Source: Geodermatophilus bullaregiensis (GTDB lineage Bacteria > Actinomycetota > Actinomycetes > Mycobacteriales > Geodermatophilaceae). From it: a stretch of 64,000 nucleotides of DNA. Below are positions 1-64,000 of this stretch, one piece after another. The notes below the pieces were generated by a model. That model was not told the DNA's origin, did no database searches, and saw only the letters and a program-made list of their open reading frames with translations. The stretch covers positions 62,001-126,000 of the forward strand of contig NZ_JAFBCJ010000001.1 in the NCBI RefSeq assembly GCF_016907675.1, in the 5' to 3' direction. Positions within the stretch are counted from its first letter, which is position 1. Every line of letters starts with the position of its first letter. A program made the position numbers and the translations under genes.

Positions 1-623
1 ACTTCTTCCAGCGCATCCACGTGGTGGCGGCGAGCAGCATGCTGTCCCACGGCGTCGACGTCAGCCGCCTGAACGTCATGGTGATGCTCGGCCTGCCCCT
101 CGGCACAGCGGAGTTCATCCAGACCTCCGCCCGAGTCGGCCGCCGCTATCCGGGGCTAGTCCACGTGCTGCACAAGATCGGGCGCGAGCGGGACGCTCAG
201 GTGTTCAGGCAGTTCGGCGCGTTCGTCACCCAGGGGGACCGGTTCATCGAGCCGATCCCGATCACACGCCGGAGCCGGCGAGTGCTGCGGCTGACACTGC
301 CGGGCATAGTCGAGGCGCGCCGCCTCGCCCTGCAGGAGCCTCGTGCAGTCAACCAGCGCCTGACCACCGTGCGGGCTCTGCGTGACTTCGTCCGCGACAA
401 CGGGATCTCCGCAGCGTCGGAGGCGCAGGTGATCGCGGCGGCGCTCGGGTTCGAGGGGCCCGTCGACGAGCTCCTGCGTGACGAGATCCGCATCTGGTTG
501 GGCGGCTACTTCACCAACATGCAGGATCCGGCTCTCGCTTCGAAGCTGTCGCCGGATGTCCTGCCCGACCGCCCCATGATCTCCCTGCGCGACGTCGAAG
601 CCAGCGCCCCGATCCACGACTGA
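1..623 (+). CDS. drmA: DrmA-type helicase, C-terminal part (5' end outside window)
   Basis: The frame is open from base 3 with no start inside the window, so the 5' end is missing. The visible ~207 residues hold the end of a superfamily 2 helicase C-terminal domain. SHGVDVSRLN followed by TAEFIQTSARVGR is the motif V/VI region with its arginine finger, and a helical tail follows. In DISARM, DrmA is the helicase-domain protein encoded next to the DUF1998 protein DrmB. Here the next gene starts 9 bases downstream and is DrmB-like, which is what supports the DrmA name. A general DUF1998-associated helicase remains possible because the N-terminus cannot be seen. Confidence 0.8.
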   Translation, partial: FFQRIHVVAASSMLSHGVDVSRLNVMVMLGLPLGTAEFIQTSARVGRRYPGLVHVLHKIGRERDAQVFRQFGAFVTQGDRFIEPIPITRRSRRVLRLTLPGIVEARRLALQEPRAVNQRLTTVRALRDFVRDNGISAASEAQVIAAALGFEGPVDELLRDEIRIWLGGYFTNMQDPALASKLSPDVLPDRPMISLRDVEASAPIHD

Positions 624-632
624 GAGCCGATC

Positions 633-2372
633 ATGACCGACCTGGGTACGCGCTCCGGATCCCAGATCCTCCGCACCTTCCTGCCCCAGCAGACCGCCGA
701 CCTCCGCCGGGGCATCTACCGCGTCGTCGAGTGGACCAGCGCCCAGCCGTTGGCAGTCGATCCCGATGTCATTCGCCGCCGTCTCCTCCGAGAGGTCCGG
801 CCGTGGGAGCAGGCCGGCCTCGACAACGGCGTCGCCGCCGACCTCCGCAGTGGCGCGCGGATCGAGGTCGTCGAACTCGACGAGCGTCGCGGCGTCACCG
901 TCGAGCGGTATCCCAACGTCTGGGTCTGTGACACGTGCAAGCGCATCGGCAAGCGTGCCGACCGTGCGTGCAAGTGCGGCGCCCAGCGGTGGGGGCAGTT
1001 GCACTTCGTCGGCTTCCACTCTTGTGGGGCAGTTGTCGAGCCCTTCATCCGGCGCTGTCCGGCTCACGACGACGTACGGCTCGTGGCTCCACGCAGCGCC
1101 AAGGCGTCCGACATCCGGTTCGTCTGCCCCACGTGTCAGCAGGAAGTCATGCGAGGGCTCGGCTTCAACCGGTCGTGCCCCGGCTGTGGACAGGGCGCCA
1201 TCTCCTGGAACGTGCACAAGGCCCGCAGCGTCTATGCACCTCGCGGCGCCGTGCTCGTGAATCCGCCGCGCCCCGAGCGCATGCGCGACCTCCTTGCGGC
1301 CGGGGGCGCCCGCAAGTCCCTGGAGTGGGTGGTTCAGGGCATGACGGCACGGAGCCCTGAGACGATGCAGGGCCGTCCGACTCGAGACGCCTTCCTCGCG
1401 AAGTTGCTCAGGGACGGCTTCGGCGAGGCCTTCGCGCGGCAAGCGGCCGACCTGGCACAGACCGGGGGAGAGCTCGCAGCAGACGACGCACCGGAATCCG
1501 TGACCGGCTTGGACGATGCCCAGCGCGCCGAGGCCGAGAACGAGGCCCTCGACATCGCCACGGCCCTGTCCGAGTCACGCATCACCACAGGCGACCTCAT
1601 CGGTGCCCCGGTCGACAGCGTTCTCGCTCATCGCTACGCCGACGACTATCCGGCAGCTCTCAGGACCGCCGGACTCGTGGATGTCGAACTCGTCGAGCGC
1701 TTTCCGGTCCTCAACATCATGTACGGCTACACCCGTGGAGGCGGCGAGGCTGGAGCCACCCACCTCGTGCCCTTCCGCTCTCGCCGGGGGAACGGCTACC
1801 GGTTGCACGGTGATCTCGCTGAGACAGAGGCCTACTTCGTCAGGCTCGACCCGGTGAGGGTCGCGATGTGGCTGTTGCAGCGCGGCCACCAACTGCCGGG
1901 CTTCGATGCGACCGCAGGTCCCGCAGCCGCCAGAGCCGAGCTTTTGCGAGCTACCCGCATGCCGCTGCCTGGCGACCCTCGTCCTCAGCCGACCGTCGGA
2001 TCCGACATCTTCGAGCTCGTCCACAGCACGGCTCATCGCTTCCTGCGGCAGACCGCCGTCTTCGCCGGTATCGACCGCGACGCTCTCAGCGAGTACCTAG
2101 TCCCGACACACCTCGGCTTCTTCATGTACGCAGCGGCGAAGGGGGATTTCGTCCTGGGCGGACTGCAGGCCGTGTTCGAGACGGACCTCGACGACCTGTT
2201 GACTTCCGTGGTGCGAAGCGAGTCGCGCTGCCCTCTGGATCCGGGCTGCAGTCGCGGCGCAGGTGCGTGCAACGCGTGCCTGCACGTCGGCGAGCCTTCC
2301 TGCCGAGCGTTCAACATGCACCTGAGCCGCAAGGCGCTGTTCGGTGAGCACGGCTACTTCCACCTGTCTTGA
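633..2372 (+). CDS. drmB: DrmB-family (DUF1998) zinc-binding protein
   Basis: This 579-residue protein has Cys pairs typical of DUF1998/DrmB: C99 and C102 with C113 and C115, then CPTC near residue 165 and CPGC near 182. A C-terminal cluster (CPLDPGC, GACNACL, PSCRAF) starts near residue 533, and the last part matches the DUF1998 pattern of a Cys cluster before a short tail. In DISARM, DrmB works with the DrmA helicase against incoming phage DNA. The ATG lies 9 bases after the drmA stop with only a weak SD, suggesting co-transcription. No DrmC-like phospholipase D gene follows; insertion-sequence debris does. Confidence 0.82.
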   Translation: MTDLGTRSGSQILRTFLPQQTADLRRGIYRVVEWTSAQPLAVDPDVIRRRLLREVRPWEQAGLDNGVAADLRSGARIEVVELDERRGVTVERYPNVWVCDTCKRIGKRADRACKCGAQRWGQLHFVGFHSCGAVVEPFIRRCPAHDDVRLVAPRSAKASDIRFVCPTCQQEVMRGLGFNRSCPGCGQGAISWNVHKARSVYAPRGAVLVNPPRPERMRDLLAAGGARKSLEWVVQGMTARSPETMQGRPTRDAFLAKLLRDGFGEAFARQAADLAQTGGELAADDAPESVTGLDDAQRAEAENEALDIATALSESRITTGDLIGAPVDSVLAHRYADDYPAALRTAGLVDVELVERFPVLNIMYGYTRGGGEAGATHLVPFRSRRGNGYRLHGDLAETEAYFVRLDPVRVAMWLLQRGHQLPGFDATAGPAAARAELLRATRMPLPGDPRPQPTVGSDIFELVHSTAHRFLRQTAVFAGIDRDALSEYLVPTHLGFFMYAAAKGDFVLGGLQAVFETDLDDLLTSVVRSESRCPLDPGCSRGAGACNACLHVGEPSCRAFNMHLSRKALFGEHGYFHLS

Positions 2373-2727
2373 GGGTGAAGCTGCGGCCCCGACGTAGTCC
2401 CGTCCCCGGGGGGCTGCCGCCGTTAGACGGCTGGGGACCTCACGGGCTTACGAAGTGCGGTCAGCACGCCTCCACGCTGGCTGTCCGAGAGGTTGCCGTC
2501 CGAGTGCTATACGGAGGTCTCGTCACCGGCGGGGGAGGGCAGCTCCGCAGGGCGCCTCGCTGTGTCGTGGGCCTACTGCATCGGCACGTTCAATGTGACG
2601 GAGGCCGGGCGCACGTAACACCAGAGTCGGACCGGTACCCCAAGGCGCCCAAGGAGTCGTGGCGGACGTAGGTCCTCGGGCTCTGTTTGCCCACAAGGCA
2701 AAGGCGCAGGCTGTGGCACATGTCGTG
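2373..2727. other. Gene-free stretch after drmB with a possible terminator
   Basis: No convincing gene is visible. A stem (GTCCCC at 2402-2407 with GGGGAC at 2433-2438, plus an inner GCCG/CGGC) lies 30 bases after the drmB stop and may act as a terminator, although no T run follows. A 100-codon frame overlapping the drmB stop has no recognisable features. The stretch probably contains the insertion boundary of the IS-bracketed cassette to the right. Confidence 0.4.
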
Positions 2728-3053
2728 GGCGTCTTCCTCGCCGCCGCGGCTGATCAGTGACGAGTTGTGGGCGTTGGTCGATCCGCTGATCCCACCCCGC
2801 AAGCCGGCCGTGCACGGCCGCACGGGCGACCACGGACCGCGGATCGGGACGTGCTCGAGGGCATCGCCTTGGTGCTCAGCACCGACGTCGGCTGGACCAA
2901 GCTGCGTACCGAGTTGGGCTACGGGTCCGGCTGGACCTGCTGGCGGCGGATGCACGAATGGTCCGACGCCGGCGTCTTCGATCGACTGCACACCGCCGTG
3001 CTCGACCGACTTGGCGAGCGCTGCCGGATGAACTGGTCCCGGGCCAGCCTGGA
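2728..3053 (+). mobile_element. IS5-type transposase remnant, left copy (frameshifted, truncated)
   Basis: This is the N-terminal half of an IS5-family transposase: RLISDELWALVDPLIPP, then after a one-base shift GRPRTADRDVLEG and VGWTKLRTELGYGSGWTCWRR. It ends at about WSRASLD, so the DDE catalytic half is missing. The two parts lie in different frames, joined near base 2822. The same 326 bases recur inverted at 6422-6747 with one mismatch seen (CCCGGG against CCCGAG). Homology reaches the putative start codon (ATG at 2719) with a 3-base difference between copies. It is non-functional as written. Confidence 0.85.
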
Positions 3054-3089
3054 TGGCGTCTCCCAGGCAGGGCCGAGCCCGCCTCCGAT

Positions 3090-3102
3090 CAATAGCCTAT
3101 TG
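3090..3102. promoter_or_regulatory. Perfect palindrome upstream of the CHAT gene
   Basis: CAATAG-C-CTATTG, six bases each side of one, lies 20 bases before the CHAT gene start and just inside the left IS remnant. It may be an operator or part of the promoter. Its size and position support regulation, but no regulator is known. Confidence 0.35.
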
Positions 3103-3122
3103 CTACCGTGTGGAGCGAAGAA

Positions 3123-5252
3123 ATGGAGAACCTCCCGCGTGACTTCACTAGTCAGGAACAGCAAGCTGAACACGAGCTCTCCGAGGGGAATCTGGAGAGC
3201 GCTATCGAGCAGTACAGAGCCCTACTGGATCGCGCGCGTCGCGAGGATCGCCTAGAGGCTCAATGGGGTTCGTGCATCAACCTGGGCCAAATCTTCCTGG
3301 AGCGCGGCCAACTTGAGGAAGCCGAGGAGTACTTCGCGACTGCACTTTCCGTAGCAACACATCTCGAAGATCCTGACCGGGAATTTGATGCGCTCATCTT
3401 TCAGAGTTGGGCCCGCATACAGTCCTTAGACCTGCAGAAGACGCGGGCCGCCATCAAAGACCTCTTAGATGTTGTGCATCTTCGAACCCGTCCTGCTGGC
3501 GACCGAGTGGATGATGCCTATGGTCTGCTCGGCTTAGGCTACTCGAATCTCGGTGCCTTAGCAGCGGGCGCAAACTTCATGAGGCTGGGCATTGAATCGG
3601 CTAAACAGCAGTCGTCCCCCCGCCTCGGGATGTGGATAGGAAACCTCGGCATCAATCTGTTGACGTCCGGCGATATCGAGGGAGCGATCGAGAACTTGAC
3701 TGACGCCATCAGACGAGAGGAGCAGCAGAATACAGGCAACAAATCTACGTGGGAGGCTGGACTGCTTTCAGCTGAAGCCCAAACTAAACGCCGGACCCCA
3801 CCCGTTGGTATTACCAAGCAGCCATCCGCTGTTGCCTTTGATGCATTGGCTGTACGAGTGTCCATGCTTGAGTCCGTCCAGGACAAGATCGACTTGCTCA
3901 AGGCCGAGCATTCCACCGTTGAGACTGCGCTCAATGACGCCATGGAGGCTTGGCCGGCACTCGATGCCTTTGCCCTCTTGGATTCAGCGAAGTCCACGGT
4001 CGGTCGCGAACTGCTCTGGCGTCGAAGATTTGAGCACTCAGGCCTTGCGGGGCTGGTTAGTGGTCCCTTCGATGCGGTGATGCATGGCTTGAAAAGTTCC
4101 CAGGTGGCCGAGACTCTCGCCCGCGAATCGCAGCGTTGCGTCATTCATCTTTATTACACGCGAGATCGAGACTTCTACGCCCTAATCGGCTACTCCGTAG
4201 GTGGTCAACCGAGGGTGGAACGGGTCCGCATCGCCACAGGCTATTTCGGTCACCTTCTTTATCGGCGCCTCTCCGCGCTTATCGACGCAAGGCGCCGAGA
4301 ACCGCTTGTCTCAATCAGTGAGGACTTGATTGACCTACTAGCCGAGTTCGGGGACGCGCTCCTGCCTGTACTTACACGAGTGGAGTGCGTTGAGCGGATC
4401 CTCATCCTGCCGTACAAGAAGTTGCATGCACTACCGCTTCACGCGTTGATGTCAAGGTACTTCAAGACTGACGCACTCTTAGACAGAGCCGAAGTTAGCT
4501 ACTCATCGTCCCTGATGGCGAATATCGCTGCACGTTCCCGCTTCGGCCCGTCTGCCCCGTCGGAGCAAAACCTCCTGTTCGCCTTCGTGGACATGGAAGC
4601 ACTCGACATTCCTGAACCGCTTGAGTGGAGCGCACTGAAGGCGCTGATTGGTGAGCCTTCTTGGTACACCCTCGTAGGGCGCGCCTCGGAGATGTCAGAG
4701 GACTTCTCGGACTTCCCCTTTCTCTTATGGTCGAGTCATGCGCTTTCGGATCCTAGCGACTGGGCGGCGAGCTACCTTGGTGCGGGACGACGGCGTCACA
4801 CTGCTTATGAGATAATGAACACCTGGCATCTCAATCACGCGGAGATGGCCATCCTCTCGGGCTGCGAGACGGGTGCTGAACGATCGACAGATGACGCAGT
4901 CGACGAGTATTTAGGTCTGGATGCCGCGGTCAATATTGCTGGCGCACGCTCAGTCGTCTCCACGTTGTGGCCTGTGGAGGAGCATCTCGCCGCTATCACC
5001 TCTCTACTGCTGGTGATCGGCGTCCTATTTCGGCGAGAGAGCCCCAGTCAAGCGCTTCGACGAGCTCAATTCGACCTACTTTCGGGGAAGTGGCGCTCCT
5101 ACCTCGTTGATATCTATTCTGAGCTTCGGGATCAACGTCCTGGAGTAAGGGGGGAGGCGCGTCGAACGCTTGAAATGCTACTTGACATCGATGCCGAGTC
5201 CTTCTCTGACATCATGGACTTCGCCGCCTATCGGTCCTTCGGTGCAGGATAA
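3123..5252 (+). CDS. TPR-CHAT caspase-like protease
   Basis: The protein has 709 residues from ATG 3123, preceded by a GGAG seven bases upstream; a GTG at 3108 is an alternative. Residues ~10-240 are TPR-like helix pairs (LESAIEQYRALLDRARRED, GQLEEAEEYFATALSVA, GDIEGAIENLTDAI). The C-terminal ~400 residues form a CHAT domain with His539 in WSSHAL and Cys581 in LSGCETG as the catalytic dyad, followed by GARSVVSTLWPV. CHAT proteases are caspase relatives; several act in phage-triggered growth arrest or death, with TPRs as partner-binding parts. The gene is clearly less GC-rich than its surroundings, which suggests transfer. Its partner and target are unknown. Confidence 0.88.
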   Translation: MENLPRDFTSQEQQAEHELSEGNLESAIEQYRALLDRARREDRLEAQWGSCINLGQIFLERGQLEEAEEYFATALSVATHLEDPDREFDALIFQSWARIQSLDLQKTRAAIKDLLDVVHLRTRPAGDRVDDAYGLLGLGYSNLGALAAGANFMRLGIESAKQQSSPRLGMWIGNLGINLLTSGDIEGAIENLTDAIRREEQQNTGNKSTWEAGLLSAEAQTKRRTPPVGITKQPSAVAFDALAVRVSMLESVQDKIDLLKAEHSTVETALNDAMEAWPALDAFALLDSAKSTVGRELLWRRRFEHSGLAGLVSGPFDAVMHGLKSSQVAETLARESQRCVIHLYYTRDRDFYALIGYSVGGQPRVERVRIATGYFGHLLYRRLSALIDARRREPLVSISEDLIDLLAEFGDALLPVLTRVECVERILILPYKKLHALPLHALMSRYFKTDALLDRAEVSYSSSLMANIAARSRFGPSAPSEQNLLFAFVDMEALDIPEPLEWSALKALIGEPSWYTLVGRASEMSEDFSDFPFLLWSSHALSDPSDWAASYLGAGRRRHTAYEIMNTWHLNHAEMAILSGCETGAERSTDDAVDEYLGLDAAVNIAGARSVVSTLWPVEEHLAAITSLLLVIGVLFRRESPSQALRRAQFDLLSGKWRSYLVDIYSELRDQRPGVRGEARRTLEMLLDIDAESFSDIMDFAAYRSFGAG

Positions 5253-5259
5253 TTCAGCC

Positions 5260-5763
5260 TTAGGCAGACGCAATAATTATCGCAACTGCCCCGGTCGTAC
5301 ACGCGGTCGCTATAGCTTGACTAGCGACGGAAATGAAGAGCCGACTGCCTTTGCGGTCGTTCACTTCTTGAATCTCAGTGAGCAGTTCTATCTCCGTTGC
5401 CATCGTCTTCCTGCGGGCTTTGGAGGGCGGATCTTGCCAGCCGGACCGGAATTCTGACGCCATCTCCTGTGCATCAACGGATCGTCGAAGGGTTGGGGCT
5501 AGAACCGCCAACGACATTAGCGAGCTACAGAGGTAAAGGAACAATCCGGAGACTAGGAGGACGGTGGTCGCCGTATTGAGCTGAAACTTGCCGTACTCCT
5601 GGGCTACGGCTCCGATGGCTAAGAGTAGTGTAACAAGCGCGCCGGACGTTGTAATCGTAGATGTGGCCCGGCCCGTGAGGCCTGCGGCAGCATTCTCCTC
5701 GGCCGCTAGTTGCTGGGTAACAAAGTCGGCGTAGTACTGGAATCCGTCATCGTTCTCGTTCAT
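5260..5763 (-). CDS. Small three-helix membrane protein next to CHAT protease
   Basis: This 167-residue protein has hydrophobic helices at about residues 37-55, 66-90 and 144-166. A charged amphipathic stretch (about 100-140) lies between the second and third. The topology resembles SLATT- or Pycsar-TM-type effector membrane proteins, but no family signature is certain. An AGGAG lies seven bases before the ATG. The gene is convergent with the CHAT gene, with seven bases between the stops, so the two are not one operon. They share the lower GC content and the same IS-bracketed cassette. A membrane effector or CHAT substrate role is inference only. Confidence 0.7.
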   Translation of the reverse strand: MNENDDGFQYYADFVTQQLAAEENAAAGLTGRATSTITTSGALVTLLLAIGAVAQEYGKFQLNTATTVLLVSGLFLYLCSSLMSLAVLAPTLRRSVDAQEMASEFRSGWQDPPSKARRKTMATEIELLTEIQEVNDRKGSRLFISVASQAIATACTTGAVAIIIASA

Positions 5764-5932
5764 CAGGATTCTCCTGATGCTGAGGCTGCTGCGTGTCTTG
5801 TTCCGTTAGCCTTCCGAGGCGGAACTTCCCGCGCCTCAGCGGAAGAGGGCGATCTTCCGACCTCAGAGATTGCTTATCTCCGGGTGATTTGTCGTTCGGG
5901 GGATGCTGGTTGGTCGGCGAATCGGCAGTCAT
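5747..5932 (-). CDS. Possible small hydrophilic ORF upstream of the membrane-protein gene
   Basis: This 61-codon frame encodes a very polar peptide rich in Pro, Gln, Arg and Glu. Its stop overlaps the start of the three-helix membrane protein by 17 bases, as in translational coupling. No SD is visible before its ATG and no family is recognised. It could be a leader peptide or a chance frame. Confidence 0.22.
   Translation of the reverse strand: MTADSPTNQHPPNDKSPGDKQSLRSEDRPLPLRRGKFRLGRLTEQDTQQPQHQENPDERER
5762..5778. promoter_or_regulatory. Palindrome covering SD and start of the membrane-protein gene
   Basis: ATCAGGA-TTC-TCCTGAT is a perfect 7+3+7 inverted repeat. On the minus strand it contains the AGGAG ribosome site and runs to the start codon of the three-helix protein. 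In RNA it could fold and hide the SD; as DNA it could be a repressor site. Either would restrict expression. Confidence 0.4.
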
Positions 5933-6149
5933 GTGCGGAGTCTAAGTGGATCGACGCCTACGCAGAAGGGGTGCCCGCAAGAGATGATCGAGCAGAGTCA
6001 GCGAGACATATTGCAGCCGAGGATGCCGCCCAAGGCTCCGGTTCGACCTCATACCGCGATGAGGAACGCGTAGCGCGGACGGTTGGAGCGACTGAACCTG
6101 GCTTCAGCGGCCCGCCCCGTCCCGCCTCGACTCGGCGCCGATGCGGCCG

Positions 6150-6385
6150 ATTGGGGGTGCTGGTGGCGGCTGATCCGCCGCTCGCTCCGCGCCGGCGAGC
6201 TGGCCTCAATCGCTGCCATCACCCCACGCCGGTGCGGCTGATCCAGATGGTCGCCGTCGCTGGACGGCGGTCGACCGTTGGAGAATGCTTCCAGGCCGGC
6301 AAGGGCCTGGCCGGCCTTGGTGAGCAGCTGGCGCACCGCTGGCTGCTCGCCACGCTAGCCCACGTCCCGGTCGGGTTCGGGCCGG
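6150..6385 (+). pseudogene. IS701-type transposase C-terminal remnant
   Basis: Two frames on the + strand together read like the end of an IS701-family DDE transposase. WWRLIRRSLRAGELA is followed, after a shift near 6210, by RLIQMVAVAGRRSTVGECF with QAGKGLAGL. The family pattern is W-(A/T)-(V/I)-E-E-x-F-Q-x-x-K-G. The element is truncated and frameshifted, leaving a relic between the membrane-protein gene and the right IS5 remnant. Confidence 0.6.
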
Positions 6386-6421
6386 TCAGCTCATCCCCCT
6401 TTCGCCCGGACGCCGACCGAG

Positions 6422-6747
6422 TCCAGGCTGGCTCGGGACCAGTTCATCCGGCAGCGCTCGCCAAGTCGGTCGAGCACGGCGGTGTGCAGTCGATCGAAGA
6501 CGCCGGCGTCGGACCATTCGTGCATCCGCCGCCAGCAGGTCCAGCCGGACCCGTAGCCCAACTCGGTACGCAGCTTGGTCCAGCCGACGTCGGTGCTGAG
6601 CACCAAGGCGATGCCCTCGAGCACGTCCCGATCCGCGGTCCGTGGTCGCCCGTGCGGCCGTGCACGGCCGGCTTGCGGGGTGGGATCAGCGGATCGACCA
6701 ACGCCCACAACTCGTCACTGATCAGCCGCGGCGGCGAGGAAGACGCC
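6422..6747 (-). mobile_element. IS5-type transposase remnant, right copy (inverted)
   Basis: This is the inverted partner of 2728-3053, encoding the same truncated transposase half with the same frameshift between RTG and RPRTAD. A possible start lies outside the identical block, near 6761. Past WSRASLD it continues SVGVRAKGG, the expected family continuation, then stops, so it is slightly longer than the left copy. Near-identity including the shared frameshift implies the copies arose by duplication or gene conversion after inactivation. Confidence 0.85.
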
Positions 6748-6898
6748 GACGATGACATGACCAGCACCCTGCGCCGACCTACCTCATCCTGACGCTGCCC
6801 AACGACCTACTTCCTCTACGTCTTTTAAAGCGCCCTAGCTAGCGCGTGCAGCGACCCGCGGACACTCGTCCGGTGCCGGCCGACCCAGGAGCAACGGT

Positions 6899-7174
6899 TT
6901 GATCATGAACGAGCCAGAGCGACCCCTGGGGATATTCCGCGCGGTGGCTACCCGCGACAGCAATGCGCTCGACCGCAACGGTAAGCCGTTCTTTCGGCTC
7001 AATTACGTCTTCGACGACCCGAGGGATGGACCCGTCTACGAGGTCCAGTTCGACGACGGAACTTGGATTCTCGCCGCGACGCCCGACTTGGACATCGAAC
7101 CGTCGAGCGATGTTGCCCGGTTCCTCAGGCGGCGCCAGCGGTCAGCAGGGCCGCCAGGTCATCCACACGCTTGA
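6899..7174 (+). CDS. Hypothetical 91-residue protein
   Basis: The likely start is the TTG at 6899, seven bases after an AGGAG; an ATG at 6905 is too far from it. The sequence (ending in YEVQFDDGTWILAATPDLDI before an Arg-rich tail) looks like a small beta-rich domain. No family is recognised. Its last 50 bases overlap the 3' end of the convergent nuclease gene, so the tail may not be conserved. It lies just outside the IS-bracketed cassette. Confidence 0.45.
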   Translation: MIMNEPERPLGIFRAVATRDSNALDRNGKPFFRLNYVFDDPRDGPVYEVQFDDGTWILAATPDLDIEPSSDVARFLRRRQRSAGPPGHPHA

Positions 7175-8351
7175 GATCTGTGACCGACACGAGATCGGCA
7201 GCAGGACGAGCCTCACTTCCCCAGGCGACGACGAAGGCGTGCGGACGCCAGGACTTGTCGACGTAGTACTCGTCCGCATCCTTCAGATAGGCGAGTGCGT
7301 CGAGGATCCCTCGGCTCTCCGCCCTCGAAGGGCTCCTCTCGGTGTACTTCACCTCGCCGATGAAGATGCGCCGGTCGGTCGTTGATTCGATGTCGACCAA
7401 CAGGTCTGGGCGAAGGTCTCGGTGAGGCAGTCGCGCAGCACGTACCACCTCGGCGAGCCGCCCGGAGGATCGAGCTGTTGCGCCGATCGACCAGAGCGAC
7501 GTCTGCCAGTAGATGCGCGCTTCCCTGTCCGCTGAGCGCAGTCGCGCGATCGGTGTTCGCGCCCCCAGCAGCCTCTCGGGCGGCAAACGGGTGAACCCAC
7601 GCCGTTCGAGTGCCTCCGCGAGGCCGAAGCCGGCAAGCAACTCGAGAAGGGTGGACGTCTCCCGCGGAGCCAGGACCCTCCGGCTGACCAGTTCCGCAAT
7701 CGTCTCCTGACTGCGGTCGTGGAACAGGTCTCGGTACAGGCGGATGAAGTCGGCCACCGGACGTCCCAGAGTCCTCGACCGGACGGCCTCCAGGTCCCGC
7801 TCAGAGAGCGAAACCGTGCGGACATCGCGCAGTTTCCGGTGTCGGAGCGTCTCACCCGCCCAGACCAGACGCTCCCAGGCGACACGACCAAGAGTTCCTG
7901 TGGGACGTAGGGACGCGGCTCTGCAGGCGGCCTCTAGGTGCTGAAGGGCCTCCCGCACGGCGCGCGCCAGCATGGTGTCGTAGCGCCGCTCGGGACGGGC
8001 ACAGACGAACAGCGTCGGGTCCCATGCCGCGTAGCGTCGCTGCACCGTGGCCGCCCAGTCCACCTGCCCGACGACCGCCCCCTGCAGTTCTTGCCGTTCC
8101 ATGCGCGCGACACTGGGGAGAGCAGGCAGAAGACGCTCCACCGCTGTCACGAGGCTGATCGTCTCGTCGGAGAGCAGCAGGTGCAGGGCCGTCAAGCGGG
8201 TCATGTCCCGTTGACGCATGCCGAACATCGATGACAAGACCGGGCGCAAGTCTTCGACCGCGGCGGCTTCGTAGACGTACCGCCACAAGTGGCGCTGTAG
8301 ACGATCCAGAGCGTCCTGCCGACTGAGCAGCGGCAGAGGCGATGGACTCAC
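7125..8351 (-). CDS. PD-(D/E)XK nuclease in McrC position
   Basis: This 408-residue protein starts at a GTG overlapping the McrB-like stop (GTGA). The first ~300 residues are helical and unassigned. The C-terminus has a PD-(D/E)XK nuclease core: D316 in LRPDLLVDIE and E333/K335 in IFIGEVKYTE, then a helix and the strand PHAFVVAWG. In McrBC, LlaJI and BsuMI systems the McrB-like motor gene is followed by the nuclease subunit, and this gene holds that position. It is probably the DNA-cutting subunit. It is too divergent to be called McrC by eye. Confidence 0.75.
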   Translation of the reverse strand: MSPSPLPLLSRQDALDRLQRHLWRYVYEAAAVEDLRPVLSSMFGMRQRDMTRLTALHLLLSDETISLVTAVERLLPALPSVARMERQELQGAVVGQVDWAATVQRRYAAWDPTLFVCARPERRYDTMLARAVREALQHLEAACRAASLRPTGTLGRVAWERLVWAGETLRHRKLRDVRTVSLSERDLEAVRSRTLGRPVADFIRLYRDLFHDRSQETIAELVSRRVLAPRETSTLLELLAGFGLAEALERRGFTRLPPERLLGARTPIARLRSADREARIYWQTSLWSIGATARSSGRLAEVVRAARLPHRDLRPDLLVDIESTTDRRIFIGEVKYTERSPSRAESRGILDALAYLKDADEYYVDKSWRPHAFVVAWGSEARPAADLVSVTDLKRVDDLAALLTAGAA

Positions 8352-9955
8352 AGATCCTGCTCGTCTTCTTCCGACCTGGCATCATCGAGCGACAGCAGCC
8401 CCGCGAGAAGCTGCTGACCGTGGTCGGACTTCTCCTGGTCCTCGTCGTCCGTGCCCGGAGCGTGACTGTCGCTCTCGGGATACAGAACCTCGCGCCTGAT
8501 GTAGCGACGAGCCTTCTGCTCGTCCTCGCCCAACAGGGCAACAAGCTGCGGTTCTACCAGGGCCTCGACCGCATCCTTCATGATCGCGGCGGGGTCTATC
8601 GGCTGGCAGGTCTCGAAGGACATGCTGAGGCGGTGCGAGATGTATCGGGCCGCATCGATGATGATGGCTGGGCCCAGCTGAGGATGGCTCAGGCGCGTCA
8701 ACCGGCGGAGGCGTTCGGCCAGGGACGGATGTCCAACGGTCGCGCGAGTCCGGAGGATCCAGTCCCAATCGGCTTCCGCGGCGGGCGCCGGCACCCGGAT
8801 GACGGCGAAGCGCCGCATGAACGCTTCGGACAAGGTGAACAGCAGGTCGCGGTCGCGCTCGTTCATCGTGGCGATCAGCCGCCACGAGGCGGGCACCCGG
8901 TAGACCTCCGTGTTCGGCGGAACCGAGGCGCCGGGCGGCACGATGCTGTAGTGCTCGCCGTCGCCGTTGACGAATGGCAGGACGACGGGCTGACCGCTCA
9001 GAACGCTGAAGAACGGACCGATGGCCTTGTCGATGTCGGCTCGGTTCAGTTCGTCGATGACCAGCCAGGAGTCTGCGTGGATGGCTTTCAATAGGAGTCC
9101 CGGGGCGAAGACGAGCCCCCCCATTCCGGTGTTCCCCGTGTTGGGGTCCAGTCGATAGCCGCCCACCGTGTCCGTCGTGGTCCAGTCCGCGGTCCCCGTG
9201 GTGACCAGCGCCGGGCCGGACAGGCCGACGGAGGTTGCGGCCTGGGCCAGTGCCACGGCGAGGGTGCTTTTTCCGGTTCCAGGCGGACCGGTGAGGATCA
9301 GATGCTTGCCGGCCCGCAGTGCCGCCACGGCGGACTGAACGACGCTCGACGGGAATCGGACGTCGGCAGCGGCGTGGAAGACCTTGTCCAAGCCGAGCGT
9401 CATGCTGGGCACAGGTAGGTCGTCCTCGGAAGCCACTCCGTGATGGAGGAGGAGTTCCTCGATCACCTCGGCACCGATGGGGTTGATCGAGTTCCGCGGC
9501 TGCGTTCGAGGATCACCGTGGTCCAACCACGACCATGGGAGAGGCTCGTCGAGCGGAAGATAACGATCGAAGATCGCCTGTCGGTCCTCGTCGCACCTGT
9601 GCACTCGGCCGATGCGTCCGACACCGAACATCACTGCCCGATCGGCGCCTACTTCGTCGATCGCCCAGTGGCAGAGGACCCAGTCGCCGGGCTGTACTCC
9701 GTCCTTGGCTGCACGAGTCGTTCTCCAGTAGTGGTAGGTCTGGCCCTCGATGTCGGCGTATCGGGACTCTCCGCTGTACAAGAACGTCCAGCAGTTCGCA
9801 TTCGGGCCGAGAAGTCCCGTTCGGAACTCTTCGTCCTCGTCGGGATACGAGCCCGCCTCCGCATCGACGGCGGCGGGAACTTGGTGGGCCGCCGCGGTTT
9901 TGGTGGGGACCAGTTCCACTTCGGCGTCGGGGGCGATGTCTTCCAGAGAAGGCAT
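8348..9955 (-). CDS. McrB-like AAA+ ATPase/GTPase with N-terminal EVE-like domain
   Basis: The protein has 535 residues, with the start fixed by a TGATG overlap with the upstream gene. Residues ~53-120 (NCWTFLY, HYWRTTRAAKDGVQPGDWV, GVGRIGRV) resemble an EVE/PUA-like fold, which in other proteins reads modified bases. The McrB-type AAA+ core follows: Walker A GPPGTGKS at 223-230, Walker B SWLVIDELNRADIDKA at 296-311 and sensor IATMNERDRD at 361-370. The D-E-x-N-R signature is typical of McrB/MoxR-like motors. It likely recognises DNA and translocates it for the nuclease encoded downstream. Nucleotide preference cannot be judged. Confidence 0.85.
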   Translation of the reverse strand: MPSLEDIAPDAEVELVPTKTAAAHQVPAAVDAEAGSYPDEDEEFRTGLLGPNANCWTFLYSGESRYADIEGQTYHYWRTTRAAKDGVQPGDWVLCHWAIDEVGADRAVMFGVGRIGRVHRCDEDRQAIFDRYLPLDEPLPWSWLDHGDPRTQPRNSINPIGAEVIEELLLHHGVASEDDLPVPSMTLGLDKVFHAAADVRFPSSVVQSAVAALRAGKHLILTGPPGTGKSTLAVALAQAATSVGLSGPALVTTGTADWTTTDTVGGYRLDPNTGNTGMGGLVFAPGLLLKAIHADSWLVIDELNRADIDKAIGPFFSVLSGQPVVLPFVNGDGEHYSIVPPGASVPPNTEVYRVPASWRLIATMNERDRDLLFTLSEAFMRRFAVIRVPAPAAEADWDWILRTRATVGHPSLAERLRRLTRLSHPQLGPAIIIDAARYISHRLSMSFETCQPIDPAAIMKDAVEALVEPQLVALLGEDEQKARRYIRREVLYPESDSHAPGTDDEDQEKSDHGQQLLAGLLSLDDARSEEDEQDL

Positions 9956-10452
9956 CAGGCGCCCTTCTGTCGCATGATCTTGACGATCCGAGCCCGGTCG
10001 CTGTGGCCGTCGCGAAGAATGATGCAGGCGGCGGAGAGTCGGGAGAGGGGGTCTGCGATGGTACGGCGAACCCGTTCCTCGACGTAATCGAGGCATGAGG
10101 GCTCCCCGACGACGATCACCGAGATGTCGGAGCCGCTGACACCGACCTGGCGCATGCGGGTCATCGTCTGCTTGAGGGTGTTGCGGTCCGCGATGCCCGT
10201 CCCTCCGATCGTCGAAGCACCTTCCCCGCCATCGAGCAGGCCCGCCAGAAGGGCGGCAGGCGCCTTCCACTTGGTGCTGTTGGCGTCGCTGAGGTTCACC
10301 TTGACGACCTCGGCGACGAGCGACTGCTCCTGCCACGTCGGTGAGCCGAGGTGCTCGACGGCGGCCAAGTAGTCCGGGGAGGCGCCGGCCACCGAGGGGT
10401 CATGCAATCGTGAGCCCCGAAAAGGTGTGTTACTCATCTCTGCGAGCTTCAT
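9955..10452 (-). CDS. Unrecognised 165-residue protein inside the restriction operon
   Basis: The start overlaps the vsr stop (ATGA) and the stop overlaps the McrB-like start (TGATG), so it is translated within the operon. No membrane segment, Cys cluster or nuclease motif is seen. The second half has alternating hydrophobic strands (DISVIVVGE, AACIILRDG) between basic helices, suggesting a small alpha/beta fold. No family is recognised. Its place between Vsr and the motor suggests a specificity or assembly subunit; this is inference. Confidence 0.8.
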   Translation of the reverse strand: MKLAEMSNTPFRGSRLHDPSVAGASPDYLAAVEHLGSPTWQEQSLVAEVVKVNLSDANSTKWKAPAALLAGLLDGGEGASTIGGTGIADRNTLKQTMTRMRQVGVSGSDISVIVVGEPSCLDYVEERVRRTIADPLSRLSAACIILRDGHSDRARIVKIMRQKGA

Positions 10453-10922
10453 TCTCCGTTCTTGAACCTTGGGGGCTTGGCCAGTTGTTCCCTGCGTGTC
10501 CTCACCAGGGAACGCAGTCGCTCGGCCGACTCACGGGCATCCTCGTGCTCCCAGACCCGGAAGGCCACCCAGTTCACTTCGGCGAGGCGCGCGTCCGTGT
10601 TCTGGTCCCTGGCCGCATTGGCGTTCAGCTTGTCCTCCCACCACTGGGCGTTGGCGCGGGGATAGGTTGCATGGATCGGACAGCGATGCCAGAAGCATCC
10701 GTCGACGAAGACGGCAATCCTAAGTGCCGGAAATGCGAGATCGGCCCTGCGGCGAACGCCCCCGACCGGCAGGGGGTAGTCCACTCGGTAACGCAGTCCT
10801 AGCGCATGTACCGCGCGGCGAAGGGCTAGTTCCGGCGCGGTGTCGATCCGTCGCTGCCTTCGCATCCTGGCCAACGCGGCCGGCGACGAGGCGCGGGGAC
10901 GGTCCGGCAAGCGTCTCGTCAC
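10449..10922 (-). CDS. vsr: Very short patch repair endonuclease Vsr
   Basis: The protein has 157 residues starting at a GTG that overlaps the methyltransferase stop (GTGA). Vsr signatures are RMRRQRRIDTAPELALRRAV, the catalytic Asp in RRADLAFP, FVDGCFWHRC, then PRANAQWWEDKLNAN and VWEHE. Vsr nicks 5' of T in T:G mismatches made by deamination of 5-methylcytosine, so it protects sites methylated by its partner. Pairing with a C5 methyltransferase is standard; being first in a chain leading to McrB/McrC-like genes is less common. Confidence 0.95.
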   Translation of the reverse strand: MTRRLPDRPRASSPAALARMRRQRRIDTAPELALRRAVHALGLRYRVDYPLPVGGVRRRADLAFPALRIAVFVDGCFWHRCPIHATYPRANAQWWEDKLNANAARDQNTDARLAEVNWVAFRVWEHEDARESAERLRSLVRTRREQLAKPPRFKNGE

Positions 10923-12100
10923 TCCTCCGGCGCCGTGGCCTCCACATGGGCCTTCATGTCGACCAGGAACTCCTCCTTGAATCGGAGTTTGGCGCGCGCG
11001 GTGCGAGAGAAAAACCCCGCAGCGGCCTTGTGGCTCAGTCGGGGGGCGGCCGTCAAGTCCACGACGCTCGGCAGGTGCTGATAGTCCTGGCGGACGGGCC
11101 ACATGGACACGTGGTGCCGCCAGACGGTTCCGGCCTCTCCGGACGCAGCGGTCGGCCAGGATGCGCCGGGGGCAAGGCGCTGCGTCTCGCCCACGATGGC
11201 CGTGCCAGGCTGTCGCAGCCGCGATCCCAGCCACTCGGCCACGCCGACGGTCACGGCGTTGCCCACCAGTTTCCAACGCGGCCCCTTGGCGCGGCCGTGT
11301 TGACCGGCCTCGGTCCAACCGGTCGGGAAGCCCTGCAACCGCTCCGCGTCCTCGATCGTCGGCGTGACGATCTGGCGGCCCACCGGCGCCCCAGGCACCC
11401 AGACGGCGGGTGGAGAGGGGATGCCCAGGGTGGAGCCGCCCTTGAGCGTGGGTACGGCGTCAGGCGCCCAGCCCAGACCTCGCAGGCCTTCGGTCCAGTA
11501 GAACCCGAAGGCGTCGGAGCCATAGAAGTCGGCCTCCGGTTCGCCGGCATCGTCTGCGAACAGGACGTAGCGAGGGTCCTCGGTGGGGCTGGCCACCAGA
11601 AGAACGCGCTGCCGTCGCTGCGGGACGCCCGAGAAGCGGGAATCCACGAGCCGATAGGCCCAGCGCAGTCCAAGATCTTCGAGTTCCCTCACGAGGTAAG
11701 CCATGGCCTTGCCCTTGTCGAGGGGCAGCATGTTGCGGACGTTCTCGAAGACGATCCACTTGGGCAGCCGGGGCTGGCTCTCGAGCAGGCGGAAGACGTG
11801 ACCGACCAAGCCGCTGTGCTCCCCGTGGATGCCCGCGGTTCGGCCTGCCTGTGACAGGTCCTGGCAGGGAAACCCGGCCGCCACGACGTCCACCGGAGGG
11901 AGGGTGTCGAGGGTGCGGACGTCGTCCGCGAGCGGAACGTCGGGGAATTGCTCCGCGAGGACGGCCTTGGCCGGGTCCCACACTTCGCACAGCAGCTCGG
12001 AGTGGATTCCGGCGCGAGCGAATCCGAGCTCCACGCCTCCGATCCCGGCGAACAAGCCCGCTACGGTCAGGGGATCCGCTGCGGATCGCTCGTCGTGCAT
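10919..12100 (-). CDS. DNA C5-cytosine methyltransferase
   Basis: From ATG 12100 the protein has 393 residues. Motif I is AGLFAGIGG near residue 15, motif IV is GFPCQDLS with catalytic Cys79, motif VI is ENV at 119-121 and motif VIII is QRRQR at 161-165. The region from ~195 to ~270 is the probable target-recognition part, and motif X-like KLVGNAVTVGVAEWLG is present. No SD precedes the ATG; a TAGAGT hexamer about 10 bases upstream could be a -10 box, which fits a leaderless transcript. TTG 12130 is an alternative start. It heads the five-gene restriction operon and would mark self DNA. The site specificity is unknown. Confidence 0.93.
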   Translation of the reverse strand: MHDERSAADPLTVAGLFAGIGGVELGFARAGIHSELLCEVWDPAKAVLAEQFPDVPLADDVRTLDTLPPVDVVAAGFPCQDLSQAGRTAGIHGEHSGLVGHVFRLLESQPRLPKWIVFENVRNMLPLDKGKAMAYLVRELEDLGLRWAYRLVDSRFSGVPQRRQRVLLVASPTEDPRYVLFADDAGEPEADFYGSDAFGFYWTEGLRGLGWAPDAVPTLKGGSTLGIPSPPAVWVPGAPVGRQIVTPTIEDAERLQGFPTGWTEAGQHGRAKGPRWKLVGNAVTVGVAEWLGSRLRQPGTAIVGETQRLAPGASWPTAASGEAGTVWRHHVSMWPVRQDYQHLPSVVDLTAAPRLSHKAAAGFFSRTARAKLRFKEEFLVDMKAHVEATAPEE

Positions 12101-12290
12101 GCCGGGAACTCTAGGGTCGCCCACCGACAAGCTTGTGGAACAACCCGCGACGCGGGTGCGGGTGCGAGTTACGGATCACGTACGCCTCTGATGTGCACCT
12201 TGCCGCCCGCGCATGGCGTGGGCCGTTCGGCGCGAGCCGCGAGAGCGCAACGCCGCCCGAACCAGCACGTCAGCGAGGCGCTGCGCGGGA

Positions 12291-12545
12291 TTAGCTGGGG
12301 CGGGTCACCCTGGCGGCGGCGGTGTATCGCTCGGTCAACAAGGCCCGGGCGGCGGCCTCCACCTGGTCGGACTGGGCCCAGCCCGTGCGCTCGGCGGCCC
12401 ACAGGGCTCGCCACTGGGCAAGCGCCGCCGTGCAGTCCGCGCAGTCAGAGCCCGGTGGACAAGGGCCGTGCACGTCCGGGGCTGCGGCATACCAAGCTGC
12501 CCGCGTCGGCGCGGTGTCCGGAATCCGTCGTCGCCGGCCAGCCAT
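12291..12545 (-). CDS. Small Cys-containing hypothetical protein
   Basis: The protein has 84 residues, with a GAGGGG just upstream of the ATG. A CPPGSDCADC cluster in the middle could bind a metal; an Arg-rich start and a helical, Ala-rich end flank it. The family is unknown. It lies between the serine-recombinase-like gene and the methyltransferase, all on the minus strand, and may be island cargo or an accessory of the recombinase. Confidence 0.5.
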   Translation of the reverse strand: MAGRRRRIPDTAPTRAAWYAAAPDVHGPCPPGSDCADCTAALAQWRALWAAERTGWAQSDQVEAAARALLTERYTAAARVTRPS

Positions 12546-12897
12546 GAGGCCCCTCTGTGTCGATCATATGTTCGAAGCCCTGTTGGTATCCTGGCGGCAA
12601 CCGGTGGGGTCCGCAACCGTGCCCGTGGCGCGCATGCCGAGGGCGTCGCTGTCAGCTGCCGACTCGGGCCCGACGGTGCCGTTGCGGGCGCGAGGCTGCG
12701 TCGACAGGGTGAGCGGGACGGGATCGTCTCAGTGGTGGCGCGGGCCGGGACCGGCAAGGCCGCACGAGAACGCCGGGGTGTCGATCGCCGGCGCGGTCGC
12801 CGGCTCTCGCCCGCGACCGGAACTGAGGGGTGGCACGTCTGATCCCCCGTGTCCTGGGATGACCGGTGTCGTCAGCAGGTGTGTTCACTGCGCCAAG
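12546..12897. other. Gene-free stretch with a possible decayed P-loop fragment
   Basis: No intact gene is visible. On the + strand around 12640-12770 one frame reads GVAVSCRLGPDGAV and then GIVSVVARAGTGK, which resembles the Walker A region of conjugative relaxase/helicase proteins. It then loses sense, so it could be a small remnant of a transfer gene. No start, SD or full domain is present. Confidence 0.25.
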
Positions 12898-14931
12898 TCA
12901 GTCGGCGGAGGGCCGATAAGCCGGCGCCGTGTGCTCGGCGGCAAAGGGAACCGTGTAGGTGCGACCGTCGCCGCCACAGACGGCGAGGCACCCCGCCAGG
13001 GTCAGCGTCCACCAGGTGCGACCGTCCTCGCGCACGTCGCTGTGGCTGGTGAGCGTGACGTCAACGAGGTCGCGCCGCAGCAGGTCCTTGAAGGCGGGGG
13101 AGCGCGGATCGCGCAGGCTCAGGGCGAACGCGAAGATTTCGCTCACTGGCAGTCCGGTGCCGGTGGGCGCCTGCGCGGCGGCCAGGGCGGTGCTCGCCGA
13201 GTCCAGGGCTCGGCGGGCGTCGGCGACCCGTCGGTCCGCGGTGGCCACCGCCTCGACGGCCAGCGCGAGCGCGCGTCCGGTCAGTTGCGGCTTGGTCACG
13301 TGCGCCTCGGCGCGCCGCCGTTTGTCCTCCTCCTGGTCGAGGGCTTGCGCAGCCGCGGCCTGGTCGGTGGACAGGCGCTGGAGACGGTCGTCGTCGGGAA
13401 GGCGGGGGCGAAGTCGGGGGTCGCTGGCGCCCAGGGCCTTGAGCAGCGCTACGGCAAGCGTGCTGTGCAGCAACACGGGCCCGCGGTAGTGCCGTCGTCG
13501 GGTCCGCTCCTCCTTCGACCCGGCCCGCTGATACGTGTAGTACGTGGTGCCCTCGGCATAGGTGGCGGCGTCCTTGCGGTGGCGGGCTTCGAGCGTGGCC
13601 GGGATTCCGTCGATGGTCACTGGCTGTCCGGTGAACGTGTGCCCGGGGCCGGGCCGGTGCAGGGAGCGCAGCTGCGCCTCGGCCGCGGCGATGCGGCCGT
13701 AGTCGGCGTCGCTGCAGATCGGGAGCCCGTCCGGCGTGCTCAGCTGGAGCGCGAGGTCCGGTCCGCCGTCCCCGACGCGCACCGTCAGCGTGAGGGTGCG
13801 GTGGAAGTCCCGGTGTCTCAGGATCGCCTGGCAGATGTGGTAGGCCTGGGTGCCGTGCTTGTCGTAGTGGCGGACGTGCACGGGGGTGCCGGGATCGCGA
13901 TTGTGGCTGCGCACCCCGTCGGTGGAGAAGCCGTGCGCCGCCAGGTAGCGGGCGCTGGCGACCGCGTCCCAGCCGGGTAGCAGGTAGTGCCGGTAGAACC
14001 ATCGGACCAGGGCGAGCTGGTCGACCGGCTGCTTGCGGCCGTCCCGGGTCTCGAACAGCTGGGGGAGTCCGTAGAGGACCTCCTCGGGTTCGGGGCGGGG
14101 GCCGGGGGTGTCGAGGAAGGCGATCTGCTCACCGACCCCACCTATCTCGGTGTCCCGCAGGCGGGCCCGTGCCAACGGGGGCGGCAGGGGAGCCGCCAGC
14201 CCGTAGCGGAATCGTCCCTTCGGAGCGGCGCCGCTGTCGGTGCGCCGCCGGTAGCCGTCGCGGGTGCGCTTCTTGGTGTGTCGGGCCTCCTCCTCGCTGC
14301 CCGCTCCGTCGTTGAACAGTTCCCGTGCCACCTGCGGTGTCAACGGGCGGGGTGCGTGCTTGAGATCGCCGACGTACACCGGCTGGCCGTGTTCCTCGCC
14401 GATGTCCTCCAGGGCGTAGACCAGGCTGGCCAGCGGAAAGCCGGCCCGTCCCCAGGCGCGGATCTCGTTGCAGTACACGAGGACCGGTGACCACTTCCGG
14501 ATGGCCTCGGCGGCGAGTTCGATCGCCGGCTGGCGGTGGTGGCGGTCGATCTGCACTCCGGTGCCGTACTGCAGCAGCAGCACCAGCCCGCGCGGAGCGG
14601 CGTCGGTGTAGACGAAGCGGTGGTTCGTGAAGGTGCGGCCCTGCCGGTCGTAGCTGGTGCGCGTGTCGGCCAGGGTGGTCAACCCGGTGAGCAGAGTGGC
14701 CTTGTCCGGCAGCAGTGGTCGCACGTCGATGCCCCAGGCGGCGAGGCCGTCGGCGGCGCTGAAGATCCCATCGACCGCCAGGTCGCGGGGCCGGACACCG
14801 CCGTCGCCGCTGGCCCGGCTGGACAGCACCACCCTGCCGTCGGCACGCAGCTGGACACGAAGGCCGGGATCGCAGCCCGGCTGCAGGAGCAGGCCGGGCC
14901 GGGACCGTCGCGGTCGGGATGCACGGCTCAT
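12898..14931 (-). CDS. Divergent large serine-recombinase-like protein
   Basis: The ATG at 14931 has a GGAGG five bases upstream; the protein has 677 residues. Residues ~20-40 (VVLSSRASGDG) could carry the catalytic Ser, and VLVYCNEIRAWGRAG near 155 matches the resolvase core pattern V-V-Y-x-x-D-R-x-x-R. KKRTRDGYRRR with KGRFRYGL follows as the long-helix end. Then come a recombinase-type domain (RWFYRHYL, YLAAHGFSTDGVRSHNRD), a coiled-coil-like segment (~540-610) and a C-terminal strand region. The Cys zinc ribbon of typical large integrases is absent. It may be the island's integration enzyme, but its core is divergent and activity is uncertain. Confidence 0.6.
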   Translation of the reverse strand: MSRASRPRRSRPGLLLQPGCDPGLRVQLRADGRVVLSSRASGDGGVRPRDLAVDGIFSAADGLAAWGIDVRPLLPDKATLLTGLTTLADTRTSYDRQGRTFTNHRFVYTDAAPRGLVLLLQYGTGVQIDRHHRQPAIELAAEAIRKWSPVLVYCNEIRAWGRAGFPLASLVYALEDIGEEHGQPVYVGDLKHAPRPLTPQVARELFNDGAGSEEEARHTKKRTRDGYRRRTDSGAAPKGRFRYGLAAPLPPPLARARLRDTEIGGVGEQIAFLDTPGPRPEPEEVLYGLPQLFETRDGRKQPVDQLALVRWFYRHYLLPGWDAVASARYLAAHGFSTDGVRSHNRDPGTPVHVRHYDKHGTQAYHICQAILRHRDFHRTLTLTVRVGDGGPDLALQLSTPDGLPICSDADYGRIAAAEAQLRSLHRPGPGHTFTGQPVTIDGIPATLEARHRKDAATYAEGTTYYTYQRAGSKEERTRRRHYRGPVLLHSTLAVALLKALGASDPRLRPRLPDDDRLQRLSTDQAAAAQALDQEEDKRRRAEAHVTKPQLTGRALALAVEAVATADRRVADARRALDSASTALAAAQAPTGTGLPVSEIFAFALSLRDPRSPAFKDLLRRDLVDVTLTSHSDVREDGRTWWTLTLAGCLAVCGGDGRTYTVPFAAEHTAPAYRPSAD

Positions 14932-14947
14932 CGGAGCCTCCCTGAGT

Positions 14948-14966
14948 ATGATGCTGGCAGCATAAT
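14948..14966. promoter_or_regulatory. Palindromic operator in divergent promoter region
   Basis: ATGCTG-G-CAGCAT is a perfect inverted repeat that extends with one mismatch to 19 bases. It lies between the recombinase-like gene (start 14931, minus) and the gene starting at 14973 (plus). CATAAT at 14961-14966 could be a -10 box for the plus gene, and CATACT on the other strand for the recombinase. The layout fits a repressor controlling both directions. Confidence 0.45.
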
Positions 14967-14972
14967 AGCCGA

Positions 14973-15443
14973 GTGGAACTGTGGTGGGCGCTGACCGCGC
15001 GTGGGGCCGCGGACGCGGGATGGCGCGTGGCCGGGCCGAGTGGCCTGGTCTACCGGGGTGCGCCCGGGGCGCCACGGCCGCGGCCCCGGGAACCGGTGGG
15101 TGCGGCTCTCGCCCGCTGCCGTCCCGACGAACTGCGCCTGCCGGCGCCGCCGGACTGGCATCCGTCGGCCGCCGCGGCGGTCTGGGCCGCTGCGCTGGTC
15201 GCCGCGGTGGCGCTCGGCCTGCCGCGGGTCCGACTGGGATCGGTGCTGCTGGGGCGCACGGACCCGGTGGACGCCGCCGTGCTGACCCTCCTCGCATCGC
15301 GCGCGGCGCTGACCGCCGACTCCTCGGAGGTCGGTGCCGCACAGACGCGCTCCAGCCGGACCGTGCAGCGCGGCGGCGCCGTGCCGGCCAGGACGGCCAG
15401 GAGCATGGCGGCCAGGCCCCGGCCGGGGTGCCCTCGGTGCTGA
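14973..15443 (+). CDS. Hypothetical 156-residue protein divergent from the recombinase
   Basis: The frame starts at a GTG seven bases after a possible -10 box, so the mRNA may be leaderless. The N-terminus (ELWWALTARGAADAGWRV, SGLVYRG) looks coded; the middle is Ala-rich (AAVWAAALVAAVALGL) and the end is low-complexity and basic. No family is recognised. Divergence from the recombinase across a palindrome would suit a small regulator, but no HTH is evident. Confidence 0.4.
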   Translation: MELWWALTARGAADAGWRVAGPSGLVYRGAPGAPRPRPREPVGAALARCRPDELRLPAPPDWHPSAAAAVWAAALVAAVALGLPRVRLGSVLLGRTDPVDAAVLTLLASRAALTADSSEVGAAQTRSSRTVQRGGAVPARTARSMAARPRPGCPRC

Positions 15444-15491
15444 GCGAGCACCAGGCGAGCCGGGCACGCACAGTCGCGGGGGCAGCGGGCG

Positions 15492-15776
15492 TCATCGCGG
15501 CGGGGCGTCATCGCCGCAGCCTCCGGTCGGTTCCGCGGCTCCCGGGCCGGAGAGCCGTAGCACCATCGGTGCTCCGTCCGTCGGCAGTTCGATGATCAGT
15601 CGGGCGCCTGGGGGCAGCAGGATCGTCAGGCCCGGGCCGGTTCTGTCCGCATCGGCGCCGCCGGGTGCCCGTGCCAGCGACTCCGCCGGTGGCTCGGCCG
15701 GTCGACGCGGGGGCTCCTGCTGGGTGCCAGGGCGCTGCCGCCGCGCGAACGTCCGTGCCGACTGGGCGTCGTCCCA
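15492..15776 (-). CDS. Possible small protein beside the tRNA gene (start unclear)
   Basis: The C-terminal part (TILLPPGARLIIELPTDGAP, MVLRLSGPG) alternates hydrophobic and polar residues like beta strands and looks coded. Upstream it is Pro/Ala/Arg-rich and runs into the duplicated tRNA end without a clear start codon or SD. It may be the 3' part of a gene cut when the island inserted next to the tRNA gene. Confidence 0.3.
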   Translation of the reverse strand, partial: WDDAQSARTFARRQRPGTQQEPPRRPAEPPAESLARAPGGADADRTGPGLTILLPPGARLIIELPTDGAPMVLRLSGPGAAEPTGGCGDDAPPR

Positions 15777-15777
15777 C

Positions 15778-15871
15778 GGATGGGTGTCCGAGGGGGCGGG
15801 GGGCAGCCCCGCGGACGGGGCTTGAACCCCTGCGGCCGGGGCAACAGCCCCGGGATGGGTGTCCGAGGGGG
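15778..15871 (-). repeat. Partial duplication of the tRNA-Leu 3' end (att-like direct repeat)
   Basis: A 19-base direct repeat, GGATGGGTGTCCGAGGGGG, occurs at 15778-15796 and at 15853-15871; the second copy is the acceptor end of the tRNA-Leu gene. Just after the first copy lies a T-arm-like hairpin (GGGG-TTCAAGC-CCC on the minus strand). The piece is therefore a degenerate copy of the tRNA 3' half. Such copies are what integration at a tRNA leaves as attL/attR or older scars. Confidence 0.6.
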
Positions 15872-15944
15872 GACTTGAACCCCCACGCCCGATAAAGGGC
15901 ACTAGCACCTCAAGCTAGCGCGTCTGCCATTCCGCCACCCGGAC
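15860..15944 (-). tRNA. tRNA-Leu (anticodon GAG)
   Basis: On the minus strand, acceptor GTCCGGG (from 15944) pairs with CTCGGAC (to 15861) through one G-T pair. The D arm is GGCGGAATGGCAGACGC. The anticodon stem CTAGC/GCTAG encloses the loop TTGAGGT, giving GAG. A long variable arm (TGCCCTTTATCGGGCG) shows a class II tRNA, and the T arm is GGGGG-TTCAAGT-CCCCC. Discriminator A is followed by CCC, so CCA is not encoded. The 3' end faces the defence island. Confidence 0.95.
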
Positions 15945-15960
15945 GAGTGCGGATCAGAGA

Positions 15961-17073
15961 CTACCCGACCGCCGGGGTCCGGTGGCGCACCCCCTGCCCC
16001 GGCCCGGCTGCCTGCCGCGGGAGCCCGGCCGCCTGCCGCGGGAGCCCGGCCGTGGCCACCGCCACCCGTCCACGGCCGGCCCGCTTGGCCTCGTACAGCG
16101 CCCGGTCGGCCGCCGAGTACAGCTCCTCGACGTCGGCCGCCTGCCCGGCGGTGTGCGCCAGCCCCAGGCTGATCGACAGGGACAGCAGCGTCCCGTCGGC
16201 CAGCGCCAGGGGCGTCGATCGGACGGCCTCGTGCACCCGCTCGGCCCGGGTCGCCGCCACCGCCGCCGGGCAGTCCGGCAGCAGGACGGCCAGCTCGTCA
16301 CCCCCGAGCCGGGACACCACCGCGTCCTCGCTGCGCACCTGCTCGCGCAGGATCCGGGCCAGGTGCACCAGGACCGCGTCGCCGACCGGGTGGCCGTGCG
16401 CGTCGTTGATCTGCTCGAGGGTGTCGACGTCGGTGAGCAGCAGCGCCGTGCCGGACGCCGTCCTCCGCGTGCGCGCCCCCGCCGGCGCCTCGTCGAACAC
16501 CCGCCGGTTGACCAGCCCGGTCAGCGCGTCGATCCGAGCCTGCTGGCTCAGCGCGTCCACCAGCCGCTGCTGCACCCGGCCGGCGCGGACGAGCACCACC
16601 GCCAGCACGACCAGGACCGCGGCGAACGTGGCCAGGTCGACGACGGCCACGGCCGGCGGCGTGAGGACCAGCAGGGTCACGGCCTCACCCCCCACGGCGG
16701 CCGTCGTCGCGAGGACGATCCCCGCCGGCCGCAGGCGCGACCCGGCCCACAGCACGGGTAAGACGAAGGCCTGCGCGGCGGCCGAGGCGTCGCGGGTGAC
16801 GAGGTCGAGCCCGCAGACCATCGCGACACCGCCCACTGCGGTGAGCAGCCCGAGGTGCAGCCGGTCGTAGCGCTCGGTGGTGACCGCCCGGCCGGCGCCG
16901 GCGGGCAGCGCCACGACGACCACGGCGTGGGCGACCAGGACGACGGCGCCGGTCCCGTCCGGCACGACCAGCCCGAAACCGGCCACGACCGCGGCGCTGA
17001 CCGACAGGATCAGCGTCGACGAGTGCGCCGCCGCTGCGGGGTCGCGCGCTCGCACCGCCGCCGGGGTGTCCAT
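15961..17073 (-). CDS. Membrane GGDEF-domain protein
   Basis: The protein has about 370 residues from ATG 17073 (a GTG at 17112 is possible). Residues ~20-190 form six or so hydrophobic helices without a known sensor signature. The C-terminal GGDEF domain has DALTGLVNRRVFDE, LLTDVDTLEQINDAHGHPVGD and RLGGDELAVLLP. The signature is GGDEL instead of GGDEF/GGEEF, so diguanylate cyclase activity is likely but not certain. The tail carries a tandem repeat, GLPRQAA twice, coded by a 24-base direct repeat. Confidence 0.85.
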   Translation of the reverse strand: MDTPAAVRARDPAAAAHSSTLILSVSAAVVAGFGLVVPDGTGAVVLVAHAVVVVALPAGAGRAVTTERYDRLHLGLLTAVGGVAMVCGLDLVTRDASAAAQAFVLPVLWAGSRLRPAGIVLATTAAVGGEAVTLLVLTPPAVAVVDLATFAAVLVVLAVVLVRAGRVQQRLVDALSQQARIDALTGLVNRRVFDEAPAGARTRRTASGTALLLTDVDTLEQINDAHGHPVGDAVLVHLARILREQVRSEDAVVSRLGGDELAVLLPDCPAAVAATRAERVHEAVRSTPLALADGTLLSLSISLGLAHTAGQAADVEELYSAADRALYEAKRAGRGRVAVATAGLPRQAAGLPRQAAGPGQGVRHRTPAVG

Positions 17074-17160
17074 GCCCGCTGCATCCGCAGCGGCCGGCGC
17101 CGGGTCCAGCACTGCTCACCCGGCGGGGTGACCGGCGGGACCGGTGGCACGATCGACGGC

Positions 17161-18483
17161 ATGCCCGAGACGACGTCCGCCCCGCGCGCCCAGGACGAGG
17201 TGGCGGAGCTGCTGTCCGACCTGATCCGGATCGACACGACCAACACCGGCGACACCGCCACCGGCGCCGGTGAGCGCCGCGCCGCGGAGTGGGTGGCCGG
17301 CAAGCTCGACGAGGTCGGCATCGACTCGCAGGTCCTCGAGTCGGAGCGGGGGAGGGCGAGCCTGGTGGCCCGCATCCCCGGGGAGGACCGCAGCCGTCCG
17401 GCGCTGCTGGTGCACGGCCACCTCGACATCGTCCCCGCCGATCCGGCCGAGTGGAGCGTGCACCCCTTCTCCGGCGAGGAGCGCGACGGCTACGTCTGGG
17501 GCCGCGGGGCCGTCGACATGAAGGACATGGACGCGATGACCCTGGCGCTCGTGCGCGAGTGGGCGCGCACCGGCGTCCGGCCGCCGCGCGACGTCGTGCT
17601 GGCCTTCGTCGCCGACGAGGAGGCCGGCGGCAGGCTCGGCGCCCGCTGGCTGGTCGACGAGCACCCCGACCTGTTCGCGGACTGCTCCGAGGCGATCAGC
17701 GAGGTCGGCGGCTTCAGCATCACCGTCCGCGACGACCTGCGCCTCTACCTGGTGCAGACCGCGGAGAAGGGGCTGGCCTGGATGCGGCTGACCGCCACCG
17801 GCCGGCCCGGGCACGGCTCGTTCGTGCACGACGACAACGCCGTCACCCGGCTGTGCCAGGCCGTCGCGCGCATCGGGTCCACCCGCCTGCCGACCGTGCT
17901 CACCCCGCCGATGCGGCAGTTCCTCGACGCGGTCAGCGACGCCTACGGCATCGAGATCGACCCGGACTCCCCGGAGGAGGCGCTCGCCCGCCTCGGCAGC
18001 ATCAGCCGGATGATCGGCGCGGCGCTGCGCAACACCGCGAACCCGACGATGCTCGACGCCGGCTACAAGGCCAACGTCATCCCCGGCACCGCCTCGGCCA
18101 CCGTCGACGGCCGCTTCCTGCACGGGCAGGCGGAGGAGTTCGAGCGGCAGCTGGCCTCGCTCACCGGCGAGGGTGTGCAGCGCGAGTGGGTCGTCCACGA
18201 CCAGGCCGTGGAGACGACGTTCGACGGCCCGCTGGTCGACCAGATGGTCGCCGCGCTCAAGGCCGAGGACGACGGCGCGCGCCCGGTGCCGTTCACCATG
18301 AGCGGCGGCACCGACGCCAAGAGCTTCGAGCGCCTCGGGATGCGCTGCTTCGGCTTCTCCCCGCTGCGGCTGCCGGCCGACCTGGACTTCGCCTCGCTGT
18401 TCCACGGCATCGACGAGCGGGTGCCGGTGCAGTCGCTGCGCTTCGGCGTCCGCGTGCTCGACCGCTTCCTGCGCGCGGTCTGA
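17161..18483 (+). CDS. M20-family zinc metallopeptidase/deacylase
   Basis: The protein has 440 residues of the ArgE/DapE/carboxypeptidase G2 family. Metal ligands and catalytic residues are seen in LLVHGHLDIVPAD, GRGAVDMKDMDA, ADEEAGG and the late SLFHGIDERV. The dimerisation domain lies between (TGRPGHGSFV, NPTMLDAGYKANVIPG). Members hydrolyse amide bonds of small peptides or N-acyl amino acids in the cytoplasm; the substrate cannot be told. ATG 17161 is chosen as the first ATG after the gap and fits family starts. Confidence 0.92.
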   Translation: MPETTSAPRAQDEVAELLSDLIRIDTTNTGDTATGAGERRAAEWVAGKLDEVGIDSQVLESERGRASLVARIPGEDRSRPALLVHGHLDIVPADPAEWSVHPFSGEERDGYVWGRGAVDMKDMDAMTLALVREWARTGVRPPRDVVLAFVADEEAGGRLGARWLVDEHPDLFADCSEAISEVGGFSITVRDDLRLYLVQTAEKGLAWMRLTATGRPGHGSFVHDDNAVTRLCQAVARIGSTRLPTVLTPPMRQFLDAVSDAYGIEIDPDSPEEALARLGSISRMIGAALRNTANPTMLDAGYKANVIPGTASATVDGRFLHGQAEEFERQLASLTGEGVQREWVVHDQAVETTFDGPLVDQMVAALKAEDDGARPVPFTMSGGTDAKSFERLGMRCFGFSPLRLPADLDFASLFHGIDERVPVQSLRFGVRVLDRFLRAV

Positions 18484-18579
18484 CGCGCCGTCCCGCCGCT
18501 TCCCGTCGCAGCGGGCCACCGCGGGGGAGGCGTCCCGACGGCCGACGGAGGCGGAACGGGTCCGTGGTGTGATGCCGGG

Positions 18580-19386
18580 GTGACCTCTCCCACACCTGCC
18601 GGCCCCGGCTCCGTCGCGCTGATCACCGGAGGGACCGGCGGCTTCGGCCGCGCCCTCGCCACGAAGCTGCACGAGCGCGACGTCACCGTCGTCCTCGCCG
18701 ACCTCGACAGCGACCGCGCCCGCGGCACCGCGGACGAGCTGGGCGCCTCCTTCCTCCCGCTCGACGTCACCGACCGCGCGGCCAACGAGGCCGTCGTCGC
18801 CCGGGTGGAGGCCGAGCACGGCCGGCTCGACGCCGCCTACCTCAACGCCGGCATCTCGGCGGCCAAGAGCGACGACGCCCTCGACCTCGACGAGTTCATG
18901 CGCGTGGTCGACGTCGACCTCTTCGGCGTCGTCTACGGCGCGGTGGCCGCACGCCCGGCGATCACGCGGGCCGGGGGCGGCGCGATCGTGGTGACCGCGT
19001 CGCTGGCCGGCCTCTCGCCGATGCCCACCGATCCGGGCTACAGTGTGGCCAAGGGCGGTGCGATCGCCTTCGTCCGGTCGATGGCGCCGCGGCTGAGCCG
19101 CGAGGGGATCACCATCTCCGCCATCTGCCCGGGGTTCGCCGACACCGCGATCATCGACCGCATCCGCCACGAGTTCGAGGCCGCGCAGTTCCCGGTCATC
19201 CCCGCCGCCGAGGTCGCCGACGCGATGGTCATGGCCTGGACGTCGGGCGAGCCGGGCGCCGCCTACGTCATCCAGCCGGGCGTGGGCACGGTGCCGTACC
19301 GGTTCAAGGGCGTGCCGAGCGCGAAGACGGCGACCGGTGAGACCGCCGTCGTCCCCGAGGCGCTGCGCCCGCCGTCCGTGCGCTGA
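18580..19386 (+). CDS. Short-chain dehydrogenase/reductase
   Basis: The protein has 268 residues from a GTG. The NAD(P)-binding motif is TGGTGGFGRA near residue 16, followed by NAG (in LNAGISA), the catalytic Ser in VTASLA and YSVAK. An Asp at the end of the second strand (VLADLDSDRA) favours NAD(H). It is a classical SDR; the substrate is unknown. It stands alone and is followed by the 81-bp twin-hairpin repeat. Confidence 0.92.
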   Translation: MTSPTPAGPGSVALITGGTGGFGRALATKLHERDVTVVLADLDSDRARGTADELGASFLPLDVTDRAANEAVVARVEAEHGRLDAAYLNAGISAAKSDDALDLDEFMRVVDVDLFGVVYGAVAARPAITRAGGGAIVVTASLAGLSPMPTDPGYSVAKGGAIAFVRSMAPRLSREGITISAICPGFADTAIIDRIRHEFEAAQFPVIPAAEVADAMVMAWTSGEPGAAYVIQPGVGTVPYRFKGVPSAKTATGETAVVPEALRPPSVR

Positions 19387-19389
19387 CAC

Positions 19390-19470
19390 CGTCCTCCCTC
19401 ACCGCAGCGCGTCCTCCCTCACCGCCCACCGTCAGGGAGGACGCGCCACGATCAGGTCCCCTGATCGCGG
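19390..19470 (+). repeat. 81-bp twin-hairpin intergenic element, copy 1
   Basis: Two hairpins lie in tandem. The first pairs GCGTCCTCCCT with AGGGAGGACGC over a 14-base loop. The second pairs GATCAGG with CCTGATC over three bases. A second copy, inverted and also 81 bases long, lies at 25941-26021 with 8 differences (about 90% identical). It sits after an SDR gene and before a quinone oxidoreductase gene, and may also end transcription. Confidence 0.7.
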
Positions 19471-19527
19471 CCGACCACCGCCGGACCCCGTGACGGCGGT
19501 CACCGGGGCTCTGGCAGGGTCGGGCGC

Positions 19528-20481
19528 ATGCGTGCATGGCGGGTACACGAGCTCGGCGACCCCTCCGAGGTGCTCCGGCTGGAGGACGTCGAGCGGCCCA
19601 CCCCGGCCGAGGGCCAGCTGCTGGTGAGGGTGCGGGCGGCGGCGCTGAACTTCCCCGACGTGCTCATGGCCGCGGGCAAGTACCAGGAGCGCCCGCCGCT
19701 GCCGTACACGCCCGGCGTCGAGCTGTGCGGCGAGACCGAGGACGGCCGGCGGGTGATCGGCGGACCGGCCGGCGGGCCCGGCGCCTTCGCCGAGTACGCG
19801 CTGATGAACGCGCACGACGCCTGGCCGGTGCCGGACTCGCTCAGCGACGAGAAGGCCGCCGCCCTGTACCTGACCTACCAGACCGGGCACGTCGGCCTGC
19901 ACCGCCGCGCACAGCTGCAGGCGGGGGAGTGGCTGCTCGTGCACGCCGGGGCCGGCGGTGTCGGCTCGGCGGCCATCCAGCTCGGCAAGGCCGCCGGCGC
20001 CAGGGTCATCGCCACCGCGGGCGGCGCGCACAAGGTCGAGGTCTGCCGCGAGCTCGGCGCCGACCACGTCGTCGACTACACGACCGAGGACTTCGTCCCC
20101 GTCGTCAAGGAGCTCACGGGCGGCGAGGGCGCCGACGTCGTGTACGACCCGGTCGGCGGCGACGTGTTCGACAGGAGCCGGAAGTGCATCGCCTTCGAGG
20201 GCCGGCTGGTCGTCGTCGGCTTCACCAGCGGCCGCATCCCCGAGGCGCCGGCCAACCACGCGCTGGTCAAGAACTACAGCGTCGTCGGGCTGCACTGGGG
20301 GCTGTACAAGAAGAAGGACCCGGCCGTCATCGGCCGGACCCACGACAAGCTGGTCCGCCTGGTCACCTCCGGTGCGATCGACCCGCTCGTCGGGCAGGTG
20401 CTCCCGCTCGACCAGGCCCCGCGCGCGCTGGCCGCGCTCGCCGACCGCGCCACGGTCGGGAAGGTCGTGCTGGTGCCCTGA
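19528..20481 (+). CDS. NADPH:quinone oxidoreductase (zinc-independent MDR)
   Basis: The protein has 317 residues of the medium-chain dehydrogenase/reductase fold without zinc ligands. The quinone oxidoreductase pattern is seen in ALNFPDVLMAAGKYQERPPL, TPGVELCG, the nucleotide motif HAGAGGVGSAAIQLGKA and VVYDPVGGDVF. It probably reduces quinones or conjugated carbonyls with NADPH in the cytosol. Monocistronic, it ends at a perfect hairpin. Confidence 0.9.
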   Translation: MRAWRVHELGDPSEVLRLEDVERPTPAEGQLLVRVRAAALNFPDVLMAAGKYQERPPLPYTPGVELCGETEDGRRVIGGPAGGPGAFAEYALMNAHDAWPVPDSLSDEKAAALYLTYQTGHVGLHRRAQLQAGEWLLVHAGAGGVGSAAIQLGKAAGARVIATAGGAHKVEVCRELGADHVVDYTTEDFVPVVKELTGGEGADVVYDPVGGDVFDRSRKCIAFEGRLVVVGFTSGRIPEAPANHALVKNYSVVGLHWGLYKKKDPAVIGRTHDKLVRLVTSGAIDPLVGQVLPLDQAPRALAALADRATVGKVVLVP

Positions 20482-20489
20482 CGGCCCCC

Positions 20490-20507
20490 GGCGAGGAGGT
20501 CCTCGCC
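20490..20507. terminator. Bidirectional hairpin between convergent genes
   Basis: GGCGAGGA-GG-TCCTCGCC is a perfect 8-base stem with a two-base loop between the stops of the quinone oxidoreductase and DUF5703 genes. There is no T run, which is common in high-GC actinobacteria. Confidence 0.6.
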
Positions 20508-20509
20508 CC

Positions 20510-20713
20510 TCAGGTGACCGGCATCGGCAGGTAGGACAGCCGCGCACGGCGCCGCAGGATGGCCTTGCGGGTGCCGTCGGCGTGCAGCTGCAGGCGGGCC
20601 AGCTCCCATCCGCCGACGTCGACCTGGAGGCTCAGCATGGTGGCCGCTGCGGAGCGGGACGTGCCCGGCGGGATCCGCAGCGGCGCGTACTCGTAGTCGT
20701 CGGCCGTGCTCAC
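20510..20713 (-). CDS. DUF5703 family protein
   Basis: This is a small actinobacterial protein with the pattern DYEYAPLRIPPGTSR, then GGWELARLQLHADGTRKAILRRR, as in DUF5703. The GTG at 20713 (67 residues) matches family length; an ATG at 20737 would add eight residues. The function is unknown. No membrane part is seen. Confidence 0.8.
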   Translation of the reverse strand: MSTADDYEYAPLRIPPGTSRSAAATMLSLQVDVGGWELARLQLHADGTRKAILRRRARLSYLPMPVT

Positions 20714-20852
20714 CTGCCCGATGTTGCCACGGCCCACCCGGCGAGGTCATCCACGCGTCGTCCCCCGGTCACCCGCGCGATCGGGGCTGCCGCGGCCGCG
20801 GCCGGGCGGCAGGATGGGCGCCGGACCCCGACCGCGCACCGAGGAGGACGAC

Positions 20853-21113
20853 GTGACCGAGCCCGGTACCGCCAGCGACGCCGACCGCGCGGAGCAGGAG
20901 GCGCTCCTCGAGCCGGCCGGTCCCGTGCTGGCCGGCGACGTCGACGCGATCGGCGACGGCGTCCCGGAGGCCGACGCCCTCGAGCAGCAGCTGGCCACCG
21001 CGCCCGGAGCGGCCGGCACCCCGAGGGGGGTGGGCGACCGCGACGCGAACGAGGCCGACGTCCTCGAGCAGGAGGCCGACGTCCCCCTCGACGACGACGA
21101 GCGCACCGACTGA
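20853..21113 (+). CDS. Small acidic hypothetical protein
   Basis: The protein has 86 residues from a GTG with GAGGAGG six bases upstream. It is strongly acidic and contains two related motifs, EADALEQQ and EADVLEQE, each followed by Asp/Glu-rich stretches. Such short proteins with a repeated EADxLEQ motif occur in actinobacteria without known function. It is likely soluble and disordered. Confidence 0.7.
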   Translation: MTEPGTASDADRAEQEALLEPAGPVLAGDVDAIGDGVPEADALEQQLATAPGAAGTPRGVGDRDANEADVLEQEADVPLDDDERTD

Positions 21114-21156
21114 CCGGCAGGGCCGGGTCGGCCGGCGCTTCCCCCGGGACGGCGAC

Positions 21157-21175
21157 TGTGGTTAGGCTGCCCTAA
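21157..21175 (+). promoter_or_regulatory. DtxR/IdeR-type iron box
   Basis: TGTGGTTAGGCTGCCCTAA matches the IdeR/DmdR consensus TTAGGTTAGGCTAACCTAA at 15 of 19 positions, including the palindrome TTAGG-CTGC-CCTAA. It lies 22 bases upstream of the HugZ-like start, where it could block transcription when iron is sufficient. Confidence 0.65.
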
Positions 21176-21197
21176 CTCATCGTCCCGAGGGGGAGCC

Positions 21198-21962
21198 TTG
21201 ACCACCTGCCCCGGTTCCCCGGCGCTGTCGCTCGCCGGCGCCGCCGAGCGCGCCCGCACCGCCGCCACCCGCAGCGCGGCCGCCGTCTGCCTCCCCGGCC
21301 GGTCGCCGGGCCGGCCGCTGGCGCACGCCACCACCCGGGACGGGCAGGTGCTGGTGCTGGTGCCCGCCGACGGCGACGTCGCCGCCGCCCTCGACCGCGG
21401 GCCCGACCCCGACGTCTCGGCGCTGCTCATGGTCAGCGACCGCGCCCCGGTGCCCCTGCGCGACCCGGTCCGCGCCACGCTGTGGCTCTCGGGCTGGCTG
21501 ACGCCGGTGCGCCCGGCCGACCGGACGGCGGCCGCGCTCGCGTTCGCCGAGGTCCGCCCCGAGGGCGCGCTGCTCGACGTCGGCGGGGCGGCCACGCTGC
21601 TGCGCCTCGACCTCGCCGAGGTGGTGCTGCGCGAGGGCGCTGCGTGCACCGAGGTCTCGCCGGCCGGGTTCGCCGCCGCCCGCCCCGACCCCCTGGCCGC
21701 CGTCGAGGCGCGGATGCTGCAGCACCTCGACCGCGACCACCCCGACGTCCTCGCCGCGCTGCGCAGCCGGGTCGCCGTCGGCCCGGGGGAGACGGTGCGC
21801 CCGCTCGGCGTCGACCGGTTCGGCTACCGGCTGCGGGTGGAGCGCCCGGGCGGGCACCGCGACGTCCGCGTGCCCTTCCCCCGCCCGCTCGCCTGTCCCG
21901 GCCAGCTGCCCGCGGCGACGGCGCAGCTGCTGTGCGCCCTGCGCGCCGGTCCCGCCTCGTGA
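21198..21962 (+). CDS. HugZ-like haem-utilisation protein with DUF2470 domain
   Basis: The protein has 254 residues from a TTG with GAGGGGGAG upstream. An N-terminal split-barrel-like part (residues ~45-160) is followed by a DUF2470 domain: EARMLQHLDRDHPDVLAAL near residue 177. This pairing is that of HugZ/pyridoxamine-oxidase-like haem-binding proteins that release iron from haem. The iron box in its promoter agrees with such a role. It is convergent with the RecD2-like gene. Confidence 0.75.
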   Translation: MTTCPGSPALSLAGAAERARTAATRSAAAVCLPGRSPGRPLAHATTRDGQVLVLVPADGDVAAALDRGPDPDVSALLMVSDRAPVPLRDPVRATLWLSGWLTPVRPADRTAAALAFAEVRPEGALLDVGGAATLLRLDLAEVVLREGAACTEVSPAGFAAARPDPLAAVEARMLQHLDRDHPDVLAALRSRVAVGPGETVRPLGVDRFGYRLRVERPGGHRDVRVPFPRPLACPGQLPAATAQLLCALRAGPAS

Positions 21963-21981
21963 GGACCCTGCAGCGGGGCCG

Positions 21982-23940
21982 TCACCCGAGGTCGTCGCGC
22001 AGGATCTGGGCCAGGCGGGTGCGGCGGGGGCGCACGTCGACCTCCCGCACCGCCCGCGCCAGCGCCGCGCCGGACGCGTGCACGATCGACAGGTGCTGCT
22101 GCGCCCGCGTGAGCGCGGTGTAGACCAGCGGCCGCGAGAGCATCCCGCCGGCCTCCGGGGGCAGCACCACGACCACGCCGGGCCACTCCGAGCCCTGCGC
22201 CCGGTGCACGGTGATCGCCCAGCCGTGCTTGAGGTCGGGCAGCGCGTCGCCGGGCACGGTGACCGGGCCGGAGGCGAAGGCGACGTCGAGCGTCCCCTCG
22301 CCGGTGCCGGTGACCACGCCGACCTCCCCGTTGGCGAAGCCGACCGGCTCGAGGTCGAGGTGGTTGGCGGTGGCCACCACCCGGTCGCCGACGTCGAAGC
22401 CGAACACCGTGCCGTCGCCGGGGTTCAGCCGCTCCTTGAGCGCCTTGTTCAGCTCGATCGTGCCGGCCGGGCCGCGGTGCACCGGTGTCACCACCTGCAC
22501 GTTGCGCGGCTCGATCCGCAGCGCCCGCGGGATCGAGTCGGTGACCAGCTGCACCACCCGGCGCGCGGCCTCGCCGCTGCCGCCGGCGGGCACGACGACG
22601 ACCTCGCGGTCGGGGGAGTCCACCGGCGGGAGCTCCCCGGCGCGGACGGCGTTGGCCAGCCGGGCGATCGCGCCGCCCTCGGCCTGCCGGTAGAGCGTGG
22701 TCAGCTCGGTGACCGGGACGACGCCGGAGTCGATGAGGTCGCCGAGCACGTGCCCGGGACCGATCGAGGGCAGCTGCGCCGGGTCGCCGACCAGCAGCAG
22801 GTGGGTGCCGTCGGGGCAGGCCTCGAGCAGCGCGGCGGTCAGCTCGACGTCGAGCATGGAGGCCTCGTCGACGACCACGACGTCGGCGTCGAGCGGCCAC
22901 TCCTCGTTGCGGGCGAACCCGCCGCCGAAGCCCTGCGAGCCCAGCAGCCGGTGCACGGTGACCGCCGGGTGGTCGGTGAGCTCCTCGAGGCGCTTGGCCG
23001 CCCGGCCGGTGGGCGCGGCCAGCGCCACCTCGGTGCCCTTGGCCTGCAGCAGCCGCACGACGGCGGCCACGGTGCGGCTCTTGCCGGTGCCCGGGCCGCC
23101 GGTGAGCAGCGAGACCCCGGCCCCGAGCACCTGCGCGACGGCCTGCTTCTGCGCCTCGTCGAGCCCCTTGGCCACCGACCGGACGGCGGCCGGGTCGGCG
23201 ATCCGCCCGGCCGTGGCGGCCAGCCGGGCCACGCCCTCGGCCACCGCCTCCTCGGCCATGCCGTACCGGGCCAGCGACAGCGTGCGCAGCGCCGGGTCCG
23301 GCTCGGGCAGCTCGTCGGGATCGGCGTCCTCGGCTGACTCCGGCTCCGGCGGCTCGTGGTCGAGCACGTCGCCGGACTCCACCGCCGCGACGACCGCGGC
23401 CACCGGGTCGGCCACGCCCTCGGCGCGCAGCGCGGCCACCACCAGGTCGGCCGGCAGCACCGTGTGCCCGTCGCGGGCGGCCGTGCGCAGCGTCATCGTC
23501 ACGATCGCGCGGCCGCGCCGGGAGTCCTGCCGGTCGGCGCCGGGGAGGACGGAGACGGCCAGCCGGTCGGCGTCGGTGAGGGAGACACCGTGCAGGGCGA
23601 GCAGCGCCCACGGGTCGTCGCGCAGCCGGCGGGCGGCGTCGTCGCCGAGGGCGTCGGCGGCCGAGGACGCCAGCTTCGCCTCCAGGCCGGCCCTCACCAG
23701 CAGCGCGACGACGGAGTAGGTGGGCTGAGCCGCCAGGAACGAGGAGAACAGCCGCTCGGCGCGCTGCCGGCCGACGCGCGGCATCCTCAGCAGGTTGGCG
23801 GCGGTGACGTCGTCGGGCGTGGTGATGCCGGCGGCGGGCAGTTCCGCGGCGGCGCGCTTGCCCAGCCCCGGCCACAGGCCGGCGGCGCAGAAGGCGGCGA
23901 AGACCGGGTCCGGGGCGGCCGGCGTCGGGACGGCGCTCAT
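21982..23940 (-). CDS. recD2: RecD2-like ATP-dependent DNA helicase
   Basis: The protein has 652 residues; the ATG overlaps the upstream stop (ATGA). The N-terminal helix-hairpin-helix region (LLRMPRVGRQRAERLF) is followed by the superfamily 1 motifs: SLLTGGPGTGKSRTVAAV (I), APTGRAAKRL (Ia), VVVVDEASMLD (II), LLLVGDPAQLPSIG (III), VVTPVHRGPAGT and YTALTRAQQHL (VI). KHGWAITVHRAQGSEWP is the motif V region. It is a 5'-3' helicase of the RecD2/TraA-like class without RecBC partners. The name follows domain order. Confidence 0.9.
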   Translation of the reverse strand: MSAVPTPAAPDPVFAAFCAAGLWPGLGKRAAAELPAAGITTPDDVTAANLLRMPRVGRQRAERLFSSFLAAQPTYSVVALLVRAGLEAKLASSAADALGDDAARRLRDDPWALLALHGVSLTDADRLAVSVLPGADRQDSRRGRAIVTMTLRTAARDGHTVLPADLVVAALRAEGVADPVAAVVAAVESGDVLDHEPPEPESAEDADPDELPEPDPALRTLSLARYGMAEEAVAEGVARLAATAGRIADPAAVRSVAKGLDEAQKQAVAQVLGAGVSLLTGGPGTGKSRTVAAVVRLLQAKGTEVALAAPTGRAAKRLEELTDHPAVTVHRLLGSQGFGGGFARNEEWPLDADVVVVDEASMLDVELTAALLEACPDGTHLLLVGDPAQLPSIGPGHVLGDLIDSGVVPVTELTTLYRQAEGGAIARLANAVRAGELPPVDSPDREVVVVPAGGSGEAARRVVQLVTDSIPRALRIEPRNVQVVTPVHRGPAGTIELNKALKERLNPGDGTVFGFDVGDRVVATANHLDLEPVGFANGEVGVVTGTGEGTLDVAFASGPVTVPGDALPDLKHGWAITVHRAQGSEWPGVVVVLPPEAGGMLSRPLVYTALTRAQQHLSIVHASGAALARAVREVDVRPRRTRLAQILRDDLG

Positions 23941-24917
23941 CGGGCCGACCGCTGGTCGGGGTAGGAGAAGTGCGGCGCGGAGACGTCCTCGAGCGCCGTC
24001 CGGATGGCCGCCGGCAGCCGCACCGCGTCGGCGTCGAGCGAGGCCTGCAGCTGCTCGGCGGTGCGCGCGCCGACCACCGGGGCCACCACGCCGGGGCGGT
24101 CGCGCACCCAGGCCAGCGCCACGGCCAGCGGGCTGGTGCCCAGGCCGTCGGCGGCGGTCACCACCGCCTCGACGATCCGCTCGGACACCGCCGAGCGCAG
24201 GTCGTCGATGAAGCCCTGCCAGTCGGGCGAGGCCCCGCGCGACCCGTCGGGCGTGCCCGCCCGGTACTTGCCGGTGAGCAGGCCGCGACCCAGCGGTGAC
24301 CAGGCGAGGACGCCGAGCCCGAGCGCCTCGGCGGCGGGCACCACCTCCCGCTCGACGCCGCGCTGCAGCAGGGAGTACTCGACCTGGGTGCTCACCAGCG
24401 GGGTGCGGCCCGGCCAGGCGCGCTGCCAGGTGGCGGCCTGCGCGGTCTGCCAGCCGGTGAAGTTGCTCACCCCGACGTAGCGGACGCGGCCCGAGGAGAC
24501 GGCGGCGTCGCACGCGGCGAGGGTCTCCTCGACCGGGGTGTGCTCGTCCCAGGCGTGCAGCTGCCACAGGTCGACGTGGTCGACGCCGAGGCGCTCCAGC
24601 GAGGCGTCGAGCGCGGCCAGGAGGTGCCCGCGGGAGGCGCCGCGGCCCATCGGCCCGGCGCCGGTGCGGCCCACCGCCTTGGTGGCCACCAACACCTCCG
24701 AGCGCGGGACGACGTCGGCCAGCAGCCGCCCGAGGGTGCGCTCGCTGTCGCCGTCGCAGTAGACGTCGGCGGTGTCGACGAGGGTGCCGCCCGCGTCGAC
24801 GAAGGCGGTGAGCTGCACGGCCGCGTCGTCCTCGTCGGTGTCCCGGCCCCAGGTCATGGTGCCCAGCGCCAGCCGGGAGACGACCAGGCCGCTGCGCCCC
24901 AGCGCCCGTTGTTCCAC
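23937..24917 (-). CDS. Aldo/keto reductase
   Basis: From GTG 24917 the protein has 326 residues, starting EQRALGRSGLVVSRLALGTM as the family does. Catalytic residues are Asp and Tyr in VDTADVYCDGDSE, Lys in VLVATKAVG and His in LWQLHAWD. The NADPH-binding loop ARTAEQLQASL is near the end. It reduces carbonyls with NADPH; the substrate is unknown. Its stop overlaps the RecD2-like start by four bases. Confidence 0.92.
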   Translation of the reverse strand: MEQRALGRSGLVVSRLALGTMTWGRDTDEDDAAVQLTAFVDAGGTLVDTADVYCDGDSERTLGRLLADVVPRSEVLVATKAVGRTGAGPMGRGASRGHLLAALDASLERLGVDHVDLWQLHAWDEHTPVEETLAACDAAVSSGRVRYVGVSNFTGWQTAQAATWQRAWPGRTPLVSTQVEYSLLQRGVEREVVPAAEALGLGVLAWSPLGRGLLTGKYRAGTPDGSRGASPDWQGFIDDLRSAVSERIVEAVVTAADGLGTSPLAVALAWVRDRPGVVAPVVGARTAEQLQASLDADAVRLPAAIRTALEDVSAPHFSYPDQRSAR

Positions 24918-25096
24918 GACCGGCCAACCTACCGCCGTGCCGGGCCCCGGGCCGGGGGACGCGGCGAGTGTGGGCAACGCCGCGCCGGGGCGTGCCCGGA
25001 CCGGCGGCCGGGACCGCCCTAGGCTGTCCTCCCGTGCTCCTACACCCCCCCGGTCGCTCCACCCGCCCGTCGTCCGGACGACGGGACTGACCGGCC

Positions 25097-25930
25097 GTGG
25101 GCTGGTTCGAGGCGGTCGTCCTGGGGCTGGTGCAGGGGCTGACGGAGTTCCTGCCGATCTCCTCCAGCGCGCACCTGCGGGTGGTCGGGGAGGCCGCCGG
25201 CTGGGGTGACCCGGGCGCGGCGTTCACCGCGATCACGCAGATCGGTACCGAGGCCGCGGTGCTGCTCTACTTCCGCCGCGACATCGGCCGCATCGTCAGC
25301 GCCTGGGTGCGTGCGCTCTTCGACCGCTCGCTGCGCGGGGACCCCGACGCCCGCATGGGCTGGCTCATCGTCATCGGCAGCATCCCGATCGGGGTCCTGG
25401 GCCTGCTGTTCCAGGACGACATCGAGACGACCTTCCGCGACCTGCGGGTCGTGGCCATCTCGCTGGTGGCCTTCTCGCTGGTCCTCTACTGGGCCGACCG
25501 GGTGGGCCGCAAGCGCCGGGAGCTCGCGCAGCTGACCGTGCGCGACGGGCTGCTGTTCGGCCTGGCCCAGGCGATGGCGCTGGTGCCCGGCGTCTCCCGC
25601 TCGGGCGGCACCATCACCATGGGCCTGTTCCTCGGCTACACCCGGGCCGCGGCGGCGCGGTACTCCTTCCTCCTGGCCGTGCCCGCGGTGCTCGCCTCGG
25701 GCTTCTTCCAGGTGTACGAGACCCTCACCGGCGAAGTGGCCGGCGAGACGATCTCCTGGGGGCCGACGCTGCTGGCCACGGTCATCGCCTTCGCCGTCGG
25801 CCTCTCGGTCATCGCCTGGCTGCTGCGCTACCTCGACCGCGGCACGTTCACGCCGTTCGTCGTCTACCGGGTGGTGCTGGGCCTGGCGCTGCTCGCCCTG
25901 GTCGGCGTCGGCGTGCTCGCCCCCAACTGA
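25097..25930 (+). CDS. uppP: Undecaprenyl-diphosphatase UppP (BacA)
   Basis: This 277-residue protein has about eight membrane helices. The two active-site motifs are QGLTEFLPISSSAHL near residue 14 and PGVSRSGGTITMGLFLGY near 163. It dephosphorylates undecaprenyl diphosphate at the membrane to recycle the lipid carrier for peptidoglycan and is a known bacitracin resistance factor. It is monocistronic from a GTG, with copy 2 of the twin-hairpin repeat 10 bases after the stop. Confidence 0.95.
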   Translation: MGWFEAVVLGLVQGLTEFLPISSSAHLRVVGEAAGWGDPGAAFTAITQIGTEAAVLLYFRRDIGRIVSAWVRALFDRSLRGDPDARMGWLIVIGSIPIGVLGLLFQDDIETTFRDLRVVAISLVAFSLVLYWADRVGRKRRELAQLTVRDGLLFGLAQAMALVPGVSRSGGTITMGLFLGYTRAAAARYSFLLAVPAVLASGFFQVYETLTGEVAGETISWGPTLLATVIAFAVGLSVIAWLLRYLDRGTFTPFVVYRVVLGLALLALVGVGVLAPN

Positions 25931-25940
25931 GCGGGCCGCG

Positions 25941-26021
25941 CCGGGATCAGGTGACCTGATCGTGGCGTGTCCTCCCGCACGGTGGGCGGTCGGGGAGGAC
26001 GCGCTGCGGTGGGGGAGGACG
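25941..26021 (-). repeat. 81-bp twin-hairpin intergenic element, copy 2 (inverted)
   Basis: This is the reverse complement of the element at 19390-19470 with 8 differences in 81 bases. Both stems are kept: GATCAGG-TGA-CCTGATC is perfect in the small one, while the large stem has one changed pair. It lies 10 bases after the uppP stop and could act as its terminator. Confidence 0.7.
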
Positions 26022-26131
26022 GGTCACACCGGTGGCCGGCGGGTCGCCGTCCGCGGCTCCGATGGCCGGCCCGGCGGCGGTGCCCGGCTGCGTGACGGCG
26101 CCGTCCGCGGCGCCCGCCTAGGCTCGCGCGG

Positions 26132-26836
26132 GTGACCACCGTGATCCTGCTGCGGCACGGCCGGACGACCGCCAACGCAGGGGGCGTGCTGGCCGGGTGG
26201 ACGCCGGGCGTCGAGCTCGACGAGACCGGGCAGGCGCAGGTGGCCGCGGTCGGGGCCCGCCTCGCGCCCGTCCCGCTGGCGGCGGTGGTCAGCAGCCCGC
26301 TGGACCGCTGCCGGCAGACCGCCGGTGCCGTGCTCGCCGGCCGCGACCTGGAGCTGCAGACCGACGAGCGCCTCGGCGAGGCCCGCTACGGCGACTGGAC
26401 CGGGCGGCCGCTCAAGGAGCTGGTCAAGGACCCGATGTGGAAGGTCGTGCAGCAGCACCCCTCCGCGGCGGTCTTCCCCGGCCCCGAGGGGGAGGGGCTG
26501 GCGCAGACCCAGGCCCGCGCGGTGGCCGCCGTCCGGGAGTGGAACGCCCGCCTGGGCCCCGATGCGGTCTGGCTGGCCTGCAGCCACGGCGACGTCATCA
26601 AGGCCGTCCTCGCCGACGCCCTCGGCCTGCACCTGGACGCCTTCCAGCGGATCGTCGTCGACCCGGCGTCGGTCTCGGTGGTGACCTACACCGAGACCCG
26701 CCCCTTCGTCCTGCGCGTCAACGACACCGGCGGCGACGTCTCGGCGCTCGTCCCGCCCAGGAAGCGCCCCCGGCGCCGGCGGGGCCGGGACTCCGACGCC
26801 GTCGTCGGCGGCGGGGCCGGCGCGGCGGTCCCCTGA
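26132..26836 (+). CDS. Histidine phosphatase family protein (MSMEG_4193 type)
   Basis: The protein has 234 residues from a GTG. The phosphohistidine motif is LLRHGRTTANAGG; the second Arg/Glu and His are in VVSSPLDRCRQT, RLGEARYGDWTGRPLKEL and WLACSHGDVIKAVLADALG. It is phosphoglycerate-mutase-like. In actinobacteria this type is encoded with DUF3090 and SCO1664-family genes, as here (next two genes). Its substrate is unknown. Confidence 0.9.
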   Translation: MTTVILLRHGRTTANAGGVLAGWTPGVELDETGQAQVAAVGARLAPVPLAAVVSSPLDRCRQTAGAVLAGRDLELQTDERLGEARYGDWTGRPLKELVKDPMWKVVQQHPSAAVFPGPEGEGLAQTQARAVAAVREWNARLGPDAVWLACSHGDVIKAVLADALGLHLDAFQRIVVDPASVSVVTYTETRPFVLRVNDTGGDVSALVPPRKRPRRRRGRDSDAVVGGGAGAAVP

Positions 26837-26877
26837 CGGGACGGCGGCCCGTCGGCGTCCCCGCGTAACCTGATCGC

Positions 26878-27429
26878 GTGTCCCGCCAGGTCTACCGCTT
26901 CGACCGCCCGTCCCGGTTCGTCGCCGGCACGGTCGGCCAGCCGGGGGAGCGGACCTTCTACCTGCAGGCCTCCGACGCCGAGGGCCGCGTGGTCAGCGTC
27001 GCGCTGGAGAAGTCGCAGGTGCAGGTGCTCGCCGAGCGGATGGACGAGCTGCTCGACGAGATCGCCACCCGGCCCGGCACCGCCGTCCCCGCGCAGGCGG
27101 AGGTCGACGACCTCGAGCCGCTCACCGCACCCGTCGACGAGGAGTTCCGCGTCGCGGCGATGGGACTGGCCTGGGACGGCGAGGCGCAGGCCGTCGTCGT
27201 CGAGGCGGTGGCGGCGGGGGAGGAGCCGGTCGACGAGGACGCGATCCTCTCCGACGCCGAGGACGGGCCCGACGCGCTGCGGGTGACCATCACCCCGGGT
27301 GCGGCCCGCTCGTTCGTCGCCCGCGCCCGCCGCGTCGTCGCCGCGGGCCGGCCCTCCTGCCCGCTGTGCTCGCTGCCGCTGGACCCGACCGGGCACGTCT
27401 GCCCCCGGCAGAACGGCTACCGCCGCTGA
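26878..27429 (+). CDS. DUF3090 family protein
   Basis: The protein has 183 residues from a GTG. The family pattern is QVYRFDRPSRFVAGTVGQ, then FYLQASD and VSVALEKSQVQVLAERM, and near the end ARSFVARARRVVAAGRPSCP. The C-terminal CPLCSLPLDPTGHVCPRQNGYR is a probable zinc knuckle. It is the second gene of the conserved trio; the function is unknown. Confidence 0.92.
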   Translation: MSRQVYRFDRPSRFVAGTVGQPGERTFYLQASDAEGRVVSVALEKSQVQVLAERMDELLDEIATRPGTAVPAQAEVDDLEPLTAPVDEEFRVAAMGLAWDGEAQAVVVEAVAAGEEPVDEDAILSDAEDGPDALRVTITPGAARSFVARARRVVAAGRPSCPLCSLPLDPTGHVCPRQNGYRR

Positions 27430-27445
27430 CCGCCGGAGCGCTGCG

Positions 27446-28192
27446 GTGAGCGAGCGGTCCGCCGAGGAGCTGCGCGCCCCGGCCACCGACGCCGAGGCGC
27501 GCACGCTGCTGCTCGAGGGCGAGATCGACCTCGAGGGCCGCATGCTCGACGCGAGCAACGTCACCCTGGTCGGCGCCATCCGCACCGGCACGCTGGCGGC
27601 CGAGTGCGTCTACAAGCCGGTGGCCGGCGAGCGCCCGCTGTGGGACTTCCCCGACGGCACCCTCGCCGGCCGGGAGGTGTCGGCCGCGCTGGTCAGCGAG
27701 GCCACCGGCTGGTCGGTGGTGCCGCCGACCGTGCTGCGCGAGGGCCCGTTCGGCCCCGGCATGGTGCAGCTGTGGATCGACGGCGACCCCCGCGTCGACC
27801 TGGCCCGCTTCGTCCGCTCCGACCACCCGGCCCTGCGCCGCATGGCCGTCTTCGACGCGGTGGTGAACAACGCCGACCGCAAGGGCGGGCACATCATCCC
27901 AACGCCCGAGGGCCACGTGTACGGCGTCGACCACGGCATCTGCTTCTCGTCGGACCCCAAGCTGCGCACCCTGCTGTGGCGCTGGGCGGGCAAGCCGCTG
28001 CCGCTGGAGGCCCTCGCCGTGCTGGAGCGGCTGGCCGACGACCTGCGCGGCGACCTCGGCGAGCGGCTGCACGAGCACCTCACCCGCCGCGAGGTCCGCT
28101 GCACGCAGCAGCGGGTGGCCGAGCTGCTGCGCACCCAGCTGCACCCCGAGCCGTCGGGTGACTGGCCCGCGCTGCCCTGGCCCCCCTTCTGA
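27446..28192 (+). CDS. SCO1664-family protein (PI3/4-kinase-like fold)
   Basis: The protein has 248 residues from a GTG 17 bases after the DUF3090 stop. LAAECVYKPVAGERPLWDFP is the Lys-containing nucleotide loop, and DAVVNNADRKGGHII with YGVDHGICFS resembles the D-x(4)-N and DxG-type catalytic motifs of PI3/4-kinase-like enzymes. It probably transfers a phosphate or AMP; the substrate is unknown. It ends the trio. In other actinobacteria mshC follows nearby; here mshC is 6.8 kb away. Confidence 0.88.
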   Translation: MSERSAEELRAPATDAEARTLLLEGEIDLEGRMLDASNVTLVGAIRTGTLAAECVYKPVAGERPLWDFPDGTLAGREVSAALVSEATGWSVVPPTVLREGPFGPGMVQLWIDGDPRVDLARFVRSDHPALRRMAVFDAVVNNADRKGGHIIPTPEGHVYGVDHGICFSSDPKLRTLLWRWAGKPLPLEALAVLERLADDLRGDLGERLHEHLTRREVRCTQQRVAELLRTQLHPEPSGDWPALPWPPF

Positions 28193-28219
28193 GCCGTGGC
28201 ACACCCGACCTCCACGGGA

Positions 28220-28274
28220 CGGTGTGCGCCGGGGGCGCGTTCCGGACGCCGGCGTGCGCCCTCGGCGCACACCG
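28220..28274. terminator. Long inverted repeat after the SCO1664-family gene
   Basis: CGGTGTGCGCCG (28220-28231) pairs perfectly with CGGCGCACACCG (28263-28274) over a 31-base GC-rich loop that can itself fold. It lies 28 bases after the stop and ends 25 bases before the next start, so it is probably a terminator for the trio. Confidence 0.5.
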
Positions 28275-28299
28275 CCCGGGACCCGGCAGGCTGAGGGCC

Positions 28300-28686
28300 G
28301 TGCCGCACCGCTCGCGCCTGGCGATCCTGCTGCTCGACCTGCCGCCGGAGGTGCACGCGGCCGGGACCGCCTTCTGGGCGGGCGCGACCGGGCGCACCGC
28401 CGCGCCCGACCCCACCGACGGGGACTGGGCCTCGCTGGGCTCCTTCGCCGGCGGTCTCCACCTCGAGGTGCAGCGCACGGGCGAGGGGACGCCGCCGCGC
28501 TGGCACGTCGACGTCGAGACCGACGACGTGGACGCCGAGGTCGCCCGGCTCGAGGCGCTCGGCGCGCGGCGGGAGGCCGACATGGGCTCGTTCTGGCAGA
28601 TGACCGACCCCGCCGGGCTGGTGTTCTGCGTGGTCGGTGTCCAGACCGGCGCGGAGTTCGACCGCCACGCCGTCCCCTGGCCCTGA
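28300..28686 (+). CDS. VOC (glyoxalase/bleomycin resistance) family protein
   Basis: The protein has 128 residues from a GTG. The fold is of the vicinal oxygen chelate type: FWAGATGRTA near the start, HLEVQRT and RWHVDVETDDVDAEVARLEALGA, then MTDPAGLVFCVV. Metal ligands are partly visible (His in RWHVDVET), but the last Glu is not clear. The function is unassigned. It is convergent with the next gene, with three bases between the stops. Confidence 0.8.
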   Translation: MPHRSRLAILLLDLPPEVHAAGTAFWAGATGRTAAPDPTDGDWASLGSFAGGLHLEVQRTGEGTPPRWHVDVETDDVDAEVARLEALGARREADMGSFWQMTDPAGLVFCVVGVQTGAEFDRHAVPWP

Positions 28687-28689
28687 CGG

Positions 28690-29406
28690 TCAGTCCAGCC
28701 GGACGAGGTCGATCATCGCGGCCGCCTGCAGGCCGTCGCCGTCGACGGTGAGCACCTCCAGCGGCAGCCGCCGCCAGGCGGTCAGCAGCAGGTCACCGGC
28801 GGTCCCGCGCACCGTGGCCACCGGCTGCGGCCGGCTGCCGGCGAACAGGGTCCGCTCCACGCCGGCGTCGATCACGTGCAGCACCACCGGGTGCGCGCCC
28901 TCGGGCGGCCCGTCGGGGAGGACGCCGGGCACCACGACCTCCAGCCACTCGTCGAGGCCGTCGAGGCCGATGTCGGCGGGGACCGGCCGGACGTCGCCGA
29001 GCACCTGCTCGACGTCGACGGTGTGCACGACCACCTCGTGCAGCTGCCGCCGGAGCACGAAGGCGACGTCGCGCTGCGGTGCCCAGGTCCACACCGGCTC
29101 GGCGGGGTCGGCGCCGGCCAGCGCCGTCTCCAGCTCCGCGGACTGCGCGGCCGACCAGCCCAGCAGCTCGTCGTCGGGACGGCGGCGCGGGGTGTCGTAC
29201 CCGCCGGGATCCGGCGCGCGGGTGCGCACCACCCACGCCCAGAAGTGCTGCACCGAGCCGACGTGCCAGACCAGGTCGGCCAGCGCCCATCCCGGGCAGC
29301 CGGGCACCGGCGCGGCCCACCCGCCGGCCAGCACGGCCTCGGCCGCCGCGTCGGCGAACCGGGCGTCGGCCCGGCACAGCGCGGGCAGGTACCGGGACAG
29401 CTCCAT
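28690..29406 (-). CDS. Maleylpyruvate-isomerase-family mycothiol-dependent enzyme
   Basis: The protein has 238 residues with GAGGAGG before the ATG. An N-terminal four-helix DinB-like part has PVPGCPGWALADLVWHVGSVQHFWAW and LRRQLHEVVVHTVDVEQVLG with metal-binding His residues; an SCP2-like end (~155-238) follows. This is the MDMPI family, which uses mycothiol as thiol cofactor, in line with mshC in the same window. The substrate is unknown. Confidence 0.88.
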   Translation of the reverse strand: MELSRYLPALCRADARFADAAAEAVLAGGWAAPVPGCPGWALADLVWHVGSVQHFWAWVVRTRAPDPGGYDTPRRRPDDELLGWSAAQSAELETALAGADPAEPVWTWAPQRDVAFVLRRQLHEVVVHTVDVEQVLGDVRPVPADIGLDGLDEWLEVVVPGVLPDGPPEGAHPVVLHVIDAGVERTLFAGSRPQPVATVRGTAGDLLLTAWRRLPLEVLTVDGDGLQAAAMIDLVRLD

Positions 29407-29474
29407 CGCAGCCTCCTCGCGGCGTCGGGTGCCGGGAGCGGAGGCTAGCCCGGCGGACCCGGCGGAGGTGCCGG

Positions 29475-30455
29475 TCACGGGCTCCACAGCGCCGGTGGCC
29501 GCGCGGTCGGGCGGCGCACCAGCAGCTCCGACGCGGTCCGCTCGTCGAGGACGAGGTCGGTGACCAGCCCGCCGGCCAGCGCCGCGGCCAGGCCGACGAC
29601 CTTGTGGCTGCCCGCCACCGCGCAGACCCGCCGCGGGATGCGGCGCAGCGCCGGCGGGGTCAGCCCGCTGGTGCGCGCGTTGAGCGGGATGCCCTCCCAC
29701 GAGCCGTCGGCGCGCAGGAACACCGTGCACACGTCCCCGACCACGTGCCCGGCGGCGAGGTCGGCCCGGTCGGCGGCGGTCAGGTACCCCTCCGTCCACA
29801 CCCGGCTGGGCACCGCGCCGGCCACCGCGCCGATCCCGAACAGCGCGACGTCGGCCGCCTGCTGGATGCCCAGCACCCGCCGCACGCTGCGCTCGCGCCA
29901 CATGGCCTGGCGGGTCTCGGGCCGGTCGAAGAACGCCGGCACCGGGAAGTGGTGCACCTGGGCGTCCCAGGCCGTGCCGAACCGGCCCAGGACGTCGCTG
30001 CCGTAGCCGATCCCGCTGCTGTGGGTGTTCATCGCGCCGTTGAGCTGGACGACGTGCGCGTCGCGCAGCGGCCGGGCGCGCAGGTGCTGCCCGACGGCGC
30101 TGGTCGTCGTGCCCCACGCCAGGGCGAGCGTCATCCCCGCGCCCATGACCTCGTCGAGCAGCCCGGCGGTCTCGGTGGCCACCAGCTGCAGCCGGACGAG
30201 GTCGGAGGCGTCGTCGGGCACGGACACCACCCGCGCGGCGACGCCGTACCGGTGTCCCACCTCCGCCCCCATCGCCGCTGCACGTCCGTGCACCGGGTTG
30301 ACCGAGACCGTGACGACGCCGGTCGCCCGCGCGGCGTCGAGCATCCGGGAGATCGTGGAACGCGACACCCCTTCCTCCGCGGCGATCGCCTCCATCGTGG
30401 CGCGGTCGAGCCAGTACCTGCGGGCCACGCGCTCGAGCCTGTCGTCCGGCGTCAC
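29475..30455 (-). CDS. SorC/DeoR-type sugar-binding regulator, likely of the glp genes
   Basis: The protein has 326 residues from a GTG with GGAGGAG upstream. The N-terminal HTH is YWLDRATMEAIAAEEGVSRSTISRMLDAARATG. The effector domain has LALAWGTTTSAVGQHL, VQLNGAMN, GIGAVAG and CAVAGSHKVVGLAAAL, as in the SorC/CggR group that binds phosphorylated sugars. It is divergent from glpD with a perfect palindrome between them, so it probably controls glycerol use, perhaps sensing glycerol 3-phosphate or a triose phosphate. Confidence 0.9.
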   Translation of the reverse strand: MTPDDRLERVARRYWLDRATMEAIAAEEGVSRSTISRMLDAARATGVVTVSVNPVHGRAAAMGAEVGHRYGVAARVVSVPDDASDLVRLQLVATETAGLLDEVMGAGMTLALAWGTTTSAVGQHLRARPLRDAHVVQLNGAMNTHSSGIGYGSDVLGRFGTAWDAQVHHFPVPAFFDRPETRQAMWRERSVRRVLGIQQAADVALFGIGAVAGAVPSRVWTEGYLTAADRADLAAGHVVGDVCTVFLRADGSWEGIPLNARTSGLTPPALRRIPRRVCAVAGSHKVVGLAAALAGGLVTDLVLDERTASELLVRRPTARPPALWSP

Positions 30456-30510
30456 TGGTGCTCCTCCCGCGGCGGTCGGCCGCCCGGCGTCCCACGGTAG
30501 GCCGCTCCCG

Positions 30511-30524
30511 TGCACAGATGTGCA
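30511..30524. promoter_or_regulatory. Perfect palindromic operator in the glp promoter region
   Basis: TGCACA-GA-TGTGCA lies 56 bases from the regulator start and 106 from the glpD start. Size and symmetry fit a SorC-type regulator site that could serve both divergent promoters. Confidence 0.6.
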
Positions 30525-30541
30525 GGACATTGCGGCGGAGG

Positions 30542-30570
30542 CCGGACAGGGGCAGGTTCCCCTTGTCCGG
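30542..30570. promoter_or_regulatory. Second inverted repeat upstream of glpD
   Basis: CCGGACA-GGGG at 30542-30552 pairs with CCCC-T-TGTCCGG at 30559-30570 over a six-base loop, with one bulged T. It begins 17 bases after the operator palindrome and lies in the likely 5' leader of glpD. It could be a second operator half or an RNA hairpin. Confidence 0.45.
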
Positions 30571-30630
30571 ACGACGGCCCGCGCCGCCGCCCGCACGGAC
30601 CTGCACCACCCGCACAGCACAGGAGTCCCG

Positions 30631-32376
30631 GTGTCCACAGCTCTCTCGCCCGGCGTCCGTTCCGCCGCCCTCGACCGCATGAGCGCCGACGTCCTCGACG
30701 TCCTGGTGATCGGCGGCGGGGTCACCGGTGCCGGCGCCGCCCTCGACGCCGCCAGCCGGGGCCTCAGCGTCGGCCTGCTCGAACAGCGCGACTGGGCCTC
30801 CGGCACCTCCAGCCGGGCCAGCAAGCTCGTGCACGGCGGCCTGCGGTACCTGGAGATGCTCGACTTCGCCCTCGTCCGCGAGGCCCTGCACGAGCGCGGC
30901 CTGCTCGTCGGCCGGCTCGCCCCGCACCTCGTGCACCCGGTGCCGTTCCTCTACCCGCTGCGCCACCGCGTCTGGGAGCGCGTCTACACCGGCGCCGGCA
31001 TCGCGCTCTACGACGCCCTCGGCGGCCTGCTCGGCCGGGTGGGCGGCCGCGGCGTCCCGCTGCACCGGCACCTGTCGAAGAAGGCGCTGCGCCGGGTCGC
31101 CCCGTCGCTGCGCGACGACGTCGCCATCGGCGCGATCCGCTACTGGGACGCCAAGGTCGACGACGCCCGCCTCGTGCAGGTGCTCGTGCGGACCGCCGTC
31201 GGCCACGGCGCGCTGGCCGCCAGCCGCACCCAGGTCACCGGCTACCACGAGGAGGACGGACGGGTCGCCGGCGTGCGCGCCGTGGACCTCGAGACCGGCC
31301 GCGAGCTCACCATCCGGGCCCGCCACGTCGTCGGCGCCACCGGCGTGTGGACCGACCAGACGCAGGAGCTCTTCCGCGCCCAGGGCCTCACCGTGCGGGC
31401 CTCCAAGGGCGTGCACATCGCCGTGCCGCGCGCCCTGATCTCCGGCGACGACGGCGTCATCCTGCGCACCGAGAAGAGCGTGCTGTTCATCATCCCGTGG
31501 CCCACCCACTGGGTGATCGGCACGACCGACACCCCGTGGGACCTCGCCAAGGACCACCCGGTCGCCTCCTCGGCCGACGTCGACTACCTGCTCGAGCACG
31601 CCAACGCGGTGCTGGAGCGCCCGCTGACCCGCGCCGACGTCCTCGGCGTCTACACCGGCCTGCGCCCGCTGCTGCAGCCGGTCGACGACGGCAGCGGGTC
31701 GACGACGAAGGTCTCCCGCGAGCACACCGTGGCCACCGTCCGGCCCGGGCTGACCGTCATCGCCGGCGGCAAGTACACGACCTACCGGGTGATGGCGCGC
31801 GACGTCGTCGACATGGCGCTGGCCGACCGCGCGCCCGGCGAGGACCCGGACGCCGCGATCCCGTCCTCGCTCACCGAGGAGCTGCCGCTGGCCGGCGCCG
31901 ACGGCTACCAGGTGCGCTGGAACCGCAAGAGCCACCTGGCCACCGCGCACGGCTGGACGGAGACCCGCGTCGAGCACCTGCTCGACCGCTACGGCAGCCT
32001 CGTCGACGAGGTGCTCGCCCTCGTCGACGCCGACCCCGACCTCGGCCGCCCGCTCGAGGGGGCCCCGGACTACCTGCGCGCCGAGGTGGTCTACGCCGTC
32101 ACCGACGAGGGCGCGCTGCACCTGGAGGACGTGCTCACCCGCCGCACGCGACTGTCCTACGAGCAGGCCGACCGCGGCACGGCGTCGGCGCGGCCGGCCG
32201 CCGAGCTCATGGCCGGCCTGCTCGGCTGGGACGACGCCCAGGTGGAGCGGGAGATCGCCACCTACCTGGCGCGCGTGGAGGCCGAGCGGGCCGCCGAGGC
32301 CATGCCCGACGACACCTCCGCCGAGCGCGCCCGCCTGCAGGCGCCGGAGATCCGGCCCTTCGCCGGCGCCTCCTGA
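30631..32376 (+). CDS. glpD: Glycerol-3-phosphate dehydrogenase (FAD)
   Basis: The protein has 581 residues from a GTG with AGGAG upstream. The FAD site is [21 protein letters not shown] near residue 17; the family motifs [17 protein letters not shown] and [13 protein letters not shown] follow, and an alpha-helical C-terminal domain starts near 390. It oxidises glycerol 3-phosphate to dihydroxyacetone phosphate and passes electrons to quinone at the membrane. It is first of the glpD-glpF-glpK set. Confidence 0.96.
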
Positions 32377-32380
32377 AGCC

Positions 32381-32414
32381 GCGGGCCGGCGGGGTAGCTC
32401 CCCCGCCGGCCCGC
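32381..32414. terminator. Strong hairpin between glpD and glpF
   Basis: GCGGGCCGGCGGGG and CCCCGCCGGCCCGC form a perfect 14-base stem with a six-base loop, four bases after the glpD stop. No T run follows. It may end or attenuate transcription, or protect the glpD mRNA end, allowing different levels of glpD and glpFK. Confidence 0.6.
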
Positions 32415-32476
32415 ACCGACCCCGCCGTCGACCCCGATCCCGACCAGAGGAGGCACCGCACAGGGATCCCGCACGA

Positions 32477-32495
32477 CCCGCCCGGATCGGGCGGG
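32477..32495. promoter_or_regulatory. Second hairpin ahead of glpF
   Basis: CCCGCCC-GGATC-GGGCGGG is a perfect seven-base stem 40 bases before the glpF start. With the upstream 14-base hairpin it makes the 159-base glpD-glpF gap unusually structured; it may be a terminator or an operator. Confidence 0.35.
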
Positions 32496-32535
32496 ACCCC
32501 GTCAGGCACACCCGGACACAGAGAGGTCTCTGGAC

Positions 32536-33261
32536 GTGTCACTGGTCTCCGTCTTCTTCTCCGAGGTCCTCGGCACGGGGCTGCTGCTCCTGCTGGGCAT
32601 CGGCGTCGTCGCCAACGTGCTGCTCACCGACTCCAAGGGCCGCGGCGCGGACTGGCTGCTCATCAGCTTCGGCTGGGGGCTGGCGGTCTTCGTCGGCGTC
32701 TTCGCCGCGTACCGCAGCGGCGCGCACCTCAACCCGGCCGTCACCGTCGGCCTCTGGGCCTCCGGCTCCGAGGAGTACGGCCCCGACGTCCCCGTGACGC
32801 TCGCGAGCACGCTGGTCTACTTCGCCGGCGAGTTCGTCGGCGCCTTCCTCGGCGCCGTCGTCGCGTGGCTGGCCTACCGCGAGCACTACGACGCCCACCC
32901 CGACCCCGGCGAGGTGCTCGGCACCTTCTCCACCGGCCCGGCGATCCGCAGCTACCCGTGGAACGTCGTCACCGAGGTCATCGGCACGTTCGTGCTCGTC
33001 TACGTCGTGCTGGCCCTCGGCAACACCCCCACCCAGATCGGCCCCCTGGCGGTCGCCTTCCTCGTCGTGTCCATCGGCGCCTCGCTCGGCGGCCCGACCG
33101 GCTACGCCATCAACCCCGCCCGCGACCTCGGCCCGCGCATCGCGCACGCCGTCCTGCCCATCCGCGGCAAGGGCGGCAGCGACTGGGGCTACTCGTGGGT
33201 CCCGGTCGTCGGCCCGATCATCGGCGCGATCCTGGCCGGCCTGCTCGCCCGGGTCTTCTGA
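32536..33261 (+). CDS. glpF: Glycerol facilitator, MIP/aquaporin family
   Basis: The protein has 241 residues with six membrane helices and two half-helix motifs: HLNPAVTVG near residue 65 and [10 protein letters not shown] near 193. The Asp after the second NPA (NPARD) is typical of glycerol facilitators, against water-only aquaporins. It sits between glpD and glpK, so glycerol entry, phosphorylation and oxidation are encoded together. The start is a GTG. Confidence 0.94.
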
Positions 33262-33323
33262 CCCGTGTCCCGAGCGACCATCCTGACCCCGCTCTCCCTG
33301 CAACGACGCACCCGGAGGACCCC

Positions 33324-34841
33324 GTGAGCCAGTACATCGCCGCCATCGACCAGGGCACGACCAGCACCCGCTGCATGGTCTTCGACCACGACGGCGCCGT
33401 CGTGGCCGTCGCCCAGAAGGAACACCAGCAGATCTTCCCCAGGGCCGGCTGGGTCGAACACGACGCCGAGGAGATCTGGTCCAACGTCCGCGAGGTGGTC
33501 GGGCAGGCACTCGGCCGCGCCGACCTCGTCGCCGGCGACCTGGCCGCCGTCGGCCTGACCAACCAGCGCGAGACGACCGTCGTCTGGGACCGGACGACCG
33601 GTCAGCCGGTCTACAACGCCATCGTCTGGCAGGACACCCGCACCGACAAGATCGTCACCGAGCTCGGCGAGCTCGGCGGGGGAGCCGACCGGTACAAGGA
33701 CAAGGTCGGCCTGCCGCTGGCGACGTACTTCGCCGGCCCCAAGGTGACCTGGATCCTCGACAACGTCGAGGGCGCCCGCGAGCGCGCCGAGCGCGGCGAG
33801 CTGCTGATGGGCACCATCGACAGCTGGCTGCTGTGGAACGTCACCGGCGGGACCGACGGCGGCCTGCACATCACCGACGTCAGCAACGCCTCGCGCACCA
33901 TGCTGATGGACTACAAGACGCTGGCGTGGGACGAGTCGATCGCCGCCGACATGCGCATCCCGACGTCGATGCTCCCGGAGATCCGCTCCAACTCCGAGGT
34001 GTACGGCGAGGGCCGCAAGGCCGGCGCCCTGGCCGGGGTCAAGGTCGCCGGCTCGCTCGGCGACCAGCAGGCGGCCACCTTCGGGCAGGTCTGCTTCTCA
34101 CCCGGCATGGCCAAGAACACCTACGGCACCGGCAACTTCCTGCTGCTCAACACCGGCGAGGAGGCCGTCGCCTCGAAGAACGGCCTGCTGACGACGGTCT
34201 GCTACCAGATCGGCGACCGCAAGCCGATCTACGCACTCGAGGGCTCCATCGCCGTCACCGGGTCGCTGGTGCAGTGGGTGCGCGACAACCTGCGGCTCAT
34301 CGGCGGCGCCGGCGAGATCGAGGCGGTGGCCAAGTCCGTCGAGGACAACGGCGGGGCCTACTTCGTGCCGGCCTTCTCCGGCCTGTTCGCCCCGCACTGG
34401 CGCTCCGACGCCCGCGGCGCGCTGGTCGGGCTCACCCGGTACGTCAACCGCGGGCACCTGGCCCGGGCGGTGCTGGAGGCCACGGCCTACCAGACCCGCG
34501 AGGTCGTGGAGGCCATGAACGCCGACTCCGGGGTCGACCTCACCGAGCTGCGGGTCGACGGCGGCATGGTGGTCAACGAGCTGCTCATGCAGTTCCAGGC
34601 CGACATCCTCGGCGTCGACGTCGTCCGCCCGAAGATCGCCGAGACGACGGCGCTCGGCGCGGCGTACGCGGCGGGCCTGGCGGTCGGGTTCTGGGCCGAC
34701 GAGGACGAGCTGACCAGCCAGTGGGCCGAGGACAAGCGGTGGTCGCCGGCGATGGAGGGCGAGACCCGCGACCGCTTCTACCGCAAGTGGCAGAAGGCGG
34801 TGGCCCGCACGCTCGACTGGGTCGACGAGGACGACGAGTAG
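33324..34841 (+). CDS. glpK: Glycerol kinase
   Basis: The protein has 505 residues from a GTG with GGAGG six bases upstream. FGGY kinase motifs are [18 protein letters not shown] at the start, [14 protein letters not shown], then [31 protein letters not shown] and [17 protein letters not shown]. It phosphorylates glycerol to sn-glycerol 3-phosphate with ATP. It is the last gene of the glycerol set and is followed by a hairpin repeat. Confidence 0.97.
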
Positions 34842-34915
34842 AGGACCCCTCCCTCCCACCGCTCGCACGCTCGCGGCGAGCCTCCGGAGGGGGCCGCTCC
34901 GCCCCCGTCGTGGGG
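34841..34915 (+). repeat. Post-gene hairpin repeat B, copy 1 (after glpK)
   Basis: CCCCTCC (34846) pairs with GGAGGGG (34886), and the loop carries CCCACCGCTCGCACGCTCGC. A second hairpin, GGGGGC-CGCTCC-GCCCCC, follows. The same core recurs after metH and after the alcohol dehydrogenase gene. It probably ends transcription. Confidence 0.6.
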
Positions 34916-34990
34916 CCTGCGCGGGCGCCGTCCCCAGCCGGGGGCGGCGCCCGCGGGGGTGGGCCCGGCCACGCAACTAGGCTCCTGCCC

Positions 34991-36247
34991 GTGCTCGCCT
35001 GGCCCGCTCCGCTCCTGCCGACCCTGCCGGGCTCCGGCCCGGTCCTCCGGCTGTTCGACACCGCGCGCGGGCAGGTCGTGGCCACCGCACCCGACCGGGT
35101 GGCGCGGATGTACGTCTGCGGCATCACGCCCTACGACGCCACGCACCTCGGCCACGCCGCCACCTACCTGGCCTTCGACCTGGTCGGCCGGGTGTGGCGG
35201 GACGCCGGGCACGCCGTCCACCACGTGCAGAACGTCACCGACATCGACGACCCGCTGCTCGAGCGCGCCCACCGCGACGGCGAGGACTGGGTCGTGCTCG
35301 GGATGCGCGAGACGGCGCTCTTCCGCGAGGACATGACGGCGCTGCGGGTGCTGCCGCCCGACGACTACGTGGGCGCGGTGGCCACCATCCCGCGGATCGT
35401 GCACCACGTGGAGACCCTGCTCGACGAGGGTCTGGCCTACGTGCTCGACGACGGCACCGGCGACGTCTACCACGACATCGCCCAGGCGCCGGGCTTCGGC
35501 GAGGAGTCCGGCTACGACGAGGCCACGATGCTGCGCCTGTCGGCCGAGCGCGGCGGCGACCCCGACCGGGCGGGCAAGCGCAACCGCCTCGACCCGCTGC
35601 TGTGGCGCGGCCGCCGCGAGGGCGAGCCCGCCTGGCCCGGCCCCCACGGCATCGAGGGCCGCCCCGGCTGGCACATCGAGTGCGCCGCCATCGCCCTGGA
35701 CACCATCGGCATGGGCTTCGACGTGCAGGGCGGTGGCAGCGACCTCGTCTTCCCGCACCACGAGTTCTCCGCCGTCCACGCCGAGGCGCTCACCGCCACC
35801 AAGCCCTTCGCCCGGGCCTACGTGCACGCGGCGATGATCGGCCTCGACGGCGAGAAGATGAGCAAGAGCCGCGGCAACCTGGTGTTCGTCTCCAAGCTGC
35901 GCGGCGAGGGCGTCGACCCGATGGCGATCCGGCTGGCGCTGCTGTCGGGCCACTACCGCACCGACCGCGCCTGGACGCCGGACCTGCTCGCCGCCGCCGA
36001 GCAGCGGCTGGCCACCTGGCGGCGCGCCGTCGCCCGCGACGCCGGGGCGCCCGCCGCGCCGGTGCTGGCGGGGTTGCGCGAGCGGCTGGCCGACGACCTC
36101 GACAGCCCCGGCGCGATCGCCGTCGTCGACGCGTGGGCGGAGCGCACGCTGGCGGCCGGCCCGGACGACGACGTCGACGACGGGGCGCCGGCCGTGGTGG
36201 CCGACGCCGTCGACGCGCTGCTGGGCGTCGCGCTGCAGGAGGGCTGA
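34991..36247 (+). CDS. mshC: Mycothiol ligase MshC
   Basis: The protein has 418 residues from a GTG and is a cysteinyl-tRNA-synthetase-like enzyme without the anticodon-binding domain. [23 protein letters not shown] contains the zinc Cys and a HIGH-like [24 protein letters not shown] and [15 protein letters not shown] (KMSKS) follow. MshC joins cysteine to GlcN-Ins with ATP in mycothiol synthesis; [10 protein letters not shown] separates it from CysS. Its stop overlaps the dGTPase start (TGATG). Confidence 0.95.
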
Positions 36248-37281
36248 TGGGGGACGGGGCGTTCACGCTCGTCGACCGCGCGGCGCGCGAGCGGGAGGAG
36301 GACGGCCTCGCCCCGGCCGCGGCCCGCGCGGCGGCCACCCGCGGGCGCGCCGTCCCCGAGCCGGAGGACCGGCTGCGCACCGCCTACGAGCGCGACCGCG
36401 ACCGCATCCTGCACGCCAAGTCCTTCCGGCGGCTCAAGCACAAGACGCAGGTCTTCCTCAACCCCGACGGCGACCACTTCGTCACCCGGCTGACCCACAC
36501 GCTGCAGGTCACCCAGGTGGCCCGTTCGCTGGCCCGGGCGCTGGGCCTCAACGAGACCCTCGCCGAGGCGATCGCCCTCGGCCACGACGTCGGCCACTCG
36601 CCGTTCGGCCACATCGGCGAGGACGCCTTCGACCCCTACGTCCCCGGCGGCTGGCACCACGCCGCCCAGGGCGTGCGGATCGTCGAGGTGCTCGAGCACC
36701 TCAACCTCACCTGGGAGGTGCGCGACGGCATCCGCGCGCACAGCTGGAAGATCAGCCCGCCGCCGGCCACCCGCGAGGGGGAGTGCGTCCGGTACGCCGA
36801 CCGGATCGCCTACCTGTCCCACGACGCGCTGGACGCCGTCCGCGCCGGGGTGCTGCAGGTGTCGGACCTGCCCGCCCGCGCCCGGGAGGTGTTCGGCGAG
36901 CCCGGCAGCGCGATGGTCGGCGCGATGGTCGACGCCGTCGTCGCAGGGTCGCTGGCCGACGGGGGAGCGGTGGTGATGGCGCCCGGTCCGCTGGCGGCCA
37001 TGCACGAGCTGCGCGCGTTCATGTTCCAGCGGGTGTACGCCTCGGAGACCGCGGCGGGGCAGAAGCAGCTCGCCGTCGACGTCATCCGCCGGCTGGTCGA
37101 CCACCACCTCGACCACCCCGAGCTCATCCCGCCGACCTACCGCGACACGCGGGCCGACCTGGTCACACAGGTCGTCGACCACGTCTCGGGCATGACCGAC
37201 CGCTTCGCGCTGGCCACGCACGACCGGCTCTTCGGCGAGGACGCTGCCGCCCGCATGACCCCGCTGCTGCGCCCCGCCTGA
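36247..37281 (+). CDS. dgt: dGTPase-like deoxynucleotide triphosphohydrolase (HD domain)
   Basis: The protein has 344 residues. LRTAYERDRDRILHAKSFRRLKHKTQVF is the family start, HFVTRLTHTLQVTQVARS gives the first His, and GHDVGHSPFGHIGEDAF is the HD motif; CVRYADRIAYLSHD has the last Asp. It cleaves dNTPs to deoxynucleosides and triphosphate. Translation is coupled to mshC by TGATG. Confidence 0.93.
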   Translation: MGDGAFTLVDRAAREREEDGLAPAAARAAATRGRAVPEPEDRLRTAYERDRDRILHAKSFRRLKHKTQVFLNPDGDHFVTRLTHTLQVTQVARSLARALGLNETLAEAIALGHDVGHSPFGHIGEDAFDPYVPGGWHHAAQGVRIVEVLEHLNLTWEVRDGIRAHSWKISPPPATREGECVRYADRIAYLSHDALDAVRAGVLQVSDLPARAREVFGEPGSAMVGAMVDAVVAGSLADGGAVVMAPGPLAAMHELRAFMFQRVYASETAAGQKQLAVDVIRRLVDHHLDHPELIPPTYRDTRADLVTQVVDHVSGMTDRFALATHDRLFGEDAAARMTPLLRPA

Positions 37282-37459
37282 GCGGGTTCCGGAGGCGGTG
37301 CGGCCGCCGTCGTCCCCTCGGGGTGTTCCCCGGGCTCCCGGGGTCCTGCAGCGCCCTCGGAGGCCGGAGAACGCCCCAGGAGCGGCCGCTCGACCGTTAT
37401 CCCCAAGTCTGCCGCGACCCCGAGCCGGGACCCGGGACGACGGCCGCGACCGCCGGACC

Positions 37460-38323
37460 TCAGTTGGGGGAGGAGCCCCGGCGGCGGAGGTAGCGCTCGA
37501 ACTCGCGGGCGATCTGGTCTCCGTTGGCCTCGGACAGGTCGCTCTGGGTCGCGCGCTCCTCGAGGGAGCGGACGTACTCGACGACCTCGGCGTCCTCCTG
37601 GGCCATCTCGTCGACGGTCTTGACCCACTCGTCGGCCTGCTGGGGGAGCGCGCCGAGCGGCACGGCCACCTCCAGCACCTCCTCGACCCGCTGCAGCAGC
37701 GCGACGGTCGCCCGCGGCGAGGGCGGCTGGGAGACGTAGTGGGGGACGGCGGCCCAGAAGCTCACCGCCGGGAGGCCGGCCTGCACGCACGCGTCCTGGA
37801 ACACGCCGAGGATCCCGGTCGGGCCCTCGTAGCCCGACGTCTCCAGGCCGTAGGCGCGGGCGGACTCGTCGTCGTAGGCGGAGCCGGTGACCGGCGTCGG
37901 CCGGGTGTGCGGCGTGTCGGCGAGCAGCGCGCCCAGCGCCACGACGGTCTGGGCGTCGAGCTCGTGGCACAGCTCGATGAGCTCCTCGCAGAAGCTGCGC
38001 CAGCGCATGTTGGGCTCGATGCCGCGGATGAGGACGACGTCGCGGTCGCTGTCCGGCGGGCGGGCCACGGAGATGCGGGTCGTCGGCCACTCCACGCGCC
38101 GGTTCACCCCGCCCACGAGCGAGACGGTCGGCCGGTTCACCTGGAAGTCGTAGTAGTCCTCGGGGTCGAGGGCGGCGAGCGGGGTGGCGTCCCAGATCAG
38201 CTCCAGGTGCTCGAGCGCCCCGGTGGCGGCGTCCCCGGCGTCGTTCCAGCCCTCGAACGCGACCACCACCACCGGCTGGTTCAGCTGGGGCAGGTCCTCG
38301 GGAGCGGACTTCGGGTCGATCAC
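37460..38323 (-). CDS. PAC2 family protein
   Basis: From GTG 38323 the protein has 287 residues. The actinobacterial PAC2 pattern is [72 protein letters not shown] and GPTGILGVF. The C-terminal ~60 residues form charged helices. PAC2 proteins are chaperone-like factors of proteasome assembly type; the actinobacterial role is unknown. PAC2 near mshC and metH is a known actinobacterial neighbourhood. Confidence 0.92.
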
Positions 38324-38462
38324 CCCTGCGAGCCTACGTCTCCCGCGCCGTCCTGCCGGGCTGGCGCGAGGTGGGAGGATGACCCCCGGAACAAGGTCGG
38401 GCCCCGCGCCGCTGCTCGTGCGCCAGGCCCCGCACGTCGTCGACCGACCCCCGAGGATGCCC

Positions 38463-42261
<3,799 letters not shown>

Positions 42262-42263
<2 letters not shown>

Positions 42264-42330
42264 AGGACCCCCTCGCCCCCACCACTCGCTGCGCCCGCGG
42301 CGGGTTGATGGAGGCAGACCGTCTTCCTCC
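42262..42330 (+). repeat. Post-gene hairpin repeat B, copy 2 (after metH, degenerate)
   Basis: Starting at the metH stop, GGACCCCCTC then CCCACCACTCGCTGCGCCCG and GCGGCGGG match the cores at 34841 and 59751 with several changes. The outer stem is largely lost here. Confidence 0.45.
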
Positions 42331-42394
42331 TGGCCGCGCATGCAGAGAGACCCTCCGGAGGTGTCGTCGTAGCGCTGACGGCACCCCCGTCGTG

Positions 42395-45300
42395 TTACCG
42401 GCGTGCGCGGCAGGCCATCTGCTCCCAGAACCACCGGAGCTCGCCGGGGAGCGTCCCCTGCCAGGGAGCCGCCTTGCGGCGCAGCTGGGTCCGGCCCAGC
42501 AGGGTCTGCTGGCGGCGGCAGAACGCGTCGCTCAGCTCGGCCCGGTAGGACTGCACGCCCTTGGGGGGATAGGGGCACAGTGCGAACGGGCACCCGCCCA
42601 CGCAGTTGGCGCCGGGCTCGCTGTACTCGGCGGCCGCGCCGTCGGGCTCCAGGGATCGCCGGCTGCCGGCCAGGCACGGGGGCAGGTCGCGGCGATTGGC
42701 GCGCCGGAGCCGCGCCTCCCGTTCGGCGGCGCGCTCACCCCGGTCGGCGAGGTTGACCAGCAGCAGCACGTCGGCGACCAGCTGCTGGGCCCGGGGGTCC
42801 AGGGCGCTCCAGCCGACCGACGGCGGGATCCAGAGGTTGTGCCGTCGGAGTCCCGTCGAGCCCACGGCGCGGGACCCGATCCGGCTGGTGACGCCGTAGA
42901 CGTCCACCCACAGGAAGCGCTCGGGTTGCCCGGTCTCCAGCGCGCGCACGGCGAGTGCGGCGGCTTCCCGGACGAACGGGTGCCGCTGCCGCTCCGCCGG
43001 CCCGCCGGGCTCGAGTCCTCGATCCCGCTGGCTGCCGGCGCTGTCGAGCCAACCCTCGACGCGGGTGCGCGGGGACACCACACGGGCCGGGCGCCGGGTC
43101 GGTGCCTCGTCCTGCCGCCGGATCCCGGGGTCGTCGGGCAGCGCCCAGAGACACAAGGCGTGGACGAGCGCGAGCTGGGCGGCCCAGAAGCCGCTGCGCT
43201 TGAGCAGCTCACCGCCCTGCTCGACCAGGTGAGACCGCGCGCCGGCGTTCATGTAGGGGTGCCGGCGCCGGCGGTTGGCGGCATAAGTGAAGCCCTGGGC
43301 CAGGGCCACCTCGACCGACGGCGGCAGCGGCGGTCCCGGCGGTCGCCGGACGTCCGGGTGCCCGACCCGTGACGTCCACCGACCCAGGTACGTCCGGGCC
43401 CTCGCCTGCACGGCCGGGTCGCTGACCGAGCTGAACAGCAACGGCGCCAGCCACGCGCACATGACCGTCTGACGCCACTCCTCCTCGCTGACGTCTCGGT
43501 CCGCCGCCGCGATGTCCAGCCCGACGGCGAGCCGGGGCTCCAGGGTCACAAACGCCCCGTCCCCTCCGGATCCGAGCTCCTGGGCGACGGCGTGCCGGAC
43601 GGCATAGGACGAATCCTCCCGGCAGCCGATGTCGTACAGGGCTGCGTAGGCGGGCGGATCGGGGGACGGAGTGCCCGCCGAGGTGGTGTCGATGCGGCGC
43701 TGTACCTGGCGGAGTGCGTCCCCGAAGCGGCGGACCAGACCCAACTTGGCCTCGTCCAGAGTGCGCTGGTCGGCAGCGAACACCTCCAGCCAACTCCGCT
43801 CGACGTGCTCGGCGATCCAGGCCTGGACCGACGGGCGGTTGACGCTGTCGATCTCCAGGGCCGCCGCCCACATGTCCAGTGACTTGTCGTCCTTGCGGTC
43901 CGCCGCCGCCCGGGTCAGCGTCTCGACGACGGACCGCATCGCCTCGGGCCCCGGCGGTATGGAGGCCGGGAGCGGGCTGGGTGAGGTCAGCCCGGCCGAG
44001 CCGGCCTCCACGTGCGCCTGGCGGCGCGAGAGGAACGCCAGCGCGATGAGGAGCTCCCGGCCCGGGCCCTCCGGTGCCTGCAGCGCCGTGCGCAGGAAGT
44101 CCTCGTCGTCGAGCACCGAGTCGAGCACCAGAGAGCCGAGGTAGGACTGCAGGAGGCTGTGGTGAAAGCTCACCGAGTCGGTCTGCGCGTCGACGAGCCC
44201 GAGCTGGGCGCCCCAGGTGGCCGCCAGCCGCACCCGGACCGGGCGTCTCTCGAGGAGGGCTAGGGCCCCGCTCGTGCACCGCTGGAGCCCGGCGGTCCGG
44301 CAGCGTTCCTCCCGCGGTCCTCCCTGAGCCGGACCGGCTTCGACGACGTCTTCGAAGCGCACCTGCAGGGAGTCCCTCCGCAGTCCCTCGGCCGCCATCG
44401 CGGACACGTACGCAACAGCGGCAGTCCGCTCCGGCCGCGACAAGGGGACGTGCCGGCGCAGCTGGCCCTCGACGAGCGCTGTCACCCAGGTGTCGAGGAG
44501 GTTCAATCGAAGGGCCGAGCGGTCGAGGCTGCGGGTGTTCACGCCGCGGATGCGGACGCCGTGGGTGAGGTGGCGGAGCAGGTCCCGCTCGTGCAGGTCC
44601 CGGGTGATGCGGAGGAACAGCGGTGCCTCTGCGACGTCGGCCGTCTCCACGATCCAGTTCAGTCGCTGGCGGTCCTCGGAGGAGTCCTCCCGCCCGAGGT
44701 AGTCCAGCGCGGCCATCCGGCTCAGCGGCTCAAGGTCGACGATCGCGGCGTCGGCTCCCCGGAGGGGGGCGTGCGGGCGCGAAGCGATGACCAGCGGGAG
44801 CCGGTCCTCCCGGGCGCGGGCGATGGCCAGCCGGATGACGGTGTCACGGTCCTTGGCGTGGTCCTCGCCGTTGAGAGCCTCCTCCAGGCCGTCGGCGAGG
44901 ACGACGATCTGACCGTTCTTGACCAGGTGCCGCCAGATCCGGTCCCCCTCGCCCTGGGACAGCAGGGCATCGTCGACCTGCGAGTGGAACCTCCGCCGGG
45001 CGAGCTCCTGGAAGTCCAGGTCCGTCTGGGCGTCCCTCAGCCGGACCGGTACGGGGACGGCGCCGCACTGCGCGAGCAGGTGCGTCAGGAGCACCAGCAC
45101 GGCGGTCTTCCCGGTGCCGACGCCGCCGACGAGCACGTGCGGCCGGCGGTCGCCGCTGTCCCGGAGGTCATCGATGATCACCTGGCACAGATCGTTGCGC
45201 CCCACGACGTCCCCGACGATGCCGCCGCTCGCGGTGGGGACCAGGTCGAACGGCCGCGTCCGTGCTGTCCGGCGGTACCGGTTGACCACCGCCCGGAAGC

Positions 45301-45709
45301 GCAGCAGCAGGAACAGCGCCGACCCGGCGGCCACCGACAGCCACGAGACCACGAGGCCGGTGATGGCACCGCACGAGACGCCCACCTGGCGGCAGGTCCC
45401 GTCGGGGTCGAAGCCGAACGGCTCCGTCCACGGTTCCCGCCGGACGAAGGCGACGTATCCGGCCCGGGCCAGCCAGAGCAGGAGGAGCAGGCCGCCGCCA
45501 TAAGTGATGACCCGGGCCAAGGCCACCCGCCGGCGACCGCGCCACGGGGTCTCCGCGCCGGTCACCGGCGACGGAGGGCGGAGCTGGTGCGCCGCACGCC
45601 GACGCCGGACCGGGTCGGTGGCGCGTGTCCCCAGGTGCTCGAAGTGAAGACGCATCAGGCTGGGGGAGGGGCGTTCCGGCAGCCGGTTCGTCATCGTTGA
45701 TGGCTTCAC
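42395..45709 (-). CDS. Membrane-anchored NACHT-type NTPase with C-terminal Cys motif
   Basis: The protein has up to 1104 residues (GTG 45709; ATG 45694 is possible). Two membrane helices lie at about 60-90 and 115-140 with an extracytoplasmic loop between. The NTPase core has Walker A LVGGVGTGKTAVLVLL near 190 and Walker B IVVLADGLEEAL near 260, followed by LPLVIASRPHAPL and PLSRMAALDYLG. This is the NACHT layout of STAND ATPases. The remaining ~700 residues are helical, ending with NCVGGCPFALCPYPP near 1045, a possible metal site. Such proteins act as sensors in defence or signalling. It stands alone between metH and ackA. Confidence 0.75.
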   Translation of the reverse strand: MKPSTMTNRLPERPSPSLMRLHFEHLGTRATDPVRRRRAAHQLRPPSPVTGAETPWRGRRRVALARVITYGGGLLLLLWLARAGYVAFVRREPWTEPFGFDPDGTCRQVGVSCGAITGLVVSWLSVAAGSALFLLLRFRAVVNRYRRTARTRPFDLVPTASGGIVGDVVGRNDLCQVIIDDLRDSGDRRPHVLVGGVGTGKTAVLVLLTHLLAQCGAVPVPVRLRDAQTDLDFQELARRRFHSQVDDALLSQGEGDRIWRHLVKNGQIVVLADGLEEALNGEDHAKDRDTVIRLAIARAREDRLPLVIASRPHAPLRGADAAIVDLEPLSRMAALDYLGREDSSEDRQRLNWIVETADVAEAPLFLRITRDLHERDLLRHLTHGVRIRGVNTRSLDRSALRLNLLDTWVTALVEGQLRRHVPLSRPERTAAVAYVSAMAAEGLRRDSLQVRFEDVVEAGPAQGGPREERCRTAGLQRCTSGALALLERRPVRVRLAATWGAQLGLVDAQTDSVSFHHSLLQSYLGSLVLDSVLDDEDFLRTALQAPEGPGRELLIALAFLSRRQAHVEAGSAGLTSPSPLPASIPPGPEAMRSVVETLTRAAADRKDDKSLDMWAAALEIDSVNRPSVQAWIAEHVERSWLEVFAADQRTLDEAKLGLVRRFGDALRQVQRRIDTTSAGTPSPDPPAYAALYDIGCREDSSYAVRHAVAQELGSGGDGAFVTLEPRLAVGLDIAAADRDVSEEEWRQTVMCAWLAPLLFSSVSDPAVQARARTYLGRWTSRVGHPDVRRPPGPPLPPSVEVALAQGFTYAANRRRRHPYMNAGARSHLVEQGGELLKRSGFWAAQLALVHALCLWALPDDPGIRRQDEAPTRRPARVVSPRTRVEGWLDSAGSQRDRGLEPGGPAERQRHPFVREAAALAVRALETGQPERFLWVDVYGVTSRIGSRAVGSTGLRRHNLWIPPSVGWSALDPRAQQLVADVLLLVNLADRGERAAEREARLRRANRRDLPPCLAGSRRSLEPDGAAAEYSEPGANCVGGCPFALCPYPPKGVQSYRAELSDAFCRRQQTLLGRTQLRRKAAPWQGTLPGELRWFWEQMACRARR

Positions 45710-45901
45710 GCCTCCGTCCCCCGGGGTGCACGCGCGGTCCCGTGGACCCTGAACGGGACGGGACGCTCGGCTCGGGGGCGCGGGTACCCGCTGCGGAGAG
45801 GACCGCTCACGAGGAGAGGCTGACCGCAGGGCGTCACCGGCGCGTCACCGTGCTGGTGGCCTCCGCGCGGTCTCCTCTGCCCGCCACGGGTGGGACCCGG
45901 C

Positions 45902-47098
45902 TCAGCCGCCGAGCAGGGTCACCGCCTGGCGGGCCATCTCCAGCTCCTCGTCGGTGGGGACGACGAGGACGGCGACCGGGCTGCCGTCGGCCGACACGCG
46001 GCGTCCCCCGCCGGACCGGACGGCGTTGCGCTCCTCGTCCACGCGGATGCCCAGCGGCTCGAGGCCGGCCAGCGACCGCGCCCGCACGACGGCGTCGTTC
46101 TCGCCGATGCCGCCGGTGAACGCGATCGCGTCGGTGCGGCCCAGGACCGCCAGGTAGGCGCCGACGTACTTGCGCACCCGGTGGCAGAACACGTCGAGGG
46201 CCAGCGCGGCCGCCGCGTCGCCGTCGGCGACGCGCCGGTGCACCTCGCGCAGGTCGTTGGTGCCGGCCAGCGCCAGCATGCCGCTGGAGGAGTTCAGCGC
46301 CCGGTCGACCTCCTCGGGCCCGAGCCCGGCCACCCGGTGCAGGTGCGCGACCACGGCGGGGTCGACGTCGCCGGACCGGGTGCCCATGACCAGCCCCTCC
46401 AGCGGGGTCATGCCCATGGAGGTCTCCACGCTGCGGCCCCCGGCGACGGCGGTGGCGCTGGCGCCGTTGCCCAGGTGCAGCACGATCGTGTTGGTGTCCT
46501 CCAGCGGGCGGCCGAGGAGCCCCGCGGCGGCGCGGGAGACGAACGCGTGCGACGTGCCGTGGAAGCCGTAGCGGCGCACGCCGTGGTCGCGGGCCCACTG
46601 CGGCGGGACGGCGTAGGTGTGCGCGTGCGGCGGCAGGGTGGCGTGGAAGGCGGTGTCGAACACCGCCACGTGCGGCAGCCCGGGGAACGCCCGCCGCGCC
46701 ACCTCGATGCCCACCGCGTTGACCGGGTTGTGCAACGGCGCCAGGGTGGCCAGCTCGCGGACCGCGCGCAGGACGTCGTCGTCGACGAGCACCGGCGCGG
46801 AGAACCGGTCGCCGCCGTGCACCACCCGGTGGGCGACAGCGACCAGGCCGGCGTCGGCCAGCCGCGGGCCGGTGTGCTCGAAGGCCTCCAGCGCCGCCGA
46901 CAGCGCTCCGCCGTGGTCGGGCAGCGGCCGCTCGACGACGTCCGGGGTCCCATCGGGGCGGGAGTGGGTGAGCCGGCCCGACGGCTGGCCGACCCGCTCG
47001 GCCAGCCCCCATGCCAGCGCCCGCCCGGCTCCGACGTCGACCAGGCGGTACTTCAGCGACGAGGAGCCGCAGTTGACCACCAGCACCCGGCCGTTCAC
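45902..47098 (-). CDS. ackA: Acetate kinase
   Basis: The protein has 398 residues; its GTG overlaps the pta stop (GTGA). ASKHA-fold motifs are VLVVNCGSSSLKYRL at the start, VVHGG, FDTAFHATLPPHAHTYAVP, RYGFHGTSHAFVS, LHLGNGASATAV and AFTGGIGENDAVVRAR. It converts acetyl phosphate and ADP to acetate and ATP, and the reverse, with Pta. Confidence 0.96.
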   Translation of the reverse strand: MNGRVLVVNCGSSSLKYRLVDVGAGRALAWGLAERVGQPSGRLTHSRPDGTPDVVERPLPDHGGALSAALEAFEHTGPRLADAGLVAVAHRVVHGGDRFSAPVLVDDDVLRAVRELATLAPLHNPVNAVGIEVARRAFPGLPHVAVFDTAFHATLPPHAHTYAVPPQWARDHGVRRYGFHGTSHAFVSRAAAGLLGRPLEDTNTIVLHLGNGASATAVAGGRSVETSMGMTPLEGLVMGTRSGDVDPAVVAHLHRVAGLGPEEVDRALNSSSGMLALAGTNDLREVHRRVADGDAAAALALDVFCHRVRKYVGAYLAVLGRTDAIAFTGGIGENDAVVRARSLAGLEPLGIRVDEERNAVRSGGGRRVSADGSPVAVLVVPTDEELEMARQAVTLLGG

Positions 47099-49164
47099 CG
47101 CGCCGCCGTCCCCTGGGCCTGGATGGCGGTGATGGCGACGGTGTTGACGATGTCCTGCACGGTCGCGCCGCGGGAGAGGTCGTTGACCGGGCGGCGCAGG
47201 CCCTGCAGCACCGGGCCGACCGCCACGGCGCCGGCGCTGCGCTGCACGGCCTTGTAGGTGTTGTTGCCGGTGTTGAGGTCGGGGAAGACGAACACCGTCG
47301 CCCGCCCGGCGACGTCGCTGCCGGGCAGCTTGGTGCGCGCCACCCCGGCGTCGACCGCGGCGTCGTACTGGATCGGGCCCTCGACCGACAGCTGCGGGGC
47401 GCGCTCGCGGACCAGCTCGGTCGCCTCCCGCACGCGGTCGACCTCCTCGCCGCTGCCCGACCGCCCGGTGGAGTAGGACAGCATCGCCACCCGCGGCTGC
47501 ACGCCGAAGCGCGCGGCGGTGTCGGCCGAGGTGACGGCGATCTCGGCCAGCTGCTCGGCGCTGGGGTGCACGTTGACCGCGCAGTCGCCGTAGACCAGCA
47601 CCCGGTCGGCCAGGCACATGAAGAACACGCTGGAGACGATCGAGACGCCCGGCGTCGTCCTGACCAGCTCCAGGGCCGGCCGGATGGTCTGCGCCGTCGT
47701 GTGCGTCGCGCCGGACACCATGCCGTCGGCCATGCCGAGGGCCACCATCAGCGTGCCGGCGTAGGAGACGTCGACGACGGCGTCGCGGGCGGCGTCCATG
47801 GTCACGCCCCGGTGCGCCCGCCGCTGCGCGTACTCGACGGCCAGCTGCTCCCGCAGCTCCGGCTCGCACGGGTCCAGCAGCCGCGCCCCGCCCACGTCGA
47901 CCCCGGTGCGGGCGGCGGCCGCGCGCACCTCGTCGGCGTCGCCGAGCAGGGTCAGGTCGACGACGCCGCGCCGCAGCAGCCGCTCCGCCGCCCGCAGCAC
48001 CCGCTCGTCGGTGCCCTCGGGGAGGACGACGTGACGGCGGTCGGCGCGGGCGCGGTCGAGCAGCTCGTACTCGAACATCAGCGGCGTGGTCACCCGCGGC
48101 CGGGCCACCGCCGTGCGGTCGAGCAGCTCCTCGCCGTCGACGTGCTCCTCGACCAGCGCCAGCGCCACGTCGACCTTGCGCGGCGCCCCCGGCCCGATCC
48201 GCCCGGGCACCGACCCGGCCAGCGTGGCGGTGGCGTAGGTGTCGTGCTCGGTCACCACGACGGGGACGACGGCGGGCAGGTGCTCGGCCAGCCGCAGCAC
48301 CGAAGGAGCCGGTTCCATGCCGCCGGTGAGCACCAGGCCGGCGGGGGCGGGCAGCCCTCCGGACAGGTGCGCGGCGACGACCCCGAGGACGACGTCGGCC
48401 CGGTCGCCGGGGGTGATGACCACGACGTCGTCGACGAGCCGGTCGAGCAGGTTGGGCAGGGTCATGGCGGCCACCAGGACGCCGGCGGTCTCCCGGCCGA
48501 GCGCGGCGTCGTCGCCGGTGAGCACCCGCGCGTCGCAGGCGAGGGCCACCTCGGCCATCGTCGGCGCGGTGAGCACCGGCGTCTCCGGCAGCACGTACAC
48601 CGGCACCGGCCCGCCGCGGACCCGGTCGCGCACGGCGGGCAGCTGGCGGGGCGCCACCCGGTTGGCGACGACGGCGACCACCTCGCAGCCGGCCGCGCGC
48701 AGGGTGTCGCGGCCGACGTCGACCGCCACGGCCACGCCCTCGGCGTCCCGGTCGCGGCCGGAGACGACGCACAGCGCCGGCAGCCCGAGGTTGGCCGCGA
48801 TGCGGGCGTTGAGCGCCAGCTCCCGGGAGGCGGCGGCCTCGCTGAAGTCCGAGCCGACGACCAGCACCCGGTCCACCTGCGCCGCCAGCGCCCGGTAGCG
48901 GGCGACGATCTCCGACAGCGCGCGGTCCTCGTCGGCGAGCACCTCGGCGTACGGCACGCCCAGGCACGCCTCGGCCGGCAGGTCCCCGGCGGCGCGGGGG
49001 AGGAGCAGCTCCACGACGCCGTCGGCCCCGTCGCGGGCGTGCACCACCGGGCGGAAGACGCCGAGCCGGCCGACCCGCCGCGCCAGCAGCTCGAACACGC
49101 CCAGCGCCACCGCCGACTTCCCGGTCGCCGGCTCGCACCCGGTCACGTACAGCCCGTCGGACAC
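47095..49164 (-). CDS. pta: Phosphate acetyltransferase (long form)
   Basis: The protein has 689 residues from a GTG with GAGGAGG upstream. An N-terminal P-loop domain (YVTGCEPATGKSAVALGVFE) is followed by a DRTGG-type domain (~205-330) and the catalytic PTA domain from ~360 (VVLPEGTDERVLRAAERLL, VSGATHTTAQTIRPALELV, MLSYSTGRSGSG, FPDLNTGNNTYKAVQR). It makes acetyl phosphate from acetyl-CoA. This three-domain form is common in actinobacteria and E. coli. It is first of the pta-ackA operon. Confidence 0.96.
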   Translation of the reverse strand: MSDGLYVTGCEPATGKSAVALGVFELLARRVGRLGVFRPVVHARDGADGVVELLLPRAAGDLPAEACLGVPYAEVLADEDRALSEIVARYRALAAQVDRVLVVGSDFSEAAASRELALNARIAANLGLPALCVVSGRDRDAEGVAVAVDVGRDTLRAAGCEVVAVVANRVAPRQLPAVRDRVRGGPVPVYVLPETPVLTAPTMAEVALACDARVLTGDDAALGRETAGVLVAAMTLPNLLDRLVDDVVVITPGDRADVVLGVVAAHLSGGLPAPAGLVLTGGMEPAPSVLRLAEHLPAVVPVVVTEHDTYATATLAGSVPGRIGPGAPRKVDVALALVEEHVDGEELLDRTAVARPRVTTPLMFEYELLDRARADRRHVVLPEGTDERVLRAAERLLRRGVVDLTLLGDADEVRAAAARTGVDVGGARLLDPCEPELREQLAVEYAQRRAHRGVTMDAARDAVVDVSYAGTLMVALGMADGMVSGATHTTAQTIRPALELVRTTPGVSIVSSVFFMCLADRVLVYGDCAVNVHPSAEQLAEIAVTSADTAARFGVQPRVAMLSYSTGRSGSGEEVDRVREATELVRERAPQLSVEGPIQYDAAVDAGVARTKLPGSDVAGRATVFVFPDLNTGNNTYKAVQRSAGAVAVGPVLQGLRRPVNDLSRGATVQDIVNTVAITAIQAQGTAAR

Positions 49165-49426
49165 CGGCCCACCTCCTCGCCCTCGCTCCCGAACCTAGTG
49201 AGCCGACGCCGGTCCGGCCCCCGGAGCGCGGGTCGGGACGGGTGAGCCGGGACAGCACTGCCGGGACGGGTGCGTGGGGACACTCACGCCGCCGGAAACG
49301 CCTCTGACACGCACGGTCCACGTCCGGCTGGCACCGTGGAGGACGGCGCCCGAGGTCGTGTGCTCCCCGACCCCCGCCCGCCGTGTCGCGGTGGTGCGCG
49401 TCCCCTCCCTCTCCCGAAGGTCTCCG

Positions 49427-50776
49427 ATGCTCTCTCGTCTGCCCTCCCGTGTCCGGACGCCCGTCGCGTCCGCGCCCCCCTCGCTGTCCCGGCTGCGGAC
49501 CGCCGTCGCCGTCCTCTTCGGACTGGACGGCTTCGTCTTCGGCAGCTGGGCGGCCCGCGTCCCCGACGTCGGTGCCGTCACCGGCGCCGGGCACACCGCC
49601 CTGGGCGTCGCGCTGCTGTGCCTGTCGCTCGGTGCGCTGGCCTGCATGCAGGTCACCGGGGGCGTCTGCGCCCGGCTCGGCACCGGCCGCACCGCCGCGG
49701 TCGCCGGCGTCGCCGTCAGCGCCGTCGCGGTGCTGCCGGGCCTGGTGTCGACGGTGCCCGCGCTGTGCGCCGCCCTGTTCGTCTTCGGCGCCGCCACCGG
49801 GGCGGTGAACGTCGCGGCCAACAGCGCCGGCGTCCAGGTGGAGGCGCGGGTGGGGCGGCCGCTGCTGTCCGGGCTGCACGCGGCCTTCAGCGCCGGCGGG
49901 CTGCTCGGCGCGCTGGTCGGCGGCCTGGCCTCGACGGTCGCCGGGGTCGGCGCGCACCTCGCGCTCGTCACCGTGGCCGGCCTCGCCGTCATGGCCTGGG
50001 TCGGCCCGGTGCTGGTGCGGGCCGACGCCGGCCGGCCGGCAGCCGGACCGTCGTCCGCGTCCGCGCAGGAGCCGGCGGGTCCCCGGCCCACCGCCGTCCT
50101 CGTGGTCCTCGGCGGCATCGCCGGGGCGACCGCCTACGGCGAGGGCGCCCTGTCGGACTGGGGCGCGCTGCACCTGCGCGAGCAGGTGCAGGCCACGCCG
50201 GTGCTGGCCGCCGCGGGCTACGCCGGGTTCTCCTCGGCGATGGCGCTGGGCCGGCTGGCCGGTGGCCGGCTCGTCGCGGCGCTGGGGACGCGGCGGCTGC
50301 TGGTTGGCGGGGCGCTGCTGGCCGCCGCCGGTGCCCTGGCCGCCGTGACGACGACGTCGCTGCCGGTCGCGCTCACCGGCTTCGTGCTCGTCGGTCTCGG
50401 GCTGGCCAACGTCTTCCCGCTGGCCATCGCCCGGGCCGGGGCGCTCGGCGGGCCCTCCGGCGTGGCCCTGTCGACCACGGTCGGCTACACCGGCCTGCTC
50501 GGCGGCCCGCCGGTCATCGGCTTCCTCGCCGAGCACGCCGGCCTGCCCACCGCGCTGGGCTCGGTCGCGGTGATGGCGCTGCTGGCCGCCGTGCTGGTGC
50601 TCGGCATCGAGGACGACGCGCTGCGCCGGCCCGCCCTGCCGCGGCGGCCGGCGTGGCTGGAGCCGGTGCGCTTCGGGATGCGGCCGGTGGCCGTCGCGCT
50701 GCGGCCGGCCACGACCCGGGTGCGGGCCGGCACCGGCGGCTACCTGCGGGACCTGCGCCTGCTCGAGGTCGGCTGA
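49427..50776 (+). CDS. MFS transporter
   Basis: The protein has 449 residues from ATG 49427 (GAAGG upstream). About twelve membrane helices are visible, with the central loop near residue 205 and VRVPDV-like and RLAGGRLVAALGTRR loops typical of the superfamily. It resembles the YbjJ-type group. The substrate is unknown. Its 3' end overlaps the convergent cupredoxin frame by 37 bases. Confidence 0.88.
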   Translation: MLSRLPSRVRTPVASAPPSLSRLRTAVAVLFGLDGFVFGSWAARVPDVGAVTGAGHTALGVALLCLSLGALACMQVTGGVCARLGTGRTAAVAGVAVSAVAVLPGLVSTVPALCAALFVFGAATGAVNVAANSAGVQVEARVGRPLLSGLHAAFSAGGLLGALVGGLASTVAGVGAHLALVTVAGLAVMAWVGPVLVRADAGRPAAGPSSASAQEPAGPRPTAVLVVLGGIAGATAYGEGALSDWGALHLREQVQATPVLAAAGYAGFSSAMALGRLAGGRLVAALGTRRLLVGGALLAAAGALAAVTTTSLPVALTGFVLVGLGLANVFPLAIARAGALGGPSGVALSTTVGYTGLLGGPPVIGFLAEHAGLPTALGSVAVMALLAAVLVLGIEDDALRRPALPRRPAWLEPVRFGMRPVAVALRPATTRVRAGTGGYLRDLRLLEVG

Positions 50777-51211
50777 CCCCGCCGGGCGAGGCGGCCAGCA
50801 GGGCGCGGGCGTGACCGGCGTCCGGTCCCTCGCCGGAGCCTCGCCCCGCGCCGTCGGACGACCGTGACGAGGAGCTCCATGCCCATCCCGCGGTGGTCGC
50901 CGACCGAGCAGGAGAAGGCGTACTCGCCCGGCTCCAGGGTCACCTCGAGGGTGCCCGCCCCACCGGGCGCGAGGACCTCGGTGGCCGCGACCTCGCTGCC
51001 GCCGGCGTCCTCGACGACCAGGTCGTGGCCCGCCCGGCCGTCGTTGGCCACGTCGATCGTGTAGGTGCCCGCCTCGAGCTCGGTGTCCGGCAGCTCGATC
51101 GCGACGTCGACCAGGCCGGCCGGGAGCGACGAGGAGGCCGGCGTCTCCGGGACCGGGGTCGCCGATCCGCCCGCCGAGGAGGACGGGGCGGCCGACGACT
51201 CGGCCGACGGC
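50740..51211 (-). CDS. Cupredoxin-domain reading frame without a normal start
   Basis: Directly after the copD stop, in the +1 frame, runs a Ser/Ala/Pro-rich linker, then a cupredoxin-like domain: ELPDTELEAGTYTIDVANDG, GHDLVVED, LEPGEYAFSCSVGDHRGMGM. Copper ligands would be the first His, then Cys, His and Met. The only in-frame start is a GTG at 51051 inside the domain, which would cut its first strands. Either it is reached by a +1 shift at the copD stop (CGC-TGA-G), or it is a broken gene or a sequence error. An Arg-rich tail runs into the MFS gene. Confidence 0.5.
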
Positions 51212-52693
51212 TCAGCGGACGACGAGGACGTCGGCGAACGCGGCCGAGTGGCGGCTGGTGAACGCGTACTCGCCGGGCCGTTCCGGAGCCGGGAAGGTGA
51301 GCAGCGCCCGCCCGGGGACGACGACGTCGAAGCTGCCGTCGGCCGCGGTGACGGTGACCTCGGTCGTGCCCGCGTTGTGCACGGTGACCCGGGTGCCCGG
51401 CGCCACCGGTGCGGAGACGTGGAAGCGCTCCTCGTCGATGAGCACGGTGACCGAGAGCTCCCCGTGGTCGTGACCGGCCATCGGGTCGGGCGCCGCCGGC
51501 GCCGGCTGCCCGGGCGGGCCCGGCTGCGCGTCCGCTGCGGCGGGACCGCCCGTGGCCGGGGTGCCGCCCGGGGGCGGCGGCGCGGCGGAGAGCGCGACGG
51601 CGAGGGCGACCGTCCCCAGCATCACGCCCACCTCCACGGCCGCGAACCGCCGGAAGCCCCCGGGCCGGCCGGCCCGCAGGGACCGCAGCGTGACCCGGCG
51701 GTGCAGCGCCCCGAGGACACCGAGGGCGAGCAGCGCCGCCGTCTTGGCCAGCAGGAGCCGGCCGTAGCCGGTGCCGGGGACGGCGCGCAGCCCGCCGGGG
51801 TCCCCGCCGAGCACCAGCCACGCCGCCAGCAGCCCCGAGGCGCCGGTGAGCACGAAGCACGCCAGCGCCACCGCGCTGAAGCGGGCCGCCGCGGGGACCA
51901 GGTCGTCGCGGCGCCGGCCGTACGCCAGGAGGGCGGCCAGCCCGCCGACCCAGACCGCCGCGGTGACCACGTGCACGCCCAGGGTGGTCACGGCCGGCAC
52001 GTGGTCGTCGGCCGTGGCGGAGTGGCCGGCGAGGACGACGGGGACGACCAGGCCCACCAGTGCCGCTGCGAGCAGCGCGCCGGCCGCCGGCGCGCGGGTG
52101 CACCGCCGGGCGAGCAGCGCCACCAGCACGGCGACCCCCGCGGACACCAGCGCGGCCCGGCCGGTGGCCACGTCGGTGACGAAGACGCCGACCGCCGAGG
52201 CGGGCAGCGCGAGCGGCCCGACGCCGAGCAGCTCGCTCACGGTGAGCACCGCGCCGGCCGCCGTGGCCGCGGCCCAGGCCAGTGCCCACGCCGAGGCCGC
52301 CCGGGCCGCGCGCCGGGACGCGGCGGGGAGGACCCCCCGCACGCCGGGGCGCAGGACGGCGGCGAACAGCAGCGTGCCGACCGTGCCCAGCCCCGCGATC
52401 CGGCCCGCCAGGCGGGTGACCGGCAGGCCCCACTCGACGAACGGTCCGGCCGAGCCGAGCCCCGGGGTGCCCGAGCCGGACCGGGCGCCGCCGCCCACCG
52501 CGACGGCCAGCACCAGGACGGCGGCCAGCCCGAGCCCGGCCGCCACGAGCGCGCCCCCCGGCACGCGGCGCGGGCGGTCGTGGTCCGGGAGGCCGGAGGC
52601 GGGGAGGTCGCGGTCCGGCGAGCCGGTGCGCGGCAGGGCGGTGCCGTCCGCCGTCCCCGCCGGGGGCGACGGCGTCCGGGCCGGGGCGGTCAC
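51212..52693 (-). CDS. copD: CopD-type copper membrane protein with C-terminal cupredoxin-like domain
   Basis: The protein has 493 residues; the GTG overlaps the copC stop (GTGA). After a hydrophilic start come about eight membrane helices with CopD signatures (LAGHSATADDHVPAVTTLGVHVVTAAVWVGGL, FSAVALACFVLTGASG, GYGRLLLAKTAALLALG). A soluble domain from ~400 follows (AGHDHGELSVTVLIDEERFHV, FDVVVPGRALLTFP, GEYAFTSRHSAAFADVLVV), like the FixG/CopD-tail cupredoxin fold. It moves or buffers copper at the membrane with CopC. Confidence 0.88.
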   Translation of the reverse strand: MTAPARTPSPPAGTADGTALPRTGSPDRDLPASGLPDHDRPRRVPGGALVAAGLGLAAVLVLAVAVGGGARSGSGTPGLGSAGPFVEWGLPVTRLAGRIAGLGTVGTLLFAAVLRPGVRGVLPAASRRAARAASAWALAWAAATAAGAVLTVSELLGVGPLALPASAVGVFVTDVATGRAALVSAGVAVLVALLARRCTRAPAAGALLAAALVGLVVPVVLAGHSATADDHVPAVTTLGVHVVTAAVWVGGLAALLAYGRRRDDLVPAAARFSAVALACFVLTGASGLLAAWLVLGGDPGGLRAVPGTGYGRLLLAKTAALLALGVLGALHRRVTLRSLRAGRPGGFRRFAAVEVGVMLGTVALAVALSAAPPPPGGTPATGGPAAADAQPGPPGQPAPAAPDPMAGHDHGELSVTVLIDEERFHVSAPVAPGTRVTVHNAGTTEVTVTAADGSFDVVVPGRALLTFPAPERPGEYAFTSRHSAAFADVLVVR

Positions 52694-53316
52694 GACCGCC
52701 GGCGCAGCAGGCGGGCGCCCAGGGCCCCGGCGGCGACCAGCAGGCCCGCGCCCACCGCCAGGGCGGCGGGGGACACCGCCGCGGCGTCCTCGGGCGCGGC
52801 CGCCTCGGCGGGGACGGCGGCCGGCGGCTCCGCGACGGTTCCGCCGGGAGCGGGCGCCGCCGGCGGTGTCGCATCCGCGGCGGCCGTCCCACCGGCGGCC
52901 GTGCTCCCGGTGACGGTGAAGGAGAACGTGCCGTCGAGCGGGTGCCCGTCGGAGGAGGTCACCCGCCACTCGACGCGGTAGGTCCCGGCCGGGAGGTCCG
53001 CCGCCAGGGGCTGGCCGACCGTCGTGTCCCGCAGCTCGGCCGGCCCCTCCGACACCGGGGTGCCGTCCGGGCCGGTGACCAGCACCCGGGTGCCCAGGGC
53101 CTGCGCCGGCGCGCTCAGCTCGAGCTCGACGAGCCCGGGCGGGGCCGGCACGGTCGCGTCCTGCGCCGGGACCGTGCCGACGAGCTCGTCGTGCGCGGCG
53201 GCCGCGGGCACGCCGGCGCCCAGTAGCACGAGGGTGGCGGCGGCGACGGTGGCCAGGGACCCCGCCGTCCGTCGGCGGGCGGCGGGCGCGGGTGGCGTGG
53301 ACCGGGGACGGGACAT
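52690..53316 (-). CDS. copC: CopC-domain copper-binding protein
   Basis: The protein has 208 residues with an N-terminal signal peptide (LATVAAATLVLLGAGVPAAAA). The mature protein begins HDELVGTVPAQDATV, giving the N-terminal copper-ligand His. WRVTSSDGHPLDGTFSFTV holds the second conserved Asp-Gly-His. An Ala/Pro linker and a final membrane helix with RRR anchor it outside the membrane. It is first of the copC-copD pair. Confidence 0.93.
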   Translation of the reverse strand: MSRPRSTPPAPAARRRTAGSLATVAAATLVLLGAGVPAAAAHDELVGTVPAQDATVPAPPGLVELELSAPAQALGTRVLVTGPDGTPVSEGPAELRDTTVGQPLAADLPAGTYRVEWRVTSSDGHPLDGTFSFTVTGSTAAGGTAAADATPPAAPAPGGTVAEPPAAVPAEAAAPEDAAAVSPAALAVGAGLLVAAGALGARLLRRRS

Positions 53317-53405
53317 GACCGGCGTTCGCGGCCGGGGACGGTCCCGGTTCGCCTCGAGGTCCACGGCACCGATCCTGCCCCCGTGGTGCGGCACTCGAAA
53401 GCACC

Positions 53406-53440
53406 CGATCAGGTTGTTTGCGATCAGAACTGAACCGATC
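53406..53440. promoter_or_regulatory. Three CGATC repeats spaced 15 bases in the copC/CHRD divergent region
   Basis: CGATCAGG, CGATCAGA and CGATCCGG start at 53406, 53421 and 53436, exactly 15 bases apart. They lie 90 bases upstream of copC (minus strand) and 206 upstream of the CHRD gene (plus strand). The 329-base gap 53317-53645 has no gene. Direct repeats near one and a half helical turns fit an array for an activator or repressor; which one is unknown. Confidence 0.35.
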
Positions 53441-53645
53441 CGGCGGCTCGCTGCGTACACCTGGCGGACGACGCGGGAGCCAGGCACCACCGGCTGGGGG
53501 ACCCGCTCGGGCCACCGGGTCCTCCCCGACCCGGCCGACGGGCGCACCGATGCGCCCGCGGTGCACGACGGGAGCGGTTCGGAACCGTTCCCGGTGCGGC
53601 CGCCCCCGGGCGCCCACGACAAGCCGAGACTCCTGAGGAGCCACC

Positions 53646-54413
53646 GTGCGCAAGGCACTCGCCCTACCCACCGTCGCCATCGCCGCCGCCGCGTTCCCGC
53701 TGCTGACGATGACCCCCGCCCTCGCCGACCACGACGGCAGCTACCAGGCCGACCTCGTGGCGCTCAACCAGTCCGGCGTCTCCGGCACCGGCATGGTCAC
53801 GCTGGAGGGGAACTCGGCCACGGTGGTGATCGAGGCCGGCGGCTTCCTGGCCGGCGCTCCGCACGCCCAGCACTTCCACATCGCCGCCCAGGGCCAGTGC
53901 CCGACCGACGCCGACGACGAGAACGGCGACGGCTTCGTGAGCGTCACCGAGGGGGCGCCCTACTACGGCGCCATCGGCTCCTCGCTGACGACCTCGGGGG
54001 ACACCAGCCCCGGCAGCGGCCTGGCGATCGACCGGTTCCCGACCGCTGACGACGGCTCGATCAGCTACGAGCGCACCTTCGACGTGACCGAGGACGTGCA
54101 GCAGTCCTTCGCCGCCGGCACCGCGGTGCTGGTCCTGCACGGCGTCGACGAGGACGGCAGCGGGGCCTACGACGGCGACGTCATGAGCGACCTGGACCCG
54201 TCGCTGCCGATGGAGGCGACCGCTCCGGCCGCCTGTGCCCCGCTGGTGGCGGCCCAGATGGGCACCGCTCCCACCGGTGGCGCGGAGACCGGCGCCGGCA
54301 GCACCGCGGGCGTCGAGCAGCAGACCGCGATCGGCGTGGGCGCGGTCGCGCTCGTCGGTGCGGCCGCCGCGGGTGCCGTGGCCTACCGCCGCCGCCAGGC
54401 CGACCAGGTCTGA
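53646..54413 (+). CDS. Secreted, C-terminally anchored CHRD-domain protein
   Basis: The protein has 255 residues from a GTG with GAGGAG upstream. A signal peptide (residues 1-27, cleaved after LADHDG or nearby) is followed by a CHRD-like domain: SGTGMVTLEGNSATVVIEAGGF, HAQHFHIAAQGQCP and LVLHGVDEDGSGAYDGD. DENGDGFVSVTE matches an EF-hand loop, so calcium binding is likely. A Gly/Thr linker, a membrane helix (IGVGAVALVGAAAAGAVAY) and RRR end it. No LPxTG is visible although a sortase gene follows. Confidence 0.8.
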   Translation: MRKALALPTVAIAAAAFPLLTMTPALADHDGSYQADLVALNQSGVSGTGMVTLEGNSATVVIEAGGFLAGAPHAQHFHIAAQGQCPTDADDENGDGFVSVTEGAPYYGAIGSSLTTSGDTSPGSGLAIDRFPTADDGSISYERTFDVTEDVQQSFAAGTAVLVLHGVDEDGSGAYDGDVMSDLDPSLPMEATAPAACAPLVAAQMGTAPTGGAETGAGSTAGVEQQTAIGVGAVALVGAAAAGAVAYRRRQADQV

Positions 54414-54496
54414 CCGCACCGCCGGGCCGCGCGGGGAGCCTCGTCCCCCGCGCGGCCCGGCACCACCACCCTCAGGTCCCGTCCCGGAGGATCCCC

Positions 54497-55216
54497 GTGA
54501 CCGAGCAGACCCGCCGCCCCCCGCGCCGCGCCTGGACCGCCCTGGCCGCCGCGCTCGCCGTCGTCGGCGCCGTGGCCGTGGTCATCGCGGTCACCGGGCA
54601 GCGGAGCGCACCCACGCCGCCCGCCCCGTCCGGGGCCGCCGGCACGACCACCAGCACGGCGCCGCGGGAGGCCGGCCCCCCGCCCGGGACCGACACCGCG
54701 CCCGGTCCGGGGACCGCTGGCGGCACGGGGGCGGCCGCGGACGCGGCGCCGGCCGCCGCGCCGGTGTCGCTGGCGATCCCCTCCATCGGCGTGACCAGCG
54801 ACCTGCAGCGGCTGGGGCTCAACGACGACGGCACCGTCGAGGTCCCGCCGCTCGGTGCCGACGACCGGGCGGGCTGGTACGACCGCGGCCCCGCGCCGGG
54901 TGCGGTCGGTCCCGCGGTCCTGCTCGGCCACGTCGACTCCGCCGAGCACGGGCCCGGCGTCTTCTTCGACCTCGGTGCGCTCCGGCCGGGCGAGGAGGTC
55001 ACCGTCGCGCGGGAGGACGGCACGGTCGCGGTGTTCGCCGTCGACCGCGTCGAGCGGCACCCCAAGGACGACTTCCCGACCATCGAGGTCTACGGCAACA
55101 CCGACGACGCCCAGCTGCGGCTGATCACCTGCGGCGGGGACTTCGACTCCTCGGCCCGCAGCTACGAGGACAACGTGATCGCCTTCGCCACGCTGGTGAC
55201 CACCCGTCCGGCCTGA
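54497..55216 (+). CDS. Class F sortase
   Basis: The protein has 239 residues. The N-terminal membrane helix (WTALAAALAVVGAVAVVIAV) is followed by a Pro/Ala/Thr linker and the sortase barrel: LAIPSIGVTSDLQRLGL, catalytic His145 in LLGHVDSAEHGPGVF and Cys212 in LRLITCGGDFD. The usual Arg is not obvious in SYEDNVIAF. Class F enzymes of actinobacteria join or anchor surface proteins. It starts 83 bases after the CHRD gene, so a functional link is possible. Confidence 0.9.
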   Translation: MTEQTRRPPRRAWTALAAALAVVGAVAVVIAVTGQRSAPTPPAPSGAAGTTTSTAPREAGPPPGTDTAPGPGTAGGTGAAADAAPAAAPVSLAIPSIGVTSDLQRLGLNDDGTVEVPPLGADDRAGWYDRGPAPGAVGPAVLLGHVDSAEHGPGVFFDLGALRPGEEVTVAREDGTVAVFAVDRVERHPKDDFPTIEVYGNTDDAQLRLITCGGDFDSSARSYEDNVIAFATLVTTRPA

Positions 55217-55228
55217 GCCCGCGGCGGC

Positions 55229-56782
55229 TCACCCGGACCGGGGCGGCACCGCGATCTTGTACTGGGCGATCTTGCGGTAGAGCGTCGCGCGGCCGATGCC
55301 GAGCTCCTCGGCGACGCGGGTCATCGTGGTGCCGGGCTCGGTCAGGCACCGCACGATCTCGTCGCGCTCGAGCCGCTCCAGCCGCGACAGCGGCCGGGTG
55401 CCGCCGTCGAGCACCTCCGGTGCCAGGTGGTGGACGTCGACGACGTCGGCGCGCGCCGCGGCGTCGCGGACGACGCGGCGCAGCTGCCGGACGTTGCCCG
55501 GCCACGCGCAGGCCTCCAGCGCCCGCGCGGCGCGCGGCGTCAGGTCGACCGCCCGGTGGCGCTCCTGGCGGGCGACCCACCGCGCCAGGGGCAGCACGTC
55601 GTCGGTGCGTGCGCGCAGCGGCGGGACCTCGGTGACCGCCTCGACCAGGCGGGCGAGCGGGTCGGGCAGCACGGTGAACTCCGGGGCGGTCAGCACGAAG
55701 GGCTGCGGCCGGCCCGCGCGGCGGGCGGCGGCGAGGGTCTGCGCCAGGTCGCCGGCGGCCCAGGCGGGCAGGTGCGCCGACCCGGAGACGATCACGCAGG
55801 TGCCGGGGTCGCGCAGCTCCGGCGTCCACAGCTCCAGCCACGCCGCCACGTCCCCGTCCTCCGGCGCGCGGGCGTGCAGCAACCGCTGCCGCCCGGGCAG
55901 CCGCCGCCGCGCCAGGGCGGCCAGCGTCGCCTTGCCCGCGCCGGGCTCGCCCACCACGGCCAGCACCCGCCCGTCGGCGACCGCCGCCGACGCCTCGCCG
56001 ACCGCGGCGAGCCAGCCCGCCGAGACGCACGGGTCGCCGTCGTCAGCGGCCACCGAGCCCCGGACGACGGAGAAGACCTCGCCGCGGGGCGCCGGACGGA
56101 CCGTGCGGCCGCCGGCGCGCACGAGCATGAGCGCGCTCGTGGCGGACGCCGCCGTCTGGGCCAGGCCCAGCAGCAGGTCCGACGAGGCGTCCGACCAGGT
56201 GGTCAGGTTGATGCTGCCGGCCAGCTCGCCGGTGACCGGCTCGAGCACCGGGGCCGCGGCGCACGTGTAGCCGCGCAGGTCGGTGCAGTAGTGGTCGCCG
56301 GCCCGCACCAGGGAGGGCGCCCGGTCGGCCAGCGACAGGCCCAGCCCGTTGGTGCCGGCGTTGCGCTCGCTGTAGGTGAACCCCGGCGCGAGGTGCACCC
56401 GGTCCAGCGACCGCCGGATGCCGGGGTCGTCGCCGAGCCGGGCCAGCACGAGCCCCTCGGCGTCGGCGACCATCAGGCTGACCGGCTCGTTGGCGATCGC
56501 CGACTGCAGGTCGGTGAGGACGCGGTGCGCGCACTCGTACAGCAGCGAGCCGGTGTCGGGGGAGCCGGTGAAGACCGGGATGACCTCGTCCGGCGGTACG
56601 CCGTAGCCCTGGCTGCGCTGCCACGACGCGCGCAGCCGCGGAGCCGCCGCCCGGCCGGCCAGGGCGGGGTCGGCGAGCGGGCCGCGGGGCACCGGCAGGT
56701 CGTCCCGGTCCGGGTCCACGGGGGCCTCCGGGGCATCGAGGGCTGGGCCACGGGTGGTCGTGCGGGGTGTGGTGTGCGCCAC
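55229..56782 (-). CDS. MimR/AcoR-type regulator (GAF, degenerate AAA+, Fis HTH)
   Basis: The protein has 517 residues from GTG 56782; an earlier GTG at 56830 would run through a palindrome. A GAF-like sensor part (~60-240; FTYSERNAGTNGLGLSLADR) is followed by a P-loop GEPGAGKATLAALARR and an AAA+ region without the sigma-54 GAFTGA loop. The Fis-type HTH MTRVAEELGIGRATLYRKIAQYKI ends it. Actinobacterial members such as MimR activate monooxygenase operons without sigma-54. It is divergent from the amidohydrolase gene. Confidence 0.88.
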   Translation of the reverse strand: MAHTTPRTTTRGPALDAPEAPVDPDRDDLPVPRGPLADPALAGRAAAPRLRASWQRSQGYGVPPDEVIPVFTGSPDTGSLLYECAHRVLTDLQSAIANEPVSLMVADAEGLVLARLGDDPGIRRSLDRVHLAPGFTYSERNAGTNGLGLSLADRAPSLVRAGDHYCTDLRGYTCAAAPVLEPVTGELAGSINLTTWSDASSDLLLGLAQTAASATSALMLVRAGGRTVRPAPRGEVFSVVRGSVAADDGDPCVSAGWLAAVGEASAAVADGRVLAVVGEPGAGKATLAALARRRLPGRQRLLHARAPEDGDVAAWLELWTPELRDPGTCVIVSGSAHLPAWAAGDLAQTLAAARRAGRPQPFVLTAPEFTVLPDPLARLVEAVTEVPPLRARTDDVLPLARWVARQERHRAVDLTPRAARALEACAWPGNVRQLRRVVRDAAARADVVDVHHLAPEVLDGGTRPLSRLERLERDEIVRCLTEPGTTMTRVAEELGIGRATLYRKIAQYKIAVPPRSG

Positions 56783-56811
56783 GCAATCTACGCGCGCCTG
56801 CGCCGGTGCCG

Positions 56812-56830
56812 GTGTCCCGAAGTGAGACAC
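56812..56830. promoter_or_regulatory. Inverted repeat near the regulator start
   Basis: GTGTC-N9-GACAC lies between the regulator and the amidohydrolase gene. Gapped GTGTC/GACAC half-sites resemble those bound by AcoR/MimR-like Fis regulators, so it may be its own binding site. Confidence 0.45.
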
Positions 56831-56876
56831 CGGACGGGTGTTCCCGCCCGGTCCGGCTGCCTAGCGTCGACCCCGA

Positions 56877-56891
56877 GAGGTGACCCACCTC
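56877..56891. promoter_or_regulatory. Palindrome in the amidohydrolase leader
   Basis: GAGGTG-ACC-CACCTC is a perfect 6+3+6 repeat 26 bases before the ATG. It could be an operator or an RNA hairpin. The real SD (GGAGG, 56904-56908) lies downstream of it. Confidence 0.4.
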
Positions 56892-56916
56892 ACGACCGAG
56901 CCGACGGAGGCCCCGG

Positions 56917-57960
56917 ATGTACACCAAGGACGGCGAGCAGTACTACGTCGTGGACGCCCACATCGCGCTGTGGGACGCCCGCCCGGACAACCAGCGCAAC
57001 ATCCACGGCAAGCAGTTCATCGACTGCTTCTACGACTACCACCGCAACCTCAGCCCGGAGTCCGAGGTGTGGCCCTACGAGGAGTACCTCTACCAGGGCG
57101 GCGAGCGGCTGATGCGCGACGTGTTCGCCGACGGGATCGTCGACCACGCGGTCTTCCAGCCGGCGCGGCTCGCGGAGTTCTACCACCGCGGCTTCGGCCA
57201 GACCGAGGAGGCGTTCGCCCTCGCGCAGGCCCACCCGGACGAGCTGACCTACAACCACTACTGGGACCCGCGCGACGGCGAGAACGGCCTGGAGAAGCTC
57301 CGCGCCGACGCCGAGCGCATGCACCTGAAGGGCGTGAAGCTCTACACCGCCGACTGGCACGGCGAGTCCCGCGGTTGGAAGCTGTCCGACCCCATGGCCT
57401 ACCGGTACCTCGAGGCCTGCCGCGAGCTGGGCATCCGCAACATCCACGTCCACAAGGGCCCGACCATCCGGCCGCTGGACCGCGACGCCTTCGACGTCGC
57501 CGACGTCGACCACGCGGCCACCGACTTCCCCGACCTGACGTTCGTGGTGGAGCACTGCGGCCTGCCGCGCCTGGAGGACTTCTGCTGGATCGCCACCCAG
57601 GAGCCCAACGTGGTCGCGGGCCTGGCCGTCGCGATCCCGTTCATCCACACCCGGCCGCGGTACTTCGCGCAGATCATGGGCGAGCTCGTCTACTGGCTGG
57701 GGGAGGACCGCATCCTCTTCTCCAGCGACTACGCGCTGTGGACGCCCAAGTGGCTGGTCGAGCGGTTCGTCGACTTCCAGATCCCCGAGGACATGACCGA
57801 GTACGCGCCGCTGAGCACCGAGGTGAAGAAGAAGGTGCTCGGGCTCAACGCCGCCCGGCTCTACGACCTCGAGGTGCCCGCGCACCTGCGGCTGCCCGAG
57901 GCCGACGAGACGCAGACCGGCCCGCGCGAGCCCGCGGCCGCCGACCTCGCGTCGGTCTGA
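56917..57960 (+). CDS. Amidohydrolase (TIM-barrel) of propane/acetone monooxygenase clusters
   Basis: The protein has 347 residues, with GGAGG before the ATG. The metal-dependent amidohydrolase-2 fold is suggested by YYVVDAHIALWDAR (the usual HxH is altered to HIALWD), LKGVKLYTADWHG, NIHVHKGPT, LTFVVEHCGLPR and ILFSSDYALWTPKW. Proteins of this kind accompany MimABCD/PrmABCD monooxygenases; their role there is not settled. It is followed by the DUF59 and ADH genes in the same order as in those clusters. Confidence 0.82.
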   Translation: MYTKDGEQYYVVDAHIALWDARPDNQRNIHGKQFIDCFYDYHRNLSPESEVWPYEEYLYQGGERLMRDVFADGIVDHAVFQPARLAEFYHRGFGQTEEAFALAQAHPDELTYNHYWDPRDGENGLEKLRADAERMHLKGVKLYTADWHGESRGWKLSDPMAYRYLEACRELGIRNIHVHKGPTIRPLDRDAFDVADVDHAATDFPDLTFVVEHCGLPRLEDFCWIATQEPNVVAGLAVAIPFIHTRPRYFAQIMGELVYWLGEDRILFSSDYALWTPKWLVERFVDFQIPEDMTEYAPLSTEVKKKVLGLNAARLYDLEVPAHLRLPEADETQTGPREPAAADLASV

Positions 57961-57971
57961 GGCGGACGCCG

Positions 57972-58730
57972 ATGACCGCCGTCCTGCCGGACCTGCGCAG
58001 CGAGGTGCGCGCGGCGCTGGGCACCGTCGTCGACCCCGAGCTCGACGAGCCGATCACCGACCTCGGCTTCGTCCGCTCGGTGGCCGTCGACGGCGACGCG
58101 GTGGAGGTGCACCTGCGCCTGCCCACGTCGTTCTGCGCGCCGAACTTCGCCTGGCTGATGGTCTCCGACGCCTCCGACGCGGTGACCGCCGTCCCGGGGG
58201 TGGGCCGCGTGGTGGTCGAGCTCGACGACCACTCCGACTCCGACCTCATCAACGCCGGTCTCGCCGCCGGGGCCGGCTACCGCGGCACCTTCGGCTCCGA
58301 GGCGGAGGAGTCCCTCGACGCGCTGCGGGCGACCTTCCTCCGCAAGGGCCACACCGCCGCGATGGAGCGGGCGGTGAGCGCGCTGCTGCGGTCCGCCCCG
58401 GACACCGACGTCGCCGCGCTCACCCTCGGCGACCTCCCGCCGGGGGAGCACACCACCGACGCGCTGCTGCGCCGCCGCGCCGCCCTCGGGCTGCCGGTCG
58501 ACGCCGCCGCACCCGTGCTCGTGCTCGACGACGGCACCCGCCCCGACCCCGCCCAGGCGCCGATGGTGCTGCGCCGGGCCCGGTCGGTGCGCATCTCCGT
58601 CGACGGCAACGCGCACTTCTGCCGCGGGCTGCTCACCACCCGCTACCCCGGGTCGGAGGCCGACCAGGCGCCCCGCCCCGAGGACCGACCGCTGCTCCCG
58701 CTCACCGTCTCGAAGGGAACCCGCCCGTGA
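57972..58730 (+). CDS. DUF59/MIP18-family iron-sulfur assembly-type protein
   Basis: The protein has 252 residues starting 11 bases after the amidohydrolase stop. The MIP18/DUF59 domain is in the first 110 residues: VRAALGTVVDPELDEPITDLGFVRSVAVDG and LRLPTSFCAPNFAWLMVSDA with the conserved Cys. The rest is unassigned, with ISVDGNAHFCRGLL near the end. DUF59 proteins help metal or Fe-S centre assembly, here perhaps of a di-iron enzyme. Its stop overlaps the ADH start (GTGA). Confidence 0.85.
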   Translation: MTAVLPDLRSEVRAALGTVVDPELDEPITDLGFVRSVAVDGDAVEVHLRLPTSFCAPNFAWLMVSDASDAVTAVPGVGRVVVELDDHSDSDLINAGLAAGAGYRGTFGSEAEESLDALRATFLRKGHTAAMERAVSALLRSAPDTDVAALTLGDLPPGEHTTDALLRRRAALGLPVDAAAPVLVLDDGTRPDPAQAPMVLRRARSVRISVDGNAHFCRGLLTTRYPGSEADQAPRPEDRPLLPLTVSKGTRP

Positions 58731-59752
58731 AGGCCGTCCGCGTGCACGACTACCACGCCGACCCCAGGATCGACGACATCCCCGAACCGCAGCTCCGGGG
58801 TCCCTTCGACGTCATCGTCAAGGTCGGCGGCGCCGGGGTCTGCCGGACCGACCTGCACATCCTCGAGGGCCAGTGGGCCGACCTGCAGAACCCGGACCTG
58901 CCCTACGTGATCGGGCACGAGAACGCCGGGTGGGTGCACCAGGTCGGGGAGGGGGTCACCAACGTCGCCGTCGGTGACACCGTGATCCTGCACCCCCAGC
59001 CCAGCTGCGGCCTGTGCACGCCCTGCCGCGCCGGCCGGGACATGCAGTGCGAGAACGCCTTCTTCCCCGGGTTGTCCAACGACGACGGCGGCATGGCCGA
59101 GTACCTGCGCACCACCGCCCGCGCCTGCGTGAAGCTCGACCCGTCGACCGACCCCGCCGACGTCGCCGCCCTCGCCGACGCCGGCATCACCGCCTACCAC
59201 GCCGTGCGCAAGGCCCTGCCGCTGCTGCACCCGGGCACGACGGCGGTCGTGCAGGGCGCCGGGGGGCTCGGCCACATCGGCGTCCAGTGCCTGGCCGCCC
59301 TGTCGGGCACCCGGGTCGTCGTCGTCGACCGCAACCCCGACGCCCTGGAGCTCGCCCGGCAGATCGGGGCGGACGAGACCGTGGTCGCCGACGGTGACCA
59401 GGTGCAGGCGGTCCAGGACCTGACCGGCGGGGGCGCGGACGTCGTCTTCGACTTCGTCGCCGAGCAGGGCGCGGAGATGGACGGCTGGCGCATGACCGGC
59501 CCGGCCGGCTCGTACTACGTCATCGGGTACGGCGGCGAGCTCCGGATCCCGACGCTGGACCTCGTCGCCGGCGAGAAGAACGTCGTCGGCAACATCGTCG
59601 GCACCTACACCGACCTGGCCGAGCTGATGGTGCTCGCGCAGGCCGGGAAGGTCACCCTGCACACCCAGCAGTACCCGCTGGACAGGGCCGTCGACGCGCT
59701 CGGCGACCTCGATGCCGGGAAGGTCCGGGGGCGCGCCATCCTCGTCCCCTGA
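58727..59752 (+). CDS. Zinc-dependent NAD(P) alcohol dehydrogenase
   Basis: The protein has 341 residues. Catalytic zinc ligands are in AGVCRTDLHILEG and IGHENAGWVHQVGEGV; the structural zinc site is CGLCTPCRAGRDMQC. The nucleotide site is VQGAGGLGHIGVQCLAAL with an Asp (VVVDRNPDAL) that suggests NAD. In Mim/Prm clusters such an enzyme oxidises 2-propanol or 1-propanol. It is the last gene of the three-gene operon, ending at a strong hairpin. Confidence 0.92.
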   Translation: MKAVRVHDYHADPRIDDIPEPQLRGPFDVIVKVGGAGVCRTDLHILEGQWADLQNPDLPYVIGHENAGWVHQVGEGVTNVAVGDTVILHPQPSCGLCTPCRAGRDMQCENAFFPGLSNDDGGMAEYLRTTARACVKLDPSTDPADVAALADAGITAYHAVRKALPLLHPGTTAVVQGAGGLGHIGVQCLAALSGTRVVVVDRNPDALELARQIGADETVVADGDQVQAVQDLTGGGADVVFDFVAEQGAEMDGWRMTGPAGSYYVIGYGGELRIPTLDLVAGEKNVVGNIVGTYTDLAELMVLAQAGKVTLHTQQYPLDRAVDALGDLDAGKVRGRAILVP

Positions 59753-59815
59753 GAGGAGGGCCCTCCTGCCCCCACCGCTGGCACGCTCGCGGCGGGACCC
59801 CGCAGGAGGGCCGCC
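59751..59815 (+). repeat. Post-gene hairpin repeat B, copy 3 (after ADH)
   Basis: GGCCCTCCTGC (59759-59769) and GCAGGAGGGCC (59802-59812) form a perfect 11-base stem around a loop with CCCACCGCTGGCACGCTCGC and GGCGGG, the core shared with the copies at 34841 and 42262. It is the best-preserved copy and a likely terminator for the ADH operon and the convergent permease gene. Confidence 0.65.
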
Positions 59816-59862
59816 CGTCCCCGCGGCGGCGGGCCGACCCTGCCGGGGCGGCCCGCCGCCGG

Positions 59863-61317
59863 TCAGGGGGTCTGCGTCGGCGCGCGCCGGTGGTGCGGGC
59901 TGTCCGGGTTCAACAGCGAGTGCTTGCGGCCGTAGGCGAAGTAGATGACCAACCCGATGAGGAGCCAGACGCCGAAGCGCGCCCAGGTCTCCCAGGGCAG
60001 CTGCCAGATCAGGAACAGCGACGACAGCACCCCGAACGCGGGGACGAAGGGCATGAAGGGCAGGCGGAAGGAGCGGGGGGTGTCGGGCCGGGTGTAGCGG
60101 AACAGGATGACCGCGGCGCAGACGACGATGAACGCGGACAGGATGCCGATGTTGGTCAGGTCCGCGACGGCGCGGATCGGGAAGACGCCGGCGAGCAGGG
60201 CGGAGGCCACCCCGGCGATCCAGGTCACCCGCTGCGGGGTGCCGGTCCGGTCCACCTGGGCGAACCACGGCGGCAGCAGCCCGTCGCGGCTCATGGAGAA
60301 CCAGACGCGGGTGACGCCGAGCAGGAAGGTCAGCATCACGGTCAGGATCGACAGCACGGCGAAGACCGAGATGATGCTGGCGATCACCGGCAGGCCGACG
60401 CTGGTGAAGGCCGAGGCGAAGCCGGCGGTCGGGTCGATGTCCCGGTAGTTCTGCATCCCGGTCAGCACCAGGGTGGCGGCCACGTACAGCGTCATCGCGA
60501 TGATCAGCGACAGGACGATCGCCTTGGGCATGTGCTTCTTGCCGTCCTCGGCCTCCTCGGCGGCGGTGCTCATGGCGTCGTAGCCGAAGACCGCGAAGAA
60601 GACCGTGGCCGCGCCGGTGAGCACCGGACCGAACCCGGCGGGCATGAACGGGTCGTAGTTCCCGGCGTTGATGTAGAAGACGCCCAGCCCGATGATGAAC
60701 AGGATCAGCACGATCTTGATGGCCACGGCCACGAGCTCGAAGCGGCCGAAGGCCTTGGTGCCGCGGCTGAGGATGAAGGTCACGAGCAGGCAGATCAGGA
60801 TGGCCGGGATGTTGACGATCCCGCCCTCCTCGGCGGACGCGGTGACCGCGGTCGGCAGGCTGAGGCCGAAGCCGTCGAGGAACGCCTCGAGGTAGCCCGA
60901 GATGCCGATCGCCACGACGGCCACGATGGCGATGTACTCCAGCAGCAGGTCCCAGCCGATGAACCAGCCGATGATCTCGCCGAGGGCGACGTACCCGTAG
61001 GTGTAGGCGGAGCCGGCCCGCGGGATCATGCCGGCGAACTCGGCGTAGGAGACCGCCGCGGCCGCCGACGCCAGACCGGCGATGAGGAAGGCGATCAGCA
61101 CGGCCGGCCCGACGCCGGGGTTGTCCGCGTCACCGGCGGCCACCAACCCGGCGAGGGAGAAGATCCCGACGCCGATGATGCCGCCGACACCGATCGCGGT
61201 CAGCTGCCAGAGCCCGAGGCTCTTGGCGAGCGCACCGGCGCCGCTGTCCTTCTCGATCTCGTCCATCTGCTCGACCGGCATGCGCCGCCAGACGGACCGC
61301 CGTTCCGGAGTGCTCAT
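59863..61317 (-). CDS. APC-family amino acid permease
   Basis: The protein has 484 residues with GAGGGAG before the ATG. It has about twelve to thirteen membrane helices and the APC signature LTAIGVGGIIGVGIFSLAG near residue 40, then SYAEFAGMIPRAGSAYTYGYVALGEIIGW and FFAVFGYDAMSTAAEEAEDGKKHMPKAI. It is close to the cationic amino acid transporter (CAT/YfnA) group. The specific substrate is unknown. Confidence 0.92.
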   Translation of the reverse strand: MSTPERRSVWRRMPVEQMDEIEKDSGAGALAKSLGLWQLTAIGVGGIIGVGIFSLAGLVAAGDADNPGVGPAVLIAFLIAGLASAAAAVSYAEFAGMIPRAGSAYTYGYVALGEIIGWFIGWDLLLEYIAIVAVVAIGISGYLEAFLDGFGLSLPTAVTASAEEGGIVNIPAILICLLVTFILSRGTKAFGRFELVAVAIKIVLILFIIGLGVFYINAGNYDPFMPAGFGPVLTGAATVFFAVFGYDAMSTAAEEAEDGKKHMPKAIVLSLIIAMTLYVAATLVLTGMQNYRDIDPTAGFASAFTSVGLPVIASIISVFAVLSILTVMLTFLLGVTRVWFSMSRDGLLPPWFAQVDRTGTPQRVTWIAGVASALLAGVFPIRAVADLTNIGILSAFIVVCAAVILFRYTRPDTPRSFRLPFMPFVPAFGVLSSLFLIWQLPWETWARFGVWLLIGLVIYFAYGRKHSLLNPDSPHHRRAPTQTP

Positions 61318-61589
61318 CGGTGTGCTCCCTCGACGTGGGGCGTCCGGGCACGGCGGGTGCCGGGGACGGGGAGGCGCTCCGGACACTCCGGGGCGCGCGG
61401 CCGGGGCGGCTCCGCGCCGAGGGTCCTCGCCCCCCACCCGTCTGGCAAAAGGAGGCGCCGACCCACCTCCGGGCGGGGCGCGCCTGCCCGCCGCGGGACA
61501 GCAGCCCGCCGGCAGGTGTCGGGGACGCCACAGCGGCCTCCGGCGGGCCGTGACACCGCGGAGTCGTCACCCGTCCGTAACCTCGTCCG

Positions 61590-62993
61590 GTGCTCCCCGT
61601 GACCCGGTACCGCCCGCAGCGGTTCGTCCGCCTGCCCGACCGGGCGCGGCGGGCCATCTCCGGCTCCGGTCCGCCCACCGCGCCGATCGGGCTGCGCTCC
61701 CAGCCCAGCCGGGTGGACGACCTCACCGCGCACGCGGCGCTGGGCCTGGCCCTGCGCATCGGGGAGTCGATGCTGGCCGTGGGGGCCTCCGCGGCCGACG
61801 TGACCGCCACGGTGCTCCGGGTGGCGGCGGCCCACGGTCTGACCGCCTGCCAGGTCGACGTCACCTTCACGTCGCTGACGATCAGCTACGACCGGGACGA
61901 CGCCCTGCCGCTGACCGTCATGCGCATCGTGCACACCCGCGGGATGGACTACACCCGCCTGCAGGGGGTCACCGACCTGGCGCGGGAGGTCGGGGCGGGC
62001 GACCTCGACCTCGAGGAGGCGCACCGCCGGCTGGACCGCGTCGTCGCCGCGCCGCACCCCTACCGCCGCCGCATCCACGCGCTGGGGTGGTCGGGGGTGG
62101 CCGGCGCCGTCGGGTTCCTGCTCGGCGGCGGGTGGCTGGTCGCCCTGGTAGCGGCGCTGACCACGGCGTCGATCGAGCAGGTCATGCGCGCGCTGGACCG
62201 GCGCGGGCTCCCGCTGTTCTTCCAGCAGGCGGTCGGCGCCGCAGTGGCGACGGGGGTGGCCGTGCTCCTGGTGGTCTTCGACGTCGGCGTCCGCAGCTCG
62301 CTGGTCGTCGCCGCGGGGATCGTGGTGCTCCTCGCGGGACTGTCCCTGGTGGGCGCCGCCGAGGACGCGATCAGCGGCTTCCCGGTCACCGCCGCCGCGC
62401 GGGCCTTCGAGGTGCTGACCCTGACCGCCGGCATCGTCGTCGGCATCGCCGGCGTGCTGGACCTGGCGCAGCGGGCGGGGGTCCCGCTGGCGCTGGTCGA
62501 CCCCTCGCACGCCGACGTGCCCTCCGCCGTCGCCCTCGCCGCGGCGGCCGGGATCGCCGGCTTCTGGGCGCTGGCGTCCTACGCCCGCCCGCGCGGCGTC
62601 GCCGTCGCCACCGCGGCCGGCGCGCTGTCGTGGGCGGTCTCCTCGGCGGCCGGGTCGCTCGGCGCGGGGCCGGCGGTCGCCAGCGCCGCCGGTGCCCTGC
62701 TCGTCGGCTTCTGCGGGGAGGCCCTGACCGGCCGGTTGCGGATCCCCCCGCTGCTGGTCGCCGTCTGCGGCATCGTCCCGCTGCTGCCCGGGCTGGCGAT
62801 CTACCAGGGCCTGTTCGCGATCGTCGTGGACGCCGACGTCCCCGGCGGGCTGGACGCCCTCGTCGGTGCCGCCGCGATCGGCCTCGGCCTGGCCGCCGGC
62901 GTCACGCTGGGCGAGCACCTCGGCCGGCCGCTGAGCCGCGAGCACGACCGGTTCGACCGGCGGGTGCGCCTGCGCGCGACGACCACCGACTGA
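61590..62993 (+). CDS. Threonine/serine exporter family protein (ThrE-like)
   Basis: The protein has 467 residues from a GTG. The cytoplasmic first part has LRIGESMLAVGASAADVTATVLRVA and VDVTFTSLTISY; then come about ten membrane helices in two sets, DUF1212/ThrE then ThrE_2, with PLLPGLAIYQGLF near the end. Family members export threonine and serine. It may be ThrE itself; the exact substrate is inferred from the family. Confidence 0.88.
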   Translation: MLPVTRYRPQRFVRLPDRARRAISGSGPPTAPIGLRSQPSRVDDLTAHAALGLALRIGESMLAVGASAADVTATVLRVAAAHGLTACQVDVTFTSLTISYDRDDALPLTVMRIVHTRGMDYTRLQGVTDLAREVGAGDLDLEEAHRRLDRVVAAPHPYRRRIHALGWSGVAGAVGFLLGGGWLVALVAALTTASIEQVMRALDRRGLPLFFQQAVGAAVATGVAVLLVVFDVGVRSSLVVAAGIVVLLAGLSLVGAAEDAISGFPVTAAARAFEVLTLTAGIVVGIAGVLDLAQRAGVPLALVDPSHADVPSAVALAAAAGIAGFWALASYARPRGVAVATAAGALSWAVSSAAGSLGAGPAVASAAGALLVGFCGEALTGRLRIPPLLVAVCGIVPLLPGLAIYQGLFAIVVDADVPGGLDALVGAAAIGLGLAAGVTLGEHLGRPLSREHDRFDRRVRLRATTTD

Positions 62994-63187
62994 GACCTCC
63001 GTCCCGCCCCGGCCCGCGGTGCCGCGCCGGCTGGGACACTCGGGTGCGGAGACCACCCGCGCGGACACGCCCCCGAGGTCCGACGCCGGGCCCGCGGGAC
63101 GCCGGCGGTGGTCCAGACGCCGTCCGAGCCCCCCACGCGCACGCGTCGCGCACCCGGGGACGAGTAGCCGAGGAAACCGCGATCCGC

Positions 63188-63892
63188 ATGCCCGACCACA
63201 TCGCCGCAGTCCTGTTCGACATGGACGGCACCCTCGTGGAGACCGAGCAGCACTGGGGGACGGCGCTGTTCGCCCTCGCCCGGCGGCTGGGCGGCGAGCT
63301 CAGCGCCGCCGCCCGGGAGGCCACCGTGGGCACGACCGTGCGCGCCTCCATGGGGGTCCTCTACGCCGACCTGGGGCTCGACCGCGGCGAGGAGGAGCTG
63401 CAGGCCGACGCCGGCTGGGTCATGGACACCGTCGCGGAGCTCCTGGCCGCCGACGTCCCCTGGCGACCGGGCGCCCGGGAGCTGATCGCCGAGCTGCGGG
63501 CGGCGGCGGTGCCCACCGCCCTGGTGACGACGACGCCGCGGCGGCTGGCCGACCTGGTGATCGCCCAGCTCGAGCGCGCCTTCCCCGACGTGCCGCCGTT
63601 CGACCTCACCGTCTGCGGCGACGAGGTGCCCGCCCGCAAGCCCGACCCGGCGCCCTACCTGCAGGCCGCCGCGGCGCTCGGCGTCGACCCGGCCGACTGC
63701 GTGGTGGTCGAGGACTCCGCCGCCGGCGTGGCCGCGGGCCTGGCCGCCGGGGCCGCGGTGCTCGGCGTGCCGTCGCTGCAGCCGCTGACGCCCGCGCCGG
63801 GCCTGGTGCTGCGGGACACGCTGGCCGGGGTCGGGCTCGACGGGCTCGCCGGCGTGCTGGCCGGCCGCGACGCCGTCGACGCCCCCGCCTAG
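63188..63892 (+). CDS. HAD-superfamily hydrolase (phosphatase)
   Basis: The protein has 234 residues. HAD motif I is AAVLFDMDGTLVETE, motif II is ALVTTTPRRL, Lys is in VPARKPDPAPYLQAAAALGV and motif IV is CVVVEDSAAGVAAG. A helical cap lies between. It is a beta-phosphoglucomutase/phosphoglycolate-phosphatase-like protein; the substrate is unknown. Its stop overlaps the stop of the convergent gene. Confidence 0.92.
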   Translation: MPDHIAAVLFDMDGTLVETEQHWGTALFALARRLGGELSAAAREATVGTTVRASMGVLYADLGLDRGEEELQADAGWVMDTVAELLAADVPWRPGARELIAELRAAAVPTALVTTTPRRLADLVIAQLERAFPDVPPFDLTVCGDEVPARKPDPAPYLQAAAALGVDPADCVVVEDSAAGVAAGLAAGAAVLGVPSLQPLTPAPGLVLRDTLAGVGLDGLAGVLAGRDAVDAPA

Positions 63893-64000
63893 GCAGCCGG
63901 CGCGACCTCGCGGCCGCGGGCGACCACGACGCGCGGCCGCTGCAGGCCGGTCACGTCGGCGGTGAGGTCGCCGTCGGCCACCAGGAGGTCGGCGTCGTGG
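63889..64000 (-). CDS. C-terminal end of an amidohydrolase (5' end outside window)
   Basis: The last 37 codons are visible, reading HDADLLVADGDL, then RPRVVVARGREVAPAA before TAG. The pattern of an Asp-rich DADLLV strand followed by a VVVARGREV strand is the usual end of amidohydrolase/cytosine-deaminase-type enzymes, where the small beta-domain closes. Nothing more can be said from this piece. Confidence 0.6.
   Translation of the reverse strand, partial: HDADLLVADGDLTADVTGLQRPRVVVARGREVAPAA

Follow-up and report, generated by a model that had tools for sequence, protein, structure and literature searches.

A Vsr-linked C5-cytosine methylase joined to an McrB-McrC type engine in a five-gene operon of Geodermatophilus bullaregiensis

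Results

Five overlapping genes form one transcription unit

The window, meaning the whole 64,000-nucleotide stretch of Geodermatophilus bullaregiensis DNA that was analysed, contains five co-directional open reading frames on the minus strand that form one overlapping unit from 12100 to 7125 (Table 1). Successive genes overlap by 4, 4, 1 and 4 bases (GTGA, ATGA, a single base and GTGA), confirming the overlapping operon reported in a preliminary description of this locus. The text of that description left the Vsr and 165-aa genes unnamed, and both belong to the operon. All five frames are open, and the catalytic motifs of the methylase, Vsr, motor and nuclease are intact. The host genome is 5.2 Mb in one contig, and the GC content of the operon is 67% compared with 73% for the window. 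No second locus with the order methylase-Vsr-165 aa-motor-nuclease was found in the material searched.

Table 1. Features of the operon, listed in order of transcription (window coordinates)
Feature	Position	Strand	Basis or remark
C5-cytosine DNA methyltransferase, 393 aa	10919..12100	-	PF00145, PADLOC MTase_II; first gene transcribed
Vsr-type very-short-patch mismatch endonuclease, 157 aa, GTG start	10449..10922	-	PF03852, TIGR00632
165-aa protein with no family detected; its position makes it a candidate third restriction subunit	9955..10452	-	
McrB-type AAA+ motor, 535 aa	8348..9955	-	AAA_5, McrB best in PDB
Probable EVE/YTH-like (PUA superfamily) N-terminal domain of motor, about residues 50-171	9443..9808	-	AF2 model
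McrC-like nuclease, 408 aa, GTG start	7125..8351	-	Conserved PD-(D/E)XK motif, AF2 fold

Several other genes were observed around the operon. Beside it lies a TPR-CHAT gene (3108-5252) bracketed by two transposase-like frames (window 2767-3255 and 6391-6708), which are on opposite strands and share the same starting sequence. DISARM-like DrmA (8.2e-94) and DrmB (6.6e-31) are encoded at genome 59549-62623 and window 633-2372, on the strand opposite to the operon and about 10 kb from it. About 12 kb beyond the 3' side of the operon, at genome 54638-57555, a further McrB-type motor is encoded, with an ORF after it. This motor is of the lineage found in genomes G158 and G055 and adjoins an MzaA-like sigma-factor-type protein.

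The methylase and Vsr belong to a widespread pair

The methylase matches PF00145 in Pfam (E 6.2e-41) and, over the whole protein (residues 11-388), the PADLOC model MTase_II (PDLC03324, 429 bits). Its motifs GLFAGIGG, GFPCQDLS, FENV, PQRRQRV and GNAV are intact, and a PF00145 profile search identified it as the sole PF00145 protein of the host genome. We considered whether it could be the DrmMII methylase of class 2 DISARM and rejected this assignment, since among PADLOC models its best match is MTase_II (4.1e-129) and not DrmMII (1.1e-19). The Vsr protein matches PF03852 (5.7e-15) and TIGR00632 (108 bits, above the curated cut-off) and retains the core FVDGCFWHRCP.

Relatives of the methylase in Nocardia, Burkholderia, Sinorhizobium and Rhizobium have an adjacent Vsr and lack the motor-nuclease engine, and the methylase-Vsr pair is widespread. 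The target-recognition region of the methylase is 53-65% identical to those of relatives in other hosts, making it as conserved as the catalytic core. Judged from these alignments, the operon methylase and its relatives are therefore likely to share a target motif. On a Mycolicibacterium arabiense plasmid (L036:6950-8614), a C5-methylase and Vsr are fused in one 554-aa frame.

The motor and nuclease resemble McrB and McrC

The motor matches AAA_5 in Pfam (5.9e-17), and its best relative of solved structure in the PDB is E. coli McrB, both by single sequence and by profile (profile E 5e-22). It carries Walker A (GPPGTGKS, residues 223-230), Walker B (IDELNRAD) and an NxxD motif (N365-D368). The Walker motifs, N365 and D368 are invariant across the motor alignment.

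The nuclease received no name from Pfam, NCBIfam, PADLOC or PHROG profiles. Its P315, D316, E333 and K335 (PD...ExK) are invariant in 18 homologues. In an AF2 model (pLDDT 76), a helical domain with a beta stalk is followed by a PD-(D/E)XK domain. When this model was searched with Foldseek, McrC chains occupied ranks 1-3 (best 6hz4_M, 1.9e-7) and the BsuMI YdjA-YdiS model 9a5m was fourth (5.6e-4). A second structure comparison (VIA) with McrC gave Z 9.8 and an rmsd of 14.6 over 260 residues, so that the relative placement of the domains in the model is uncertain. The nuclease profile had no true match among PDB sequences; fold search alone found McrC. The preliminary description had assigned a methylase, an McrB-type motor and a nuclease of PD-(D/E)XK type to a single operon, and the PF00145 and AAA_5 matches and the four invariant nuclease residues bear this out. 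It had also staked its reading on a PD-(D/E)XK core in the modelled nuclease and a PUA/EVE-like fold in the motor; that core is present, and neither model went against it.

The N-terminal domain of the motor is probably EVE/YTH-like

Pfam EVE (PF01878) did not match the motor, either in the full protein at E <= 0.1 or in the isolated domain at E <= 10. In related archaeal and Bacilli motors (L037, L047, L054, L055, L059 and L063), Pfam EVE lies shortly upstream of the AAA domain, separated from it by about 50 residues. When aligned with these EVE relatives by hhalign, motor residues 81-169 were collinear with their EVE, although the match was weak (E 0.15). The same approach with divergent haloarchaeal reader domains aligned the linker alone.

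As the preliminary description had proposed, we modelled the product of 8348-9955, taking its N-terminal residues 45-180. The AF2 model (pLDDT 71, pTM 0.70) was built from an alignment that contained EVE rows, and its fold is thus not fully independent of the comparison above. Structure search matched the model to MJECL36, Atu2648, PH1033, THYN1 bound to 5mC DNA and YTH domains, with Z of 7.4-9.9 (9.9 to 2p5d, 8.8 to 1zce, 8.2 to THYN1 and 7-8 to YTH). The fold lists contained EVE/YTH entries; B3 was not listed, which does not exclude B3. The N-terminal domain therefore probably has an EVE/YTH-like fold of the PUA superfamily, a conclusion for which a single AF2 model of moderate confidence is the main support. 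The EVE/PUA-like segment of the preliminary description stands as to fold, and its extent changes from residues 53-120 to about 50-171. Also among the best matches to the model was the N-terminus of the DISARM helicase DrmA (PDB 7s9v residues 13-127; Z 9.5, 20% identity).

The 165-aa protein matched nothing in PADLOC, NCBIfam or PHROGs, no Pfam match reached the cut-off, and a pattern search found no common nuclease motif. Relatives sought in plasmids, viral contigs and 394 genomes of the class yielded nothing but apparent chance matches (the top two loci were checked). The protein weakly resembles the small ORF that precedes the G158 motor (shuffle p 0.02, rank 18 of 879). Sequence comparison established no homology to that ORF or to the N-terminal domains of other motors.

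Related motors occur with and without a methylase

An alignment-based scan of 84,980 species for relatives of the motor yielded 80 loci. Motors of this type are present in about 35 of them, in most cases with the nuclease adjacent. The N-terminal part varies among these motors and may be EVE, MrcB_N (L022), MTaX1 (L024, L068, L070), kinase + CHAT (L050) or absent. The L050 motor (L050:1123-5586), which comes from Chloroflexi, belongs to this family and carries both a protein kinase and a CHAT domain as fusion partners. Seven EVE-bearing relatives (L037, L047, L054, L055, L057, L059 and L063) are two-gene cassettes, and no methylase was seen in their operons in the ORF lists.

A methylase directly precedes the motor in Brevibacillus (L060) and Sphingomonas (L072) and lies near it in L040 and L086; all four motors have other N-termini. 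In Priestia (L040), a methylase, an annotated NgoFVII-family restriction enzyme and Vsr come directly before the motor-nuclease pair. In Syntrophomonadaceae (L086), the pair is preceded by a methylase and one further ORF. Because the Priestia methylase has an NgoFVII-family enzyme of its own, and L086 looks similar, a motor-nuclease pair need not serve the neighbouring methylase.

G158, a genome of the same family as the host, has the order methylase-methylase-small ORF-motor-nuclease-Vsr, with an engine that differs from that of the host operon. One of its methylases is of the same subfamily as the operon methylase (47% identity overall, 55% in the target region), and the Vsr proteins are 53% identical. 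By sequence, this is a second joining of the methylase subfamily to an McrBC-type engine.

The scan also returned a conserved pair from Acidimicrobiia and other actinobacterial MAGs, in which another protein comes after a short McrB-type motor of 310-317 aa (L041, L045, L048; also L042-L044, L046, L071). At the three loci checked (L041, L045, L048), the recurring neighbours showed no PD...ExK nuclease motif. These are possibly domesticated McrBC pairs.

Discussion

The operon brings a Vsr-linked C5-methylase together with an engine of the McrB-McrC type. It is best read as a hybrid of the widespread methylase-Vsr pair with an EVE-type motor. Its parts are all known and their combination is uncommon.

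The closest characterized parallel in working is LlaJI of Lactococcus pNP40 (R1 motor, R2 nuclease, two methylases), in which genes for C5-methylation, an McrB-type motor and a PD-(D/E)XK McrC-like nuclease also share one operon and the McrBC-type enzyme beside the methylases cuts unmethylated DNA (PMC1459862). The preliminary description had presented the meeting of a methylase with McrB as a paradox, for which LlaJI is a published precedent. However, LlaJI has two C5-methylases for an asymmetric site, whereas the host operon has one and adds Vsr and the 165-aa gene. The reader of the LlaJI motor is a B3 domain (PMC12707154), whereas the reader here is EVE-like by model. RE_LlaJI (PF09563) had no match in the host genome at E <= 0.1, and the control, B. 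subtilis, scored above the cut-off.

The three-gene restriction cassettes of BsuMI and LlaI also place a small ORF before the motor and the nuclease after it, and the match of the host nuclease model to 9a5m adds to the likeness with BsuMI. Their motors, LlaIB and BsuMIB, have 337-343 aa and lack the long N-terminal part (PMC1459862), in contrast to the 535-aa motor with its fused EVE-like domain. We tested for membership in LlaJI or BsuMI by looking for two methylases, RE_LlaJI and a short motor, and found none of the three. The label "LlaJI/BsuMI-like" given in the preliminary description thus describes the working principle and not membership.

EVE/YTH-McrB type IV systems, for example Thermococcus gammatolerans McrBC, resemble the operon in having an EVE/YTH-like domain on an McrB-type motor together with an McrC-like nuclease (PMC7641849; PMC12707154). 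Unlike the operons of the EVE-bearing relatives that we found, the host operon couples a methylase and Vsr translationally to the motor. E. coli McrBC is similar in motor and nuclease, by profile and fold, but has a DUF3578-type 5mC reader and no methylase, and it cuts methylated DNA. A census from 2024 describes a methylase-associated McrB branch, which it calls surprising for type IV systems (PMC11090510).

How might such an operon work? We lean, somewhat beyond even chances, towards restriction-modification by a methylase-coupled McrBC-type system operating as LlaJI does. From its motifs, the methylase would mark one fixed motif in the host genome with 5-methylcytosine, leaving Vsr to repair the T:G mismatches that arise when this base is deaminated. 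The gene order and overlaps put the methylase ahead of the cutter. McrB-like subunits would form a GTP-driven ring, with the McrC-like nuclease bound through its stalk. The EVE-like domain would load this ring on incoming DNA at the motif lacking host methylation, with the 165-aa protein as a putative site-specific subunit in loading. The ring would then translocate, and the PD-(D/E)XK subunit would cut. We counted in favour of this reading the single overlapping transcription unit that begins with the methylase, the intact catalytic motifs, the relationship to McrB and McrC by profile and model (the BsuMI YdjA-YdiS model among them), the methylases that immediately precede the L060 and L072 motors, and the methylase-associated McrB branch of the 2024 census (PMC11090510). 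Counted against it were the Priestia and L086 arrangements and the EVE-bearing relatives, two-gene cassettes in whose operons the ORF lists showed no methylase, as expected of type IV cutters, which depend on modification.

Those relatives give weight to a second reading, which we regard as possible and the less probable of the two, in which the operon houses two separate functions. The motor-nuclease pair would be a type IV cutter whose EVE-like domain reads a foreign base (5hmC, a glucosylated base or 5mC in a different context, for example), while the methylase-Vsr pair would do no more than mark the host, in a context to which the reader is blind. EVE domains usually read modified bases, and the modelled fold matches readers of this kind, including THYN1 bound to 5mC DNA and YTH domains. 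Among EVE fusions in defence systems, EVE-McrB is also the most common (PMC7641849). The stand-alone two-gene habit of the EVE-bearing relatives, with no methylase seen in the operon, favours a type IV cutter. However, it is hard to see why genes without a joint function would overlap by 1-4 bases at all four junctions between methylase and nuclease, and in G158 this methylase subfamily is paired with another McrBC-type engine. This translational coupling and the second methylase-McrBC union favour restriction-modification. In addition, the operon shows no other restriction enzyme against which the methylase could protect.

It is unlikely that the methylase also, or mainly, serves the DrmA/DrmB pair, with the motor and nuclease functioning independently within a shared defence island. 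A C5-methylase is part of class 2 DISARM, DrmA and DrmB are nearby, and the operon methylase is the only one of PF00145 type, the type covered by our search, in the genome. Against this, the methylase matches MTase_II far better than DrmMII, and DrmAB is separate and on the opposite strand. Least credible of all, and in our view very improbable, is a decayed or inactive remnant left after transfer between genomes; no second five-gene copy was found, the GC content is low relative to the window and transposase-like fragments are nearby, but the five frames are open and every catalytic motif is intact.

Within the restriction-modification reading, we raise as a tentative suggestion, less probable than that reading itself, that a modified-base reader of the PUA/EVE fold has come to serve a methylase-coupled motor as its self/non-self sensor. 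It would either load the motor on the unmethylated motif only, or bind the 5mC mark made by the operon itself and block the motor. If this is true, the EVE fold would be a reader whose output is inverted relative to that in type IV enzymes.

The nuclease points to a widespread McrC-like family that Pfam and NCBIfam searches did not name. McrBC relatives cut methylated DNA when alone and unmethylated DNA when accompanied by methylases, as in LlaJI. Because the operon joins a modified-base-reader fold typical of lone cutters to a methylase-Vsr pair typical of methylase-linked systems, it offers a natural test of the switch in recognition polarity, and it poses the question of how a cutter spares its own marked DNA.
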